A stretch of 64,000 nt of DNA from Pyruvatibacter sp. HU-CL02332 (GTDB lineage Bacteria; Pseudomonadota; Alphaproteobacteria; CGMCC-115125), in contig NZ_BAABWK010000002.1 in assembly GCF_040362765.1 (NCBI RefSeq), positions 1,116,001-1,180,000 on the forward strand, in the 5' to 3' direction. Each line of letters starts with the position of its first letter. The stretch's first letter is position 1. This document shows, one piece after another, positions 1 through 64,000 of this stretch. The notes beneath the pieces are model-generated. The model searched no databases. It worked only from the letters and a program-made list of their open reading frames with translations, and was not told where the DNA came from. A program made the position numbers and the translations under genes.

Positions 1-87
1 GACCATACCGCCAACCACAATGGCGCAGGCCATGACAATCTGCTTTTCGCGCTTGGCGAGCCGGTTGTTTGCAACTGTTGCCGTCAT
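1..87 (-). CDS. ctaG: Cytochrome c oxidase assembly protein CtaG, N-terminal fragment
   Basis: Only the first 29 residues lie in the window; the gene continues past its left edge. They read as a short, basic, Asn/Arg-rich cytoplasmic head (MTATVANNRLAKREK) followed by the start of a hydrophobic helix, the usual beginning of CtaG, the membrane-anchored copper chaperone that inserts CuB into subunit I. A GAGGTG ribosome site precedes the ATG. It is the fifth gene of the minus-strand ctaC-ctaD-ctaB-coxF-ctaG operon, which is the main support for the name, since the catalytic CxxxC part is not visible. Confidence 0.8.
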   Translation of the reverse strand, partial: MTATVANNRLAKREKQIVMACAIVVGGMV

Positions 88-103
88 CTTTGTCACCTCT
101 TCA

Positions 104-283
104 CTAATAGGTGCGGTCTGCGACGTTACCGCCGAGCCGGACCAAAGTCATTGCGAAGAATAGTCCCACCATGGCCACCAGACCCAAGGCGACAGCGATG
201 TTGCGGCGGCGCAGGCGAGCCTGCTGCTCCGGGGTGAGCGTCACCGTCGCTGTCTCTGTCGTTTTGTCCTCGTGTTCAGTCAT
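104..283 (-). CDS. CoxF-like small membrane protein (59 aa)
   Basis: A 59-codon gene between ctaB and ctaG, 12 bases after the ctaB stop and 16 before the ctaG start. The N-terminal half is polar and acidic (MTEHEDKTTETATVTL), then comes a TPEQQARLRRRN basic patch and one transmembrane helix (about residues 29-49), ending in a short tail. This size, topology and position match the small CoxF protein of alphaproteobacterial cytochrome oxidase operons, which has no proven function. The name rests on position and general shape rather than a distinctive motif. Confidence 0.8.
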   Translation of the reverse strand: MTEHEDKTTETATVTLTPEQQARLRRRNIAVALGLVAMVGLFFAMTLVRLGGNVADRTY

Positions 284-295
284 TCTTCGCGTGCC

Positions 296-1270
296 CTATA
301 TCCATGGCGCAAAGGCGGCAAGACCCGCCATGCGCTCGATCAAAAGGGACGCGAAAAGCGCGAAAAGATAGAAGATTGAAAAGCCAAATAGCCGCATCGC
401 TGACTTGTTCGCGATGTCGCCTGCGCGATGCCGCCATACATTGACGGCCAGCACCAGGAAGCCGGCCCCAAGACCAAGGGACGCAACGGCATACACGAGG
501 CCGCCAAAGCCCAGCGCCAGAGGGGCAGCGCCGAGCGGCACCAGCACCAGCGAGTACAGCAAAATCTGTGTGCGTGTCGCATCGGGGCCCGCCACTACCG
601 GCAGCATGGGCACGCCTGCGCGCGTGTAGTCGTCATTGCGCACGAGGGCCAGTGCCCAGAAGTGCGGCGGCGTCCACATGAAGATGATGGCCACAAGAAC
701 CAATGGCTCGACAGCAAGACTGCCGGTCACGGACGCCCAGCCAATGGCAGGCGGAAGCGCTCCGGCCAGACCACCGATAACGATGTTCTGCGATGTCGCG
801 CGCTTGAGCCACATCGTGTAGACGACGACATAAAAGATGATGGTGAAGGCGAGCAGTGCCGCGGGCAGATAGCCCACAAGAGCCGCCATCACGAAGACCG
901 ATGCCGCTGAGAGGGTCGCGCCAAAGGCTGCTGCAGATTGCGCGGACACAACGCCCTTTGGAATCGGGCGATTGACGGTGCGTTCCATGACCGCATCAAT
1001 ATCTGCGTCCCACCACATATTGAGTGCGCCGGATGCGCCCGCGCCAACGGCAATGCACAGCAGGGCTGTGAATGCTGTGAGCGGGTGAATGCTTCCAGGC
1101 GCAATCATCATGCCGACGAGGCCTGTGAAGATGACAAGCGACATCACGCGCGGCTTCAGCAGCGCGAAATAGTCCGCAATGTCAGCTTCCATATAGCCGG
1201 GCGTTGCCGGGGAAGCAGAAACGGAGGCCCCGTTGGAGCCTCCGCTTTGCGTATAGGTGATGTCGCTCAT
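296..1270 (-). CDS. ctaB: Protoheme IX farnesyltransferase (heme O synthase)
   Basis: This UbiA-superfamily membrane enzyme transfers a farnesyl group to the vinyl side chain of heme B, making heme O for the aa3 oxidase encoded next to it. At 324 residues it has the normal length. The first Asp-rich, Mg-diphosphate-binding motif is seen as [15 protein letters not shown] near residues 104-118, followed by NRPIP; the conserved YTMWLKR and [10 protein letters not shown] segments come later. About eight to nine membrane helices are predicted by eye. It starts 28 bases after ctaD and is presumably transcribed with it. Confidence 0.96.
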
Positions 1271-1298
1271 ACTAGCGCTTCATCCTTGATTGCGTGCC

Positions 1299-2915
<1,617 letters not shown>

Positions 2916-2958
2916 TTAAGTGAGCAGGTGGTGTTTCGATAGTCAGATTGGCGCCGCG

Positions 2959-3813
2959 CTAGTTGCGCGCGTCAGCCAGAAGTGTCTGTTGGTCCAGCGG
3001 TGAGTCAGGAATGGTGCCGTTGAGGGCGTATTCCTCTTCAGCACTGGCAACCCATGCGTTGAAGTCGTCCTTCTCCACCACATGCACTTCGATAGGCATG
3101 AAGGCGTGACGGACGCCGCATAGCTCTGAGCACTGGCCATAGTAGATGCCGGTTTCAGACGCGTTGAACCATGTTTCGTTCAGGCGACCGGGAACAGCGT
3201 CCATCTTCACGCCAAAGGCAGGCATTGCCCAGTTGTGGATCACGTCTGCTGCAGTGACGATCACGCGGACGTTGGTATCCACAGGCACAACGACCTTTGT
3301 GTCCGTTGCCAGCAAGCGTGGCTGACCAGGTGCCAGGTCAGGCTCTTCAATCATGTTGGCGAAATATTCAAAGTCGCCATTGTCCGGGTACGAATACCCC
3401 CAATACCACTGGTAGCCCGTGGCCTTGATGGTGAGTTCGCTCTCCGGCACCACCGCTTCGAGATACAGCAGGCGGAAGGAGGGAATGGCGATCGCAACCA
3501 GAAGAAGCACCGGCGCAACGGTCCAGATCACTTCGATCATGGTGTTGTGCGATGTCTTGGAAGGATTGGGGTTGGACTTCGCGTTGAAGCGCACCATGCA
3601 GTAGAGCAGCAGCGCCAACACAAACAGCGTGATCGCTGTGATGATCCAGAGCAGGAAATTGTGGAAAGAGTTGATGCTTTCCATCACGGGGGTCACTGCA
3701 GGCTGGAAGCCCATCTGCCAGGGCTCAGGCTGAGCCGCGCCTGCGGTCCCCGCGACAATCATCGCGGCCAGAAAGGCAAGGCCCATAAAAATCTTCGGCA
3801 AGTAAGTCGCCAT
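2959..3813 (-). CDS. ctaC: Cytochrome c oxidase subunit II
   Basis: This subunit carries the binuclear CuA centre that takes electrons from cytochrome c in the periplasm. The chosen start gives 284 residues beginning with a signal peptide (MATYLPKIFMGLAFLAA, cleavage near TAGA-A), then two membrane helices and the cupredoxin domain. CuA ligands are visible in VIHNWAMPAFGVK and in GQCSELCGVRHAFMP (two Cys, Glu, His, Met). The frame stays open to an ATG at 3879, but the residues added there do not look like a signal sequence, and GGGG sits at ribosome-site distance from 3813. It is the first gene of the oxidase operon. Confidence 0.96.
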   Translation of the reverse strand: MATYLPKIFMGLAFLAAMIVAGTAGAAQPEPWQMGFQPAVTPVMESINSFHNFLLWIITAITLFVLALLLYCMVRFNAKSNPNPSKTSHNTMIEVIWTVAPVLLLVAIAIPSFRLLYLEAVVPESELTIKATGYQWYWGYSYPDNGDFEYFANMIEEPDLAPGQPRLLATDTKVVVPVDTNVRVIVTAADVIHNWAMPAFGVKMDAVPGRLNETWFNASETGIYYGQCSELCGVRHAFMPIEVHVVEKDDFNAWVASAEEEYALNGTIPDSPLDQQTLLADARN

Positions 3814-4224
3814 GCTCGACATCCCCAGTCGTAATCCGAGTCGTAATTCTTGATGCGAGACCCCATTTAAACGTCGCAAGCGGGGTCAATGCGTCCAAAA
3901 GGTGCGTACAGAAACGGACGATTAGCACGTCAGGCCGGTAACGCAAACGAAAGCTTGCGCGCAGCACGACAGGCGAATCCCACCCCCGTAGGCTAGCGAT
4001 AAGTATAGCGTGGCTTACGCCGGTAGCGAGTACGCGCCTTCTTTTTGCGACACTTTGACCCAAAATTGCTGCGCGGCTTTGTTTTTGGCTTGAATGCGGG
4101 GTTTTCCAGCCTGCCCGATTGCCTTCAAACCGAGCAGCAAATGTGTCCCGGATTTGCCAGTGGCAACAGCATGTTAGGCGGCATGACCATGCAGACTCGC
4201 CTGCAGGTTTTGGCGGTCTAGTTG
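3814..4224. other. Divergent intergenic region upstream of ctaC
   Basis: This 411-base stretch separates the minus-strand oxidase operon from the plus-strand unknown gene and must hold the oxidase promoter. Open frames on both strands have no recognisable protein character. I found no clear inverted repeat or operator. Confidence 0.5.
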
Positions 4225-4749
4225 ATGTCAGGTATAGTTGCAAAGCATTCGCAGCAAGCACCAGCCGACGGGGCGACCCGCCAGAAAGACGATCCTATGC
4301 GGGACGAAGCACTCATCCATTTTCATTACGGGCGGAAAATTTCCGCGGGGCTTCACATCGCTGAAGATGGCGGCTCAGCCCCTGCCCTGATTGAAATGGC
4401 AGCGCCCTATCTGGACCCGCGCGACCCTGGACGGTCAGCTGTCGGCTTTTGCGCTGCCCACCCGCAATCGGTTGCAGATATCAAAGCACCGCCACCCGCA
4501 GGATGGCAGACATGGCGCTTCAGCGACTGGGACAACTGGTTCGGGCGGATCAACGGCGTTTTCCTCGTGGATCTCGAAACCCTGCGGATTACCCAGTGGC
4601 CGATGTATCGAACATCTAAAGTGCATGTGCCCTGTGACCTGTCAGGCATGCCCGGCCGCCTCGTCCCCATTGAAGACCTTGTCGCCAATGATCCGGGATC
4701 ACGTCACCCGAATGTTCAGGCACTGCTGGATGATATTCCCGGTAGCTAG
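4225..4749 (+). CDS. Hypothetical protein upstream of tldD
   Basis: I do not recognise this 174-residue protein. It is soluble, with no signal peptide or membrane helix, and is rich in Trp and Pro in the middle (PPPAGWQTWRFSDWDNWFG), a segment that looks folded and conserved. The start is uncertain: TTG 4222, ATG 4225 and ATG 4297 (MRDEALIHFHYG, 150 residues) are all possible, and the first 24 residues look unstructured, so 4297 may be right. It lies 65 bases before tldD on the same strand and divergent from the oxidase operon. Codon use is like its neighbours, so I believe it is a gene, but no function can be given. Confidence 0.6.
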   Translation: MSGIVAKHSQQAPADGATRQKDDPMRDEALIHFHYGRKISAGLHIAEDGGSAPALIEMAAPYLDPRDPGRSAVGFCAAHPQSVADIKAPPPAGWQTWRFSDWDNWFGRINGVFLVDLETLRITQWPMYRTSKVHVPCDLSGMPGRLVPIEDLVANDPGSRHPNVQALLDDIPGS

Positions 4750-4814
4750 GTGCCCGCGCCATGCTTAAGTGATACAGACGAGATAACTCGACATTCCGCC
4801 AAGAAAGAAGCTCC

Positions 4815-6239
4815 ATGCCCACTCCTGACGAACTCTTCTTCACCCGCGCTGGTCTTGATCCTGACCGCCTGACGCGGATCGTCTCTGACACGCTAACAGG
4901 CGCAGACGATGGGGAGCTGTTTCTGGAATACACCCAGTCAGAGGCCCTGGCCTTTGATGACGGTCGCCTGAAGACGGCAAGCTTTGATACGGGCCAGGGT
5001 TTCGGCCTGCGCTGCGTCGCCGGGGAAGCAACAGGCTATGCCCATGCGTCTGATCTGTCGGAAGCCGCCGTCAAGCGCGCGGCGGATGCCGTGCAGGCCG
5101 TGAAGGCCGGACACTCAGGCTCCATGGCAGCCGGCCCGCAGGCAACGAACGCGCATCTGTATGGCGACGACAATCCGCTGGGCGGCCCGTCCTTTGAAGA
5201 GAAGGTCAAGCTGCTGCAGGAAATCGACGCTTATGCCCGCGCCAAGGATTCGCGCGTGCGGCAGGTGTCTGCGTCACTCTCTGGTGAATGGCAGGCGGTG
5301 ATGATCATGCGTGCCGACGGACAGATCGTGCGCGATGTGCGTCCGCTGGTTCGCTTCAATGTCAGCGTTGTGGTGGGTGAAGGCGACCGTCAGGAGTCAG
5401 GCTCGTTCGGCACCGGCGGCCGGGAAAACTACACCCGCTTTATTGAAACACAGAGCTGGCAGGCAGGTGCTGACGAAGCGCTGCGGCAGGCATTGGTGAA
5501 CCTGGAAGCCGTTCCCGCCCCTGCCGGCGAAATGGATGTGGTGCTTGGGCCGGGGTGGCCGGGCATCCTGCTGCATGAAGCCATCGGCCATGGCCTTGAA
5601 GGTGATTTCAACCGCAAGGGCCAGTCCGCGTTTGCCGGGTTGATGGGTGAGCGCGTGGCGTCACCGGGCGTCACGGTTGTTGACGACGGCACGCTGGATG
5701 ACCGGCGTGGGTCGCTTACCGTGGACGATGAAGGCACGCCGACATCACGCACGGTGCTGATCGAAGACGGCATCCTCAAGGGCTACATGCAGGACCGCCT
5801 CAATGCGCGCCTCATGGGCGTTGCGGCCACCGGCAATGGTCGTCGCGAAAGCTTTGCCCATCAGCCCATGCCACGCATGACCAACACCTACATGACCGAA
5901 GGTGACCGCGACCCGGGCGAAATTCTCGCCGGCGTCAAGAAAGGCATCTACGCCACGAACTTTGGCGGCGGTCAGGTGGACATTACCAATGGCAAGTTCG
6001 TGTTCTCGTGCACGGAGGCCTACATGATCGAGGACGGCAAAGTCACAGCACCGATCAAGGGCGCAACCCTCATCGGCAACGGAGCTGATGCCCTGACGCG
6101 CATCAAGGCCATCGGCAACGACATGAAGCTCGACACCGGAATCGGCACCTGCGGCAAGGCCGGACAAGGTGTGCCCGTCGGCGTCGGCCAGCCGACCCTG
6201 CACATGGAAGCCCTCACGGTGGGTGGGACGGCTGCCTAA
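4815..6239 (+). CDS. tldD: Metalloprotease TldD
   Basis: TldD is the zinc-bearing partner of the TldD/TldE(PmbA) protease, which degrades unfolded or modified peptides and in enterobacteria matures microcin B17 and processes CcdA. The 474-residue length is normal. The zinc-binding HEAIGHGLEGDF motif (HExxxH) is present about halfway along, and the C-terminal glycine-rich sheet region (GTCGKAGQGVPVGVGQPT) is intact. AAGAAAG precedes the ATG. Proximity of tldD to the coxB gene is common in alphaproteobacteria. Its partner pmbA is in this window too, 11 kb away at 17050. Confidence 0.96.
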   Translation: MPTPDELFFTRAGLDPDRLTRIVSDTLTGADDGELFLEYTQSEALAFDDGRLKTASFDTGQGFGLRCVAGEATGYAHASDLSEAAVKRAADAVQAVKAGHSGSMAAGPQATNAHLYGDDNPLGGPSFEEKVKLLQEIDAYARAKDSRVRQVSASLSGEWQAVMIMRADGQIVRDVRPLVRFNVSVVVGEGDRQESGSFGTGGRENYTRFIETQSWQAGADEALRQALVNLEAVPAPAGEMDVVLGPGWPGILLHEAIGHGLEGDFNRKGQSAFAGLMGERVASPGVTVVDDGTLDDRRGSLTVDDEGTPTSRTVLIEDGILKGYMQDRLNARLMGVAATGNGRRESFAHQPMPRMTNTYMTEGDRDPGEILAGVKKGIYATNFGGGQVDITNGKFVFSCTEAYMIEDGKVTAPIKGATLIGNGADALTRIKAIGNDMKLDTGIGTCGKAGQGVPVGVGQPTLHMEALTVGGTAA

Positions 6240-6263
6240 CTGGCTACAGCACCGCGACTGGCA

Positions 6264-6764
6264 CTAAAGGGTGTCCAGCCAATGCCGGATTGCCCGACGG
6301 GACGACAGCCGTACAACTGGCGTTTGAGGGTGCCGCGCAAGGGCCTCTTCAAGGATCGGCCTGGTGTCGCGGGGGAAATTCCACAGCCAGATGAAGAACT
6401 CGGCGTCGAAGCGCTCAGGGCATCCCGGTGCCATGTCGCTGCGGACCTGGCCTGACTGTTTGAGCACCCGCGTGAATGCGCCCCACAGGCTTTGCCATCG
6501 GCCAACGTCCAGAAACACCGTGAGGTCAGCCCGGGGCAGACGCAGGTCCAGCGTTCCCCCAAAATTGCCGTCCATGACCCAGCGATCGTCGGCGGTCAGG
6601 TCAGCCACCACATTTGGCCACCGGCTTTCATCCATCGGCGTCCAGTCCGGCTGCCAATAGTGCTGGTCGAGATGGATCAGCGGCAGGTCAAGTTTTGCAG
6701 CCAACTTCTTGGCGAGCGTCGACTTGCCGGCGCCACCGGGGCCGAGGATCAAAATGCGTTTCAT
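6264..6764 (-). CDS. P-loop kinase-like protein (adenylate-kinase/FlaR-like)
   Basis: A 166-residue small nucleotide kinase-like protein. The Walker A motif GPGGAGKSTLAKKLA is at the extreme N terminus, then LPLIHLDQHYWQPDW, WVMDGNFGGTLDLRLPRAD and TVFLDVGRW, the pattern of the shikimate/adenylate-kinase-like family often labelled topology modulation or FlaR. The substrate is unknown. I chose ATG 6764 because the P-loop strand (MKRILIL) starts there; GTG 6788 would add eight residues. It is convergent with tldD, with 24 bases between their ends. Confidence 0.8.
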   Translation of the reverse strand: MKRILILGPGGAGKSTLAKKLAAKLDLPLIHLDQHYWQPDWTPMDESRWPNVVADLTADDRWVMDGNFGGTLDLRLPRADLTVFLDVGRWQSLWGAFTRVLKQSGQVRSDMAPGCPERFDAEFFIWLWNFPRDTRPILEEALARHPQTPVVRLSSRRAIRHWLDTL

Positions 6765-6942
6765 CTGCGTCTCGTTAAGCTTCCTCACGCGCCCTCACGC
6801 GTTTGCGAGGAAGCTACCCGTTTTGTGTGCAGGCGTTAATTGCGGAGCGGCGCATGGCCGATCAACATTTTACGCAAGGCCGCCCACCCACATCATCGGT
6901 TTCGGCGTGGTCTTCACATTGTTCAATCGAAGGAAACTACCC

Positions 6943-7245
6943 ATGTCGAAATCCTCCATGCCTAAATCTCGGCGTCTCTCACGCGCATCTGTTGTTCTTG
7001 GTTCTGCTGCCATGATGGCTGCGGCCGTTGCGGTTGCGCAGCCTGCGTCTGCTGCCTGTGGCGCCTATGGCTGTGGTGCAAAGCGCACGTCTGCCTGCAG
7101 CCCCTGCGCTGGTGCCAAGGCCAATCCCTGCAGCCCATGCGGTGCCGCAAAATGCAGCCCTTGCGGTGCAGCCAAAGCCAACCCGTGCAGCCCCTGCGGT
7201 GCGGCTAAGGCCAATCCTTGCAGCCCATGCGGTGCAGCACACTAA
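6943..7245 (+). CDS. Secreted Cys-rich CSPC-repeat protein
   Basis: A 100-residue exported protein. Residues 1-37 form a signal peptide (basic KSRRLSR, hydrophobic core, AQPASA cleavage before ACGAYG). The mature part of about 63 residues holds twelve cysteines: two in ACGAYGCGAK and five CSPC motifs at residues 52-55, 63-66, 71-74, 82-85 and 93-96, joined by GAAKANP or GAAK linkers. AGGAAA lies 7-8 bases before the ATG. A strong terminator follows. Paired cysteines in short linkers suggest metal (copper or zinc) or thiol chemistry in the periplasm, but this is inference; I cannot name the family. The following gene encodes a His-rich protein. Confidence 0.85.
   Translation: MSKSSMPKSRRLSRASVVLGSAAMMAAAVAVAQPASAACGAYGCGAKRTSACSPCAGAKANPCSPCGAAKCSPCGAAKANPCSPCGAAKANPCSPCGAAH
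7096..7236 (+). repeat. In-gene tandem repeats coding CSPCGAAK(ANP)
   Basis: Five near-identical coding repeats of 24-33 bases make the CSPC units. The third repeat lacks the ANP codons, so copies have been gained or lost in whole codons. Alternative synonymous codons (agc/tcc flanks, ccc/cca) vary between copies, so the array is not a very recent duplication. Confidence 0.8.
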
Positions 7246-7267
7246 CCAACTGACTGACTGACTGGGA

Positions 7268-7303
7268 TGTCCGGGCTGCTGACAAAGGCAGTCCGGACAT
7301 TTT
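7268..7303 (+). terminator. Rho-independent terminator after the Cys-rich gene
   Basis: Twelve-base-pair stem (TGTCCGGGCTGC with GCAGTCCGGACA, one G-T pair), 8-base loop, then TTTTC. It lies 22 bases after the Cys-rich gene stop and ends 27 bases before the next ATG. It is preceded by a short GACT microsatellite (7249-7264). Confidence 0.85.
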
Positions 7304-7329
7304 CATCTTCTCGAGTTACGCTGCTGACC

Positions 7330-8022
7330 ATGGCCGCTCCCATTCTTGATACTCCCGATGACACGCGTGCTGATGCACTTGCAGACGCTGCCTTCGGGCT
7401 TGTGGACGCCGGCGCGGAGATGGCCGCACAAGGTCTCAACCCCGTCACACTCACCATCGGCACGTTTGAGGACGATGCGCCGTTCGAAAGCTGGACGCAC
7501 TACCCACCAGGCGACGCTCGCGACAGCCAAAGCGGCATTCAGATTTACTACCACGCCCACCGCGCGGGACATGAGCACGGCCATTTTCACATCTTCCTGA
7601 AGGCCGGGGATACAGCGACGCAATTAAATCTGATGTCTCCCGCCGATGAAGATCCCGCGCCCCTGGAATCCGATGATCTGTTCCACGTCATCGCCATCAC
7701 CATGGATGCGACGGGTCTGCCGATTGACCTGTTCACCACCAATCGCTGGGTGACCGGCGAAACCATGGTGAGCGCCCAAAGCATCCTGCCGCAGCTCGAC
7801 CGGCTCGCCTGCACGGACGCGTTTAACACGCCGCTTGCCAATCAGTGGTTCAGCGATCTGTTTCGACTTTTCAAAGATGATATTGCGCAGTTGCTGCTTG
7901 AGCGGGACGAAGCGCTCACCACAATCAACTTTGCGCTGGACGACGAAGCTCATGAGGTCCTGAGCGCAAAGCCCATTTCCATTCTCGCCCGGATGGATGA
8001 GTTGGGTCTGTTTGAGGACTAG
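7330..8022 (+). CDS. His-rich conserved protein, DUF6969-like
   Basis: A 230-residue cytoplasmic protein without signal peptide. Its hallmark is a run near residues 60-85: THYPPGDARD, then YYHAHRAGHEHGHFHIF, with seven histidines in fourteen residues, which looks like a metal-binding site. I associate this motif with the uncharacterised family DUF6969, from memory only. The C-terminal part is helical and acidic. The start at 7330 is chosen because the upstream frame runs through the terminator hairpin. It follows the secreted CSPC-repeat gene by 84 bases, so the pair may act together on a metal, though the terminator implies weak or separate expression. Confidence 0.75.
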   Translation: MAAPILDTPDDTRADALADAAFGLVDAGAEMAAQGLNPVTLTIGTFEDDAPFESWTHYPPGDARDSQSGIQIYYHAHRAGHEHGHFHIFLKAGDTATQLNLMSPADEDPAPLESDDLFHVIAITMDATGLPIDLFTTNRWVTGETMVSAQSILPQLDRLACTDAFNTPLANQWFSDLFRLFKDDIAQLLLERDEALTTINFALDDEAHEVLSAKPISILARMDELGLFED

Positions 8023-8037
8023 GCTCGCGACCTGCGC

Positions 8038-9435
8038 CTAATAGGAAAATTCCGCAAACAGGTTGTCGAGATTGCCCTGCCACTTGCCGTTGTAGAGGTC
8101 CAGCATCTCTTCTGCCGGGGTGCGGCCGCTATCAAGGGTTGTTTCAACGGCGGCAAGAAAGCCGCGTTCATCGCCATCAAAGCCATCGCTGCGGGCGCGG
8201 GCCTTGAGGCCATCCTTGGCGATAGCCAGCGCGTCGCGGGCAATGTCCAGTACTGTGTGATCGCGGAATTTTGCGTTGAGCGCATGCACCGGCACATCGC
8301 GGTGCAGCTGTTCGCGCTCTTCTACGGTCCAGTCCTTGACCAGATCCCAGGCGGCTGCCTGCGAGGCCTTGTCGTAGAACAGGCCCACCCAGAAGGCAGG
8401 CAGGGCACATAGCCGCCGCCAGGGCCCACCATCCGCGCCGCGCATTTCAATGAAGCGCTTAAGGCGGGCTTCCGGGAAGATTGTCGTCAGGTGATTTTCC
8501 CAGTCGTCCAGCGACGGGCGGTCGCCTTCAAGACCCTTGAGCTTGCCCTGCATGAAGTCCCGGAAGGACTGGCCGGATACATCCACATAGGTGCCCTTGC
8601 GATGGACGAAATACATCGGCACATCGAGGGCATAGTCCACATATTGCTCAAAGCCAAAGCCGTCCTCGAACACGAACGGCAACATGCCGGTGCGGTCCGC
8701 GTCCGTATCAAGCCATACATGCGCCCGGTTGGAGAGCACGCCGTTGGGCTTGCCGTCCACAAAGGGCGAATTGGCAAAGATAGCGGTCACGATCGGCTGC
8801 AGCGCCAGCGAGATGCGGTACATCTGCACCATGTCGGCTTCTGAGGAAAAATCGAGGTTCACTTGCACGGTCGCTGTGCGGAACATCATGTCCAGCCCGC
8901 GGCTGCCAACCTTGGGCATGTAGTTGCGCATGATCCCGTAGCGGCCCTTGGGCATGACCGGCGTGTCCGCCAGCGAACGTCGCGGCGCAAAGCCAAGGCC
9001 GATGAAGCCCGCGTCAATTTCACCGGCAACCGTTGCCACCTGATCAAGATGGGTGTGCACCTCGTCGCAGGTGTCGTGCAGGGTTTCCAGGGGTGCGCCG
9101 GACAACTCAAACTGCCCGCCCGGCTCCAGGGTAATGGACCCGCCGCCGGTCTTGTCATTACCCATAAGCGCAATGACATTGTCGCCTTCAAATGCAGGTT
9201 CCCAGCCAAAGCGCTGCATGCCTTCCAGCATGGCCTTCACGGTCGCGCCGGTTTCGCCGGGTGCGTTGTCGTAGGGCATGGGAGAATAGTCGCCGATGCG
9301 GTAGCCGAATTTCTCGTGCTCGGTGCCGATACGCCAGTCGGTCTGCGGCTTTGAGCCGGATGCCAGATAGGCCACGAGTTCATCGCGTGTTTCCACGGGA
9401 GGTGACGTCTCACGCGTTGTGGGAGGTGCCGACAT
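8038..9435 (-). CDS. gshA: Glutamate-cysteine ligase (plant/alphaproteobacterial type)
   Basis: First enzyme of glutathione synthesis, joining glutamate and cysteine with ATP. The 465-residue protein has the typical [11 protein letters not shown] start of the GCS2 family, [11 protein letters not shown], and the diagnostic [16 protein letters not shown] and [11 protein letters not shown] segments, so it is the plant-like rather than the E. coli type. ATG 9435 has GAAGGAA about eight bases upstream, while the upstream ATG at 9468 lacks one. Other glutathione genes in the window (a GST, ChaC, a glutathione peroxidase) fit a glutathione-using cell. Confidence 0.95.
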
Positions 9436-9736
9436 ACCGAACGTTCCTTCACGGCCTCTGCGGGCCATTCTTGTGGGCCTCTAAGGGCCGGGTCCCCATC
9501 TGGGAGTTTTTGGCCGTTATCCGGCCTTCCCTGTGCTGCCCGCCGACAGCATAGCGCCGAATTTGGACTGTTGGTCATGTAAGGGCTTGGGCAATTCCGC
9601 ACAAGTCACAAGGTTGAGCCAATCATTTGGCCAAACCACGCAGGATGATTGGCTGAATAGTGGGTAGGCTGCCACCGCCGATCGGGACAGACTGGCGCAA
9701 ACCCAAGATTACGCACCCCAAATTGAGGACATATCC
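9436..9736. other. Divergent intergenic region gshA / Rid gene
   Basis: This 301-base stretch holds both divergent promoters. The only clear structure is the 10-bp inverted repeat at 9617-9654. No open frame looks coding. Confidence 0.5.
9617..9654. repeat. Inverted repeat upstream of the Rid gene
   Basis: AGCCAATCAT and ATGATTGGCT form perfect 10-base arms with an 18-base spacer, about 80 bases before the Rid start. No T-tract follows, so it is more likely an operator or structured leader than a terminator. Confidence 0.5.
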
Positions 9737-10126
9737 ATGGCTGGCGATCTCATTCTTCCAGAGGCCCTGAAACCCACCTACGAGAATTTCAAATTCGCCC
9801 CGGGCGTGCGTGCCGGTGGATTGCTGCATATGTCCGGCATTCTGGGCACGGGCGCGGACGGCAAGGTCCCTGCCGACCCGGCTGAGGAATTTGAAGCCGC
9901 GTTTCAGCAGGCCAAGATGGTGCTGGGCGAAGCCGGGTTGGATTTCTCGGACATCGTGGAAATGACGACCTTCCATATCGGTCTGCAGGAGCACATCGGC
10001 ACGTTCATGGCCGTCAAGGACAAGTACATCACCGAGCCCTACCCCGCATGGACGGCGGTCGGCACCACCGAGCTGGCCTTTCCCGGTGCGCGGATGGAAC
10101 TCAAGATCACGGCACTTGCCCGTTAG
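9737..10126 (+). CDS. Rid family (RidA/YjgF-like) protein
   Basis: A 129-residue single-domain protein of the Rid (YjgF/YER057c/UK114) trimeric fold. RidA hydrolyses reactive enamines and imines made by PLP enzymes. The central AFQQAKMVLGEAGLDFSDIVEMTTF and C-terminal MELKITALAR match the family. However, where RidA has its catalytic Arg (P-A-R), this protein reads YPAWTAVGTTEL, with Trp in place of Arg. It thus belongs to one of the Rid subfamilies lacking that residue and may not be a deaminase. It is convergent with rsmE. Confidence 0.85.
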   Translation: MAGDLILPEALKPTYENFKFAPGVRAGGLLHMSGILGTGADGKVPADPAEEFEAAFQQAKMVLGEAGLDFSDIVEMTTFHIGLQEHIGTFMAVKDKYITEPYPAWTAVGTTELAFPGARMELKITALAR

Positions 10127-10154
10127 GAGACAGGCTCGCCAAGCGACGGGTTCG

Positions 10155-10916
10155 CTAGCGCCAGTCCCCAAGCACCGACTGCCACAGTGCCATGGCGGCC
10201 ACCACCGCTGTATCGGCTCGCATGATCCGCGGTCCGAGCGCGACGGCGTGCGCATTGGACATGGCTTCAAGCATCTTGCGCTCTGCCGGGTCGAAGCCGC
10301 CTTCCGGGCCAATGAGAATGGCCCAGGGAGCCTGCTTCACGCCGTCGGGCAGGCCGCGCAAATAATCGCCGGGCGGTGGCACGTCGGCACCGGGCAGCGC
10401 TTCATCGCAAAACAATATCTGCCGCTCGCGGGACCAGCGCGTCAGCACGGTCTCGAGCTTTGAGGGTTCTTCCACCGTGGGCACAAACAGCAGATTGCAC
10501 TGCTCTGCAGCTTCAACAGCGTTGGCGAGCAGTCGGGAGGTTTTGACCCGCTCTGCCTGGGTGCGCCGGGTCACCACCGGCTGCAGCAGGGCGGCCCCCA
10601 TCTCGGTTGCCTTTTGCGCCAGATAATCAATGCGGGCGCGCTTGAGGGGGGCAAACAGCAAATGCAGGTCGGGGCCTGCGGTCTGCTTGCGGGTGCGTTC
10701 AACAGGGGTTGCCTGGGCACGCTTCTTGCCGATCTCGTCCAGCCGGATCAGCCATTCGCCGTCCTCCCCATTGAAGGCCAGCGCCTGTTCGCCCGCCTTC
10801 TTGCGCATGACATTGGCAAGGTAATGGGCCTGCTCGGCGGGCAGATCAAAGGGCACATCCGCTTCCAGCGGTGCAGCGACAAAAAGGCGAATCAGATTTG
10901 TTCGGTTGCTCGACAT
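10155..10916 (-). CDS. rsmE: 16S rRNA m3U1498 methyltransferase
   Basis: SPOUT-class methyltransferase that methylates N3 of U1498 in 16S rRNA. Of 253 residues, the N-terminal PUA-like part (RLFVAAPLEADVPFDL, QAHYLANVMR) and the C-terminal knot (ILIGPEGGFDPAE, VALGPRIMRADTA) are both typical. ATG 10916 has GGGGAC at ribosome-site distance; an ATG at 10943 would overlap the divergent ubiA start. Divergent from ubiA, with the two starts only about 25 bases apart, so the promoters must overlap the opposing coding ends. Confidence 0.93.
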   Translation of the reverse strand: MSSNRTNLIRLFVAAPLEADVPFDLPAEQAHYLANVMRKKAGEQALAFNGEDGEWLIRLDEIGKKRAQATPVERTRKQTAGPDLHLLFAPLKRARIDYLAQKATEMGAALLQPVVTRRTQAERVKTSRLLANAVEAAEQCNLLFVPTVEEPSKLETVLTRWSRERQILFCDEALPGADVPPPGDYLRGLPDGVKQAPWAILIGPEGGFDPAERKMLEAMSNAHAVALGPRIMRADTAVVAAMALWQSVLGDWR

Positions 10917-10941
10917 GATGTCCCCAAGTATCACGGGTTGC

Positions 10942-11910
10942 ATGACAGTTCCTCAAGATAACGAGCCTGAGCCTTCCGGCAGCGTTGCAGACGCTGCGCC
11001 GGACAATTGGGTGGACAAGTGGGCACCGGCGAGCACGCGGCCCTATCTGCGGCTGATGCGGGCGGACCGGCCCATTGGTACGTGGCTGCTGTTCTGGCCC
11101 GGCGCGTGGGCGATCACGCTTGCGGCGCCGCAGGCCGGCAAATATGTGCTCTATCCTGAAATCCTTTATCTGATCGGCCTGTTTCTGGTGGGCGCGTTCG
11201 TGATGCGCGGCGCCGGGTGCGTCTGGAACGACTACACGGACCGGGAGATTGACGCCCAGGTGGCACGCACCGCGAGCCGTCCCATTCCATCGGGTCAGGT
11301 CAGCGGGTCATCCGCGCTGATCTTTCTTGGGGTGCTGCTGCTCATCGGCTTCCTCATTCTCATTCAGCTAAGCTGGGCCGCCATCGGGCTCGGCGTGGCA
11401 TCGCTGGTGCTGATTGCCATCTATCCCTTCGCCAAGCGGTTTACCTGGTGGCCGCAGGTGTTTTTGGGCCTCGCCATCAACTGGGGCGCGCTCATGGGAT
11501 GGGCTGCCGTCACCGGATCGCTCTCGGCAGCGCCCGTGTTCCTCTATCTGGCCGGCATCTGCTGGACCCTGGGGTACGACACGATTTATGCCCACCAGGA
11601 CAAGGAAGACGACGCGCTGATCGGGGTGAAATCGACAGCACTTTGGCTGGAGGCCAACACCAAGACGTGGCTGTGGGGCTTTTATGGGCTGACGCTTGTC
11701 TTCCTTGCGCTGGCAGGCGTCTTTGCGGGCATTGGCTGGGTCTATTTTGCCGGTCTGTTCATGGGTGGCTTTCACCTGATGCGGCAGGTGCGTGATACAG
11801 ATCTTGACCGTCCTGAGGAGTGCCTTGCGACTTTCAAGTCCAACCGCGATTTCGGGATCATTATCATTGCCTGCCTTTTTGCCGGAACACCGGGCACGAT
11901 GATCTCCTAG
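10942..11910 (+). CDS. ubiA: 4-hydroxybenzoate octaprenyltransferase
   Basis: Membrane prenyltransferase that attaches the polyprenyl chain to 4-hydroxybenzoate in ubiquinone synthesis, supplying the quinone for aerobic respiration. The first Asp motif is NDYTDREIDAQVARTASRPIP-like and the second is AHQDKEDDALIGVKST, both expected in UbiA. About eight to nine membrane helices and 322 residues are normal. The start is uncertain: ATG 10915, 10918 and 10942 are all in frame; 10942 gives a usual-length hydrophilic head, though no strong ribosome site precedes it. Confidence 0.93.
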   Translation: MTVPQDNEPEPSGSVADAAPDNWVDKWAPASTRPYLRLMRADRPIGTWLLFWPGAWAITLAAPQAGKYVLYPEILYLIGLFLVGAFVMRGAGCVWNDYTDREIDAQVARTASRPIPSGQVSGSSALIFLGVLLLIGFLILIQLSWAAIGLGVASLVLIAIYPFAKRFTWWPQVFLGLAINWGALMGWAAVTGSLSAAPVFLYLAGICWTLGYDTIYAHQDKEDDALIGVKSTALWLEANTKTWLWGFYGLTLVFLALAGVFAGIGWVYFAGLFMGGFHLMRQVRDTDLDRPEECLATFKSNRDFGIIIIACLFAGTPGTMIS

Positions 11911-12036
11911 ACCGTCAGCCCGCCTGGACATCACAGAGTCTGTGTCACAGCTGATCCAGCTGCCCCGTCTTGTCGTACTACTCATCAAACCGGGTCACAT
12001 GGTTGCCCCGGCATTCGACAGATGGAGGTTGTCCTC

Positions 12037-12159
12037 ATGTCCCTCAAATCCGTTGCGACTGCTGTTCGCAAGATCAATGAATTCGTTGCTCAGATGTTTG
12101 CCTTTGAAGGCATGTATGAGCGCAAGGCCGTATATGTTCGGCGCCGCCTTCCCCACTAG
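12037..12159 (+). CDS. Small protein of unknown function (40 aa)
   Basis: A 40-codon frame with an excellent ribosome site (GGAGG, 8 bases before the ATG). It encodes a basic helical peptide (MSLKSVATAVRKINEF, then MFAFEGMYERKAVYVRRR). I do not recognise it. It is followed 216 bases on by a second tiny gene with its own good ribosome site, and both precede a terminator, so they may form a small operon. The short length limits certainty. Confidence 0.5.
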   Translation: MSLKSVATAVRKINEFVAQMFAFEGMYERKAVYVRRRLPH

Positions 12160-12174
12160 GTCTTGCCGCCGCCG

Positions 12175-12198
12175 CTGCCATGCAACGCTGCATGGCAG
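12175..12198. repeat. Perfect 10-bp hairpin between two small genes
   Basis: CTGCCATGCA, 4-base loop ACGC, TGCATGGCAG. It starts 15 bases after the stop of the 40-residue gene. No T-tract follows, so it may stabilise or attenuate the transcript. Confidence 0.55.
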
Positions 12199-12375
12199 AC
12201 GGTCAGGCTACGGACAAATCGTAAATGCCCCCGCAAAACTGCGACTTTTGAGGCCAGCCATGCGGGCGACGCAGCCCTGATGAGCGGGGCCATGCATTGC
12301 TCTTTCAGGCCCGCGGACCGATTTTCACCGCACAAGGAATTGTCCTTGCTCGACTTGAAAACCGGGAGCCTAAAG

Positions 12376-12576
12376 ATGACTGACTTTCTGAAGATTTGGC
12401 TCAACGCCGTTGCTGCCTCCATAAGCGCCTTTGCAGGTCTGCCTTATGAGCCTGTGCGCCTTACGGACACCCGATTTGCGTCGACCAAAGACCATTCCCG
12501 ACAAATGTCACTCCCCCTCGACGACGAAGACGAAGGGTTTATCGGGGGCTATTCAGGGCACGCCCACGCAGCCTAA
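12376..12576 (+). CDS. Small protein of unknown function (66 aa)
   Basis: A 66-residue frame beginning MTDFLKIWLNAVAAS, with GGGAG seven bases before the ATG. The N-terminal 25 residues form an amphipathic or weakly hydrophobic helix; the C-terminal part is acidic and then Gly/His-rich (DDEDEGFIGGYSGHAHAA). It ends shortly before a strong terminator. The upstream frame could extend to 12163 but lacks protein character. I cannot assign a family. The FAGLPYEPVRL stretch loosely resembles FEGMYERKAV of the preceding small gene, perhaps by chance. Confidence 0.55.
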   Translation: MTDFLKIWLNAVAASISAFAGLPYEPVRLTDTRFASTKDHSRQMSLPLDDEDEGFIGGYSGHAHAA

Positions 12577-12619
12577 GACGCCCCCCATAACACGTGACGA
12601 TAGGTGACGACTGACATCG

Positions 12620-12657
12620 AACAGCGCCTGCGGGAAACCGTGGGCGCTGTTTTCGTT
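12620..12657 (+). terminator. Terminator after the small-gene pair
   Basis: AACAGCGCC pairs with GGCGCTGTT, with an inner CGG-GAAA-CCG tetraloop stem, followed by TTCGTTT. It ends the 12037-12576 small-gene unit. Confidence 0.75.
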
Positions 12658-12712
12658 TGTGCACACCAAAAGCTCCGTAGACGGATCGCCTGCGAAGGTG
12701 TGATGCGGTCTT

Positions 12713-12730
12713 TCCCTCATGAATGAGGGA
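12713..12730. repeat. Short perfect hairpin
   Basis: TCCCTCAT, GA, ATGAGGGA: an 8-base palindrome with two central bases, directly beside the larger inverted repeat that starts at 12732. Confidence 0.5.
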
Positions 12731-12731
12731 G

Positions 12732-12810
12732 AACGGGAGCGCTGCCGTGGCAGCCCGGCCGTTGTGATCAAAAATTGTATCGAGTGCCGCTCTTAAGCAG
12801 CGCTCCCGTT
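12732..12810. repeat. 14-bp spaced perfect inverted repeat
   Basis: AACGGGAGCGCTGC at 12732-12745 and its exact complement GCAGCGCTCCCGTT at 12797-12810, with a 51-base spacer. A match of this length is not expected by chance; it could be a long hairpin or the ends of a tiny mobile or palindromic element. Confidence 0.6.
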
Positions 12811-13143
12811 ACGGATGGTCTTCGGCTTGTGCACAAGCGATGGGGCGAGGCGTTACCTCACAGTGTTCCACCGCAGCCCTGCTACCGGTCACACATGCAT
12901 TCCGACACCGGTCTGGCCATGTGTCGCGTCCGCATGCACGTCCACCGGGGCGATCTTACTTTACGCGCCGGGCCGAGCCTTCGCCGCCTTGCAGTCACTC
13001 GCGTTCGTTACCCGCAAGCACCCCACAAGGCCATCCGCCCCCGCGCCCAAGCCCGGACGGTCCGGGATGCCCTCAAGCACGAGGCCTACCCAGTATGAGG
13101 CCCCCAAAAGGACCGGGGATAGAGAACACAAAAAATTCCGTCG

Positions 13144-13222
13144 CCCCGGACTTGATCCGGGGCCTACTCGCAACCGATCAACTGCACAGCCACCGAGAGT
13201 GGACCCCGGATCAAGTCCGGGG
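13144..13222. repeat. REP-like palindrome pair, copy 1
   Basis: Two 19-base units in opposite orientation, CCCCGGACTTGATCCGGGG (13144-13162) and CCCCGGATCAAGTCCGGGG (13204-13222). Each is itself nearly palindromic, and the flanks (CCTACTCGC / GAGTGGA) are also roughly complementary. The same unit recurs at 24593. This kind of element is widespread between genes in alphaproteobacteria. Confidence 0.8.
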
Positions 13223-13280
13223 ATGCGGTGGTGGAAGTGTGGTCGGACAACACACGCTCCCCGGCGCACTCCCAAAATCA

Positions 13281-13310
13281 TTGACTCCAAGCCCTGAACC
13301 ATGGTTCATT
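13281..13310 (+). promoter_or_regulatory. Promoter with TetR-type palindromic operator
   Basis: A perfect 14-base palindrome TGAACCATGGTTCA (13295-13308) lies between a TTGACT -35-like box (13281) and a TTCATT -10-like box (13305, 18-base spacer), just before the TetR gene. This is the layout of an autorepressed TetR promoter, and would also control the overlapping desaturase and methyltransferase genes. Confidence 0.65.
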
Positions 13311-13324
13311 TCATAAAGACCTGA

Positions 13325-13993
13325 ATGGAGTTTCATTTCTTGGCCTATCGCAAGACCGGCAAAGTCGTGGCCCAGCTGGAGGCCAACCGTGCCCGTATCC
13401 TTGATGCGGCGCGGGCGCTTGTGTTCTCGGGCGGGTTTCAGGCGGCCAGCATGGCAGCCGTTGCCCGTGACGCGGGCGTGGCAACGGGGACGCTGTATCG
13501 CTATTTCGCCTCCCGCGAAGCGATGCTGCTGGACGTGTTCCGGGCCGTGTCGGATGCGGAGATGTCGCGGCTTGAAGACATTGCCGCCGGCCCCGGCCTG
13601 CCCGCTGCTCGGCTGCGCGATGTGGTGCATGCCTTTACGACACGCGCGGTGCGTGGTGCCAAGCAGGCCCATGCCCTGCTCGCAGAACCCGTGGATGGTG
13701 CGCTGGCCGATGAACGTCTGGCCTATCGTCGGCGCCATGCGGCCATTTTTGAACGGCTGATGCGCGAGGCGCAGGCGGCACGAGAAATTCCGGCCCTTGA
13801 TGCGCATGTGACGGCTGCCGCCATCGCCGGTGCCATTCCCTCAGCCCTCACCCTGCACGGGCCGGACAATGTGCCGGATGCTGATGCCCTGATTGATACC
13901 GTTTTGCGCATGGCGGGACTTGATCCCCACGCAACCAAAAACACATCGAACACAGACCGCAACGAGGACATGTCCCATGATCAATCCGCTTGA
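13325..13993 (+). CDS. TetR-family transcriptional repressor
   Basis: A 222-residue repressor with an N-terminal TetR helix-turn-helix (ARILDAARALVFSGGFQAAS, then VATGTLYRYFASREAMLLDVF) and a ligand-binding C-terminal half. The last 17 bases overlap the desaturase gene, so it is part of the same transcript, and a perfect palindrome sits in its promoter. By analogy with other TetR proteins next to lipid genes, the ligand may be a fatty acid or acyl-CoA; that is inference. The residues after about 200 are polar and probably disordered. Confidence 0.92.
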   Translation: MEFHFLAYRKTGKVVAQLEANRARILDAARALVFSGGFQAASMAAVARDAGVATGTLYRYFASREAMLLDVFRAVSDAEMSRLEDIAAGPGLPAARLRDVVHAFTTRAVRGAKQAHALLAEPVDGALADERLAYRRRHAAIFERLMREAQAAREIPALDAHVTAAAIAGAIPSALTLHGPDNVPDADALIDTVLRMAGLDPHATKNTSNTDRNEDMSHDQSA

Positions 13994-15011
13994 TCTTCTG
14001 ACCGAACAACAGCTCGCCGAAGTGAAAGAACGATCCGATGCCAAAGGCATCTGGGTCGTGGCCTTCAGCTGGATGCTCATTTTCGGTGCCATGGCGATGT
14101 TTGCCATCTGGCCCAACCCGCTCACCTTCATTGCCGCCGTCATCATCGTCGGCACGCGGCAACTGGGGCTGGCAATCGGCATGCATGACGGGGCGCACGG
14201 GGTGCTGACCAAGAGCCCGTCACTCAACATGTTTTTGTCGCAGTGGCTGTGCGCCTATCCGATGCTGGCAGAAACCATGTCCTATCGCCGCTATCACCTC
14301 ACCCATCACAGGAACACGCAGCAGGAAAACGATCCCGACCTGATCCTCTCCAAGCCGTTCCCGATCACGCGCAAGAGTTTCCGCCGCAAGTTCATCCGCG
14401 ACATCACCGGGCAGACCGGTTACCAGCAGCGCAAGGCGCAGATCCTCAACGCATTGGGCGATCCCTCTTTGCCGTGGGACAAGCGCATTGACCGGTTTGC
14501 TGCCAAGCTTGGACCTGCGGTCTTCACCAATCTGGTACTGTTCTCGATCCTGGCGCTGGCAGGCCAGTGGTATCTTTATTTTCTGCTTTGGGTGCTGCCC
14601 ATGCTCACCTGGCATCAGGCGGTAACGCGCATTCGCAATATTGCCGAGCACGCCATGGTGCCTGACGACAGCGACCCATTCCGAAATGCGCGGACCACAA
14701 AGGCTGGCTGGTTCATGCGGTTGGTGATGGCACCGGGCTACGTGAACTATCACGTGGAGCATCACCTGTTCATGTGGGTGCCCTGCTACAACCTGCCCAA
14801 GCTGCACACATACCTGCTGGCGAATGGCCACGGCGAAAAGATGGAAATCAAGGACAGCTATTTCGACGTCATCAAGATGGCAACGTCGCGTCCGGATGAC
14901 GAGGACCGGCCCGGCGAAATGGTGCACAACGCCCGCACCCGGCGTGTCTCCGGCATCATTTCTGAAGGCTTTGATGAAGTGGATACGTCGGCCAAACCAA
15001 ATGCCGCCTGA
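13977..15011 (+). CDS. Membrane fatty acid desaturase
   Basis: A 344-residue di-iron membrane desaturase. The three histidine boxes are intact: HDGAH at 70-74, HLTHH at 107-111 and HVEHH at 259-263, with an extra HQAVTRIRNIAEH between them. Hydrophobic segments near residues 25-60 and 180-210 fit the usual four-helix topology. Position specificity cannot be read from sequence. ATG 13977 lies inside the TetR gene end, and its stop overlaps the next gene by 11 bases, so the three genes are translationally linked. It likely adjusts membrane unsaturation under TetR control. Confidence 0.92.
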   Translation: MINPLDLLTEQQLAEVKERSDAKGIWVVAFSWMLIFGAMAMFAIWPNPLTFIAAVIIVGTRQLGLAIGMHDGAHGVLTKSPSLNMFLSQWLCAYPMLAETMSYRRYHLTHHRNTQQENDPDLILSKPFPITRKSFRRKFIRDITGQTGYQQRKAQILNALGDPSLPWDKRIDRFAAKLGPAVFTNLVLFSILALAGQWYLYFLLWVLPMLTWHQAVTRIRNIAEHAMVPDDSDPFRNARTTKAGWFMRLVMAPGYVNYHVEHHLFMWVPCYNLPKLHTYLLANGHGEKMEIKDSYFDVIKMATSRPDDEDRPGEMVHNARTRRVSGIISEGFDEVDTSAKPNAA

Positions 15012-15681
15012 CATTGAGCCCCGTCCGGCGGAGACAGACCCGCAGGCCTATGTGGCGGGCAATTCTGTTGTTCAAACAGCGCCTCTTGTGCCGGAGATAA
15101 AACTTCATCTGGCTGATGAGCGCGCGCCCCTGTGGAACAAGACACAGCGTGATCTGTGGGACGATGGCATCGTCCTGCCCTATTGGGCGTTTGCCTGGGC
15201 GGGCGGGCAGGCACTTGCACGCCTGCTGCTGGATGAACCGGAGCGGGTTCGCGGCAAGCGCGTGCTGGATTTTGCGTCCGGTAGTGCCATCAGCGGCATT
15301 GCCGCCAAGCTCTGCGGCGCCACCCATGTGCTTGCGGCTGACATTGATCCCTTGGCCGCCGTCGCCGCGCAGATGAATGCGGACGCCAACGCCATTACTC
15401 TCGATACGTCCACCGATGATCTGGTGGGGCAAAGCCTTGCCGACTTCGACGTCATCATCGCCGGCGACATTTGCTACGAGCAATCCGTTGCCGAGCGCGT
15501 GCGGGACTGGCTTGGAGAAGAAGCCCATGCAGGCCGCGAGGTGCTGATCGGCGACCCCGGCCGCACGTTCCTGCCCCGCAAGGATCTGGAGCCGGTGATC
15601 GGGTATGGCGTCAAATCCGCCCGCGATCTGGACGACACCGACGTGCGCAATGCACGGGTCTGGCGATTTGCCGCCGATTGA
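15001..15681 (+). CDS. Class I methyltransferase, ETF-beta lysine methyltransferase-like
   Basis: A 226-residue SAM-dependent methyltransferase. The segment LPYWAFAWAGGQALARLLLD, motif I VLDFASGSAISGIAA and ADIDPLAAVAAQMNA match the METTL20/ETFBKMT-like protein lysine methyltransferases, which in animals and Agrobacterium modify the beta subunit of electron transfer flavoprotein. A Gly that is usually in motif I (SGSG) is Ala here. The pairing with a desaturase fits fatty acid metabolism, but the substrate is inferred. ATG 15001 overlaps the desaturase end; the frame extends further upstream only inside that gene. Confidence 0.82.
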   Translation: MPPDIEPRPAETDPQAYVAGNSVVQTAPLVPEIKLHLADERAPLWNKTQRDLWDDGIVLPYWAFAWAGGQALARLLLDEPERVRGKRVLDFASGSAISGIAAKLCGATHVLAADIDPLAAVAAQMNADANAITLDTSTDDLVGQSLADFDVIIAGDICYEQSVAERVRDWLGEEAHAGREVLIGDPGRTFLPRKDLEPVIGYGVKSARDLDDTDVRNARVWRFAAD

Positions 15682-15725
15682 CCAATACTCCGCCTCCATC
15701 ACACAAATAAAAAACGGGGGATCAC

Positions 15726-16118
15726 ATGGTTGGAACACAAGCCGAAGCCGTCGGACTCTATATCGGGCTCAATCTCATCCTGACGCTGATACTGGCCATT
15801 CTGGTGGTACGCCAACGGGCCAAGCACGAGATCAGCCTGGGCACTGGCGGCAATGACGACATGGAGCGCGCCATACGCGCCCACGGTAACAATGTGGAAT
15901 ATGTTGCCATTGCGCTGCCAGGTCTGATTGCCCTGGCGCTGCTGGGGGCCTCCACCACGCTCATCCACATCGCCGGTCTGCTGGTAACGGTCGGCCGGGT
16001 GGGCCACGCCATCGGCATTACCAACGGCATTTCCCTCTTCCGCCAGATTGGCACCCTGTCCACCTGGATTGGCGTGCTGGCGCTGGGCGTTGGATGTCTT
16101 TGGATCGTATTCGGCTAA
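15726..16118 (+). CDS. MAPEG family membrane protein
   Basis: A 130-residue, four-helix membrane protein of the MAPEG family (membrane glutathione transferases and eicosanoid enzymes). The conserved RAIRAHGNNVEYVA motif after the first helix is present; the Arg, His, Asn and Glu are the glutathione-contact residues of the family. Bacterial members of this type are close to YecN-like proteins with glutathione transferase activity in some cases. AACGGGGGATCAC precedes the ATG. It follows the methyltransferase by 44 bases on the same strand. Confidence 0.9.
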   Translation: MVGTQAEAVGLYIGLNLILTLILAILVVRQRAKHEISLGTGGNDDMERAIRAHGNNVEYVAIALPGLIALALLGASTTLIHIAGLLVTVGRVGHAIGITNGISLFRQIGTLSTWIGVLALGVGCLWIVFG

Positions 16119-16159
16119 GGGATCGACTTCGCCTAGCGGTTTTCTGCGGCTAACGGGGC

Positions 16160-16828
16160 CTAGGGGCGCGCCGGTTTTCCGGTGGAGCCCCAGGTCGCGT
16201 AATCCGTACGCCAAAGAGCTGCCGTGGTAATTTCCGGCGGCTCGCCATGGTCCAGATACCAGCTGTCCACGACCCACTGCGTACCGGTTTCCTGGTCAAT
16301 GATGGTGGGTGCCATGTGCGGCAGGTAATCGATGATGTCACCCTTGTGGAGCCGCCCGCCAAGCCGGTGCTTGGTAATCAGGCCGTCAGCGACCAGCAGT
16401 TTGAGATAGGTGGTGGTGTTGACGGTTTCGTCGGCACAGTCGAGCTGGTTGGCGAGCCAGAAGTTTGAGTAGGTGCCGCCCAGATCCGCATCAGTGCCGG
16501 TTTGCGCCCCTGCCAGCTTTTCAAGTTTTGACACGGCAAGGCCAATCAGCTTGCGCTCTTCCTCGGCATTGGCTGGCGCCTGCGCAAAAACAGAACGCAC
16601 GCCTTCCCACTGACCTTCGGAGAGATGCACGTCATGGCGCTCATAGCAGCCATGGCCCGAGCAGATGACGAAATGCTCCGGAGAAGGCTGGCCACCGGGG
16701 TGCAATTCATAGATTCGCTTGGCGATGGGCTGATCCCGCCCCCCGGCACAGGCGGCCAGAAGGGTCGCAAGAACGCCCGCTATAAGGCCAGCGCGCAGAA
16801 TACGCCGGTTTGCCGCACTCACTCTCAT
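16160..16828 (-). CDS. Lipoprotein of unknown function
   Basis: A 222-residue protein with a signal peptide ending in the lipobox LAAC (Cys27), so it is probably lipid-anchored in the periplasm. After the anchor comes ICSGHGCYERHDVHLSEGQW, with two cysteines and three histidines close together, then a helical region (NAEEERKLIGLAVSKLEKLAG), NQLDCADETVNTTTYLKLL and WVVDSWYLDHGEPPEI. It looks like a conserved alphaproteobacterial family without a known role. It converges with the MAPEG gene and is divergent from pmbA. Confidence 0.8.
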   Translation of the reverse strand: MRVSAANRRILRAGLIAGVLATLLAACAGGRDQPIAKRIYELHPGGQPSPEHFVICSGHGCYERHDVHLSEGQWEGVRSVFAQAPANAEEERKLIGLAVSKLEKLAGAQTGTDADLGGTYSNFWLANQLDCADETVNTTTYLKLLVADGLITKHRLGGRLHKGDIIDYLPHMAPTIIDQETGTQWVVDSWYLDHGEPPEITTAALWRTDYATWGSTGKPARP

Positions 16829-17049
16829 GTCAGCCCCTCCACTTCAGCCCCGCCACATCTGCTCATATGCCAGTTCAGGGAAAAAATCGGCAATTTTGTG
16901 CCCTGAGGGGCGCATGGCCCCCGCTTTCAGGCTATATGAGGACTTATAGCCCATTCACGCGCTATATCAGCCTCACGCCCGCGTGAGTCCATAGCATTTG
17001 CGCGCATTTCCTCGTCTTTTCAGGCGTCTTTTTCAGGCCGATTGCCCCG

Positions 17050-18411
17050 ATGACCATTCCGTCCAAGACCGATCTTGAGCTTGCCTCCACCGCCGTCAAA
17101 AAACTCATGGCCGCAGGCGCCGATGCGGCGGACGCCATTGCCGCGGCAGGCACCTCGCTGGGCGTCTCCTTCCGCATGGGCAAACTTGAAGATGTGGAAC
17201 GGTCCGAAGGCACGGACCTTGGTATTCGCGCCATGGTGAAGGGTGACGACGGGGCCATGCGGCAGGCGGTCGTCTCGCTGACGGACACAAGCGGCCCGGC
17301 GCTGGACGAAGCGGTTGAGCGCGTCATCGCCATGGCGCGCATCGCGCCGGATGATCCCTATTGCGGTCTGGCTGACAAAGCCCGCCTCGCCACAGACATT
17401 GCCGACCTTGATCTGGATGATGGTCAGGAGCCGGACGCGGACACTTTGGCATCACGTGCCGAGGCGGCTGAAAAAGCTGCCCTTGATGTTGCAGGCGTGA
17501 CCAACTCCATGGGGGCCGGGGCCGGCTGGAGCCGCTCACAGGTGGCGCTTGTCACCAGCGACGGGTTTGAAGGCACGTATTCCGGCAGCTCTCACTCCAT
17601 CTCATGCTCCGTCCTTGCAGGCGAAGGCACCGGAATGGAGCGTGATTATGATTACACGTCATCGCGGCATCTGTCTGAGCTGGATGCGCCCGAAACAGTC
17701 GGCAAGAGCGCGGCCGACAAAGCCGTCAAGCGCCTCAACCCGCGCAAGATGAAAAGCCAGGCGGTGCCGGTCATCTATGATCCGCGCGTCTCCGGAGGCC
17801 TTGTCGGTCATCTGGCGGGTGCAGTGTCCGGCTCATCTGTTGCCCGCGGCACAAGTTTCCTGAAGGACCGCATGGGTGAGCAGGTAATGGCGTCAGGCCT
17901 TGCCATCATTGACGACCCCCGCATCATTCGTGGTCGCTCCTCAAAACCGTTTGATGGCGAAGGCGTTGCGGCAGAAAAGCTGGCACTGGTTGAAGACGGC
18001 GTTCTTCAAAGCTGGATCATGGATTCATCTTCCGCCCGCCAGCTGGGTCTTGAAACATCCGGCCGCGCCGCGCGCGGCACCGGGGGCCCTCCGGGTCCCT
18101 CCACCACCAATCTTTACATGGAAGCAGGCAAGCTCAGTGTGGAAGAGCTGATGGCGGACATCACAGAAGGCTTCTACATCACCGAACTGATCGGCATGGG
18201 CGTCAACGGCATTACCGGTGACTATTCACGCGGCGCTGCGGGCTACTGGATCGAGAATGGAGAGCTGACATTCCCGGTCACTGAAATCACCGTTGCGGGC
18301 AACCTCAAGGACATGTTCATGGCCATGACACCGGCCAGCGATCTTGTGTTCCGCTACGGCACGAATGCGCCCACCATGCGTGTTGAAGGCATGACCATTG
18401 CCGGAGCTTGA
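17050..18411 (+). CDS. pmbA: TldE/PmbA, TldD partner
   Basis: The non-metal-binding partner of TldD; together they form a heterodimeric protease for peptide maturation and degradation. At 453 residues it has the correct length. It lacks an HExxxH motif where TldD has one and instead has the TldE core KAVKRLNPRKMKSQAVPVIYDPRVSGG and the conserved end GNLKDMFMAMTPASDLVF. It begins a tight plus-strand run toward lipid A genes; its stop overlaps the next gene by 14 bases. The tldD gene is at 4815. Confidence 0.94.
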   Translation: MTIPSKTDLELASTAVKKLMAAGADAADAIAAAGTSLGVSFRMGKLEDVERSEGTDLGIRAMVKGDDGAMRQAVVSLTDTSGPALDEAVERVIAMARIAPDDPYCGLADKARLATDIADLDLDDGQEPDADTLASRAEAAEKAALDVAGVTNSMGAGAGWSRSQVALVTSDGFEGTYSGSSHSISCSVLAGEGTGMERDYDYTSSRHLSELDAPETVGKSAADKAVKRLNPRKMKSQAVPVIYDPRVSGGLVGHLAGAVSGSSVARGTSFLKDRMGEQVMASGLAIIDDPRIIRGRSSKPFDGEGVAAEKLALVEDGVLQSWIMDSSSARQLGLETSGRAARGTGGPPGPSTTNLYMEAGKLSVEELMADITEGFYITELIGMGVNGITGDYSRGAAGYWIENGELTFPVTEITVAGNLKDMFMAMTPASDLVFRYGTNAPTMRVEGMTIAGA

Positions 18412-19198
18412 TGTCGCCTCAGACCACGCCATTCTGCTGGACGCCGTGCGTGAAGGCGGCGCGCTGGCGCTTGCGCATTTCAAGGCCGGGGTCACGTCCC
18501 AGGACAAGAAGGACGGCACACCTGTCACAGAGGCAGACCTCGCAGTCGATGCCCTGCTGAAGCAGCGGCTGCGCGCGGCACAACCGGACTATGGCTGGCT
18601 GTCGGAAGAAACCGAAGACGATGCGGCGCGTTTGGAAACCACGCGCCAGTGGATGGTGGACCCGATCGACGGCACCCGCGCCTTCATCAAGGGCCGTCCG
18701 CACTTCGCCGTTGTGGCGGCGTTGATCGACAATGGCCGTCCGGTGGCCGGTGCCATCTACAACCCGGCGACGGATGAATTGTTTGAAGCGCAGGCAGGCA
18801 AGGGTGCGCTCCTCAACGGCAAGCCGATTTCGGTCACCGATGTGCCTGACGTGGAAGGTTGCCGCATGCTGGGGGCCGCTGACATGTTCCAGCACCCGGC
18901 CTGGCCGCAAAAATGGCCGCCCATGGATATCGCCCAGCGCAACTCCATCGCCTATCGCGGTGCCCTCGTCGCATCCGGCGATTTTGACGCCATGCTGGTG
19001 ATGAACTGGAAAAACGACTGGGACCTGGCAGCCGCTGACCTCATCGTGCATGAGGCCGGTGGTCATATGACCAGCCACACAGGCAACGGTCTGACCTATA
19101 ATGCCAAAGACCCGCGCCACCGCACGGTGGTTGCGGCAGGGCCTGCTTTGCACCGCGCCCTTCATGATCGTATTGGTGCGATCGTGCTGCCGGGCTGA
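18398..19198 (+). CDS. Inositol monophosphatase-family phosphatase (CysQ-like)
   Basis: A 266-residue Mg-dependent phosphatase. The metal site is seen in LSEETEDD, WMVDPIDGTRAFIKG and NDWDLAAADLIVHEAGG, all hallmarks of the family. The candidates are 3'(2'),5'-bisphosphate nucleotidase (CysQ), inositol or histidinol phosphatase; position with pmbA and lipid A genes is conserved in alphaproteobacteria but does not decide the substrate. The start is a TTG (18398) with GAAGG eight bases upstream, inside the pmbA end; no ATG is available at the right place. Confidence 0.85.
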   Translation: MPELDVASDHAILLDAVREGGALALAHFKAGVTSQDKKDGTPVTEADLAVDALLKQRLRAAQPDYGWLSEETEDDAARLETTRQWMVDPIDGTRAFIKGRPHFAVVAALIDNGRPVAGAIYNPATDELFEAQAGKGALLNGKPISVTDVPDVEGCRMLGAADMFQHPAWPQKWPPMDIAQRNSIAYRGALVASGDFDAMLVMNWKNDWDLAAADLIVHEAGGHMTSHTGNGLTYNAKDPRHRTVVAAGPALHRALHDRIGAIVLPG

Positions 19199-19233
19199 GA
19201 CCGGGAGCGTGTTTTGTGGGGAGACATGACATC

Positions 19234-19512
19234 ATGAGCGACGACGTAACGAGCGAAGATACAGTTGGCGACGACAAACCCGAGCAGTTGCTGCATCTGG
19301 TCATGGGCGGTCGGCTGACGGATCTGGCGGACACCGAATTTGAGGATGTCTCCAAGCTCGACATTGTGGGTGTCTATCCCAACTACGCCAAGGCGCATGA
19401 AGCCTGGAAGTCGGCAGCCCAGCGCACGGTGGATGACGCGCAGATGCGCTACTTCATCGTGCATCTGCACAAACTGCTTGATCCTGACAACGACGCCGAC
19501 TGCCCGGACTAA
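19234..19512 (+). CDS. DUF4170 protein
   Basis: A 92-residue protein matching the alphaproteobacterial family DUF4170: LLHLVMGGRLTDLADTEF, LDIVGVYPNYAKAHEAWK and AQMRYFIVHLHKLLDPD are the conserved parts. The function is unknown; the fold is probably a small alpha/beta domain. GGGGAG is 10 bases before ATG 19234, so I prefer it to GTG 19216. It lies in the run between the phosphatase and lipid A genes, its usual setting. Confidence 0.93.
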   Translation: MSDDVTSEDTVGDDKPEQLLHLVMGGRLTDLADTEFEDVSKLDIVGVYPNYAKAHEAWKSAAQRTVDDAQMRYFIVHLHKLLDPDNDADCPD

Positions 19513-19527
19513 AGGCGGAGCAAACCC

Positions 19528-20232
19528 CTGTTCAAGAAGATTGCCAGATCAGCGTTTGTTGCGGGCCTCATCTCCACTGTGGCGGCGTGGTACATCCGCT
19601 TCATGCTGTGGACCAGCCGCATCGAGGTTGAGAACCAGCACATTCCAGAGCAGTTCTGGAAAGCGGACAAGCCATTCATTGTGGCGTTCTGGCACGGGCA
19701 GATGCTCATCATTGTTGATTGCTGGCGCTGTGAAAAACCCATCAGCATGCTGATCTCTCAGAATCTCGACGGTGAGATGATTGCGCAGGCGCTGGCCAAA
19801 CTGAACATCGGCGCCGTGCGCGGCTCCTCTGACAAGAACGGCAAGGACAAAGGCGGACGCGCTGCGTTGCGCGGCATGCTCAAGATGCTCAAAGACGGCG
19901 ACAGCATCGGCATCACGCCGGACGGCCCCAAAGGCCCGGGCATGCAATCCAAGGAAGGGTTGATTGTCCTGGCGCGCCTGTCAGGCGTGCCGATCCTGCC
20001 CATCGCCGGCGCATCCAACCGCGCGAAAATCATGAACAGCTGGGACCGCTTTGCCCTGCACCGCCCGTTCTCCCGCGGCCTCATCAAATGGGGGGAGCCG
20101 ATCCATGTCCCCCGCGAAGCAGATGCAGAGGCGATGGAAGCCACCCGCGCCCATCTCGATACGGTGCTGCAAGCCCTCAGTGCTGAAACGCGCGCCCATA
20201 TGGGTCACCCACCGCTGGAGCCGCTCACATGA
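19528..20232 (+). CDS. DUF374 lysophospholipid acyltransferase-like protein, CTG start proposed
   Basis: A cytoplasmic-face acyltransferase-like protein seen next to waaA in many alphaproteobacteria. Motifs AFWHGQMLIIV (His acid-base), ITPDGPKGPG and LPIAGASNRAKIMNSWDRF match DUF374. The only ATG or GTG in frame (GTG 19579) would remove the N-terminal helix that relatives have. In the same frame LFKKIARSAFVAGLIS precedes it, starting at CTG 19528 with AAGGCGGAG eight bases upstream, right after the DUF4170 stop. I annotate that start: 234 residues. The stop overlaps waaA as ATGA. Confidence 0.85.
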   Translation: MFKKIARSAFVAGLISTVAAWYIRFMLWTSRIEVENQHIPEQFWKADKPFIVAFWHGQMLIIVDCWRCEKPISMLISQNLDGEMIAQALAKLNIGAVRGSSDKNGKDKGGRAALRGMLKMLKDGDSIGITPDGPKGPGMQSKEGLIVLARLSGVPILPIAGASNRAKIMNSWDRFALHRPFSRGLIKWGEPIHVPREADAEAMEATRAHLDTVLQALSAETRAHMGHPPLEPLT

Positions 20233-21524
20233 GTGGCCTTGGGATCTATCGCGGTCTGACACGTCTGCTTGCGCCGCTGATCCCGGCCTATCTGCGGCGG
20301 CGCATGACGCGCGGCAAGGAAGATCCGGTGCGTATGGGCGAGCGTCTGGGCACACCCGGTCTGGCGCGCCCTGCCGGATATCTGGTGTGGCTGCATGCCG
20401 CCAGCGTCGGTGAATCCCTGTCGATCCTCACGCTCATTGATCGCATTCTCGCGGCACGCCCCGACCTCACCTTGCTGGTGACATCGGGCACCGTCACTTC
20501 GGCGCAGCTGCTTGGCAAACGCCTGCCGGAGCGCGCCCTGCATCAGTTCGTGCCGGTGGATACGCCCAATGCTGTTTCAGGCTTTCTGGATCATTGGCGG
20601 CCTGACGCGGCTGTGCTGGTGGAAAGCGAGCTCTGGCCCAACCTCATCACCATGACGCGTGACCGCAACATCCCAATGGCGCTTATCAATGCGCGCATGT
20701 CTGCCTCTTCTGAACGCGGCTGGGGTTGGTGGAGCAATGCGGCCCGCACCATTACCGGCAGCTTTGATCTGGTGCTCGCGCAGGACGATACAGCCGCCGC
20801 GCGCCTCCAACGCCTTGGCGCCACGAGCGCGAAGGCTGTTGGCAATCTCAAGGTAGATGCCGCACCGCCACCGGCGCCTGACGGGCTCATGGGTGATCTT
20901 ACGCGTCTTCTGGCGGGCCGTGCCGCCTGGGTCGCTGCCAGCACGCACTCCGGTGAAGAACACATCATTGCGGACACGCACCAACTGCTGAAGAAAGCCA
21001 TTCCTGGCTTGCTGACGGTCATCGTTCCCCGGCATCCAGAGCGCGGCCCAGAGATTGCGCGCATGTTGCGAGAGATGGATCTGGAAGTGGCCCGGCGCAG
21101 CACAGGTGATCGTGTCACCGGCCGGACAGACATCTATCTGGCAGACACCCTTGGCGAGCTTGGCGGCTTCTTCCGTATCCTGACGATTGTGTTCATGGGT
21201 GGGTCGCTGGTGCGCGTGGGTGGACACAATCCTATTGAGCCAGCGCTGCTTGGGGCGGCCATTCTGACCGGCCCGCATGTACACAATTTTGAGGACATCT
21301 ACCGCGCCTTTGCAGCCCACAAAGCCAGCGAAACGGTGTCTGACGCACCATCGCTGGCGGCAGCCGTCGGGCGGCTCATGTCTGACGGCGTGCTGGCTGG
21401 CGCACGGGTCACAGCTGCCGCTGAAACGGCGGGCAGCCTGACCGGGGCGCTTGAAGCAACGCTTGCCGACCTGCTGCCTTTTATTGACGCAGCCACAGGA
21501 GGCACGCCCGATGCGCGCACCTGA
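20229..21524 (+). CDS. waaA: Kdo transferase
   Basis: Adds 3-deoxy-D-manno-octulosonic acid (Kdo) from CMP-Kdo to the lipid A precursor at the inner membrane. The 431-residue length is normal for a GT-B glycosyltransferase of this family. Visible motifs: an N-terminal anchor helix, WLHAASVGESLS, LVTSGTVTSAQLL, PDAAVLVESELWPN, then WVAASTHSGEEHII, IVPRHPERG and the GGSLVRVGGHNPIEPA nucleotide-sugar site. The start overlaps the preceding gene by four bases (ATGA) and the end overlaps lpxK by 14 bases, so all are co-translated. Confidence 0.96.
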   Translation: MSGLGIYRGLTRLLAPLIPAYLRRRMTRGKEDPVRMGERLGTPGLARPAGYLVWLHAASVGESLSILTLIDRILAARPDLTLLVTSGTVTSAQLLGKRLPERALHQFVPVDTPNAVSGFLDHWRPDAAVLVESELWPNLITMTRDRNIPMALINARMSASSERGWGWWSNAARTITGSFDLVLAQDDTAAARLQRLGATSAKAVGNLKVDAAPPPAPDGLMGDLTRLLAGRAAWVAASTHSGEEHIIADTHQLLKKAIPGLLTVIVPRHPERGPEIARMLREMDLEVARRSTGDRVTGRTDIYLADTLGELGGFFRILTIVFMGGSLVRVGGHNPIEPALLGAAILTGPHVHNFEDIYRAFAAHKASETVSDAPSLAAAVGRLMSDGVLAGARVTAAAETAGSLTGALEATLADLLPFIDAATGGTPDART

Positions 21525-22548
21525 TCACTGGCAGTCCCCCAATCACTGGCTGGCCCGCGTGCTGACGCCGGTAGCCTCGCTCTATGCATCGGTCACCCGA
21601 GCACGCGCCAGCATGGTCGTGCCACAGCGCGCCAGCATTCCGGTTGTGTGCGTCGGCAACATCACGGCAGGCGGCAGCGGCAAGACACCGGTTGCCATCG
21701 CGATTGCCAAGCGGCTGGCTGCTCTTGGCGAACAGCCGACTTTCCTGACGCGTGGCTATGGCGGACGCCTGTCAGGGCCGCTGATTGTGGACGCGGAAAA
21801 ATCCCATGCCATTGATGTGGGTGACGAACCTTTGCTGCTTGCGCGCAGCTTTCCCACTGTCGTTTCCAGTGACCGCCCCAAGGGGGCTGAGTTGGCAGGC
21901 CACAAGGGGGCCAGTGTTGTGGTGATGGATGACGGGTTTCAAAACCCGTCCCTGCACAAGGATGCCGGCATTGTGGTGATTGATGCGGGGGCGGGTCTTG
22001 GCAATGGCTTGCTCATTCCCGCCGGCCCCATGCGCGAGGCGGCGGATGATGCTCTGGCGCGCGCCCATTGCCTGGTCGTCATGGGCAAGGGCAACGCCGC
22101 GGATGATGTCATCTCACAGGCCCGCTCGCGCGACCTGACTGTTATTGCAGGAGCCCTCGCCCCATCCGGTGACCCGGAGCAATGGCGCGGCAAGCAGGTC
22201 CTGGCGTTTGCAGGCATCGGAAGACCTCAGAAGTTTTTTGATACGCTGGACAGTCTGGGCGCGGACATTCGCGAGACGCAGGTCTTTGGTGACCATCACA
22301 GCTTCACGGACGACGAAGCACAGGCCTTGCTCAGCCGCGCGCGTGACCAAGGCCTGACGCTCGTCACCACGGAAAAAGACATGGCGCGACTGAGCGGCTC
22401 GGGCCATTCCGGGGCGCTGGCTGAACTGCGCACCCACGCCCATACACTTCCGGTGGAAGTTGTTTTTGATGACCCGGAGGCGCTTGACCAACTGCTGAAG
22501 GCGCGTATCAATGCCGCCTCTCGGGCGGGCGACTACAAGGCCTTTTGA
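21511..22548 (+). CDS. lpxK: Tetraacyldisaccharide 4'-kinase
   Basis: Phosphorylates the 4' position of the lipid A disaccharide. At 345 residues it has an N-terminal membrane anchor region, the P-loop VGNITAGGSGKTPV near residue 50, FLTRGYGGRL and the Walker-B-like MDDGFQNPSLHKD. AGGAGG stands nine bases before ATG 21511, an almost ideal site, which fixes the start within the waaA end. Third of the Kdo2-lipid A block. Confidence 0.96.
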   Translation: MRAPDHWQSPNHWLARVLTPVASLYASVTRARASMVVPQRASIPVVCVGNITAGGSGKTPVAIAIAKRLAALGEQPTFLTRGYGGRLSGPLIVDAEKSHAIDVGDEPLLLARSFPTVVSSDRPKGAELAGHKGASVVVMDDGFQNPSLHKDAGIVVIDAGAGLGNGLLIPAGPMREAADDALARAHCLVVMGKGNAADDVISQARSRDLTVIAGALAPSGDPEQWRGKQVLAFAGIGRPQKFFDTLDSLGADIRETQVFGDHHSFTDDEAQALLSRARDQGLTLVTTEKDMARLSGSGHSGALAELRTHAHTLPVEVVFDDPEALDQLLKARINAASRAGDYKAF

Positions 22549-22561
22549 AGGAACAGCACCT

Positions 22562-23449
22562 ATGAGCGGCTGGCAGCACAAGCTGGAATCGGCAGGCTTT
22601 TCGCTCCTCATGGGGGCGTTCAAGACGCTCGGCCGCGAACGCGCGTCGGCCTTTGGCGGCTGGCTGTTCCGCACCATCGGCCCGAAGATTTCCCGGCACA
22701 AAAAGGCGGATGCCAGCATGGCCCGGGTGCTGCCGGACCTGACGCCGCAGCAGCGCGCCGACTACCTTTCACAGATGTGGGACAATCTGGGCCGTGTCGC
22801 CGGCGAATACCCGCATCTGGGCAGCTTCTCAACCGGTGGCCCGGATGCCGATGATGCCGATATCGAAGTCCTTGGCGCTGATGTCCTCGCCAGTTTTGCT
22901 GAAGACGGCAAATCCGCCATCTTTGTTTCCGGTCACTTTGCGAACTGGGAATTGATGCCGCTGACGGTGGCGCGGGCGGGTGTAGAGGGGGCGGAAATCT
23001 ATCGCGCGCCCAACAACCCTGCCGTCGATGCGTGGATCACCAATGCCCGCCAGCAGCACATCATGGCCCATCAGGTCCCCAAGGGTCCGTCCGGTGCGCG
23101 CGAGCTTGTGAAATGTCTCAAGTCGGGCGTCAGCCTGTGCATGCTGGCAGACCAGAAGATGAATGACGGCATTGAGAGCACTTTCTTTGGCCGCCCGGCC
23201 ATGTCTCCGGCAGCCCCCGCCACCATGTCGCTTCGCTACAATGTGCCGATTGTGCCGGTGACGTTTGAACGGGTGGCGGGCACGAAGTTCCGCATCCGTT
23301 TCTGGCCGCCGCTTGAGCACGACAAGACCGGCGACATGCAGGCGGACATCGCTGCCATCACGCTCAAGGTCAACGCGTTTCTGGAAGACTGGATCAGGCA
23401 GCGCCCGGGCATGTGGCTATGGCTGCACAACCGCTGGCCGAAAGACTAG
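22562..23449 (+). CDS. Lipid A late acyltransferase (LpxL/HtrB family)
   Basis: A 295-residue acyl-ACP-dependent acyltransferase that adds a secondary acyl chain to Kdo2-lipid A. The HX4E catalytic motif is HFANWE, and RGPSGARELVKCLKSG-type and CMLADQKMNDGIESTFFG segments follow as in LpxL. GAAGGAAC precedes ATG 22562 by about ten bases. It closes the plus-strand lipid A run; its stop is 19 bases from the stop of the convergent M23 gene. Which acyl position it serves cannot be said. Confidence 0.92.
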   Translation: MSGWQHKLESAGFSLLMGAFKTLGRERASAFGGWLFRTIGPKISRHKKADASMARVLPDLTPQQRADYLSQMWDNLGRVAGEYPHLGSFSTGGPDADDADIEVLGADVLASFAEDGKSAIFVSGHFANWELMPLTVARAGVEGAEIYRAPNNPAVDAWITNARQQHIMAHQVPKGPSGARELVKCLKSGVSLCMLADQKMNDGIESTFFGRPAMSPAAPATMSLRYNVPIVPVTFERVAGTKFRIRFWPPLEHDKTGDMQADIAAITLKVNAFLEDWIRQRPGMWLWLHNRWPKD

Positions 23450-23467
23450 GTCGCAGATCATGCGGTC

Positions 23468-24286
23468 TTACTGAGGCATGGGCCCTACAATGAGCTGTGG
23501 ATCAAGACGCTGCTTGCCCCAGTTCATGCGCCAGTCCAGATGCGGGCCGGTTGCACGGCCCGTCGCACCGACGGTGCCGATCTGTTCACCCTGCGCCACC
23601 ACCTGACCGACTTCCACATCCACGCTGTGCAGGTGGAACAGGGTCGAATTCACTGAGAACCCATGGTCGATGATGACGATGCCGCCGGTAAAGAAGTGAT
23701 CTCTTTCCGCCAGCCGAACTGTACCTGACGCCGGAGACAGAACCGGCGTACCAGTGGGCGCCGCAATATCAATGCCGAAATGCGGACGACGTGGCTCGCC
23801 GTTCAGGACCCGCTGGGAGCCATAGACGCCGGAAATGCGCCCCTTGGTCGGCCAGATGAAGCCAGACAGGAAATGTTCGTCGCGGCTCGTGTCGCGACGG
23901 GCGGCGGCCACCTGCGCGTTGTCCGCGCGGATGCGTTTGAGGGTGGCTGCTGAAAACCCGCCGACCTTGCCGGGTGGCAGACCGTCAATGCGCTGAATGT
24001 CGTAGTCGCGCTTGGCAATCTCCAGCGGCCAGACTTCCTGCTCTTCCGTCCCGTCCTTCATGACTGCGAGCAGGGCCGTCGGCCCATGATCGCGGCCAAA
24101 GCCGATGACGAACTTGCCGTCGTCTGTCACGGGCAGCATGTCGCCATCCAGTGAAACCTCACTGCCCGGCTCGACAGTACCGATGACCATGCCGCCCTGG
24201 CTGAGATCACCGTCCAGTTCGAGCGCGAAGGCGGGTGTGGCGAACAGGGCGAGCGCTGCCGCTGCAATTGCTGATTTACGCAACAC
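23468..24286 (-). CDS. M23 family metallopeptidase (LytM domain)
   Basis: A 272-residue periplasmic protein: signal peptide (MLRKSAIAAAALALFATPAFA), an N-terminal beta-rich region, a Lys/Arg-rich linker and a C-terminal M23/LytM domain. The zinc-site motifs are present: PHFGIDIAAPTG (HxxxD) and LFHLHS (HxH), so it can be an active peptidoglycan endopeptidase. Its start overlaps the DUF2093 gene end by 11 bases. Role: cell wall remodelling or septation, inferred from family. Confidence 0.92.
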   Translation of the reverse strand: MLRKSAIAAAALALFATPAFALELDGDLSQGGMVIGTVEPGSEVSLDGDMLPVTDDGKFVIGFGRDHGPTALLAVMKDGTEEQEVWPLEIAKRDYDIQRIDGLPPGKVGGFSAATLKRIRADNAQVAAARRDTSRDEHFLSGFIWPTKGRISGVYGSQRVLNGEPRRPHFGIDIAAPTGTPVLSPASGTVRLAERDHFFTGGIVIIDHGFSVNSTLFHLHSVDVEVGQVVAQGEQIGTVGATGRATGPHLDWRMNWGKQRLDPQLIVGPMPQ

Positions 24287-24491
24287 CCAGATCCCTCTTC
24301 ACCATTTCCTCAGCGCCCGCATAGGGTTCCTGCCGATCGACGCTCCAGTAGCGGAGCTCATCAAGCGCAATTCGTTCGCCTGTTACAGCGCAGGTCACAA
24401 AGGAGCCCGGTGCCAGAACATCAAAATCTGCATCGAGATAGCGAAGGCGCGCTTCGCCGCCCATCTGACTGTCAAACCGGTTCACGGCCAA
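24276..24491 (-). CDS. DUF2093 protein
   Basis: A 71-residue alphaproteobacterial protein of unknown function. The conserved stretch RLRYLDADFDVLAPGSFVTC, AVTGERIALDELRYWSVDRQE is nearly the whole of the protein and fits DUF2093. The single Cys sits in FVTCAVTG. Its 3' end overlaps the start of the M23 gene, an arrangement suggesting they are co-translated. Confidence 0.93.
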   Translation of the reverse strand: MAVNRFDSQMGGEARLRYLDADFDVLAPGSFVTCAVTGERIALDELRYWSVDRQEPYAGAEEMVKRDLGVA

Positions 24492-24592
24492 TCCTCATTA
24501 AATGTCTCGTTCGCCCCCATACTTATCACGGGCGATAGCGGCAGGAACAGGGCAGCGATGTCGCGCGGCCCGCAACTCAATCTCCCCCGTAG

Positions 24593-24671
24593 CCCCGGAC
24601 TTGATCCGGGGCCCACTCGCAAATGCTGAGATGAACAACGGGTGAGAGTAGGCTCAGGGTCAAGCCCGGAG
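24593..24671. repeat. REP-like palindrome, copy 2
   Basis: An exact copy of the 19-base unit (24593-24611) with the same CC-ACTCGCAA flank as copy 1, and a degenerate opposite-orientation partner GCTCAGGGTCAAGCCCGGAG at 24652-24671. It occupies the gap between xseA and DUF2093. Confidence 0.75.
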
Positions 24672-24708
24672 ACACGGAGATGGTGCGTGATGGAGACAGG
24701 ACAACAGC

Positions 24709-26226
24709 CTAGAACAGCTCACCCTGCCCCTTGCGTTTTGGTGCAGCCTTTTTGGCCGGTGCGGTCTTTTTCACACCGCCCCTGGGCGCGGGCCCATCAA
24801 CGGTTTCGACTGTCACCCGGTCGGCATTGGCAAATTCAAGGTCGAACCGTCCGGCTGCGCGCGCGGCATCGCCTGAACGAATGGGTTTGCCGTCCCCATC
24901 AAGGGCCAGTGCAAAGCCGCGATCCAGCACACTCTTGTGGGAGAGGGTTTCCAACAGCCGCACGGCCTGATCCAGACGCTTGCGACGGTTTTCCACGTGG
25001 GCTGCAAAGACGCGCGGCAGACGCTGGGCCATGGGGTCGAGGGCGCGCCGTGCAGTTTGGGCGGCCACATCGCGGCGGCGCAGAAGGCGTTCGCCCAGGG
25101 CATCCAGGTCCTTGCGGGACTGGGCCAGCTGTGCCTGGGGGCGACGGGCTTCCAGCCGCCCTGCCCAATTGGCCAAAGTGGTGCGGCGGTCCTGCAGGAA
25201 ACGTCCGCGATGGCTGACCAGTCGCTCCCCGGCCACGTCCAGTCGCTGGCGCTGGATTTCCAGCAGGCGTTCGGGCTTTGGCAGGGCGCGGGCGAGGCTG
25301 CGCACATCGGTGCGGGCCTGCTCCAGTCTGCGGGTCATAGTGCGGTGCTGGCGGGCGCCCTGCTCCATCACCTGCGCGATGAGATCAGCGCGCACCGGCA
25401 CGGCATGTTCGGCAGCCGCCGTGGGCGTTGGGGCGCGCAGGTCAGACGCAAAGTCGATCAGTGTCGTGTCGGTCTCGTGACCCACGGCCGAGATCAGCGG
25501 GATATCGCTTTCAAAGGCCGCGCGCACCACGACCTCTTCGTTAAAAGGCCACAGATCCTCAACACTGCCACCGCCGCGCGCGACGATGATCAGGTCCGGG
25601 CGCGGGATATCTCCGCCCGGCTCTAGCGCGTTGAAGCCCCTGATGCCCGCGGCGACTTCCGCGGCTGCGGTTTCCCCCTGCACCCGCGTCGGCCAGACCA
25701 GCACATGGCGCGGGAAACGGTCGCGGACGCGATGCAGGATATCGCGGATGACGGCACCGGACGGGGACGTCACGACGCCGATCACATCCGGCAGAAACGG
25801 CAGCGGCTTCTTGTGGCCCGCATCAAACAGACCTTCTGCGGCGAGCTTCTTGCGGCGGTCTTCCAGCAGCTTCATCAGCGCGCCGACACCGGCAGGCTCA
25901 ATGGATTCGATGACGATTTGATATTTTGACTGGCCGGGGAACGTTGTGAGGCGGCCGGTGGCGATCACCTCCAGACCCTGCTCGGGCTGGGTTGCCAGGC
26001 GCGACGCGTTGCCCTTCCAGATCACACCGGACAGGACGGCGCGATCGTCCTTCAAGTCCATATAGATGTGGCCGGAGGCCGGTCGGGACACACGGCCGAT
26101 CTCGCCGCGCACCCGCACATGGCCGAACTGGTCCTCGACCATGCGTTTGACGGCCCCGGATATCTCCGAAACGGAGTATTCAGGGGCGTTGCCCAAGGCA
26201 GGTGCATCAAGAGAATCAGTAGCCAA
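24709..26226 (-). CDS. xseA: Exodeoxyribonuclease VII large subunit
   Basis: Catalytic subunit of ExoVII, which degrades single-stranded DNA to oligonucleotides. In 505 residues, an N-terminal OB fold ([40 protein letters not shown]) is followed by the nuclease core with [18 protein letters not shown] and [17 protein letters not shown], then a long helical region rich in Arg/Gln (likely coiled coil binding XseB). A basic tail with [20 protein letters not shown] ends it. xseB is not in the window. Divergent from purD. Confidence 0.96.
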
Positions 26227-26390
26227 TTCAGGTAGCCTTGCAGGTACGAATCCGGTTGAAAGGAAGGCGGGTTCTAAGGGCGCGAGACTTCGTGCTAGAA
26301 CCCGGTCAGCATACCCTTCGGCAGCGCGATAGGCTATCGGGCAAACCCAAAGGGCACTCCTTTCACCTCCTTTTGGCGGGCACGGCAGAC

Positions 26391-27668
26391 ATGAAAGTAT
26401 TGGTGGTAGGCTCCGGCGGACGCGAACACGCCTTGTGCTGGAAACTGGCCCAGAGCCCCAAGCTCACCAAGCTTTACGTCGCCCCCGGCAATGCCGGCAT
26501 GAAGGCCGTTGCGGAATGCGTGGCCATCGGCGTTGAGGACCTCGACGCGCTGGTGACCTTTGCCCGCGACACCCAGATTGACCTGGTGGTTGTCGGCCCG
26601 GAAGGTCCGCTGGTGGCTGGCCTGACGGACCGACTGGAAGAGGCTGGCATTCGTGTCTTCGGCCCCAGCGCCAAGGCCGCCCAGCTTGAAGGGTCCAAGG
26701 CCTTCACCAAGGACATTTGCCAGCGCGCGGGCATTCCCACTGCCGCCTACCGCCATTTCACCAATGCTAACGACGCGCTGGCCTATGTGCGCGCGCAAGG
26801 CGCACCTATTGTGATCAAGGCGGACGGGCTGGCTGCGGGCAAGGGCGTGACCGTGGCCATGGACCTGACGGATGCCGAAAACGCCATCACCGAAGCCTTC
26901 GATGGACGCTTTGGTGAGGCCGGCGCAGAAGTTGTGGTCGAAGCCTTTCTGGAAGGCGAAGAAGCCAGCTTCTTTGCCCTGTGCGACGGTGACCGCGCCG
27001 TGCCGCTTGTCACCGCTCAGGATCACAAGCGCGTCGGCGATGGTGACGTGGGGCCTAACACCGGCGGCATGGGCGCCTACTCTCCGGCTCCTGTGATGAC
27101 GCCTGATCTGGTCGAGTTCACCATGACCAGAATGATCCAGCCAACGCTGGATACGCTCAAGGCAGACGGCATGCCATACAAGGGCGTGATCTTTGCCGGT
27201 CTGATGATCACCGACAAAGGTCCTGAGCTTATTGAATACAATGCGCGCTTCGGTGATCCGGAATGCCAGGTGCTGATGATGCGTATGCAGAGTGATTTGT
27301 TGCCGCTGCTTGATGCTGCCGCGCGCGGTGATCTGTCCGGTGCCAGTGTGACCTGGCATGACGACCCGGCATTGAGCGTCGTCATGGCTGCGAACGGGTA
27401 TCCCGGCAGCTATGAGAAAAACACGCCGATCAACAATCTGGACACCGCAGGTGCCGGTGACAGCGTGGAGATTTTCCACGCGGGCACGGCTGAGAAAGAT
27501 AGCCAGATCGTTGCGACAGGCGGCCGCGTCCTCGCGGTAACCGCAATGGGACCATCGGTGGCGCAAGCGCAGGCGCTGGCCTATGCTGCGGTAGACAAGA
27601 TTGACTGGCCTGAAGGCTTTAGCCGCCGCGACATTGGCTGGCGCGCGATAGAACGCGAAAAGGCCTGA
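26391..27668 (+). CDS. purD: Phosphoribosylamine-glycine ligase (GARS)
   Basis: Purine biosynthesis enzyme joining glycine to phosphoribosylamine with ATP. The 425-residue protein opens with the Rossmann-like [17 protein letters not shown], has the ATP-grasp segment [15 protein letters not shown], and the active-site stretches [18 protein letters not shown] and [16 protein letters not shown] 26391 is fixed by the first beta strand; the longer frame from 26238 is not protein-like. Divergent from xseA with 164 bases between them. Confidence 0.97.
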
Positions 27669-27741
27669 ATGCCCCTACGAATTTGAGACATACGACACCC
27701 AAGAATCAAGCAAACCAAGAAACTGAATAGGGAATGTCCCG

Positions 27742-28839
27742 ATGAGTGATGCAGCAGAATCGGATGACCGCCAGGAGATGTTCTCCGGCACCAAAGGTGT
27801 GGCGGACAATCACCGGTTTGATGAGACCAAACTGTTTGAGTACCTGAACGATACGGTTGAGGGCTTTGAAGGCCCGCTTGAAGTCCGTGAGTTCAAGGGC
27901 GGGCAGTCCAACCCGACCTATCAGCTGGTCACACCGAAGAAGAAATATGTTCTGCGTCGCAAGCCGCCAGGCAAGCTGCTGCCGTCTGCGCATGCTGTTG
28001 ATCGCGAGTTCAAAGTGATCTCCGCACTGGGTGATACCAATGTTCCTGTGCCCAAGGCCTACGCCCTGTGCGAAGACGACGATGTCATCGGCACGATGTT
28101 TTACGTCATGGAAATGGTCGAAGGCCGCATTCTTTGGGAAGCGTTGCTGCCCAAGGAAACAAAAGAGAGCCGCGGCCAGATTTATGACGCGATGAACGAC
28201 ACCATCGCCAAGCTGCACATGGTGGACTACGAGAAAGTCGGCCTTGGTGACTTCGGCAAGCCGGGTAACTATTTTGCGCGTCAGATTTCGCGCTGGTCCA
28301 AGCAGTATGTGGCCAGTGAGACGGAAACCATCGAGTCCATGAACAAGCTCATGGAATGGTTGCCGAACAACATTCCCGACGAAGACTCAAACTCCATCGT
28401 TCATGGTGACTATCGCCTGGACAACATGGTGCTGCATCCCACCGAGCCGCGCGTGCTTGCAGTGCTCGACTGGGAACTCAGCACGCTGGGTCACCCGCTG
28501 GGTGATTTCACCTATCACACCATGCAGTGGAAAATGCCTGGCGCCGGTACAGGCGGCGGTACGGGGTCTCTTAAGGATCATGACCTTGCGGCTCTGGGCA
28601 TCCCCAGCTTTGAGGATTACGTCAAAGCCTATTGCGACCGGACCGGCCGCCAAGGCATCGACAATCTTGATTTCTACTATGCGTATAACTTCATGCGTCT
28701 TGCGGGCATTCTGCAGGGCATTGCCGGTCGGGTGCGCGACGGAACGGCAGCCAGCGACCACGCAAAGACCATGGCGGCCAATGTTCGTCCGCTGGCGGAT
28801 GAAGGCTGGTTCTACGCTCAAAAGGCGGGCGCTGTTTAG
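27742..28839 (+). CDS. ACAD10/11-type phosphotransferase, copy A
   Basis: A 365-residue member of the aminoglycoside-phosphotransferase-like kinase fold. The catalytic loop is HGDYRLDNMVLHP and the Mg-binding DWELSTLG follows. GGQSNPTYQLV and YVLRRKPPG at the N terminus are typical of kinases related to the N-terminal half of mammalian ACAD10/ACAD11, where the kinase half has been linked to phosphorylation of hydroxy fatty acids. So the substrate may be a hydroxyacyl compound, not an antibiotic. It has a clear paralogue at 30318 and its stop overlaps the MscS gene by four bases. Confidence 0.88.
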   Translation: MSDAAESDDRQEMFSGTKGVADNHRFDETKLFEYLNDTVEGFEGPLEVREFKGGQSNPTYQLVTPKKKYVLRRKPPGKLLPSAHAVDREFKVISALGDTNVPVPKAYALCEDDDVIGTMFYVMEMVEGRILWEALLPKETKESRGQIYDAMNDTIAKLHMVDYEKVGLGDFGKPGNYFARQISRWSKQYVASETETIESMNKLMEWLPNNIPDEDSNSIVHGDYRLDNMVLHPTEPRVLAVLDWELSTLGHPLGDFTYHTMQWKMPGAGTGGGTGSLKDHDLAALGIPSFEDYVKAYCDRTGRQGIDNLDFYYAYNFMRLAGILQGIAGRVRDGTAASDHAKTMAANVRPLADEGWFYAQKAGAV

Positions 28840-30197
28840 TCCCGCCTATTCTGCATAACTTCGGCCATGGTCTCCTTGAGACCATCGGCTGAGGTAATGT
28901 GCAGGTCGCGCTGCGGGAACGGGAACTCGATATCATTCTCGTGAAACAGATCCCAGATATGCAGGCGAATGTCGCTGGAGACATTCACCACGCCAGCTTC
29001 GGGATCATTTACCCAGATACGCAATTCAAGATCGACCGAGTTGTCGCCAAAGCCCACCAGCCGCGTGGCCGGGGGTGGCGACGACAGCACACGTTTGTGC
29101 TCTTCAGCGGACTGCATCATCAGCTCCAGCGCCTTGCGCACATCGGACTGATAGCTGACGCCTACCGCGATCTTGATCCGCACGGCGCGGTTGGAGAACG
29201 ACCAGTTCACAACTTGCTGGGTGATCAGGTCTTCGTTGGGAATGAGATATTCCTTGCCGTCTCGGGTCACGACGGCGGCGTAGCGCGCGCCCAGCTTGGA
29301 TATCCAGCCATAGGCCTCGCCAATCTCGATCACGTCGCCGGGTTTGATGGACCGGTCGAGCAACAAGATGATGCCGCTTATGAGGTTGGAGACAACCTTC
29401 TGCAGGCCAAAGCCGATGCCCACACCAATGGCCCCGGAGAAGACTGCGACAGCCGTAAAGTCGATACCCAGGGATGTGAGGCCGACGAGCACGGCAACGG
29501 TCAGGAAGCCGATGCGCAGCACTTTGCCGACCAGCACTCCTGCTGCGGGCGTCACCCCATCCACCCGCCTCAGCTGGCTTTCGAGCAGGGCCGACGCAAA
29601 GATTGCGACCCACACCAATGCCCCCACAAGGATGACACCGTTGATGATAGTGAGCAGCGAAATCCGCATCTCACCGGCCGTGAAGGCCGCCGCATCCAGC
29701 GCCGCCACAAACGGCTCCAGCCATCCAAGGATCGCAAGGGCGGCAACGAACCAGATGACGGCACCGACGAGCTGGGTGAGACCGGTCTGGCGGGTCATCG
29801 CCGTGATGAGACGAATGAGCAACCACGCCAGCAACAGATTTGTGGCACTGGACAACAATTCAGCCGGCTGGTCTGCCGCGCGCATGGCAAGCGTGGCAAG
29901 CCACGTCATCAGATTGGCCGCCAGCGGTGCGGTCAGCGTCGCCAGCCGGTTCAGACGGCCGCTCAGCCAGGCGCGCCCGTCAGTCTTTGCGGCCAGTCGT
30001 TCAACCTGCGGTGACAGGCGCCGGCCCAGGGCAATCGACACAAGGACGATGGCCGCCAGAATGCCAAGCTGGATGGCGACGGGAATGGTCGCAACGTCGG
30101 TGACGATCCACTGCCACAGGGGCGCGAGCAGTGTCTGGGCACCCTCAGCGGCTTCGGAAATATCAGGAAGCTCTGGTGATTCTGTCGTCTGATACAT
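28836..30197 (-). CDS. MscS family mechanosensitive ion channel
   Basis: A 453-residue channel protein. About four to five membrane helices occupy the first 230 residues; the pore helix and beta domain read FSGAIGVGIGFGLQKVVSNLISGI, ILLLDRSIKPGDVIEIG, the hallmark of MscS, followed by NEDLITQQVVNWSF. It is larger than E. coli MscS because of extra N-terminal helices. It protects against osmotic down-shock. It sits in opposite orientation between the two paralogous kinase genes. Confidence 0.93.
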   Translation of the reverse strand: MYQTTESPELPDISEAAEGAQTLLAPLWQWIVTDVATIPVAIQLGILAAIVLVSIALGRRLSPQVERLAAKTDGRAWLSGRLNRLATLTAPLAANLMTWLATLAMRAADQPAELLSSATNLLLAWLLIRLITAMTRQTGLTQLVGAVIWFVAALAILGWLEPFVAALDAAAFTAGEMRISLLTIINGVILVGALVWVAIFASALLESQLRRVDGVTPAAGVLVGKVLRIGFLTVAVLVGLTSLGIDFTAVAVFSGAIGVGIGFGLQKVVSNLISGIILLLDRSIKPGDVIEIGEAYGWISKLGARYAAVVTRDGKEYLIPNEDLITQQVVNWSFSNRAVRIKIAVGVSYQSDVRKALELMMQSAEEHKRVLSSPPPATRLVGFGDNSVDLELRIWVNDPEAGVVNVSSDIRLHIWDLFHENDIEFPFPQRDLHITSADGLKETMAEVMQNRRD

Positions 30198-30317
30198 CTT
30201 GGGATTGCAGCATTCCCGATCTGTCCTGTCGAGTATGCGGTCAGGGGGTGTCGCGCGGCCCGAGCCCCCATGCTAGGACACCGGCGAACCTGAATTTGCA
30301 TACAGTCTGGAAGTCCC

Positions 30318-31382
30318 ATGCCCGAAGCCACCCCGGAAACCAACCCGGAAACAATCGATGTCCTCGACCGCCATCGCTTTGACCAAAAAGCACTTGAAGA
30401 ATGGTGTGAGGCCAATGTGGACGGCTATGAAGGTCCGCTGGAAATCCGCCAGTTCCAGGGTGGCCAGTCGAACCCGACTTTCCAGCTGGTCACACCCAAC
30501 CGCAAATATGTGATGCGCAAGAAGCCTCCCGGGCAATTGCTGGCAAGCGCACATGCGGTTGATCGCGAATACACCGTCATGAAGGCGCTGGCGGATACGC
30601 CGGTGCCGGTGCCGCACATGTATGCCCTGTGCGAAGACGATGCTGTGGTCGGCACGTCGTTTTACATCATGGAACATCTTGAAGGCCGCGTGTTCCGCGA
30701 CCCGACCCTGCCGGATCTGACGCCGGATGAGCGCGCTGCCATCTACGACGACATGAATCGCGTTCTGGCGGAACTGCACAAGGTGGATTTTGAAGCTGTT
30801 GGCCTTGGTGAGTTTGGCCGACCAGGCAACTATTATGACCGGCAGATATCGCGCTGGATCAAGCAGTACCGGGCCGCCGAAACCGAAACCATCGATGAAA
30901 TGGAAAAGCTCATTGCATGGATGCCGGATAATGTGCCGGCGGAAGCTTCTGTCTCCATCGCCCATGGCGACTACCGGCTTGAGAACACCATGTTCCATCC
31001 AACCGAGCCCAGGATGATTGCTGTGCTGGACTGGGAGCTATCAACCATCGGCCACCCGTTAGCCGACCTTGGCTACAACTCGATGCTCTATCACATCGAC
31101 AGCCCCACAATGGGCACATTGACACGGGTTGATTTTGAAACGTCCGGCATCCCTGCCGAGATGGAGTATGTGGCACGCTATTGCGAGCGAGCAGAACGCG
31201 AAAACATCGAGAACTGGCCCTTCTATGTGGGCTTTTCCATCTTCCGTCTCGCCTCCATTGCCCAGGGCGTTTACAAGCGCGGGCTGGATGGCAATGCCAG
31301 CTCTGAACGGGCGACGCTTTATGGCAATGCAGCCAAAATGCTCGCGGAAGCTGCATGGCGCATCGTGGGCGGCAGGAACTGA
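30318..31382 (+). CDS. ACAD10/11-type phosphotransferase, copy B
   Basis: A 354-residue paralogue of the 27742 kinase; long identical or near-identical stretches (AHAVDRE, YALCEDD, PGNYYDRQISRW, HGDYRLEN, HPTEPR, VLDWELST) place them in the same family. The catalytic HGDYRLENTMFHP and DWELSTIGHP are intact, so both copies look active. The start MPEATPETNPETIDV fits. It is 3 kb from the acyl-CoA dehydrogenase at 34362, which would be its functional partner if the mammalian ACAD10/11 pairing holds. Confidence 0.88.
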   Translation: MPEATPETNPETIDVLDRHRFDQKALEEWCEANVDGYEGPLEIRQFQGGQSNPTFQLVTPNRKYVMRKKPPGQLLASAHAVDREYTVMKALADTPVPVPHMYALCEDDAVVGTSFYIMEHLEGRVFRDPTLPDLTPDERAAIYDDMNRVLAELHKVDFEAVGLGEFGRPGNYYDRQISRWIKQYRAAETETIDEMEKLIAWMPDNVPAEASVSIAHGDYRLENTMFHPTEPRMIAVLDWELSTIGHPLADLGYNSMLYHIDSPTMGTLTRVDFETSGIPAEMEYVARYCERAERENIENWPFYVGFSIFRLASIAQGVYKRGLDGNASSERATLYGNAAKMLAEAAWRIVGGRN

Positions 31383-31523
31383 CGGTTTTCCTCCAACCGC
31401 ATTTTCCGCAGTTTTTGGCGACATCCTTGAGCTTGAGGGGCTCAAAAACCCTGTAACTACAGGATATTAACCTCTCCGCGTGCAGACTTTCCGCAGCAAG
31501 AACAAAAGTTGCGAAGTCGAGGA

Positions 31524-33467
31524 ATGTCTCAGGACCACGAGACCAGCGGGAAACTGTCGCCCGGTGCGTTGCGGTACAATAGTGCCGATGCGCCGGATTC
31601 ATTTTTCCGTGCCGTAGTTGAAAACGCTGCCGACATGATCTCTGTGATCGATGCGGACGGCGTGTTTATCTATGCCTGCCCAAAAGCAGCAGACGTCTTT
31701 GGCTTCGACTATGGCTCTATAGACAAGCTTACGCCGGAACATTTTCATCCCGACGATTTCGAAGCCATGTTTGCTGACTTCGTTGATCTGGTGGTCAATG
31801 GGGGACGCCGACAGCTCACCGACCATCGGATGAGCAATGGGCGCGGCGGATGGGTCTGGATACAGACTCACGCGATCAACCTTGTTGATGACCCGCGCGT
31901 CAAAGGGATCGTCATGGTGTCCCGCGACATCACGAAACAGAAAAACCGCGAAGAAGAAATTATACGCGCAGAAAAGGCCATCGGCTTTGGACATTGGCGC
32001 TGGGACAATGGGGCGCTTGGCCCCTACTGGTCCGATGGGATGTTCTCGATCCTGGGCCTCAAGCGTGACGAACATGATGCGGACATGCAGTGGGCCGCCG
32101 GCAGAATTGCCGACGATGAACGTGAAGGCATCGCACAGAAGTCCATGGCGGCAATGGTCAACGGCGAATCTTTCAATGACATTGTCTCCATGCGGCACGC
32201 GGACGGCACTTATCGCCGTTTGATGGTGACAGGGCATGTGGAGCGAAACCCAGCGGGCAAACCGATGGCCCTGGTTGGGGTCACTCAGGATGTAACGGAG
32301 CTTGAAAAAGCCAACAACACCATTCGCCAGTCAGAGCAGGAATTCCGTCTGCTTGCGGAGCATTCCAACGACATTATCTCGCGCTACAATATCAAGGGCG
32401 ATCTCATCTACATCTCGCCGTCAGTCGAACGGCTGCTTGGTTACCATCCCAGTGAAAGCAAGGAGCATTCCTGGGAAGAATACATGCACCCAAAGGACCG
32501 CAAGCAGGTCGCCCGCGAAATGATCAAGATGTTTGGGGACCTGCAAACACGGCGGGTTTCCTATCGCATGATGGCGAAGGACGGACGGTATCTTTGGCTT
32601 GAGTCCGCGGTCACCCCGATTTACGGGGAAAAGGGCGACTATCAGGGCATGGTCACCTGCACGCGTGATATCTCGGAGCAAAAGACGCGCGAACAGGAAC
32701 TGATGGCTGCCCGTGAGCGCGCCGAGCAGGCCAGCCTTACAAAGTCCCGGTTCCTGGCAAACATGAGTCACGAACTTCGCACGCCCCTCAATGCCATTCT
32801 CGGGTTCTCTGAAATGATGACCCAGGAAATATTTGGACCGATGGAGAATGCTCAGTACGGGGAATATGCCGAGCTGATCCACGAAAGCGGTGCGCACCTA
32901 CTATCCCTGATCAGCGATATTCTCGACATGTCGAAGATCGAAGCAGGCAAGTACGATCTTTCGTTTGAGTCAGTCGCAATCGTCCCCGCGCTCGAAAAAG
33001 CTGCCCGCATGGTGCAGACGCGCGTTGGGGAGGGAGAGCTTGAGCTTCTGCTTCAGCTGGATGGCGTCGAGGGATGTCAGATTCATGCTGACGAACGCGC
33101 CCTGACCCAGATCCTGCTCAACGTGCTGTCAAATGCTGTGAAGTTTACGCCAGGCGGTGGACGCATCACCGTGTCAGCAGTTCACGCTGCCCATGGGCGC
33201 ATTGCCATCAGCGTGGCGGATACCGGCGTCGGCATCGAGAAGCAGGACCTTGAACGGGTTCTCAATCCATTTGAACAGGTCGTGCGGCACGCTGAGCTGG
33301 CAAGTCAGGGCACTGGCCTTGGCCTACCACTTGTCCGGGCGCTGGTGGACATGCAGGACGGCGTCTTTGACATACAAAGCACGCCGGGCCGCGGCACGAC
33401 TGTGACGATTGCACTTCCGGATGCGGATGCTGCGACCGGCGATGCGACACAGGCACAGTCGGCCTAG
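31524..33467 (+). CDS. Soluble hybrid-free PAS histidine kinase
   Basis: A 647-residue sensor kinase without membrane helices: PAS domains at about 25-138, 145-262 and 268-386 (each ending in a DIT/DVT/DIS motif), a short coiled linker, HisKA with the phosphorylated His416 in FLANMSHELRTPLNAILGFSE, and HATPase with NVLSNAVKFTPGGG, VADTGVGIE and GTGLGLPLV. The HisKA region resembles that of PleC/DivJ-type kinases. No response regulator is adjacent, so the partner is elsewhere. The start at 31524 is close to an unusually near GAGG; TTG 31509 is possible. Confidence 0.9.
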   Translation: MSQDHETSGKLSPGALRYNSADAPDSFFRAVVENAADMISVIDADGVFIYACPKAADVFGFDYGSIDKLTPEHFHPDDFEAMFADFVDLVVNGGRRQLTDHRMSNGRGGWVWIQTHAINLVDDPRVKGIVMVSRDITKQKNREEEIIRAEKAIGFGHWRWDNGALGPYWSDGMFSILGLKRDEHDADMQWAAGRIADDEREGIAQKSMAAMVNGESFNDIVSMRHADGTYRRLMVTGHVERNPAGKPMALVGVTQDVTELEKANNTIRQSEQEFRLLAEHSNDIISRYNIKGDLIYISPSVERLLGYHPSESKEHSWEEYMHPKDRKQVAREMIKMFGDLQTRRVSYRMMAKDGRYLWLESAVTPIYGEKGDYQGMVTCTRDISEQKTREQELMAARERAEQASLTKSRFLANMSHELRTPLNAILGFSEMMTQEIFGPMENAQYGEYAELIHESGAHLLSLISDILDMSKIEAGKYDLSFESVAIVPALEKAARMVQTRVGEGELELLLQLDGVEGCQIHADERALTQILLNVLSNAVKFTPGGGRITVSAVHAAHGRIAISVADTGVGIEKQDLERVLNPFEQVVRHAELASQGTGLGLPLVRALVDMQDGVFDIQSTPGRGTTVTIALPDADAATGDATQAQSA

Positions 33468-33487
33468 ATTGGTTTCCCGCAGGTGGC

Positions 33488-34129
33488 CTACCGCATGCCC
33501 TTGAGAGCCGCGTCCATTTCCTCATAGACCTTGTTAACCGCAGGCTCATCAAAGATGCCCCGCCAGTACTTTGTCGTCTTCTCGTGCGCATCGAGAAGGC
33601 AGAATGATTTGCCGAACATCTCTGGAATTCGACGCACAAAGAACAGGATCGGTACCAGCGCACAATCAGCAAGTGACAACTGGCCGCCCACCGCGTGACC
33701 CGACCCATCCAGATAATTGTCCAGCCAGCCAAGAGCGGTCTTGAGTTCCGTGAAGGCTGCAACGACCTTGTCATGGTCGCGCACGCTGGGGTCGATGTTG
33801 CCGAACAACGTCGTCAGTGGCGCGAGCATGTAAAGATCGCCGATACGGCCTATGAGACGGACTTTCGCGCGCTCTTTGGGGTCGGTCGGCAACAAGGAAG
33901 GATCTGGATATATCTGCTCGATGTACTCGCAGATGGTTTCTGATTCAGGAAGCACCCACCCGTCATCCAGTTGAAGAGCAGGTACCTTTGCCAAAGGGGT
34001 CAGAGCCTTGAAGGCGTCCGGCTCCAGATCGGAGAACGGGTCCACCATCTCTACATCAATGCCTTTGGCATAAAACATGAGCCGGCAGCGGGCGGAAAAG
34101 GGTGACAGATCGTTGTTGTAGAGCTTCAT
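33488..34129 (-). CDS. Glutathione S-transferase family protein
   Basis: A 213-residue GST. The N-terminal thioredoxin-like part starts MKLYNNDLSPFSARCRLMFYAKGIDVEMVD and has the cis-Pro and ESETICEYIEQIYPDPSLLP glutathione-binding motif; the C-terminal half is all-helical. The catalytic residue is probably the Ser in SPFSAR, which is the expected place. GGAAGAAG is the ribosome site for ATG 34129. The substrate is unknown. It converges with the histidine kinase gene. Confidence 0.9.
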   Translation of the reverse strand: MKLYNNDLSPFSARCRLMFYAKGIDVEMVDPFSDLEPDAFKALTPLAKVPALQLDDGWVLPESETICEYIEQIYPDPSLLPTDPKERAKVRLIGRIGDLYMLAPLTTLFGNIDPSVRDHDKVVAAFTELKTALGWLDNYLDGSGHAVGGQLSLADCALVPILFFVRRIPEMFGKSFCLLDAHEKTTKYWRGIFDEPAVNKVYEEMDAALKGMR

Positions 34130-34287
34130 TGGCTTCTTCCTTCGGCGCATTGCCTTGCAGCAATGGGCGCTTTGGGGACCCGGCGCTTATGACGCGAATT
34201 TCCCGGGAAACTGCTGATTTTTATGCCTCGGGCGGCCAAGTCGCCAATCGAGGCTTCGAATGGTCTTTCAGGTTTGAGACTGCCATT

Positions 34288-34329
34288 AAAAAGCGGCCCG
34301 GTCACCATATGGTGCCGGGCCGCCCTTTT
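34288..34329 (-). terminator. Strong terminator after acyl-CoA dehydrogenase
   Basis: GCGGCCCGG pairs with CCGGGCCGC around an inner CACC-ATAT-GGTG stem, with A5 on one side and CTTTT on the other. On the minus strand it ends in TTTTT and terminates the dehydrogenase transcript, 33 bases past its stop. Confidence 0.85.
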
Positions 34330-34361
34330 AACAAGCTGTCGATCGACCGATCACGACACTG

Positions 34362-35600
34362 CTATTCGGCAGCAGCGCGCAGCTCTTCCATGTGCCGCTT
34401 GTATTCAAGCCGGGCGATCGTGCGGTTGTGCACTTCGTCGGGACCGTCTGCGAGACGCAGGGTCCGGATGCCGGAATAGGCTTTGGCGAGACCGAAGTCT
34501 GATGTCACGCCACCGCCACCATGGGCCTGGATCGCATCATCAATGACCTGCAGCGCAATGCGTGGACCGGCAACCTTGATCATGGCGATCTCGGCACGGG
34601 CAACCTTGTTGCCCACCTTGTCCATCATGTCAGCTGCCTTGAGGGTCAGCAGACGGGTCATTTCGATGTTGGTGCGGGCTTCAGCCACGCGCTGTTCCCA
34701 GACGGAGTGTTCAGCAATGGTCTTGCCGAAAGCTTCGCGGGTGAGCAGACGCTTCACCATCTTTTCGAGGCAGCGTTCCGCTACACCGATGGTGCGCATG
34801 CAGTGGTGAATACGTCCCGGTCCAAGGCGACCCTGAGCAATTTCGAAGCCACGGCCTTCGCCGAGGATCAGATTGCCTGCAGGAACCCGCACATCCTTGA
34901 GGATGACTTCCGCGTGGCCGTGCGGTGCATCGTCAAAGCCGAACACTGGCAGCATACGGACGATTTCAATGCCCGGTGCGTCCATGGGAACGATGATCTG
35001 TGACTGCTGACGGTAGCTGTCAGCGCCTGGATCGGTCTTGCCCATGACGATGGCAACGACGCAGCGTGGGTCGCCTAGCCCTGAAGACCACCACTTGCGG
35101 CCATTGATGACGTACTCGTCACCATCGCGCACGATGCTGGTTTCAATATTGGTGGCATCAGAGGACGCAACTGCAGGCTCTGTCATCAGGAAGGCGGAAC
35201 GGATTTCACCAGCAAGAAGCGGCTTGAGGTATTTTTCCTTCAGCTCTTCTGAGGCATAGCGCTCGAACACTTCCATGTTGCCGGTGTCAGGTGCGGAGCA
35301 GTTGAAAACTTCAGATGCCCAGCCGACGCGGCCCATGATTTCGCACAGAGGTGCGTATTCGAGGTTGTTGGTGCCGCCACCAAGATCGGAATGCGGCAGG
35401 AACAGGTTCCACAGGCCGGCTTCGCGGGCCTTTGGTTTCAGATCTTCGAGGATCTGCGGCACCTGCCAAGGGTTCCCTGCGTCGCGGAAGGCCTGCATCT
35501 GCGCATTGTATGTGTCTTCGTTTGGATAGATGTGCTCATCCATAAAGGCCTCAAGGCGCGCGATCAGCTCCTTGACCTTGTCTGTATGTTCGAAATTCAT
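34362..35600 (-). CDS. Acyl-CoA dehydrogenase (ACAD10/11-like)
   Basis: A 412-residue FAD acyl-CoA dehydrogenase. Conserved parts: [17 protein letters not shown] (FAD and substrate loop), [29 protein letters not shown], a helical C-terminal domain and [25 protein letters not shown] at the end. The closest class is that of mammalian ACAD11 C-terminal domains, which act on long-chain substrates. It is on its own transcript with a strong terminator. It fits with the two kinases upstream as a split ACAD10/11 pathway. Confidence 0.9.
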
Positions 35601-35751
35601 GCGAGTTCCCTCGTTTTTCTCGTGTTTTTGACGAAATAGGTAGTTTCGCGGGCGACTCTAACGGCTTGCGCTGGCGCCGTCACCTCCCATCACGGTGTTT
35701 GCAGCGGTCTTGCGATAGGTCAAGAAGACCCAACGTTTTGGGGCGGTCGGC

Positions 35752-36198
35752 CTAGTCCCGGCGGGCGGCAAAAAAGGCCTGCAAAAGCGCCCGCGACGGG
35801 CCACTTTCGATGTCGCCATAGACTTCCGGCGCATGGTGGCAGGTGGACCGGGAAAACACCCGCGCCCCATGTTCAACACCGCCGCTCTTGGGGTCATCTG
35901 CCCCAAAATACAGCCGCCGGATACGCGCAAAGGAGATAGCGCCGGCGCACATGGGGCACGGCTCCAGGGTGACATAGAGATCGCAGTCGATCAGCCGTTC
36001 GGTCCCCAGGGCAGCGCAGGCCTGTCGAATGGCCAGCATTTCCGCATGCGCGGTCGGGTCCTTGTCCTCTAGGGTGCGGTTGCCCGCCCGCGCCAGCACC
36101 TCTCCTGACGGCGAGACCACGACGGCGCCCACAGGCACTTCGCCACGGGCGGCGGCGGCATTGGCTTCTTCCAGAGCAATCTGCATGGGGCGTGTCAT
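35752..36198 (-). CDS. tadA: tRNA-specific adenosine deaminase
   Basis: Converts A34 to inosine in the tRNA-Arg(ACG) anticodon. A 148-residue protein with the zinc site HAEMLAIRQA and PCPMCAGAI, and FGADDPKSGGVEHGARVF as in TadA. ATG 36198 (MTRPMQIALEEA) is the natural start. It is divergent from rluB, with 78 bases between starts. Confidence 0.95.
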   Translation of the reverse strand: MTRPMQIALEEANAAAARGEVPVGAVVVSPSGEVLARAGNRTLEDKDPTAHAEMLAIRQACAALGTERLIDCDLYVTLEPCPMCAGAISFARIRRLYFGADDPKSGGVEHGARVFSRSTCHHAPEVYGDIESGPSRALLQAFFAARRD

Positions 36199-36276
36199 GG
36201 CGGGACCGTGCCTTTTGCAGCCCTGCCGGGTCAAGCCGCTCGCAGGTCTGTCGCGCATCTGCTACAGACCGTCCCC

Positions 36277-37419
36277 ATGAGTGACAATTCTTCCAAAAAC
36301 CATCTTGAATTCCCGACCGGCGGCGAGCGGATTGCCAAATATCTGGCCCGCGCGGGCGTGTGTTCGCGCCGCGATGCTGAAAAGCTGATCGAGGAAGGCC
36401 GCGTGGAGGTGGATGGCATCCGCCTCACCACCCCCGCCTTCAAGGTCGCCAGCGGCAATGTCATTCGGGTGAATGGCGCAGAAGTGCAAAAGCCCGAGGC
36501 AACGCGCGTGTGGCGCTATCACAAGCCGCAGGGTCTGGTGACAACCGCCAAGGACCCGGAAGGCCGCCCGACGGTTTTTGAGAAACTTCCCTCGGACCTA
36601 CCGCGGGTCATTTCCGTTGGCCGTCTGGACATTGCATCAGAAGGCCTGCTGCTGCTGACCAATGACGGCGAACTGGCACGGCAGCTTGAACTGCCTGCGA
36701 CCGGCTGGCTGCGGCGCTACCGCGTGCGGGTGCGCGGCAAGGTCCATGATGGCATCATTTCAAAGCTGCGATCCGGCATTGAAGTCGAAGGCATCAAATA
36801 TGGCGAGATCAACGTCACCCGCGACGAGCAATCCTCCGGCGGTGCCAACCAATGGCTCACAATTGGTCTGCGCGAAGGCAAGAACCGTGAGATCCGCCGT
36901 GTGCTGGCGGCAGTAGACATTGAAGTCAGCCGGTTGATCCGTCTGTCCTATGGCCCGTTTGAGCTGGCGGACCTGCCTCCTGCTGTGGTGCAGGAAGTGC
37001 CCGAGCGCGTTCTCAAGGACCAGATGGGCCGGGGCCCCAAAACCGAGATGGCCGAAGACGGCAGCGTCAAACGCGCGCCGCGCGCGCCCAAGCCCGGCGG
37101 ATGGGCCAAGGCGAAGCCAAAAGACAAGCCCAAGGACAAAACGAGGGACAAGGCCAAACACAAAAGTCGCGGCAAGCCCAATGACCGTTCATCGAGCCGA
37201 CCGACAGATCGCGCTGGGGCGAAGCCATATGCGGGCAAACCGGGCAACCGGAGTGCCGCTGCAGGCAAGCCGGGCGGCAAACCTGGCAGCGCTGCCAAGG
37301 GCAAGGCTGGTCCGCGCCCATCTGGCGGAAAACCATCCAGCAGAAAACTAACCAGTTCGCGGCCTTCACGTCCAGGCAACTCAGGAAAGCCAAATGCGAA
37401 TCGTCGGCGGAACCCATAA
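36277..37419 (+). CDS. 23S rRNA pseudouridine synthase (RluB-type) with long basic tail
   Basis: A 380-residue enzyme making pseudouridine in 23S rRNA (position 2605 in E. coli RluB). An S4 RNA-binding domain comes first (ERIAKYLARAGVCSRRDAEKLIEEG), then the synthase with the catalytic Asp in GRLDIASEGLLLLTNDGELAR and WLTIGLREGKNREIRRVL. After residue about 270 there is a tail of some 110 residues made of Lys, Arg, Gly, Pro and Ser repeats (KPKDK, AGKPGG and similar), probably disordered and RNA-binding. The last 26 bases overlap rsmD. Confidence 0.93.
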   Translation: MSDNSSKNHLEFPTGGERIAKYLARAGVCSRRDAEKLIEEGRVEVDGIRLTTPAFKVASGNVIRVNGAEVQKPEATRVWRYHKPQGLVTTAKDPEGRPTVFEKLPSDLPRVISVGRLDIASEGLLLLTNDGELARQLELPATGWLRRYRVRVRGKVHDGIISKLRSGIEVEGIKYGEINVTRDEQSSGGANQWLTIGLREGKNREIRRVLAAVDIEVSRLIRLSYGPFELADLPPAVVQEVPERVLKDQMGRGPKTEMAEDGSVKRAPRAPKPGGWAKAKPKDKPKDKTRDKAKHKSRGKPNDRSSSRPTDRAGAKPYAGKPGNRSAAAGKPGGKPGSAAKGKAGPRPSGGKPSSRKLTSSRPSRPGNSGKPNANRRRNP

Positions 37420-37963
37420 GGGCCGCCCGCTGAAGGCCCCCAAGGATGCCCGCGTGCGCCCCACTTCGGACCGCACCCGCGAAGCGATCTTCAATGTGTT
37501 GGCCCATGGCGATTTTGATGGCTGGTCACTCGACGGTGCGCGCGTGCTGGACATGTTTGCGGGCACCGGAGCGCTGGGTCTTGAAGCCCTGTCACGCGGC
37601 GCGTCCTTTGCGCTGTTCGTGGACGACCACCCGCAGAGCCGTGGCCTGATCCGCGAAAATGCCGAGACGTTGGGAGAGACAGGCCGCATCAAGCTTTACC
37701 GCCGCGATGCCACAAAGCTGGGTGGCCGCGAAGGCTCAGCCGGCCCACCCTTCTCGCTTGCGTTCTGCGACCCGCCCTACGCCAAAGGCCTTGGCGGCAC
37801 GGCGCTCTCTTCTGCGCTCGCAGGTGGCTGGCTTGATGAGAACGCCCTGTGCGTGCTTGAAGAAGCAGCATCAGCCGACGTTCCGTGTCCGGATGGGTTT
37901 GAAGAACTCAATCGTCGCGAATATGGCGATACGCAGGTTCTGATCCTGCAGGTGAAGCCCTAA
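37394..37963 (+). CDS. rsmD: 16S rRNA m2G966 methyltransferase
   Basis: Methylates N2 of G966 in 16S rRNA. The 189-residue protein opens [24 protein letters not shown], then TREAIFNVL, the SAM site [20 protein letters not shown] and catalytic DPPYAKG (NPPY/DPPY motif). All are diagnostic for RsmD. The start codon lies in the rluB end, so the two are co-translated. Its stop overlaps the mutL stop by four bases, with mutL on the opposite strand. Confidence 0.95.
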
Positions 37964-39849
37964 CGGCGCCCGAACAGCTTTTCGATGTCGGGCAGGCTGA
38001 GGGTGACATAGGTCGGGCGGCCGTGATTGCACTGGCCTGAGTGGGGCGTCACTTCCATCTCGCGCAGCAGGGCGTTCATTTCAACGGCGGTCAGCCTGCG
38101 GCCTGCGCGGACCGAGCCGTGGCAGGCCATGGTGCCGGACACTTCATCCAGCTTTTCCTTGAGCGACAAGGCTTGACCCAGATCAGCCACCTCATCAGCC
38201 AGGTCTTTCACAAGACCCTGAATGTCCGTATCGCCCAGCATAGCCGGGGTCTCGCGGACAATGATTGTCCCGTCACCAAAAGGCTCGATCACGAGCCCAA
38301 GTTCGGCCAGTTCGTCAGAGCGATCTGCCAGCGCTGCGGCTTCGTCCGCGCCCAGCTCCACAACTTCGGGCACAAGCAGGGCCTGGCGCTTGATGCCGGT
38401 CTCTGCCAGTGCCTTTTTCATGCGCTCATGCACCAGCCGCTCATGGGCGGCGTGTTGATCCACCAACACCAGACCATTGTGGGTTTCCGCCACGATGTAA
38501 GTGAGATGCAGCTGGCCCCGTGCCGCACCCAATGGCCGGTCCATCAGGTCATCGGCGGAGGTTTCCTCAACCCGCGCGGCAGGCTGGTCAAAGCCTGCAA
38601 GGTCTTGCGGCTGAAGGGGTGATGTTTCCTCCATGCCCGGCACGGCTGGTGGCGCATCTGCTCCCTGCGTCGGCGCAAAGCTGCGGGCGGCGAGTTCCAT
38701 GAGGTGATGCTGGGGCGGCGGCTGTTGCCCCATATGGGCACCGGGCTGGAACGAGGACAGAGCCGCGCCTGCAACCGTCGTCGATGCGCGATGGCCGGCG
38801 GCGTCAAGCGCCATGCGCAGACTTTTGACGATGAGGGCGCGGATCAGGCCGGGATCGCGAAAGCGCACCTCTGCCTTGGCGGGGTGCACATTGACATCCA
38901 CTTCTGCGGGATCAATCTCCACAAACAGCGCCAGCACCGGATGGCGGTCACGGGCCAGAAAATCCGCATACGCCCCGCGCACGGCACCGATCAGCAGCTT
39001 GTCGCGCACGGGCCTTCCATTGACGAAGAGATATTGCGCCTGGGCATTGCCGCGATTGAACGTGGGCAGGCCCGCAAAGCCTGCGATCCGCACGCCCTCG
39101 CGCTCGATCTCGACGGGCATCACATTGTCCTGGAAGTCCCGCCCCAAAATGCGCGACAGGCGCGATAGCTGCGCGTCATCGTCCGATGCATCAGTCTCCG
39201 CATCCATGCGCAAGGACGTGCGCCCCTCATGGGTGAGCGCAAAGCCGACGCGGGGATTGGCCATGGCGATGCGACGCATCACATCGCCCACCGCCTGTGC
39301 CTCTGCGCGATCCGACTTCAGGAATTTGAGGCGGGCGGGCGTGGCATAGAAGAGATCACGCACTTCAATGCGGGTGCCGGGAGCCGCCGAGGATGGCTTG
39401 GGGCCCGAGACCTTGCCGCCTTCCACCTTAAGCGCATGGCCTGCTTCGCCCGCAGGCCGCGAGACGATGCCCAGCCGGGCCACGGCACCAATGGAGGGCA
39501 AGGCTTCGCCGCGAAAGCCAAGACTTTGAATGTGGACGAGGTCTTCGGTGCCCTTGTCGTTGACCGCCAGCTTTGAGGTGGCGTGGCGCTCCACAGCCAG
39601 GGATAGATCATCTGCGGTCATGCCGCAGCCATCGTCATCAACCGCGATGAGGGTTTTGCCCCCGGCTGAAATGGCAACTTCGATGCGGGACGCACCTGCA
39701 TCAATGGCGTTTTCCACCAGCTCCTTCACGGCACTTGCCGGCCGCTCGACAACTTCACCCGCCGCAATGCGGTTGACCGTGCCTTCGCTCAGCCTGCGGA
39801 TATGCGGGCGGTTCGCGTTCGGCGCAGCACTGGATGCGGCATCGGCCAT
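37960..39849 (-). CDS. mutL: DNA mismatch repair protein MutL
   Basis: The 629-residue GHKL ATPase that links MutS recognition to strand cleavage. The N-terminal ATPase has [31 protein letters not shown] and [15 protein letters not shown] motifs; the linker is Pro/Gln-rich; the C-terminal dimer domain has [18 protein letters not shown] and QALLVP. The end has [13 protein letters not shown] and HCGRPT-like [13 protein letters not shown]. Whether the endonuclease motif DQHA(x)2E(x)4E is active: [12 protein letters not shown] fits. It starts 5 bases after pgi. Confidence 0.96.
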
Positions 39850-39854
39850 GGAAG

Positions 39855-41159
39855 CTACATCTCTCCCAGATATTTGCGGGCGAGGATTTTGCCTTCTTCG
39901 ACGGCTGGCTGGTCAAACGGATCAACACCCATCAGATGGGCTGCGATGATTGTTTCCAGCATGAAGTGCATGAGCAGCGCGCCCATGGCTGTCTCGTCCA
40001 GCACCGGAATATCGATGGTGCGCACGGGGCGCTTGTTGGCTTTGAGCGTGGCCACCGTGGCGCGGTACTCCGCGTCCATGAGGTCACCCATGGTCTTGCC
40101 ATTGAGATAGTCCAGCGCCGGGTCATCTGTCGCAACGCGCGGGCCTGCGCCTGCGGACCCCACAGACATGATGGTGTAGGCCTTGTCCGCAGGGCCTGCG
40201 AGATAAAGTTGAAGCTGGCTGTGCTGGTCCACGGGGCCGATGCCTGTCGCGGGCACCGTGCCGCGTCCGTCCTTGCCCAGGCTCTCCGCCCATAGCTGGC
40301 GATACCACTGGCCAAACCGCTCCAGGCGATCCGAATAGGCCATGATCACGCTGGCGGCGGCGCCTGCCTCCTGCGCCAGCCCTACCTGCATGACGGCACC
40401 TGCCGCTGGGGCGACATCTTGAGGGTCAGCGCCTGCTATGACCGGCGCCAATACGCGATCCGCGCCTTCGCGCACGGCCACGACGTCCAGCCCCATGAGC
40501 ATGGCGGGCACGAGGCCCACATTGGTGAGAATGGAGAATCGTCCACCGACGCGCGGATCATGGTCAATCACCGGCGCGCCGATGCCCGTTGCAAAGCGGC
40601 GAACGGGGTTGTCGGAAGGTTCCGTGATCGCGGCAAAATGCTGGGCGAGATAATCGCCACCACCTGCGGCTTCCAGTGCGGCCTTGGCCGCATAGGCCTG
40701 CATCAAGGGTTCAGCGGTGCCGCCGGACTTGGACACGACCAGAAACCGCGTCGTGCGCAGGTCAAGGGACTGCAATGCGCGCTCAAAGGTATGGGGATCG
40801 AGGTTCTCAAAGAAGTGGACGCGTGGCTCAGTTTGGCTTTGGGCGGGCGTCGCGTCATAGGCGAGCTGCGCCACCGCCTTGGCGCCAAGGCTCGAGCCGC
40901 CAATCCCCAGCACCACGATATCGGTGGCGTCCTTTTTCAGGTGTGCCGCGATGCGCTCCATTTCCACGATATCGTCGCGGCGCTTTGGCAGATGCAGCAA
41001 GGGCAGCGTGCTGTCCGCATGCTGACGGCGGAGCGACTCCAGGGCGGGGCCCGTTGCGGCAAGATGCGCGTCGTATTGCGCCTGCGTCAGCCCGCCCGCA
41101 CCAATGATGCCGGAGACGTCGTGGATAAAGGGCAATGAGGGCGTAGGGGCAGAAGGCAT
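39855..41159 (-). CDS. pgi: Glucose-6-phosphate isomerase
   Basis: Interconverts glucose- and fructose-6-phosphate. The protein has 434 residues, shorter than the 550-residue E. coli enzyme but close to the short bacterial form. Motifs: [32 protein letters not shown] (phosphate-binding serines), [16 protein letters not shown] and [18 protein letters not shown] (family signature). It lies upstream of mutL on the same strand; the two genes probably share a transcript. Nothing odd in composition. Confidence 0.94.
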
Positions 41160-41278
41160 GGCGCTAGGCTACTCCGGTACAGCGACTCGCCAAAACAGGC
41201 GCCCGCTACCGTAGCAAAGGGCAACGCCCCCCTTAAAGCCAGTTAATTGCTGCCAATCGGCCTTCCTGCAGGCAGCTG

Positions 41279-42640
41279 CTAGTTTGCAGCGGCTTCCTCG
41301 GCTGAAACGGCTTCTTGTCCTGCATCTGCGGACGCTGTGATCCCCTCAGGTGCCCCGACGGCAACCACACGCATGGCGTCCGCCTTCAGCAGGCGCTTGG
41401 CGGCCCGCGAGATATCCTCAAGGGTGACCGCATTCACCAGCGAGTTGCGGGTGTCCACATAGTCCAGCCCAAGCCCCTCAAACTGAATGGCTGCAAGCTG
41501 ACCCGCAATGGCGCGGCTTGAATCAAACCGCAGGGCATAGGAGCCGGTCAGATAGGTCTTGGCGGCATCGAGTTCTTCCGCCGTGATGCCGTTCTCAGCC
41601 ACATCAACTATCTGCGCTGTGGCGACCTCGAGCGCTTCACCCGCCGTGGCATTGCTGGTGGCGAAATAGCCAAGGGTCAGGCCCCCGTGGGAGAGCGGGT
41701 AGAGCGACGTATAGACTGAATAAACCAGCCCGCGTTCCTCGCGCACTTCCTTGAACATGCGGCTGACAAAACTGCCGCCGCCCAGCATGTAGTTCATCAC
41801 GAAGGCGGGAATGAAATCCTCGTCGTCACGCTTCATGCCGTCCATGCCGAACACAACAACCGACTGGGGGTTGTTGCGCTCGATGACCGTTACGCCGGGC
41901 GTGAGCGGCGCGATATCGCCGGGGTCCTTGCGGTCAGTTGTTTCGGGCAGGCTGCCGAACGTGCTGTCGATCAGGGGGGCGAGTTCTGCGGCTGTAATGT
42001 CACCGACAACAGCAACCGAAATGTTGTCGCGGGCAAATGCCATGGCCGCGTAAGCGCGCATGTCATCTGCCGTGATGGATGCGAGGCTTTCAGGTGTGCC
42101 GGCCGGTGGCAGGGCATAGGGATGATCGCCAAACACATCCTTGAAGAAGGCGCGGTAGGCGACAGTGTCCGGGCTTTCAAGGTCCTGTGCGAGGCTTGCC
42201 AGAGACTGGGCGCGGACACGGGCAACATCGCCTTCGTCAAAGCGCGGCTGGGTCAGCGCGAGGCGCACCAGGTCGAAGGCTTCATCAATGTTCTGCGACA
42301 GGGTGCGCATCTGGACCTTGACGGTGTCACGGCCTGCGGAGACGGATACGGACACATTGAGGTCGCGAAGGCGCGCGGCAAAGGCCTGGCTGTCCAGGTC
42401 CCCTGCCCCTTCGGTCATCAGGCTGGCGGTCATATCCGCGAGACCGGATTTGCCGTCGGGATCAAGGTGGGAGCCTGCATGAAACAGGACCTCAAGTGCC
42501 ACAACGGGCACGGCGTCTTCTGATACCAGCCACGTTTCGATGCCGCTGTCACTTTTGACCGGCTCAATTTCAAAGGCCTGTGCGGGAACAACAAATGCTG
42601 CAAGCAGGAAGGACGTCGTGATGAGAATCTTGCGGATCAT
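41279..42640 (-). CDS. M16 family peptidase, non-catalytic subunit
   Basis: A 453-residue exported protein (signal peptide MIRKILITTSFLLAAFVVPAQA). It has the M16 pitrilysin-like fold but lacks the HxxEH zinc motif; where the partner has HYLEH this one reads GLADMTASLMTEG. It keeps the C-terminal Arg-Tyr pair segment REERGLVYSVYTSLYP, typical of the non-catalytic partner that helps bind substrate. Its start overlaps the end of the catalytic subunit gene (ATGA, 4 bases), so they are made in equal amounts as a heterodimer. Confidence 0.92.
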   Translation of the reverse strand: MIRKILITTSFLLAAFVVPAQAFEIEPVKSDSGIETWLVSEDAVPVVALEVLFHAGSHLDPDGKSGLADMTASLMTEGAGDLDSQAFAARLRDLNVSVSVSAGRDTVKVQMRTLSQNIDEAFDLVRLALTQPRFDEGDVARVRAQSLASLAQDLESPDTVAYRAFFKDVFGDHPYALPPAGTPESLASITADDMRAYAAMAFARDNISVAVVGDITAAELAPLIDSTFGSLPETTDRKDPGDIAPLTPGVTVIERNNPQSVVVFGMDGMKRDDEDFIPAFVMNYMLGGGSFVSRMFKEVREERGLVYSVYTSLYPLSHGGLTLGYFATSNATAGEALEVATAQIVDVAENGITAEELDAAKTYLTGSYALRFDSSRAIAGQLAAIQFEGLGLDYVDTRNSLVNAVTLEDISRAAKRLLKADAMRVVAVGAPEGITASADAGQEAVSAEEAAAN

Positions 42641-44193
42641 GACTTGTCCTCCGTTTCCACTGTCTTGGTATCTGGCTCGGTAGAAGGCTCGACAGTGTTG
42701 TCGGCGACTGTTTGCGGACGGGTGAGAACGCCGGTCACGGACCGCTCCTTGCGCAGATATTTGCGGGCGGCCTGGGTCACCTGTTCAGGGGTCACGGCGA
42801 GCACCCGGTCCGGCCATGTGGCCGCATGTTCCACGGTCAGGCCGGTCATCAGGGCCACGCCATAGGAGCGCGCCATGCTTTGCTGGCTGTCCTGCGCAAA
42901 AATGGCATCCGCCACAAGCGTCCGCTGGGCACGTTCCACTTCTTCAGCGGTCACGCCGTCAGCGAGCAGCTTGTCGATTTCTGCGTCAATGGCGGCTTCC
43001 GCGTCTGCCATGGCCACACCAGGTGCAGGCACGGCAAAAAAGCCGATGCTGCCATTATCGAGCGACGAGCCGATGTACCAGCCGCTCGCGCCAAGGGCGA
43101 TCTTCTGATCCACAACCAGTGACTTGTAGATGCGGGCGGTGGCGCCGCCGCCAATGATTTCACTCAGTACATCGAGCGCTTCTGCTTCGCCCGGTTCGCC
43201 ATTGGCGTAGGACGGAGCGAGATAGGACCGGCGCACATAGGGCTGCTCGACACGGGCGTCTTCAAGGACGACACGGCGGGCGGCGCGCTGGGGCGGGTCC
43301 TGCGGGCGGACCCGGTCAGGCTGTCCGCCATTGGACGGGATCACACCGTAAAACTGCTCAGCCAGCGGACGAAGTTCGGCGGCATCAACATCGCCTGCCA
43401 CAATCAGGACCGCGTTCGCCGGGTCATACCAATCGCGGTAGAAGTCCAGGGCGTCCTGATAGGTCAGGCCCCGCATCTCATGCTCCCAGCCGATGATCGG
43501 TGTGCCATAGGGATGCGCCAGATACAGCATGGCATTCATCTGCTCGGAGAGGATTGAGCCCGGGTCATTCTCGATACGCGCCGAGCGCTCTTCCAGAATG
43601 ACGTCGCGTTCGGGCAGCACGAGCTCTTCCGTCAGCACCAGACCGGTCATGCGGTCGGCTTCCAGCTCCATGACCAGCGGCAGTCGGTCCCGCGCCACGC
43701 GCTGGAAATACCCGGTGTAATCGTAAGACGTGAAGGCGTTTTCCTGGCCGCCATTGCGGGCAACGGTTGCAGAGAACTCACCTGTCGGCACGTTTTCGGT
43801 GCCTTTGAACATCAAGTGCTCAAGATAGTGCGCAATGCCGGACTTGCCGCGGGGCTCGTCTGCAGAGCCGACCTTGTACCAGACCATGTGGGTTACCACC
43901 GGGGCGCGGCGGTCTTCAATCACCACCACCTGCATGCCGTTGGACAGCATGAAAGTTTCGGGGATCGGCTGACCGGTTGCCTCGACAATGCGTGGTTCGG
44001 CTGGCTGTGCAGCTGCCTCAGCCTCGGGTTCCGCGGCTGCCGGTGGCGTTGCGGTTGCGGGTGTCACCGCTTGCGCGGCTTCGCTGGATCCCGCGTCCGC
44101 AGGGGAGGCGGTCTGTTCTTCGCCGCAGGCAACGAGAAGCGGCAGCGTGACAAGAAGGGCGGTCGCAATGAGAGGGCGTGAGCCGGTGCGCAT
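42637..44193 (-). CDS. M16 family zinc peptidase, catalytic lipoprotein
   Basis: A 518-residue metalloprotease. ATG 44193 starts a lipoprotein signal (MRTGSRPLIATALLVTLPLLVAC), an Ala/Glu/Pro-rich linker to about residue 70, then the M16 catalytic half with the zinc motif HYLEH at residues 122-126 and the distal Glu region MVMELEADRMTGL. So it sits on the periplasmic face. Probable role: cleavage of small or signal peptides in the envelope. Its partner gene follows with a 4-base overlap. The DUF3035, lspA and ileS genes come before it. Confidence 0.93.
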   Translation of the reverse strand: MRTGSRPLIATALLVTLPLLVACGEEQTASPADAGSSEAAQAVTPATATPPAAAEPEAEAAAQPAEPRIVEATGQPIPETFMLSNGMQVVVIEDRRAPVVTHMVWYKVGSADEPRGKSGIAHYLEHLMFKGTENVPTGEFSATVARNGGQENAFTSYDYTGYFQRVARDRLPLVMELEADRMTGLVLTEELVLPERDVILEERSARIENDPGSILSEQMNAMLYLAHPYGTPIIGWEHEMRGLTYQDALDFYRDWYDPANAVLIVAGDVDAAELRPLAEQFYGVIPSNGGQPDRVRPQDPPQRAARRVVLEDARVEQPYVRRSYLAPSYANGEPGEAEALDVLSEIIGGGATARIYKSLVVDQKIALGASGWYIGSSLDNGSIGFFAVPAPGVAMADAEAAIDAEIDKLLADGVTAEEVERAQRTLVADAIFAQDSQQSMARSYGVALMTGLTVEHAATWPDRVLAVTPEQVTQAARKYLRKERSVTGVLTRPQTVADNTVEPSTEPDTKTVETEDKS

Positions 44194-44356
44194 GGTTGAA
44201 GTTCCGGTTGGGAGACACATCAGGGGCGGCAGGTGAGGAGAGTGCACCACCCGAATATGACAGAAACGAGCCCGATTGGGCCCGTTTCCTTATCTTTTTG
44301 TCATCAAGTACTGGTGAAGACCCAAATGGTGAGCCCCAAACCGCAGGAAGAGGTTT

Positions 44357-44944
44357 CTAGAAGATGCCTTCCAGAAGGCCCTGATTTTCCTTGGGTTCGA
44401 TGCGCGGTGTCTCGCCTTCGGTAACCGGCTGGCCAAGTGCATCATTCTTGCGCAAACGCTGGGCTTCTGCCTGAGCATCCACGGGAATGGGCTTGGGTGT
44501 CCGGTCCTGCCAGAAAATAATGCGATCAGCGAACGACCGATCCGCATCAATGCGGGACTGATATTCGTTTTCGATCAGGCGACGCACTTCCGGGCTGGCG
44601 TTTTCAGCACCGGCGCTTGCGATAAGGGCTGATTCACCTGCACTGCCGCCGGGCTGGCCCAGCGCCTGTGAGGAGATGCCCGTCGCACGGCCTGAATAGA
44701 GTGCGGATGCCGCAATTTCCTGGGCGGTGCGGGCCTGCCGGTTGGGTGCGCCGGGAACCGGCGGACGCAAGGAGTAGTCCGGCGGAATGGCAAGCGGTGC
44801 CTTGGTCACGATGGCGAACTCGTCCGGCGGGTTCTTGCCAAGGCCCAGGGCGTCATCAAGACCACCGCCGCAGCCGGCCAGAAATGCCGATGCTGCAACG
44901 ACAGCAACAAAGCCGAAAATCCGGGATTTTGGACGCTCAAACAT
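44357..44944 (-). CDS. DUF3035 lipoprotein
   Basis: A 195-residue lipoprotein of the alphaproteobacterial family DUF3035. The lipobox is FLAGC, then GGLDDALGLGKNPPDEFAIVTKAPLAIPPDYSLRPPVPG, which is the family signature; the rest is polar and low in structure. ATG 44944 (MFERPKSRIFG) is the natural start. It lies directly between lspA, whose product processes such lipoproteins, and the M16 pair. Function unknown, envelope-related by localisation. Confidence 0.92.
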   Translation of the reverse strand: MFERPKSRIFGFVAVVAASAFLAGCGGGLDDALGLGKNPPDEFAIVTKAPLAIPPDYSLRPPVPGAPNRQARTAQEIAASALYSGRATGISSQALGQPGGSAGESALIASAGAENASPEVRRLIENEYQSRIDADRSFADRIIFWQDRTPKPIPVDAQAEAQRLRKNDALGQPVTEGETPRIEPKENQGLLEGIF

Positions 44945-45028
44945 CTCGATCACTTGTCCGGTCTCACTTTTGTCCCGTGGGGCCACACAGGACCCGAGGA
45001 AGTTAACTTTGATAATGCGGCAGCAGCC

Positions 45029-45586
45029 TTAGCTGCCGTTCCGCTTGCTGGCGCGTTCCTGCTGGGCTGTTGGCCCCAGGACCGCGTCCCAGATCAACAA
45101 TATTACACCAAACACGATGGCAATATCAGCCACGTTGAAAACGTACCAATAAAACCCGAAGGCATGGAAGCTCATAAAGTCAGCCACCGCGCCATACACC
45201 GCCCGGTCGTAGGCATTGCCCACGGCCCCGCCGATCACCAATGCCACCGCCACAGCGAGCAACCGGTGCTCAATCCGCGCCAACCACACAATCAGGGCAA
45301 TGGTGACGCTGAGTGCGAAGATCACCAGAACAGCCACCGCCCAGGTGGAGTTGGCCGGGAGCAGGCCATAGCTGATGCCCGGGTTCCACACCATTGTGAG
45401 ATCGAAAAATGGCGTGATCGTGATCTTCTGCTTCGCCGGCAGATCAACCCAATAGAGGATCGCCCATTTGCTCAACCGGTCTGAAACAGCAATCACCAGC
45501 GCCAGCAAAATGCCATAGCGAAAATGCGCTTCGGGATTCCGCAACGAGGCAATGGCGTCATCAAATTGGCGTTTCAACCAGTTCAT
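45029..45586 (-). CDS. lspA: Lipoprotein signal peptidase
   Basis: Inner-membrane aspartyl protease that cleaves the signal peptide of prolipoproteins after lipidation. The 185-residue protein has four membrane helices and the catalytic aspartates in GGAVGNAYDRAVYGAVADF and FNVADIAIVFG. Its first helix begins YGILLALVIAVSDRLSKW, the conserved Asp motif of the family. It starts 5 bases after ileS, the usual pairing in bacteria, and precedes the DUF3035 lipoprotein gene. Confidence 0.95.
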   Translation of the reverse strand: MNWLKRQFDDAIASLRNPEAHFRYGILLALVIAVSDRLSKWAILYWVDLPAKQKITITPFFDLTMVWNPGISYGLLPANSTWAVAVLVIFALSVTIALIVWLARIEHRLLAVAVALVIGGAVGNAYDRAVYGAVADFMSFHAFGFYWYVFNVADIAIVFGVILLIWDAVLGPTAQQERASKRNGS

Positions 45587-45590
45587 GGGG

Positions 45591-48506
45591 TCAGCCAGCC
45601 TCGCTCAAGGTTTCAGGGCGCGCAGCAACAGCTTCGGCGCAGCGGCCACAGGTGCCGGGATGGGCAGGATCGCTGCCCACGTCCGGCAGCAACTTCCAGC
45701 AGCGGGCGCATTTTTCACCCTCCGCATGCACCGGCATCACGGCAACGCCGGACACTTCGTCGATGCGGAATGCGTCAGCGGGTGCTGCCTCGCCGGCCGC
45801 CATCACTTTCAGGTCTGATGTGATGCACAGATCATCCAGCGGGATATCGCCCAGTGCTGACCGGATCGCGTCATTGTCCACATAGACATGGGGCGCGCCT
45901 TCGAGGCTCGCACCGATGCGCTTTTCGCGGCGCTCGATTTCCAGCGCCCCGGTTACCACGCGGCGGAACTGACGCAGGTTCTGCCAGCGGGTCGCCAGCG
46001 CCTCGTCTTTCCATTCCGACGGCACGTCCGGGAAGGTGCGCAGATGCACGGAGTCGTTTTCGTCAGGGAAGCGGGATTGCCAGGCTTCTTCCATGGTGAA
46101 CGACAAGACAGGGGCGAGCCATGCGGTCAGGCATGAGAACACCTGATCCATGACGGTGCGGGCAGCGCGGCGGCGCAGGCTGCCCGGCGCATCGCAATAA
46201 AGCGCGTCCTTGCGGATATCGAAGTAGAACGCTGACAGCTCAGTCACGCAGAAATTGGTGAGCGCGTGATAGACGCGGGTGAAGTCGTAGGTCTCATAGC
46301 CTTCACGCACCAGCGCATCGAGTTCAGCTAGGCGATGCAGCACGAACAGCTCAAGTCCAAGACCTTCGCTGTCAGCGGCCGCGCGCATGTCTTCCACGCT
46401 GACGCGCTCCGCATCGTCAAAGTCTGCAAGGTTGCCGATCAGGAAGCGCACGGTGTTGCGTAACTTGCGATAACCGTCCGTACACGCCTTGATGATGTTG
46501 GGGCCGACCACAAGGTCGTTTTGATAGTCAGAGCTTGCCACCCAGATGCGGATGATCTCCGCGCCGGATTGCTGAATGACTTTGTCCGGCGCTGTCGCGT
46601 TCTTGCCGGACTTGGACATCTTCTTGCCCGTCTCGTCCAGAATGAAGCCGTGGGTCACAACCTGCTCATAGGGTGCGCGTCCGCGCGTGCCGCAGCTTTC
46701 AAGCAGGGAGGACTGGAACCAGCCGCGGTGCTGGTCCGAGCCTTCAAGATAGAGGTTGGCGGGCCAGGTCTGGTCTTCGCGGCCTTCCAGCACAAAGGCG
46801 TGGGTCGAGCCTGAGTCAAACCACACGTCCAGAATGTCTGAAACCTGGTCGTAGTCGTCAGCCTTGTAGTCGTTGCCCAAAAATTCCTGCGCGTCCGTAT
46901 CGTACCAGGCGTCACAGCCGCGCGCGGAGACGGCCGCATGGATACGCGCGTTGACGGCGTCGTCGCGGAGGATCTCGCCGGTGTCCTTGTGGACAAAGAT
47001 CGTCAGCGGCACGCCCCAGGCACGCTGGCGAGAGACCACCCAGTCGGGACGGGTTTCAACCATGGAGCGGATGCGGGCCTGGCCGCGCTCGGGGAACCAT
47101 TCAACCGCATCAATTGCTGTCAGCGCCTTTTGGCGCAGATCGTCATGGTCCATGGAGATGAACCATTGCGGCGTATTGCGGAAAATGACCGGCGCCTTGG
47201 ACCGCCATGAATGCGGATAGGAGTGCTCCAGCCGGCCGGATGCCACAAGGTGACCGGTGGCGCGCAGCGCTTCCATCACGCTCTTGTTGGCGCCGCCATC
47301 CTTGCCATTTGGCTTGAACACAGTCTCGCCGGCAAACAGCGGCACGTGATCGTAGTAGCTGCCGTCTTCGGAAACTGTATGCGGCACTTCGATGCCGTGC
47401 TGCATGCCAAGCACATAGTCATCCTGACCATGGCCTGGGGCAATATGCACAAAGCCCGTGCCCTGTTCGTCGGTGACAAAGTCACCGGGCAAGGCAGGTA
47501 CGTCATAGTCATAGCCCTGGCCGCGCAGCGGATGCGCACAGACCGTGCCTTCAATGTCTGACCCTTTGAGGTGCGTCAGGATCTGTGGCTGGTCGAGGCC
47601 GGTTTCCTTCATGAAGGCTTCCAGCAGCGGCTCTGCCACCACATAGGACTTGCGCTCGATACCGCGACCGGCGTCATGGCCGCCTTCCAGCAGCACATAG
47701 TTCATGTTCGGCGCGTACGCGACGGCCCGGTTGGCAGGGATCGTCCACGGCGTCGTCGTCCAGATGACCAGATGCGGTGTGCGCTGCTCCATGTTGGGCG
47801 CGAGCATCACATGCTTCGACTTGGTGATCGGGAAGGCGAGATAAATCGTTGGCGAGTTGTGGTCATGATATTCGACTTCGGCTTCCGCCAGCGCCGTTTT
47901 TTCAACGGTGGACCACATCACAGGCTTGGAGCCGCGATAAAGCGCACCGGACATGGCGAACTTCAGAAACTCCTCAACGATCGAGGCTTCCGCGTCGTTT
48001 GACATGGTCGTGTACGGACGATCCCAGTCAGCCAGGATACCCAGACGTTTGAAACCTTCGCGCTGAACATCGACCCAGTGCGCAGCGAAGTCGCGGCACT
48101 CCTGCCGGAATTCAAGCACGGGCACTTCGTCCTTGTTCTTGCCGGCGTTGCGGTACTTCTCTTCGACCTTCCACTCGATGGGCAGGCCGTGGCAGTCCCA
48201 GCCCGGCACGAAGGATGCGTTGCGGCCCAGCATGGACTGCGACCGGCAGACGATGTCCTTGAGAATCTTGTTGAGCGAGTGCCCCATATGGATCTCGCCA
48301 TTCGCGTAGGGCGGACCATCATGATAGCTGAACACTGGCGCGTCCTTGCGAGCTTCGCGCAGGCGGCCATACAGGTCCATCTTGTTCCAGCGCTCAAGCA
48401 CCTCTGGCTCACGCTTGGGCAGACCGGCCTTCATGGGAAAGTCGGTTTGCGGCAGAAACAGTGTTGGACGGTAGTCGGGCGTATCGGATTTGGACGTGTC
48501 AGACAT
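45591..48506 (-). CDS. ileS: Isoleucyl-tRNA synthetase
   Basis: Class I synthetase of 971 residues charging tRNA-Ile. The HIGH-like motif PYANGEIHMGHSLNKIL, the KMSKS loop (GKKMSKSGKN), the editing domain and a C-terminal zinc finger (CARCWKLLPDVGS, GTCGRCAEAV) are all present, so it is the full bacterial type. It leads the ileS-lspA-DUF3035-M16 operon. ribF lies upstream on the same strand across a 289-base gap. Confidence 0.97.
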   Translation of the reverse strand: MSDTSKSDTPDYRPTLFLPQTDFPMKAGLPKREPEVLERWNKMDLYGRLREARKDAPVFSYHDGPPYANGEIHMGHSLNKILKDIVCRSQSMLGRNASFVPGWDCHGLPIEWKVEEKYRNAGKNKDEVPVLEFRQECRDFAAHWVDVQREGFKRLGILADWDRPYTTMSNDAEASIVEEFLKFAMSGALYRGSKPVMWSTVEKTALAEAEVEYHDHNSPTIYLAFPITKSKHVMLAPNMEQRTPHLVIWTTTPWTIPANRAVAYAPNMNYVLLEGGHDAGRGIERKSYVVAEPLLEAFMKETGLDQPQILTHLKGSDIEGTVCAHPLRGQGYDYDVPALPGDFVTDEQGTGFVHIAPGHGQDDYVLGMQHGIEVPHTVSEDGSYYDHVPLFAGETVFKPNGKDGGANKSVMEALRATGHLVASGRLEHSYPHSWRSKAPVIFRNTPQWFISMDHDDLRQKALTAIDAVEWFPERGQARIRSMVETRPDWVVSRQRAWGVPLTIFVHKDTGEILRDDAVNARIHAAVSARGCDAWYDTDAQEFLGNDYKADDYDQVSDILDVWFDSGSTHAFVLEGREDQTWPANLYLEGSDQHRGWFQSSLLESCGTRGRAPYEQVVTHGFILDETGKKMSKSGKNATAPDKVIQQSGAEIIRIWVASSDYQNDLVVGPNIIKACTDGYRKLRNTVRFLIGNLADFDDAERVSVEDMRAAADSEGLGLELFVLHRLAELDALVREGYETYDFTRVYHALTNFCVTELSAFYFDIRKDALYCDAPGSLRRRAARTVMDQVFSCLTAWLAPVLSFTMEEAWQSRFPDENDSVHLRTFPDVPSEWKDEALATRWQNLRQFRRVVTGALEIERREKRIGASLEGAPHVYVDNDAIRSALGDIPLDDLCITSDLKVMAAGEAAPADAFRIDEVSGVAVMPVHAEGEKCARCWKLLPDVGSDPAHPGTCGRCAEAVAARPETLSEAG

Positions 48507-48752
48507 TGGGTGTTTGGACTCACATATGCGCTCTTGAGGTCTTGGCTGGACCCGTCGCGCTCAAATTTGACTTGAGGGTGGCGTCGTTCTCATCCCGATC
48601 CGGCTGGAGCGCTGATCTGCGGCCACACGATGTGCGGGCAAAGGCGCCTAAAGCTGAACCGGGCGACTAATTCGCGCCGAAATACTGGTCCATATCCACT
48701 GCATAAACAGCTTGTAGCAGCGGGAGAGTCACCCCGTAAAGCATTGGGTAAA

Positions 48753-48775
48753 GCGGGGGGTAAAGCGCTCCCCGC
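48753..48775 (-). terminator. Possible weak hairpin after ribF
   Basis: GCGGGG and CCCCGC arms around TTTAC on the minus strand, 20 bases past the ribF stop; followed by TTTACCC rather than a T-run, so it is a poor terminator. The rest of the 289-base gap before ileS shows a repeated GGGTAAAGCG motif. Confidence 0.35.
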
Positions 48776-48795
48776 CTCCCTTAAATTGCCGGGTG

Positions 48796-49746
48796 TCAGC
48801 CAAGGATTTGGCGGGCAGAGTCTGCATCGGCGGCGATTTGAGCCTTCAGCGCGTCCAGACCATCGAATTTCTGCTCCGGCCGGATGAACCCGATGAGCGA
48901 GACGCGCAGGTGAGCGCCGTAAATGTCGCCGGTGAAATCAAACAGATTCACCTCCAAAAGCACGTCCTTCTTGTTGAAGGTCGGGCGTTTGCCAAGGTTG
49001 GCCACCCCTTTGTAGGTGCCCTTGTGGTCGCCATCTTCGATTTCGATCTCAACGGCATAAACGCCGAGTTTCGGCGTCACGATCCCATCCAGCGCCACAT
49101 TTGCGGTGGGAAAACCAATGGTGCGGCCACGTTTGTCGCCATCCAGCACCCGGCCCTCAATAAACCAGGGGCGGCCCAGCATATGGGCTGCGTCTTCCAC
49201 CCGGCCCTCGCTCAGGGCATCGCGGATGCGCGTTGACGAATAGGCATCCTGGCTTTCGCCACTTTCTGATTTGTCGCCTTGCGGTGAAATCACAGACACG
49301 CCGAACCCCTCCATATCGCTCATATAGCGCAGAAGCGTTATGTCCCCTGCCCGGCCCTTGCCGAAGCAAAAATCATAACCCACCGCCACGTGAACGGCAC
49401 CAAGACCTTTGACGAGCACTTCGGATACGAAATCAGGGGCTGTCAGCGCCGCCATGCTGGCGTCAAACGGCAGGGCATAGACGATTTCAACGCCCTGCTC
49501 GGCCAGCAACGCCACCTTGGCGCGGAACGACGACAATCGGAAAAAAGGTGCGTCCGGCGCAAAGAACTGCCGCGGGTGCGGCTCGAAAACCATAACGGCA
49601 AGCGGCACACCCATTTCCTGCGCCAAGTCGCGCGCAGTGCCGATGACCGCCTGATGGCCACGATGCACACCATCAAAATTGCCGATGGCAACAACGGCGC
49701 CACGGGCAAAATCCGGCACGTCAGTATGGTGGCGGATAATCCGCAT
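48796..49746 (-). CDS. ribF: Bifunctional riboflavin kinase/FAD synthetase
   Basis: Makes FMN and FAD from riboflavin. A 316-residue protein with the nucleotidyltransferase part GAVVAIGNFDGVHRGHQAV, then SSTRIRDALSEGRVEDAAHMLGRPW, and the riboflavin-kinase part GRTIGFPTANV with ANLGKRPTF. The start at 49746 (MRIIRHHTDV) matches the usual family beginning; GTG 49794 in the same frame is possible. ileS follows it on the same strand. Supplies FAD to the many dehydrogenases in the area. Confidence 0.95.
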   Translation of the reverse strand: MRIIRHHTDVPDFARGAVVAIGNFDGVHRGHQAVIGTARDLAQEMGVPLAVMVFEPHPRQFFAPDAPFFRLSSFRAKVALLAEQGVEIVYALPFDASMAALTAPDFVSEVLVKGLGAVHVAVGYDFCFGKGRAGDITLLRYMSDMEGFGVSVISPQGDKSESGESQDAYSSTRIRDALSEGRVEDAAHMLGRPWFIEGRVLDGDKRGRTIGFPTANVALDGIVTPKLGVYAVEIEIEDGDHKGTYKGVANLGKRPTFNKKDVLLEVNLFDFTGDIYGAHLRVSLIGFIRPEQKFDGLDALKAQIAADADSARQILG

Positions 49747-49908
49747 GGCAGCTGCCGGACGTCCTTTGTTGATGGGATGGAAGGCCGGGTCCACCTAGGC
49801 GGCGGATGGCAATTCGTCAAGAGGGAGGCGAAAAAGTGCACGCAAAGTGGGGGTTGCGCGGGACTCCACAACCCTAGATTGCCCACGCACACAACAACTC
49901 GCGTTGCC

Positions 49909-49928
49909 GTTAACGGTTTTTCAAACCG
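49909..49928 (+). promoter_or_regulatory. CtrA-like box upstream of cheY
   Basis: GTTAACGGTTTTTCAAACCG contains TTAA-N7-TCAA, a 7-of-8 match to the CtrA consensus TTAA-N7-TTAA. A TATAGA -10-like sequence lies five bases after it (49934). It is 68 bases before the cheY ATG. A near-identical element lies upstream of the EAL gene at 52762. Confidence 0.55.
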
Positions 49929-49995
49929 CCCCCTATAGATTTTCGTCAAGTGCAAAGAAATTGCGCGTGACATTTGAACTATCTGAGGCAGAACG

Positions 49996-50382
49996 ATGGC
50001 TGTGAACTTGTCAATGCCCGTCCTTGTAGTCGACGACTATAAGACCATGATCCGGATTATCCGCAACTTGCTGAAGCAGCTTGGCTTCTCTGATGTGGAT
50101 GAGGCTGCAGACGGCACCGAGGCGTTTGCCAAGATGAAAGAGCGTGGCTATGGCCTCGTCATTTCTGACTGGAACATGGAGCCAATGACCGGCTACCAGC
50201 TTCTGAAGGAAGTGCGCGCAGATGAAAATCTCAAGCCAACACCCTTCATTCTGATCACGGCTGAATCAAAGACCGAGAACGTGATTGCCGCCAAAAAGGC
50301 CGGCGTGAACAACTACATCGTGAAGCCCTTCAATGCAGCAACGCTGAAGAGCAAAATCGAAGCGGTGATCGGCGAGTTCTAA
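49996..50382 (+). CDS. Single-domain response regulator, CheY-like
   Basis: A 128-residue receiver domain with nothing else attached. The phosphoacceptor is Asp58 (VISDWNMEP), the acid pocket is VVDD near residues 11-14, with Thr88 in LITAES and Lys110 in YIVKPF. The run KTMIRIIRNLLKQLGF and MEPMTGYQLL is that of flagellar CheY proteins, so the target is likely the motor switch. GAGG lies eight bases before ATG. No kinase gene is adjacent; an MCP is 4.5 kb downstream. A CtrA-like box precedes it. Confidence 0.9.
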   Translation: MAVNLSMPVLVVDDYKTMIRIIRNLLKQLGFSDVDEAADGTEAFAKMKERGYGLVISDWNMEPMTGYQLLKEVRADENLKPTPFILITAESKTENVIAAKKAGVNNYIVKPFNAATLKSKIEAVIGEF

Positions 50383-50404
50383 ACCCCTTGTCGCGGGTCC
50401 AGAC

Positions 50405-51310
50405 TTACTTCCAATTGAGACGCGGAATGGCGTGCCGGGGTGATAAATCCCGGTGCGCCAACGCCGTTTTGAGCATGGCTTCATCGGGTGCATCGGGGTC
50501 ATCGCCAAATTCCTTGGCGTGAATACCTGCGGTCACAAACAGCGCGTCCATGCCCTGCGCCTTGGCACCGGGAATGTCCGTTGGCAGACCGTCGCCAATG
50601 AACAGCACACGCTGCCAGTCACCTTCCTCGCGCATCACGTCCAGTGTCGCCAACATCTCTCGCGCCAGGCGATAGATCGGCGGATGGGGCTTGCCGGAAT
50701 ACTCAGCCACGCCGCCCATGTCTTCATAGAGTTTGGCCAATGACCCGGCGCAGGTAATGAGCCGCGGTCCGCGTTCCACCACCAGATCCGGGTTGGCGCA
50801 GATCATCGGCAGTTTCCGCTCGATCAGTCCGGGGAACAGACCGCGATAGTCTTCGGCGGTCTCTGTTTCATCGTCCCATGGGCCCGTACAGATGATGAAA
50901 TCAGCCTCATCCTCCGGGTCCCGCGACCGGGTGATGTTCATGCCCTCAAACAGGGAGTGGTCGCCACGATCAGGACCCAGATGGAAACAGCGCGGACCGT
51001 AAGAGCCTTCACGCACCATCATGCGGGTGCCATCGCCAGAGGTCACAATCGCGTCCCAGCTGTCCTCGGGCACGCCGATCTGAGCCAGCTGCGCGGGGAT
51101 ACCTTCTGCCGGGCGCGGGGCATTGGACACAAGCACCACCGGCCCGCGCTCTTCGCGGAATTTCTTCAGCGCGGCACAGGCGGCATGATGGGGCTGCTGG
51201 CCATTGTGAATGACCCCCCAGACATCACAGAGGATCGCGTCGTAGTTGGACGCGATGTCGCCGAGGCTGGAAATGAGGGTCGTGCTGGGTGCGGGAGATG
51301 TATCTGACAT
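50405..51310 (-). CDS. HAD-superfamily hydrolase (TIGR01459-like)
   Basis: A 301-residue class IIA HAD phosphatase of the NagD-like type. The nucleophile motif is ILCDVWGVIHNGQ, motif II is VLVSNAPRP, and motif IV is FIGDGLPTDIPGAKAQG. Substrate unknown; the family is widespread in alphaproteobacteria and often annotated as a sugar phosphatase. It converges with cheY and is preceded by the EAL-type gene on the same strand. Confidence 0.9.
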   Translation of the reverse strand: MSDTSPAPSTTLISSLGDIASNYDAILCDVWGVIHNGQQPHHAACAALKKFREERGPVVLVSNAPRPAEGIPAQLAQIGVPEDSWDAIVTSGDGTRMMVREGSYGPRCFHLGPDRGDHSLFEGMNITRSRDPEDEADFIICTGPWDDETETAEDYRGLFPGLIERKLPMICANPDLVVERGPRLITCAGSLAKLYEDMGGVAEYSGKPHPPIYRLAREMLATLDVMREEGDWQRVLFIGDGLPTDIPGAKAQGMDALFVTAGIHAKEFGDDPDAPDEAMLKTALAHRDLSPRHAIPRLNWK

Positions 51311-51380
51311 GGCGGCGGAGGTAGCGGGCTTTACGCGCTTACGTCAAGCACGCCCGTCAGCCTGCTTGTAGTCACCGGAC

Positions 51381-52670
51381 CTAGATGCGGGCCTGGCGCA
51401 ATTCCTCAGCCGGGTTGGCTGTGGGGTCTGCGGGTGCCGACAAGGCATCTTCACGGACAGCGCGGGGTTCGCCAAACAGGAAGCCCTGGCCAAATTTGAT
51501 ATTGAGATCAAGAACCGCCACAGCAGCGCGCTCATTTTCGATGCGCTCTGCGATCAGGTCGATGCCGTTGCGTTCAAACAGGGCCTTGATGTCGTCTGCC
51601 CGCACCAGAGAGCCGGTGCCGCGCAGATCGCCCAGCAACAACTCCGACGGGACTTTCACAAAGCGGAAGCCCATGTCGTGGAGTTCGCTCAGGTTCATGT
51701 CGAGGCGGCGGACATGGTCCAGCGAGAAACGGAAGCCAAGCGCGTGCAGCGCTTCAAGGCTGGCTTTTTCAATGGGCCCAAGCCCCTCAAAAGCGGCTTG
51801 TGAAAACTCGAAATACAGATGCCCCGTCAGGTCGGCATTGTGTTCCATGAACTCGACAAATTGCGGGAAGAATTCCGCGTCCAGCAGGGAGTGGGCGGAA
51901 ATGTTGCAGAAGACGCCGATGTCGCGGCTACGGGCCACAAGGCGGCGCACCACCTGGACACACCGGAACAACAGCAGATTGTCCACCACCGGCATCATGC
52001 CAGCAGGCTCTGCCACGCGCATGTAATCGCCAGGCATGATGATCTCGCCTTCCGACCCGCGCAGGCGTGTCAGGCCTTCATAGAAGCGTGTGCGGCGCTG
52101 GGGCAGCGTCACGATGGGCTGCAGATAAAGGTCAACGCGGTTTTCTTCCAGGGACGCGCGGATGGTTTCAATCATCTCGCCTTCTGTCACCGTTTCAGCT
52201 GCTTCGCCTTCAAGTGGCAGACGGGTCTGATCGCGTGGGGCGTCCGGCTTGCGGTCTGCCGCGCGACGGGCAGGAGAGGTGCCATTGACGCCGGCCTCAA
52301 CACTTTCCGCGAGGCCCTTCACCAGTGTTTCAACCAGGCGGACTTCGCTGGAGAGCTGTTCGTTGCGTGATGAAGTCTGAATATCGAGGGATGTTTCGAG
52401 CTCTGTAATGTGCTCGCGCATGCCGTCCATGTCGCGGCTCATGGTGGCGGCCTGCATGCGCAGACCACGCAGTTCTGTATCAAGTTGGGACCGTTCAGCA
52501 CTGCGGCCCACAAGCGCATGGGCCTGACCCGCAAACAAAAGCAGCACTGCCCCCACCAGAATGGCAGACTGAAGTTCAACGCCACCGGCACGATGCAGGG
52601 CGATCGAAAGCCCGGCAATTACAATCGCGTATGACGCGAAGATGAGACCATTGTTGAGCCAGGATGGCAT
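51381..52670 (-). CDS. TipF-like degenerate EAL-domain membrane protein
   Basis: Two membrane helices (WLNNGLIFASYAIVIAGLSIAL and LQSAILVGAVLLLFAGQ) lead into a coiled-coil region of about 60 residues, then an Asp-rich linker and an EAL domain. The EAL site is degenerate: YEGLTRL replaces the EAL signature and SLDHVRRL replaces the DDFGTG loop, so it should bind but not cut c-di-GMP. Layout and degeneracy match TipF, the Caulobacter flagellar positioning factor. I chose ATG 52670 (429 residues); ATG 52823 is upstream in frame, but a CtrA-like element sits between them. Confidence 0.82.
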   Translation of the reverse strand: MPSWLNNGLIFASYAIVIAGLSIALHRAGGVELQSAILVGAVLLLFAGQAHALVGRSAERSQLDTELRGLRMQAATMSRDMDGMREHITELETSLDIQTSSRNEQLSSEVRLVETLVKGLAESVEAGVNGTSPARRAADRKPDAPRDQTRLPLEGEAAETVTEGEMIETIRASLEENRVDLYLQPIVTLPQRRTRFYEGLTRLRGSEGEIIMPGDYMRVAEPAGMMPVVDNLLLFRCVQVVRRLVARSRDIGVFCNISAHSLLDAEFFPQFVEFMEHNADLTGHLYFEFSQAAFEGLGPIEKASLEALHALGFRFSLDHVRRLDMNLSELHDMGFRFVKVPSELLLGDLRGTGSLVRADDIKALFERNGIDLIAERIENERAAVAVLDLNIKFGQGFLFGEPRAVREDALSAPADPTANPAEELRQARI

Positions 52671-52761
52671 GGCGAAGACAGTCTTTTGGGCGGAACGCCG
52701 GGCAATCTGGCGCAGCTGTCCCGCATGGTGAACAGAGTCTTGATGGCCAGTCTTGCCCGCA

Positions 52762-52781
52762 GGGTTTGAGAAATCGTTAAC
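52762..52781 (-). promoter_or_regulatory. CtrA-like box upstream of the EAL gene
   Basis: On the minus strand, GTTAACGATTTCTCAAACCC has TTAA-N7-TCAA and matches 18 of 20 bases of the cheY-upstream element at 49909. It lies 92 bases before the preferred ATG at 52670. Confidence 0.55.
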
Positions 52782-52851
52782 CACAAGGGCTGATGGGGAT
52801 CTTTGACGCCGAGATTTGCCCATTCACGGCCTGATCCCTAGATTTGCGCCC

Positions 52852-53406
52852 ATGCGCCACAGATTCCCGCCTATTTCACCCGACGGCCTTTGGATTTTCG
52901 GCTATGGCTCCCTGATGTGGGATCCCGGCTTTGAGTATGTGCGCGCCGCCCGCGCCACCCTGCCCGGCTGGCACCGGCGCATGAGCATGATCGCCACCAA
53001 CTCCTATGGCCGCCCGTCGCGCCCGGGCCTTGCTGCCGGGCTGCACCCACGCGGCAGCGTCGAGGGGGTGGCGTTTCTGGTGGCGCCGGACAAATGCCCT
53101 GAGATTCTGAATGTCCTGAGCAAACGCGAATGGGCTTATCTTGCGGTCATGGCGCCGATGCGTCTGGCGGACGGGTCGAGCGTGCGGGCGCTGACCTATC
53201 TCGCCAGCCCGGTGAACGGGCGGTTTCGCGCAACCCAGCCGGTGGGCGACTTTTTGAGGCGGCTCAGCCATGGTGTTGGGCGCAAGGGGTATGCGGCTGA
53301 CTATGTGCGCCAGTCCGCCGACGCCCTGACCTCTCATGGCGTGCGTCAGAGTGACCTGCATGATCTTGTACCGGTCATTGCCGGGAGAACCAGTTTTCGC
53401 CGCTAG
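52852..53406 (+). CDS. Gamma-glutamylcyclotransferase, ChaC family
   Basis: A 184-residue enzyme that cuts glutathione to 5-oxoproline and Cys-Gly. The substrate-binding start WIFGYGSLMWDPGF and the catalytic Glu in NVLSKREWAYLAV are both in place. ATG 52852 removes a 12-residue extension that overlaps the EAL gene start. It is divergent from the EAL gene. With gshA, GST, MAPEG and glutathione peroxidase in the window it belongs to glutathione turnover. Confidence 0.9.
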   Translation: MRHRFPPISPDGLWIFGYGSLMWDPGFEYVRAARATLPGWHRRMSMIATNSYGRPSRPGLAAGLHPRGSVEGVAFLVAPDKCPEILNVLSKREWAYLAVMAPMRLADGSSVRALTYLASPVNGRFRATQPVGDFLRRLSHGVGRKGYAADYVRQSADALTSHGVRQSDLHDLVPVIAGRTSFRR

Positions 53407-53498
53407 GGCTTTTGGGCGGATAAATCAAGCGCGCGGACGATCCCAAAACCTGATACATCCAGCGCTTGCTTCCTCGATGCTTGATAAGGATGTCTCCC

Positions 53499-53981
53499 GT
53501 GAGTGCGCATGATTTCAGTTTTCCGTCGATCACCGGCAGCACCATCAACCTGGCCGACTACAAGGGCAAAACGCTGCTTGTTGTGAACACCGCCAGCGAA
53601 TGTGGGCTCACGCCACAATATGGCGATCTGCAGCGCCTGTGGGAGCGCTACAAGGATCGTGGTCTGGTCATCCTTGGTGTGCCGTCAAATGACTTCGGCG
53701 CTCAGGAACCCGGCACGGAAACCGAAATTCAGGATTTCTGCACGGTGACCTACGCGGTCGATTTTCCGATGACCAGCAAGCAGGCTGTCATCGGCGACAA
53801 TGCCCATGATTTTTATAAGTGGGTTGCGAAAGAAGGCGGCGACACGGCCATTCCTGGCTGGAACTTTCACAAGCTACTGATTGGCCCCAAGGGCGACTTC
53901 ATCAAGAGCTTCTCACCCAAGGTCACGCCGATGTCCGATGAGCTGCTGCGCGATCTGCGGCTTGTGGTTGAAGACGCGTAA
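53499..53981 (+). CDS. Glutathione peroxidase-type thiol peroxidase
   Basis: A 160-residue peroxidase. The catalytic tetrad is visible: Cys35 in NTASECGLTPQ (Cys, not selenocysteine), Gln69 in SNDFGAQEPG, Trp121 and Asn122 in PGWNFHK. It lacks the family's usual second cysteine pattern, so the reductant (glutathione or thioredoxin) is unclear. I chose GTG 53499, with AAGGA eight bases upstream; ATG 53490 sits too near that site. Its 3' side is an AT-richer 200-base stretch. Confidence 0.9.
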   Translation: MSAHDFSFPSITGSTINLADYKGKTLLVVNTASECGLTPQYGDLQRLWERYKDRGLVILGVPSNDFGAQEPGTETEIQDFCTVTYAVDFPMTSKQAVIGDNAHDFYKWVAKEGGDTAIPGWNFHKLLIGPKGDFIKSFSPKVTPMSDELLRDLRLVVEDA

Positions 53982-54070
53982 GAGCTGCATCTCGAAAATA
54001 TACTACTTTTACGTGCAATTTCTCCGGTTTCAGGGTCAGTTGCACACCTGTGGTTGAAACTAATCCCAAG

Positions 54071-54085
54071 TTAGCCACACCTTAA
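54071..54085 (+). promoter_or_regulatory. CtrA-like box upstream of the chemoreceptor unit
   Basis: TTAG-CCACACC-TTAA, a 7-of-8 match to the CtrA TTAA-N7-TTAA consensus, in an AT-rich segment 114 bases before the small membrane gene. It is the third such box within 4.2 kb, all near motility-like genes. Confidence 0.5.
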
Positions 54086-54184
54086 TATTCCACGTGCAGA
54101 ACCGATGGCGGGGACATCATCTGCGCATGGGCGTGCGGCCGCTTGGCGGTTGCGCGAGCCTGCGTATTACGGAACGGACATCCG

Positions 54185-54502
54185 GTGCGCAACATTCTGC
54201 CTGCAGCACTTCTTGCCATCGCTGGCCTATTCGTCCTTGTGGGAGCCACACTTGCTCCGACTACGGATGATCCCACTGTCATCATCTTCAGTTCGGATCT
54301 TACTTCCGAAGAACGAATGGTGCGGGCCGTCCATCTCGGCGGCACGATCATCAGCATTCCACTCGAGAAACCCGAGGCACTGGGACGGACGATTTTCGTC
54401 ACGTTCGATGACCTCCCGACTTTTCAACAGATCAATGACCTCGGTGTCATCGCAATTCTGAGCGCTGTCGGCGCATCAGGCTGCGCTGGTCAGCAAGTTT
54501 AA
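54185..54502 (+). CDS. Small membrane-anchored protein of unknown function
   Basis: A 105-residue protein from a GTG start (RNILPAALLAIAGLFVLVGATLA: one N-terminal membrane helix or uncleaved signal), followed by a polar domain with DPTVIIFSSDLTSEERMVRAVHLGGTIIS and FVTFDDLPTFQQINDLGV, a regular alternating pattern that looks like a small alpha/beta fold. It ends with GASGCAGQQV. It precedes the chemoreceptor by 57 bases on the same strand, so it may work with it. I do not recognise the family. Confidence 0.6.
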   Translation: MRNILPAALLAIAGLFVLVGATLAPTTDDPTVIIFSSDLTSEERMVRAVHLGGTIISIPLEKPEALGRTIFVTFDDLPTFQQINDLGVIAILSAVGASGCAGQQV

Positions 54503-54505
54503 CAA

Positions 54506-54539
54506 CACGCGCGTCTTTGGGCTGACATGCGCGTGCCCT
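54506..54539 (+). terminator. Hairpin between small membrane gene and chemoreceptor
   Basis: CACGCGC pairs with GCGCGTG around a 16-base loop, then CCCTTTTG. It is a weak terminator or attenuator 4 bases after the small gene stop. Confidence 0.5.
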
Positions 54540-54559
54540 TTTGAGAGCAAAGACAAGAC

Positions 54560-56017
54560 ATGGAACAGATCAGAGAAATCAGGCGCACCGCAAGTACAGC
54601 GCTGATGGCGTTCGTCTGGGCGCAGGTTGGTGTGGCCATCCTTCTGGGTGCAACGACTGGCCAGCCAACCCTTGTGCCGGCCATCATGATTGCCGTCCTT
54701 GCCGCGATAAACACTGCGGCGTGGATGATGGGTCGCGGCAACGCGCAAAATCGCTTCACGACTGCCGTTGCTGTGGCACTGAGTGTGTCTGTGCTGGTGT
54801 ATCAGATGACTGGACATCCCTGGCAGGTTGATCTGCACATGTACTTCTTCGCAGCTCTTGCCATCCTTGTTGTGCAGGCCGACAGCCGGGCGCTTGTTCT
54901 GGGCGCTGCGGTAGTCGCGGTTCATCACCTTGCCCTCAACTTTGTTCTGCCCCTGGCCATCTTCCCGGACGGCAGCGACTTCATGCGCGTGGTGCTGCAT
55001 GCTGTCATCGTCGTGCTGGAAACGGGCGCATTGCTGTGGCTGACGGAGCGACTGATTTCCGGCTTCAAAAGTGCTGAGAACTCCATCGCCAAGGCCAATG
55101 ATGCGCTGGCGCAGGTTGAATCTCTCACCGCAGAACGTGAGCAGGAAGAAGAGCGCCAGCGTGAGGTGCGCCGTGCGCAGATGCGCCAGGTGGCTGATGA
55201 TCTGGAAAGCGACGTCAAAGGCGTGCTTGAAAGCGTCGGCGGTGCCGCCACTCAGGCAAACACCGTTGCCGAACAGGTCAAATCCGCCACGGAAGCTGCG
55301 AGTGAACGTTGTGAAGCGGTGTCTCATGCCTCCGCTGAATCAGCCAGCAATGTGCAGGTTGTGGCCGCCGCAACGGAAGAACTGGGCGCGTCTATTTCCC
55401 AGATCGCAAGCCGCGTTGGTGAGTCCAGCCGCTCAGCCCAGTCTGCTGTTGATGAAGCAGACTCGGCTGTTGACGCGTCCCAGCAACTCAATGCTGAAAC
55501 CGACAAGATTGGTCAGGTCATCAGCTTGATTGAGGATATTGCGAGCCAGACAAACCTGCTTGCCCTTAATGCCACCATTGAAGCGGCCCGCGCCGGCGAA
55601 GCCGGCAAGGGCTTTGCCGTTGTTGCCAGCGAGGTAAAGGGCCTCGCCTCCCAAACCGCCAAAGCAACAGAGGAAATCACGGAAACCATCGAGAGCATGC
55701 GGGACAGTGCCAAGTCCGTGACCGGCGCCATTGCAGCCATTCGCACACGCATTCAGTCGATCGACGAAGAAAGCGCCGCGATTGCCTCAGCCATCAGGGA
55801 ACAGACGCAAGCCACGTCCGAGATCGGACAGAACACAGATGCTGCCGCGCAAAGCGTCGGCGGTGTGGATACCAATATCGGCCAGGTACTGGATCAAACA
55901 CGGACGTCAAATCAAAGCGCAACAGAGATCGCGCGCATCATTGATGACATGAACACCCGCACTGCCGCGCTTCAGGGCCGCCTTGATGCGGTGCTGGAAC
56001 GGTTGCGCGCAGCATAG
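54560..56017 (+). CDS. Methyl-accepting chemotaxis protein with 6-helix membrane sensor
   Basis: A 485-residue transducer. The N-terminal 175 residues hold about six membrane helices with no periplasmic domain; the stretch [14 protein letters not shown] and [15 protein letters not shown] has conserved histidines in or by the membrane. A coiled linker replaces a clear HAMP domain. The signalling tip [24 protein letters not shown]-type hairpin and [15 protein letters not shown] are intact, so it can bind CheA/CheW. No CheB/CheR tether peptide at the end. A strong terminator follows the gene. Confidence 0.93.
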
Positions 56018-56040
56018 CCCAGCACCAGCCTTGAAACAGA

Positions 56041-56083
56041 AAAGCCCCCCGCCGGATCACCGGCAGGGGGCTTTTGCTTTTGG
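56041..56083. terminator. Bidirectional terminator between MCP and OmpA-type gene
   Basis: AAAAGCCCCCCGCCGG, ATCA loop, CCGGCAGGGGGCTTTT, then GCTTTT: a 15-pair stem with one mismatch and A/T tails on both sides, serving the convergent chemoreceptor and OmpA-family genes. Confidence 0.92.
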
Positions 56084-56096
56084 TGGGCCTGGACGC

Positions 56097-56783
56097 TTAG
56101 GACGCTGTGCGACCTGTTTCCAGGGACGACGTTGCGCGCAGCGGTGAAATCTGGATTTCCACGCGGCGGTTCGCAGCCTTACCAGCGTCCGTTGAGTTGC
56201 TTGCAATCGGACGTTCTTCACCGAAGCCCTTCACGAGAAGGCGACGGCCATCCACGCCCTGGCTGGCGAGGTACTGGCCAACAGAGCTTGCGCGGCGCAG
56301 GGAAAGGTCGATGTTGTATTCAGCGCTGCCGGATGAATCCGTGTGGCCCATCACGTCAACCAGTGACTTGTCATATTCGTCGAGCACGATCGCGACCGAG
56401 TTCAGCACTTCATAGAAGTTCGGCTTGATGTCGGACTGGTTGACCGCAAACGTGATGTTGGACGGCATGTTGAGCAGGATGTTGTCACCTACACGGGTCA
56501 CGCTCACACCGCTGGCCTGAAGGCGCTCACGCAGCTCAGCTTCCTGACGGTCCATGTAGTAGCCGATGCCTGCGCCTGCCAGAGCGCCAACACCGGCACC
56601 GATCAGCACGCGCGTCCGAGTGTCGCCACCACCGATCAGCGCGCCACCAAGAGCACCCACAGCAGCGCCAATGCCGGCACCGATGCCAGCCTTGGAGGCT
56701 TTGCGTTCACCTGTGTAGGGGTCTGTCGTGCAGGCCGCCAGCGTCAGAGCTGCTGCTGCAACAAGGGCAATGGTCTTTTTCAT
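56097..56783 (-). CDS. OmpA-family lipoprotein with glycine zipper
   Basis: A 228-residue outer-membrane lipoprotein (YiaD-like). The lipobox is LAAC (Cys18), then a glycine zipper region (AGIGAGIGAAVGALGGALIGGG and a second IGAGVGALAGAGIGYYMD), and the C-terminal OmpA domain with MGHTDSSGSAEYNIDLSLRRA and RVEIQISP that binds peptidoglycan. It tethers outer membrane and wall. ATG 56783 has AAGGACGGGAC upstream. It faces the chemoreceptor gene across a shared terminator. Confidence 0.93.
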   Translation of the reverse strand: MKKTIALVAAAALTLAACTTDPYTGERKASKAGIGAGIGAAVGALGGALIGGGDTRTRVLIGAGVGALAGAGIGYYMDRQEAELRERLQASGVSVTRVGDNILLNMPSNITFAVNQSDIKPNFYEVLNSVAIVLDEYDKSLVDVMGHTDSSGSAEYNIDLSLRRASSVGQYLASQGVDGRRLLVKGFGEERPIASNSTDAGKAANRRVEIQISPLRATSSLETGRTAS

Positions 56784-57099
56784 CGAATGTCCCGTCCTTT
56801 GAAATGGCCCGCAACCGGGCACGAAATCCATGAAGGATGATGGGATCAGCGCATGACGCTCGACACCCCTTCCATCCCCTTCGTCCCAGCTTCAGATTCA
56901 TCGCATGAACCCAACCTGAACGAAAATGATCATCCGGCTGCCTCGTCTCCCGGTGTTCTGCTATATCTGCACCCGAAAACGACGAAACCGCGCCTTTCAG
57001 CCGATCTTTGCATCGTTTTAGCACGGATTGGCCCGACATGGGGTTGGTGGGTTCAACACAACATGTTCATCAAAAACACGTTCAGGAAGGAACTAATTC
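56784..57099. other. Divergent promoter region OmpA-type / SDR gene
   Basis: 316 bases with no supported gene. The 56853-57113 plus-strand frame has low-complexity, unprotein-like composition. The SDR ribosome site GGAAGGAAC ends near 57093. No operator found. Confidence 0.45.
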
Positions 57100-57873
57100 A
57101 TGTCGCTCTTTGATCTCACCGGAAAGGTGGCGCTTGTGACCGGCTCCACCAAGGGCATCGGCGAAGCCATCGTCAAACGCATGGCTGAGCACGGCGCAAA
57201 GGTTGTCGTCTCCAGCCGCAAGGCAGACGCCTGCGAAAAGGTTGCTGCTGAAATCAACGCCGCCCATGGCGACGGCACGGCCATCGCCATCCCGTGCAAC
57301 ATTTCCCACAAGGAAGAACTCGAGAAGCTGGTGAATGCCACCATGAAGGCATTCGGCCGCATCGACTCGCTTGTCTGCAACGCTGCGGTAAACCCTTACT
57401 TCGGTTCATCCGCTGACATCCCCGACGAAGCCTTCCAGAAGGTGATGGACGTCAACATCAAGTCCAACCACTGGCTGTGCAACATGGTGCTGCCGCAGAT
57501 GCTGGAGCGTGGCGAAGGCTCGCTGACCATCATCTCGTCCATTGGCGGCCTCAAGGGATCTCCCATTCTGGGTGCTTATGCGATTTCCAAGGCGGCTGAC
57601 ATGCAGCTCGCCCGCAACCTGGCTGTTGAGTATGGCGACAAGGGCATCCGTGCCAACGCCATCGCGCCGGGCCTCATCAAGACCTATTTCGCCAAGGCGC
57701 TGTGGGATGACGAGAACATTCTCAAGGCATCCACATCCGGCTCTGCTCTCAAGCGCATCGGCATTCCCGATGAGATCGCTGGTGCGGCTGTTTTCCTCGC
57801 GTCAGATGCCGGTGCTTTCATGACCGGCCAGACCATGACCATCGATGGTGGTGCAACGATCACCGGTGGCTAA
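57100..57873 (+). CDS. Short-chain dehydrogenase/reductase
   Basis: A 257-residue NAD(P)-dependent oxidoreductase. The cofactor site VTGSTKGIGEAI, the NAAVNPY motif, the catalytic Ser in ISSIGG and YAISK are all intact, and the C terminus VFLASDAGAFMTGQTMTIDGGATI is typical. The Ser-Arg pair after the second strand (VSSRKAD) suggests NADP preference. Such SDRs often accompany ACAD10/11-type genes in bacteria, but here it stands alone. Substrate unknown. Confidence 0.92.
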   Translation: MSLFDLTGKVALVTGSTKGIGEAIVKRMAEHGAKVVVSSRKADACEKVAAEINAAHGDGTAIAIPCNISHKEELEKLVNATMKAFGRIDSLVCNAAVNPYFGSSADIPDEAFQKVMDVNIKSNHWLCNMVLPQMLERGEGSLTIISSIGGLKGSPILGAYAISKAADMQLARNLAVEYGDKGIRANAIAPGLIKTYFAKALWDDENILKASTSGSALKRIGIPDEIAGAAVFLASDAGAFMTGQTMTIDGGATITGG

Positions 57874-57937
57874 CATCGCACTGCTCGTGCGGGTGCGTCT
57901 GTGACACTGTCAAAGGCGCATCCGCAGGAGCTGCGGG

Positions 57938-58693
57938 TCAGTCAGCGCGCTTGCGCGCAATGTAAAAGCCGTAGCTCACAAATGCTGGGTAGCGTTCATA
58001 GAGGCTGATTTCATGGCGCTCCGCGTCCACGATGGATTGCGCTGCAACGGAATCTCCATGCCGCGCCAGAAAATCGCCGAACCGCTCCTGCATGGGGCGA
58101 TAGTAGGTATCGAGCCAGCTGCTCTGGGGCAGCGGAAAATATCCAACCGGCACATATCCATGGGCTTCCAGCTGCGCCATCTTTTTTGATGCCGTTGCCA
58201 CCTGCGCATATTCGCTCGACCAATGCTCGGTCAGCTCCGCTGGGCGGTCCGATGTCAGCCAGGTCAGCTCTGACACCGCCAAAATGCCGCCGGGCTTGAG
58301 AAACGGTCGCCAGCTCTTGATCCCGTTCTCGAAACCCATGTTGTAGATTGCGCCTTCCGACCAGACAGCATCGAGAGACGCTGGCGCGAACTCCAAAGCG
58401 TCCATGGATGCAACAAGGGTCGTGATCCGTTGCGACAGCCCTTGCGCCGCAGCCTTGTCTTCCAGTTTAGTGAGGAACGCTGGCAGAAAATCCACAGCCA
58501 CGATCTGTGCATCCAGAGTACGCGCCAATGTCAGTGTCGACGCACCGGACCCGCATCCAATGTCTGCAATTTTCAAGTCCTGCTTGTCTGACAGGCCTGA
58601 CAAATCAATGGCGCGCAGAGTGTCTGCTTCACTGCCCGGGCCCTGTCTCAGGGCACTGCCATGCAGGTCTATCAGCAGGTCCATGTCATCCAT
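57938..58693 (-). CDS. Class I SAM methyltransferase
   Basis: A 251-residue small-molecule-type methyltransferase. Motif I is IADIGCGSGASTLTLAR, followed by IVAVDFLPAFLTKLEDKA, the acidic loop SMDALEFAPASLDAVWSEGAIYNMG and LKPGGILAVSELTWL. The C-terminal part has VPVGYFPLPQSSWLDTYYRPMQE. Substrate not known; similar to UbiE-like or sterol-type enzymes in general fold only. ATG 58693 (MDDMDLLIDL) was chosen; the upstream frame adds unlikely residues. Confidence 0.85.
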   Translation of the reverse strand: MDDMDLLIDLHGSALRQGPGSEADTLRAIDLSGLSDKQDLKIADIGCGSGASTLTLARTLDAQIVAVDFLPAFLTKLEDKAAAQGLSQRITTLVASMDALEFAPASLDAVWSEGAIYNMGFENGIKSWRPFLKPGGILAVSELTWLTSDRPAELTEHWSSEYAQVATASKKMAQLEAHGYVPVGYFPLPQSSWLDTYYRPMQERFGDFLARHGDSVAAQSIVDAERHEISLYERYPAFVSYGFYIARKRAD

Positions 58694-59010
58694 TGGCGTA
58701 CTCGTTTGATGCAGTCTCGAAGGTGGGTGTTGCGACAAACTATCATGACCACGTCCCACGGCGCATCGGTTTGGAGCCGCACCAATTCGGCATAAAAAAG
58801 CCCGGCGGCATCGCTGCCACCGGGCTCAACGCCCGAATAAAATGCCTTAACCAATGCCCAGCCGACGGGGAGGGGGGATGCTGACTGAACCGGGAGGCTG
58901 TCCGGGTGTGAACGAGATATGGGGCACAAAAACCGTGCCCACAAGTGCGACAAACAGCACATCTCGTAACGGCTGCGTGAGCCGTTAAGCCTTTGATTTT
59001 TCAGCCTTTT
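58694..59010. other. Intergenic stretch holding a terminator and a hairpin
   Basis: 317 bases between a methyltransferase start and the transaminase stop, both minus strand. It holds the terminator at 58794-58826 and an 8-bp hairpin (TAACGGCT, GCGTG, AGCCGTTA at 58967-58987). No frame looks coding. Confidence 0.5.
58794..58826 (-). terminator. Terminator on the minus strand after the transaminase
   Basis: On the minus strand AGCCCGGTGGCA, GCGA-type loop, TGCCGCCGGGCT, then TTTTTT. It lies 185 bases past the transaminase stop, in front of the methyltransferase gene. Confidence 0.75.
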
Positions 59011-60366
59011 TTAGGAAACCTGATCAAACACCGCGCGCGTGCGTGCCACAATCTCGCCCACTTCGTCCTCGGAAACGATCAGGGGTGGCGACAGGCAGAT
59101 TGTATCGCCACTGGCACGGATCATCAGGTCATGGTCGTGGAATGCCGCCTTCATGGCGTCAAAGCCACGTTTTGCCGGCGCCCCGTCAACCGGTGCGAGA
59201 TCAAACGCTGCAGTCAGACCCAGCTGGCGGATGTCTTCGATCAGCGGATGACCCTTCAGGCTCATGATGGCGTCTGCCCACATGGCCTCAATTGCAGCGG
59301 TACGCTCAAACAGACCTTCGTCCCGGTACAGGTCCAGCGTGGCGAGCGCCGCAGCACAGGCAAGTGGATGTGCTGAGTACGTGTAGCCGTGGAACAGATC
59401 AATGGCGTGGTCGACGCCCGCCACACTGTCCTGGAAGGTGTCGTAAATGTCCTCGCTGACAATCACACCGGACAGGGGCACAGACGCGGACGTTACACCC
59501 TTTGCAAAGGTGATCATGTCCGGCACGACGCCAAAGCGCTCCGCCGCAAAGGCTGCGCCCAATCGTCCGTACCCGGTAATAACTTCATCGAAGATCAGCA
59601 AAATGCCGTGCTTCTTTGTGATGTCCCGTAGGCGCTGCAGATAGCCGACAGGGGGCGGCAGCACACCTGTGGAGCCCGCCATGGGCTCAACAATGACCGC
59701 TGCAATGGTGGAAGCATCATGCAGGGCGACGAGCCGCTCGAGATCATCCGCCAGATGGGCACCCCATTCAGGCTGGCCTTTGGTGAACGCCTGATGCTCA
59801 CGCGAATAGGTGGCTGGCAGATGGTCGACACCGGGCAACATGGCACCGGAGAACCATTTGCGGTTCATCACCATGCCGCCGACGGAGATGCCGCCAAAGC
59901 CGGTGCCATGATAGGCGCGCTCGCGGCCGATCAACCGGGTGCGACTGCCTTCACCCTTGGCCCGGTGATAGGCCAGCGCGATTTTGAGTGCCGTGTCGTC
60001 GGCTTCTGAACCAGAGTTGCCAAAGAACACATGGTTGAGGTCACCGGGTGCGAGGGCTGCAATGCGCGAGGCCAGCTCGAATGCCTTGGGGTGTGAAAAC
60101 TGAAACGACGGCGCGAAGTCGAGTTCGGCAGCGGCCTTTTGAATGGCTTCCACAATTGAAGGCCGGCAATGGCCCGCATTGGCGCACCACAGGCCTGCCG
60201 TACCGTCCAGAATGGCCCGGCCTTCCGGCGTGTAGTAATGCATGCCTTCCGCGCGGGCGACGAGGCGCGGCCGTTTCTTGAACTCGGCATTGGGCGTAAA
60301 CGGCACCCAGAACGCGTCGAGGTCATTTGGCGTATTTGCGGGCCCAAGATCATCAGGTGGTGTCAT
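59011..60366 (-). CDS. Class III omega-transaminase (beta-alanine:pyruvate type)
   Basis: A 451-residue PLP enzyme transferring an amino group from an omega amino acid or amine to pyruvate. The start DAFWVPFTPNAEFKKRPRLVARAEG is that of the omega-amino acid:pyruvate transaminases; then DDTALKIALAYHRAKG, IFDEVITGYGRLGAAFAAE, and the Schiff-base Lys in ITFAKGVTSASVPLSGV. Arg for the alpha-carboxylate is in RLGAAFA and following. The likely pathway is beta-alanine or polyamine breakdown, inferred. Divergent from the lyase gene at 60520. Confidence 0.92.
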   Translation of the reverse strand: MTPPDDLGPANTPNDLDAFWVPFTPNAEFKKRPRLVARAEGMHYYTPEGRAILDGTAGLWCANAGHCRPSIVEAIQKAAAELDFAPSFQFSHPKAFELASRIAALAPGDLNHVFFGNSGSEADDTALKIALAYHRAKGEGSRTRLIGRERAYHGTGFGGISVGGMVMNRKWFSGAMLPGVDHLPATYSREHQAFTKGQPEWGAHLADDLERLVALHDASTIAAVIVEPMAGSTGVLPPPVGYLQRLRDITKKHGILLIFDEVITGYGRLGAAFAAERFGVVPDMITFAKGVTSASVPLSGVIVSEDIYDTFQDSVAGVDHAIDLFHGYTYSAHPLACAAALATLDLYRDEGLFERTAAIEAMWADAIMSLKGHPLIEDIRQLGLTAAFDLAPVDGAPAKRGFDAMKAAFHDHDLMIRASGDTICLSPPLIVSEDEVGEIVARTRAVFDQVS

Positions 60367-60519
60367 CGTGGCAAACTCACATAAGCGGGTTTCGGCGCGC
60401 TATCCCGGCCCTACTTGCCGGTGCGGGTGCTCAAACGCTATCAGAGACAGGCGCGGTGATAAATAATCACCTATCGCATAGCACCTACTCACCTTCATCC
60501 GTCCGGGAAGTCATCCACC

Positions 60520-61404
60520 ATGTCCATTTCTGCGAAACAGTCGGGCGCCAAAGCCCTGGCCAAGCGCCTGAAACGCAAAGGCATCATCGTGGCGCCGGGT
60601 GCCTATGACGCGCTTTCAGCCAAGATTGCCGCTCAGGCCGGTGCTGAGTGTGTGTATATGACGGGCTTCGGCGCAGCAGGTTCAACACTGGGCGTCCCCG
60701 ACATTGGCCTTATGAGCGCTACGGAAATGGCTGACCGGGTGCGTGCGCTGGCGGCCTCCGCGCTGCCCACGCCCCTCATTGCCGATGGGGACAACGGCCA
60801 TGGCGGACCGCTCAATGCCGCTCGGCTGACGCGGCTATACGAAAGCGCAGGTGCTGCGTGCATCCAGCTTGAAGATCAGGTCTTTCCCAAGCGCTGCGGT
60901 CACATGGAAAACAAGGAAGTGGTGTCCACCGCCGAGGCGGCCGCCAAAATCCGTGCCGCCGTCGATGCGCGCGAGAGCACAGACTTCAAGATCATGGCGC
61001 GCACGGACGCCCGTTCCATGAACGGCATGAAGGACGCTCTCAAACGCGCTGAAGCGTTTTTGACCGCTGGTGCCGACATTCTGTTTGTGGAAGCGCCACG
61101 CTCTGAAAAAGAGCTGGTCAAAATCTGCGAGACGTTTCCAGACACCCACCTGATTGCCAACATGGTGGAAGATGGCAAGACGCCCTATCTCACGGCCAAG
61201 GAGCTGGAGCAGATGGGGTTCAAGATTGCCGTGTTCCCGGTGACAGCACTTCTGGCGGTGACGAAACGCCTGCAGGATGTGTACGGCGCGGTTCTGTCCA
61301 ACGGCAAACTTCCAGACGGGGAAGACCGGGTCACGTTCCAGACCTACAACGAGGTTATTGGCCTGCCTGAACTACTGGCGGAAGCGGCTGAGCTGCACGG
61401 CTGA
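60520..61404 (+). CDS. Isocitrate lyase/PEP mutase-family enzyme
   Basis: A 294-residue TIM-barrel enzyme. It opens with KRLKRKGIIVAPGAYDALSAKIAA, then YMTGFGAAGSTLGVPDIGLM, IADGDNGHGGPLNAARLTRLYE (metal site), and the loop KRCGHMENKEVV corresponding to the KKCGH catalytic motif of the family. So it is active as a 2-methylisocitrate lyase, oxaloacetate hydrolase/decarboxylase or related. Length fits PEP mutase/2-methylisocitrate lyases, not true isocitrate lyase. Its last 50 bases overlap the convergent acyltransferase gene. Confidence 0.9.
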   Translation: MSISAKQSGAKALAKRLKRKGIIVAPGAYDALSAKIAAQAGAECVYMTGFGAAGSTLGVPDIGLMSATEMADRVRALAASALPTPLIADGDNGHGGPLNAARLTRLYESAGAACIQLEDQVFPKRCGHMENKEVVSTAEAAAKIRAAVDARESTDFKIMARTDARSMNGMKDALKRAEAFLTAGADILFVEAPRSEKELVKICETFPDTHLIANMVEDGKTPYLTAKELEQMGFKIAVFPVTALLAVTKRLQDVYGAVLSNGKLPDGEDRVTFQTYNEVIGLPELLAEAAELHG

Positions 61405-62554
61405 TCCCGGCACCGGGACCGGCATCACGCTGCTGGCTTTCACTCCACGCCCGCGCAAGGGCGTTGAACCAGGTGCGGGCCGGGACTTCAATGAACCGGA
61501 AGGTCATCGCTGCAACGGCAATGATGACGGCCACGTAGGCCACCATGGTCACGTCGTTTGCCCATGATGCATCGACCAGTGAGAAATCCACTTTCCGCTC
61601 GCCATCGACCATGACAATTAGCGGCGCGATGCCTTTTGCGTCGGCAAGCCGGGCCACATTGAAGAACATGAAAATGATGGTCGAATGGACCATGTAGATC
61701 GAGTAGGACCAGCGCCCTGCCGCCTTGAACGGTGCAGCGGACAACAGCCGTGACAGGGTCCCGCCTTCAGCTGCAAACGCCAGCACCACCAGACTGAACA
61801 CAAAAGGCGCGGCCAGCGCCAATACCGTCTCGCCGGCCAAAATGACAAATGCAATGGCACCTGCGGTCGCAGCCCATTCGGCACCCGGCCACAGGGAACG
61901 TTCCATGAAATAGCGCTGCCACACCCGATAGGTGCACACACCGGCAAAGAACCCGGCGATGCAGCGCACCACACCAAAATCATGAGTGACATCCATCGTT
62001 CCGGCGGAAAACACAGCCAGAGCCACCAATGCTGCCAGCGACATGAAAATCGCCACCCACACCATCCGCCTGAGGGCAAAGACGGCAACAGCGGCAAACA
62101 GCAGATAGGTCCACAGCTCCGCGCTGATGGACCAGGCAGGGCCGTTCCATGTCACGTCCGGCCAGAGGCCGAAGCTGTTGAGGAAAAACAGATCAAGAAC
62201 CAACGCCGTGGTGTCCCAGCGCCCTTCGAATGGCGCCTGCCCGACCGAGAGGCCGTACTGGTACAGCACCCACACGCCCAGCTGCAGAAGCACCAGAAAA
62301 CACAGGATGGCAGCATGCAACGGCCACAGGCGACCAAAGCGCCGTAGCAAGAACGGTCCGACACTGCGCAGGTTCAATCCATCGCCATAGGCATGGCAGA
62401 TGACAAAGCCCGACAGGACGAAGAAGAAGTCGACAAACAGATAGCTGTGCAGGATGAAGGCGCTGTCACTCAGAAAAAAGACAACGGGCAGGTGGAACAG
62501 GCACACCAGAATGGCGCACACACCTCTGATGCTGTCCAGGGCTGTAAATCTCAT
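61355..62554 (-). CDS. Acyltransferase-3 family membrane protein (OafA/YrhL-like)
   Basis: A 399-residue protein with ten or so membrane helices. RFTALDSIRGVCAILVCLFHL carries the conserved (R/H) pattern of acyltransferase-3 proteins, and SDSAFILHSYLFVDFFFVLSGFVICH and YSIYMVHSTIIFMFF follow. It O-acetylates or acylates an exported sugar or polymer. ATG 62554 is chosen since the 25 residues before it look non-native; ATG 62563 is also possible. Its 3' end overlaps the lyase gene on the other strand by 50 bases. Confidence 0.9.
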   Translation of the reverse strand: MRFTALDSIRGVCAILVCLFHLPVVFFLSDSAFILHSYLFVDFFFVLSGFVICHAYGDGLNLRSVGPFLLRRFGRLWPLHAAILCFLVLLQLGVWVLYQYGLSVGQAPFEGRWDTTALVLDLFFLNSFGLWPDVTWNGPAWSISAELWTYLLFAAVAVFALRRMVWVAIFMSLAALVALAVFSAGTMDVTHDFGVVRCIAGFFAGVCTYRVWQRYFMERSLWPGAEWAATAGAIAFVILAGETVLALAAPFVFSLVVLAFAAEGGTLSRLLSAAPFKAAGRWSYSIYMVHSTIIFMFFNVARLADAKGIAPLIVMVDGERKVDFSLVDASWANDVTMVAYVAVIIAVAAMTFRFIEVPARTWFNALARAWSESQQRDAGPGAGISRAAQPLPPVVQAGQ

Positions 62555-62837
62555 CCGCCACATCCACACAAAGCCGAGGATCGGGCATCTGCACCCTGTC
62601 GGCTGACTTCCGGTCTGATGACCGTTCAATCCATGTGGAATAGTGCCAGATCAAAAAGAACAAAGTTCTAACGGTGGCAGGCGTGAGGGACTGCCCGGCA
62701 GATCATAAACCCTCATAGGTTGCATATTGCGCGAGTGTTGCCATAGACTTTTGACTTGGGAGCTTTGGCTGCTCGACTAGAACCTTGGTCGTGCGGGTGC
62801 CGCTGCCTGAAGGTGCAGAGATTTTGGGGGAAGTCTT

Positions 62838-64000
62838 ATGTCTTTTTCTGCCTCACGCTGTATTTGCGCGGTGTTCGGATTGACTTTTCTGGCAGGCTGC
62901 AACGGTTCACTCATCGAAACGCGACAGATTGGCTATGTCGACAAGATCGGCGAACCCATCACCGCTGAAGGTTTTGCGTACTTCCTGCCCAGACGCATGG
63001 CTGAAGTACGGATTGTGAGGCGTGAGGCCACTCCAGCACTGGCACCCAAGACGGCGCTTGCGAAACTCGTCGCAGCTGAAGCAACCCAGAAAAAAAGTCA
63101 GACAGACAGCGCTAGCGCCAGGGCCGCTCTTGCCTGGGCAAAAAAGCACTCATATGGCGCAAAAGAAATTGAAAAACGGACTATCGCAGCCGGGGACGCG
63201 CTCCAGGCATTAGAAGCGGCCAGGAAAGGCGTACTGTCTGCACAGGCCGCTTATGACAAAGCCCGGGCGGTCGCAGACGCCAAGAAAAACAATCAGACCG
63301 TCAAGTGGGAGGAAACAATATCACTTAAGCTCCTTCCGGTAGAGCCAGATCCCAACCACAGGATGATTGCCAATTTTGACAGCTCGATCTTTCGGGACAA
63401 CACGATCACCCTGACGGTCAAAAACGGGTTGCTGGAAAGCGGCTCAGGCACCTCTCGTGATGAGACTGCACCCATTATTGTGGCCATTGCATCTACTGCG
63501 GCAGCGTTTGTGACGCCGACCTTCCCGATGGGGAGAACTTACTCCCAGAGTAAAGGTCAAGAGAATGCATTGGCACAACCCAAAGTAAAAGAACGATTTG
63601 ATCGTACCTTGATTGTCGACCCGACGAACGCACAAGAGATTGAGGACACGATCAACAGTATTCTCAGCGAAGAGCTGTTCGACTTCAGCGTTGCCCTACA
63701 GCGTGAAGGTGCGCCATCAGAGCACTTCGCAGTGACGCCACCGGCCTGTGCCGTCGCAAGGCGAGACGGTTGTGGCGGCCTGCTTTATCGGCAAACGCGC
63801 CGATACATGTGGGATGTTGTTGCGAACTTAAACTCTCTTGCGGCAGATGCTGGAGAGACCATCCGGCAGATAGCTTTTTCCGCACCGGACACATCGGCGG
63901 TGACACTGCTTCCGCTTGATACAGCACCTCTGGTCACATCAAAGCATCAGTTCAAGTTTGCGGCAGGCGAATTGGTTTCCCATTCCGTCGAGAAGCCATC
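62838..64000 (+). CDS. Large lipoprotein of unknown function, C terminus beyond window
   Basis: An open frame of 387 codons from ATG 62838 to the right edge, no stop seen. GGGGGAAG is the ribosome site. It starts with a lipoprotein signal ending LAGC (Cys21), then a beta region (ETRQIGYVDKIGEPITAEGFAYFLPRR and AEVRIVRR), an Ala/Lys/Gln-rich coiled coil (about residues 70-145), and a mixed domain with FDSSIFRDNTITLTVKNG and ERFDRTLIVDPTNAQEIEDT. The YFLPRR turn resembles a motif of some uncharacterised export lipoproteins. I do not recognise the family. The base composition is lower in GC than its neighbours. Confidence 0.8.
   Translation, partial: MSFSASRCICAVFGLTFLAGCNGSLIETRQIGYVDKIGEPITAEGFAYFLPRRMAEVRIVRREATPALAPKTALAKLVAAEATQKKSQTDSASARAALAWAKKHSYGAKEIEKRTIAAGDALQALEAARKGVLSAQAAYDKARAVADAKKNNQTVKWEETISLKLLPVEPDPNHRMIANFDSSIFRDNTITLTVKNGLLESGSGTSRDETAPIIVAIASTAAAFVTPTFPMGRTYSQSKGQENALAQPKVKERFDRTLIVDPTNAQEIEDTINSILSEELFDFSVALQREGAPSEHFAVTPPACAVARRDGCGGLLYRQTRRYMWDVVANLNSLAADAGETIRQIAFSAPDTSAVTLLPLDTAPLVTSKHQFKFAAGELVSHSVEKP

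Follow-up and report, generated by a model that had tools for sequence, protein, structure and literature searches.

Bufferins are secreted Cys-motif proteins that are modified by MNIO together with DUF2063 partners; Buf1 is reported to occur fused to Cytochrom_C and to FGE-sulfatase domains (PMC12452194). A two-gene locus in Pyruvatibacter sp. HU-CL02332 resembles these systems in outline. The window, by which we mean the whole 64,000-nucleotide stretch analyzed, encodes an exported Cys-repeat protein (P0001) followed by a protein of the Pfam family DUF6969 (P0002). Like the described bufferins (Buf1 DUF2282, Buf2, and Buf_EGKCG/oxazolin), P0001 and its counterparts at other DUF6969 loci are secreted, carry Cys motifs, differ greatly in length, and are encoded together with a dedicated cytoplasmic protein. 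The cytochrome c and FGE-sulfatase domains of the bufferin fusions (PMC12452194) are also the accessory set of DUF6969 loci. The features of the locus are these:

6943 to 7245, + strand: open reading frame of the Cys-repeat exported protein P0001, 100 aa
6943 to 7053, + strand: predicted signal peptide of 37 aa, ending in VAVAQPASA with the mature protein starting at ACGAY; twin arginine (RR) retained within the genus (read from the sequence; three congeners aligned)
7096 to 7239, + strand: CSPC repeat region of mature P0001, five CSPC units (direct repeats 81-89% identical)
7268 to 7303, + strand: intergenic hairpin then TTTT, a probable terminator or attenuator (MFE -33.9 kcal/mol, z -3.2)
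7330 to 8022, + strand: gene of the DUF6969 protein P0002, 230 aa, no signal peptide (PF22308 profile match)
7552 to 7590, + strand: HxH...EHGHFH motif of DUF6969 (column conservation in 95 family members)
7498 (H57), 7684 (H119), 7741 (N138) and 7903 (R192), + strand: other invariant or near-invariant DUF6969 residues (alignment of 95)

P0001 is a true gene under strong purifying selection. Comparison of three congeners gave dN/dS values of 0.043–0.053, with mostly synonymous changes and with indels the size of a repeat unit, which excludes a repeat accident. Recounting the 63 residues that follow QPASA confirmed the 12 cysteines and five CSPC units given by an earlier, sequence-only reading of this DNA. 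Orthologues were found in two of the three congeners searched.

The hairpin between the genes is little obstacle to their acting as a pair. The sequence-only reading had called it a strong terminator and had taken separate control of the genes as its main doubt. The hairpin is indeed stable, and its stem at 7268–7299 is kept in a congener with compensating changes, but the T tract is only TTTT and a terminator scan made no call at this position. In other genomes the partners are found in every relative orientation, so the pair does not depend on a common transcript, and the doubt weighs little. Partial termination here could give much substrate and little DUF6969, as would suit a substrate and its catalyst. 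The pair is flanked upstream by a TldD/PmbA-type gene (4815–6239) and on the other side by a glutamate-cysteine ligase gene (8038–9468). TldD/E act on some RiPPs, and the first of these was considered as a RiPP protease. However, no TldD-like group was recognized among recurrent DUF6969 neighbors, in groupings that rest on greedy composition-based gene calls and serve as poor leads only, and we regard its position as coincidence. The ligase gene was set aside for the same reason, and we take both flanking genes as housekeeping neighbors.

P0002 carries a conserved histidine site in a protein family without assigned function. It matches DUF6969 (PF22308) over residues 24–216 with an E value of 3e-52 and 177.6 bits against a curated cut-off of 27. 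Its translation most likely begins at 7330, an in-frame ATG at 7267 not being conserved in a congener, and its dN/dS against the congener G002 is 0.12; the G003 entry in this comparison came from a wrong ORF and was left out. Eleven residues are invariant among 95 members (P59, D65, H75, H77, G84, H85, H87, H119, F135, N138, and R192), and in P0002 H75, H77, G84, H85, H87, H119, F135, N138, and R192 are all present. The His cluster is thus a conserved site, given that H75, H77, H85, H87, and H119 are invariant and H57 is found in 93 of 95 members. The earlier count of seven His in fourteen residues was wrong, YYHAHRAGHEHGHFHIF holding six in 13. Together, the His, Asn, and Arg positions look like a metal-dependent active site.

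Neither P0002 nor a 15-sequence profile retrieved anything meaningful from the PDB in sequence searches, and P0002 has no NCBIfam match. AF2 models reached mean pLDDT values of 70 and 62 (moderate to low confidence); in the moderate-confidence model, predicted beta strands carry H75, H85, H87, and H119, and H77 comes just past one. A fold search with these models, limited by their quality, gave no match. The genus of the window forms a divergent branch, its best match outside the genus being 41% identical. A search of viral contigs found no DUF6969, and no paper in the open literature library searched names the family; within that library, the suggestion that the system is not yet described holds.

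Adjacency and co-occurrence bind the two genes together. DUF6969 is present in 90 of 385 alphaproteobacterial genomes sampled and in 20 of 398 sampled across the phylum, some of them outside Alphaproteobacteria. We surveyed 97 neighborhoods, 96 with DUF6969 and one Cys-repeat locus without it, counting as Cys-repeat ORFs those that combine a Cys repeat with a hydrophobic stretch at the N-terminus. Around DUF6969 their density was 22.6 per 100 kb within 0.5 kb, 11.1 at 0.5–1 kb, 8.5 at 1–2 kb, and 0–0.8 (about 0.5) beyond, and 44 of the 96 loci had at least one within 2 kb. Relative orientation varies, as do the repeats (CSPCGAAK, CNPCNPCAAK, NPCAAKNPCAAN, CGACGAC, GCCAAEGC). The pairing extends, with other repeat types, to beta-proteobacteria (Polynucleobacter, L064; a Burkholderia glumae plasmid, L193) and is seen at three further loci from genomes outside Alphaproteobacteria (L174, L176, L179). 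Conserved adjacency, which the sequence-only reading had proposed searching for, recurs across many Pseudomonadota.

The association also holds at the level of whole genomes. NPCNPC is encoded in 37 of 90 alphaproteobacterial genomes with DUF6969 and in 12 of 295 without (Fisher p 6e-17, ignoring phylogeny), and at least two such codings occur in 33 of 90 against 3 of 295. Among these three exceptions, G126 encodes the repeat proteins and the FGE partner on a contig broken off 62 bases past the FGE match, the coding in G297 also lies near a contig end, and that in G160 is not in a secreted repeat protein. A second motif, PCAAxxPCAA, was found in 7 of 40 DUF6969 genomes lacking NPCNPC and in 0 of 40 genomes without DUF6969, phylogeny again being ignored. 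These co-occurrence tests take no account of shared ancestry; the pairing spans many families. DUF6969 genes without a nearby Cys-rich gene, which had been named as evidence against a dedicated pair, make up about half of the loci. But unlinked is not absent, because G031, G335, and G342 carry a Cys-repeat gene elsewhere in the same genome.

These data bear directly on whether the window's genes are functionally unrelated neighbors brought together by chance. The hairpin between them and the existence of unlinked arrangements would fit such an accident, but adjacency and co-occurrence across classes, conserved in distant genomes, and the joint absence of both genes from the congener G001 make it extremely improbable. 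The earlier proposal of a dedicated pair is strongly supported, and we are highly confident that DUF6969 and the Cys-repeat protein belong together functionally.

The pair probably handles soft metals or sulfur. Our preferred reading, to which we give a probability of roughly 45%, is that DUF6969 matures the cysteines of the repeat precursors before export and that the product binds a soft metal. It builds on two real genes, their conserved pairing and co-occurrence, the invariant His/Asn/Arg site, and independence from MNIO; from these we infer a metal in DUF6969, action on the precursor, its modification, and binding of metal (or sulfur) by the product. The two genes would act as one functional unit. 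The precursor would be made in the cytoplasm with its signal peptide, where DUF6969, predicted to be soluble and cytoplasmic, would act on the Cys repeats through a conserved site of five or six His that probably holds a metal. Oxidative modification is the most likely outcome, or the cysteines might otherwise be readied as metal ligands. Once exported, the product would bind a soft metal such as Cu(I) in the envelope or, less likely, carry sulfur. Repeats of this kind are, in many relatives, joined to c-type cytochromes and found alongside a secreted FGE-sulfatase-like protein. A 42-residue Cys repeat without signal peptide, adjoining DUF6969 at L151, fits action on repeats inside the cell. 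Against maturation stand the unrecognized fold, the lack of a PDB match or of profile similarity to MNIO or DUF2063, and the roughly half of DUF6969 loci without a local Cys-repeat gene.

The conserved His would also fit a non-enzymatic metal chaperone. The repeat protein could be an unmodified, metallothionein-like metal store, with DUF6969 a cytoplasmic metallochaperone or a metal-loading or folding factor rather than an enzyme. Dense CxPC ligands and the His-rich site agree with this. The RR of P0001 is conserved within the genus (KSRRLSRASVVLG, KTRRMSRASVVLG), but the residues after it fit the Tat consensus poorly; clearer Tat-like motifs, which would suit metal-loaded export, occur in the partners at L075, L094, and L206, but most partners have none. 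The invariant Asn, Arg, and Phe beside the His resemble an active site, and FGE, cytochrome, and rhodanese neighbors point to redox or sulfur chemistry. On balance we consider a plain metal store with its chaperone unlikely, if worth keeping in view.

DUF6969 loci often carry a wider set of genes, in which cytochromes are prominent. P460-domain proteins occur in 27 neighborhoods, 26 of them with a fused Cys-containing N-terminal region, and class I cytochrome c lies within 2 kb of DUF6969 at 22 loci. Many Cys-repeat proteins next to DUF6969 have a C-terminal domain that matches the cytochrome P460/c'-beta superfamily (PF16694; 37.2 bits, cut-off 27); P0001 lacks such a domain. Searching the text of the review PMC11928373 for Cys-rich or N-terminal extensions turned up none. 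One might ask whether the task of DUF6969 is to mature P460-type or other c-type cytochromes, to which the Cys repeat would be a mere appendage. These counts would suit that role, but no P460 was detected in the window's genome, in a search whose control genomes were silent too so that absence is unproven. Stand-alone pairs in which no cytochrome partner was detected (L110, L111, L141, L147, and the window among many) already weaken the idea, which we judge very unlikely.

At 30 loci there is a secreted protein that has an FGE-sulfatase domain (PF03781) and a conserved GGSWDDKGCGVCRPAARH stretch, at 28 of them within 173 nt. This subfamily (L069, L081, L093, and about 27 further loci) has a strongly conserved GGSWDDKGCG[VI]CR and is encoded immediately next to DUF6969. 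The window locus is the minimal pair only. Its genome has FGE-like proteins that are distant, with 36–39% identity over part of their length, so a dedicated FGE partner is probably missing there.

Sulfur genes form a smaller part of the set. Within 2 kb of DUF6969, rhodanese genes occur at 8 loci and YeeE/YedE (Sulf_transp) at 6, besides DUF2336-like genes at 19. Sinorhizobium medicae carries an unbroken series of rhodanese, YeeE, a small Cys ORF, and DUF6969; Ciceribacter thiooxidans has YeeE, a Cys ORF, and DUF6969; and Polynucleobacter has a YeeE pair, an NPC ORF, DUF6969, and a rhodanese-like gene. At L178 the domain fused to the repeat is SoxA/TsdA- or MauG-like. Such gene rows, together with the SoxA/TsdA-type domain, would agree with a role in which the repeats bear persulfide or capture sulfur species in the envelope. 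They would thereby supply or shield YeeE/YedE transport and rhodaneses, and DUF6969 would be their partner in the cytoplasm. Yet neighbors of this kind are found at a minority of loci and none lies next to the window's pair, and P460 cytochromes are better known for hydroxylamine and NO chemistry; a sulfane sulfur role is, in our estimate, distinctly unlikely.

Cys-repeat proteins near DUF6969 vary further in architecture. A C-x-VPRL motif, which may be a cleavage or recognition site, lies between Cys-repeat blocks in 16 proteins, mostly P460 fusions (L070, L072, L077, L081, L083, L089, L090, L093, L114, L116, L126, L131, and others). The repeats are not confined to the part ahead of the cytochrome domain: at L066:11560-12474 and L204:3299-4210, a Cys repeat (GCNPCNPCAAKNPCAA) lies within P460 and splits it. 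Lipoprotein-like Cys-repeat proteins (CCAAEGCC; CAACAAGC) adjoin DUF6969 at L147:8713-9051 and occur in the fetched locus around it at L183:2295-2774. On the Burkholderia glumae BGR1 plasmid bglu_2p (L193), the region 2662–18384 holds the DUF6969 and Cys-repeat pair along with a bufferin set (DUF2282-DUF692-DUF2063-DoxX), arsenosugar-type genes (arsS, TIGR04282, TIGR04283), genes for CcdA and thioredoxin, and a sigma factor accompanied by zf-HC2 proteins.

The pairing turns an uncharacterized family into a concrete biochemical hypothesis. DUF6969 has no solved relative and occurs in other classes as well as in 90 of the 385 alphaproteobacterial genomes sampled, and the window offers a small test system of two genes and one substrate with 12 cysteines. 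If DUF6969 does modify or load cysteines, the scattered unannotated Cys-repeat cytochromes would be explained as well.

Among other known proteins, metallothioneins and bacterial copper storage proteins are small and have a high density of Cys ligands. P0001 shares both properties, but it matches no family profile, is exported, and is tied to a dedicated second gene. With bufferin precursors it shares a signal peptide and Cys motifs, a general feature that is not diagnostic. P0001 falls outside the described bufferin classes (DUF2282, EGKCG repeats): EGKCG is absent from its sequence, and it matched nothing in searches of Pfam and NCBIfam profiles, which short low-complexity proteins can escape. 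The Cys motifs of DUF6969 partners (CSPC, NPCNPC, NPCAAK, CGAC) likewise differ from those of bufferins. Unlike bufferin loci, the window locus has no MNIO (DUF692, PF05114), DUF2063, or DoxX.

The DUF6969 system is independent of MNIO. An MNIO gene lies in 1 of 97 neighborhoods; of the 33 genomes that combine DUF6969 with two or more NPCNPC codings, 22 lack MNIO altogether. The single MNIO of the window's genome sits on another contig, C1, in a separate bufferin-type locus (L163:5500-8220) with a DUF2282-like small protein and DUF2063-like and DoxX-like genes. Profile comparison by hhalign gave DUF6969 a probability of 0.1% against MNIO and 0.05% against DUF2063, with limited power, as the target profiles held two sequences each. 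By analogy the pair may work like bufferins, yet it lacks what would make it a bufferin/MNIO system. We tentatively suggest, as a plausible extension of the maturation reading, that DUF6969 represents a novel type of metal-dependent maturase without kinship to MNIO. It would modify tandem cysteines in proteins destined for export, cytochrome fusions with dozens of Cys among them, and so define an MNIO-independent family of secreted Cys-RiPPs or modified metallophore proteins across Pseudomonadota. Should DUF6969 indeed modify or load these cysteines, the task that MNIO performs for bufferins would have been solved a second time, independently.
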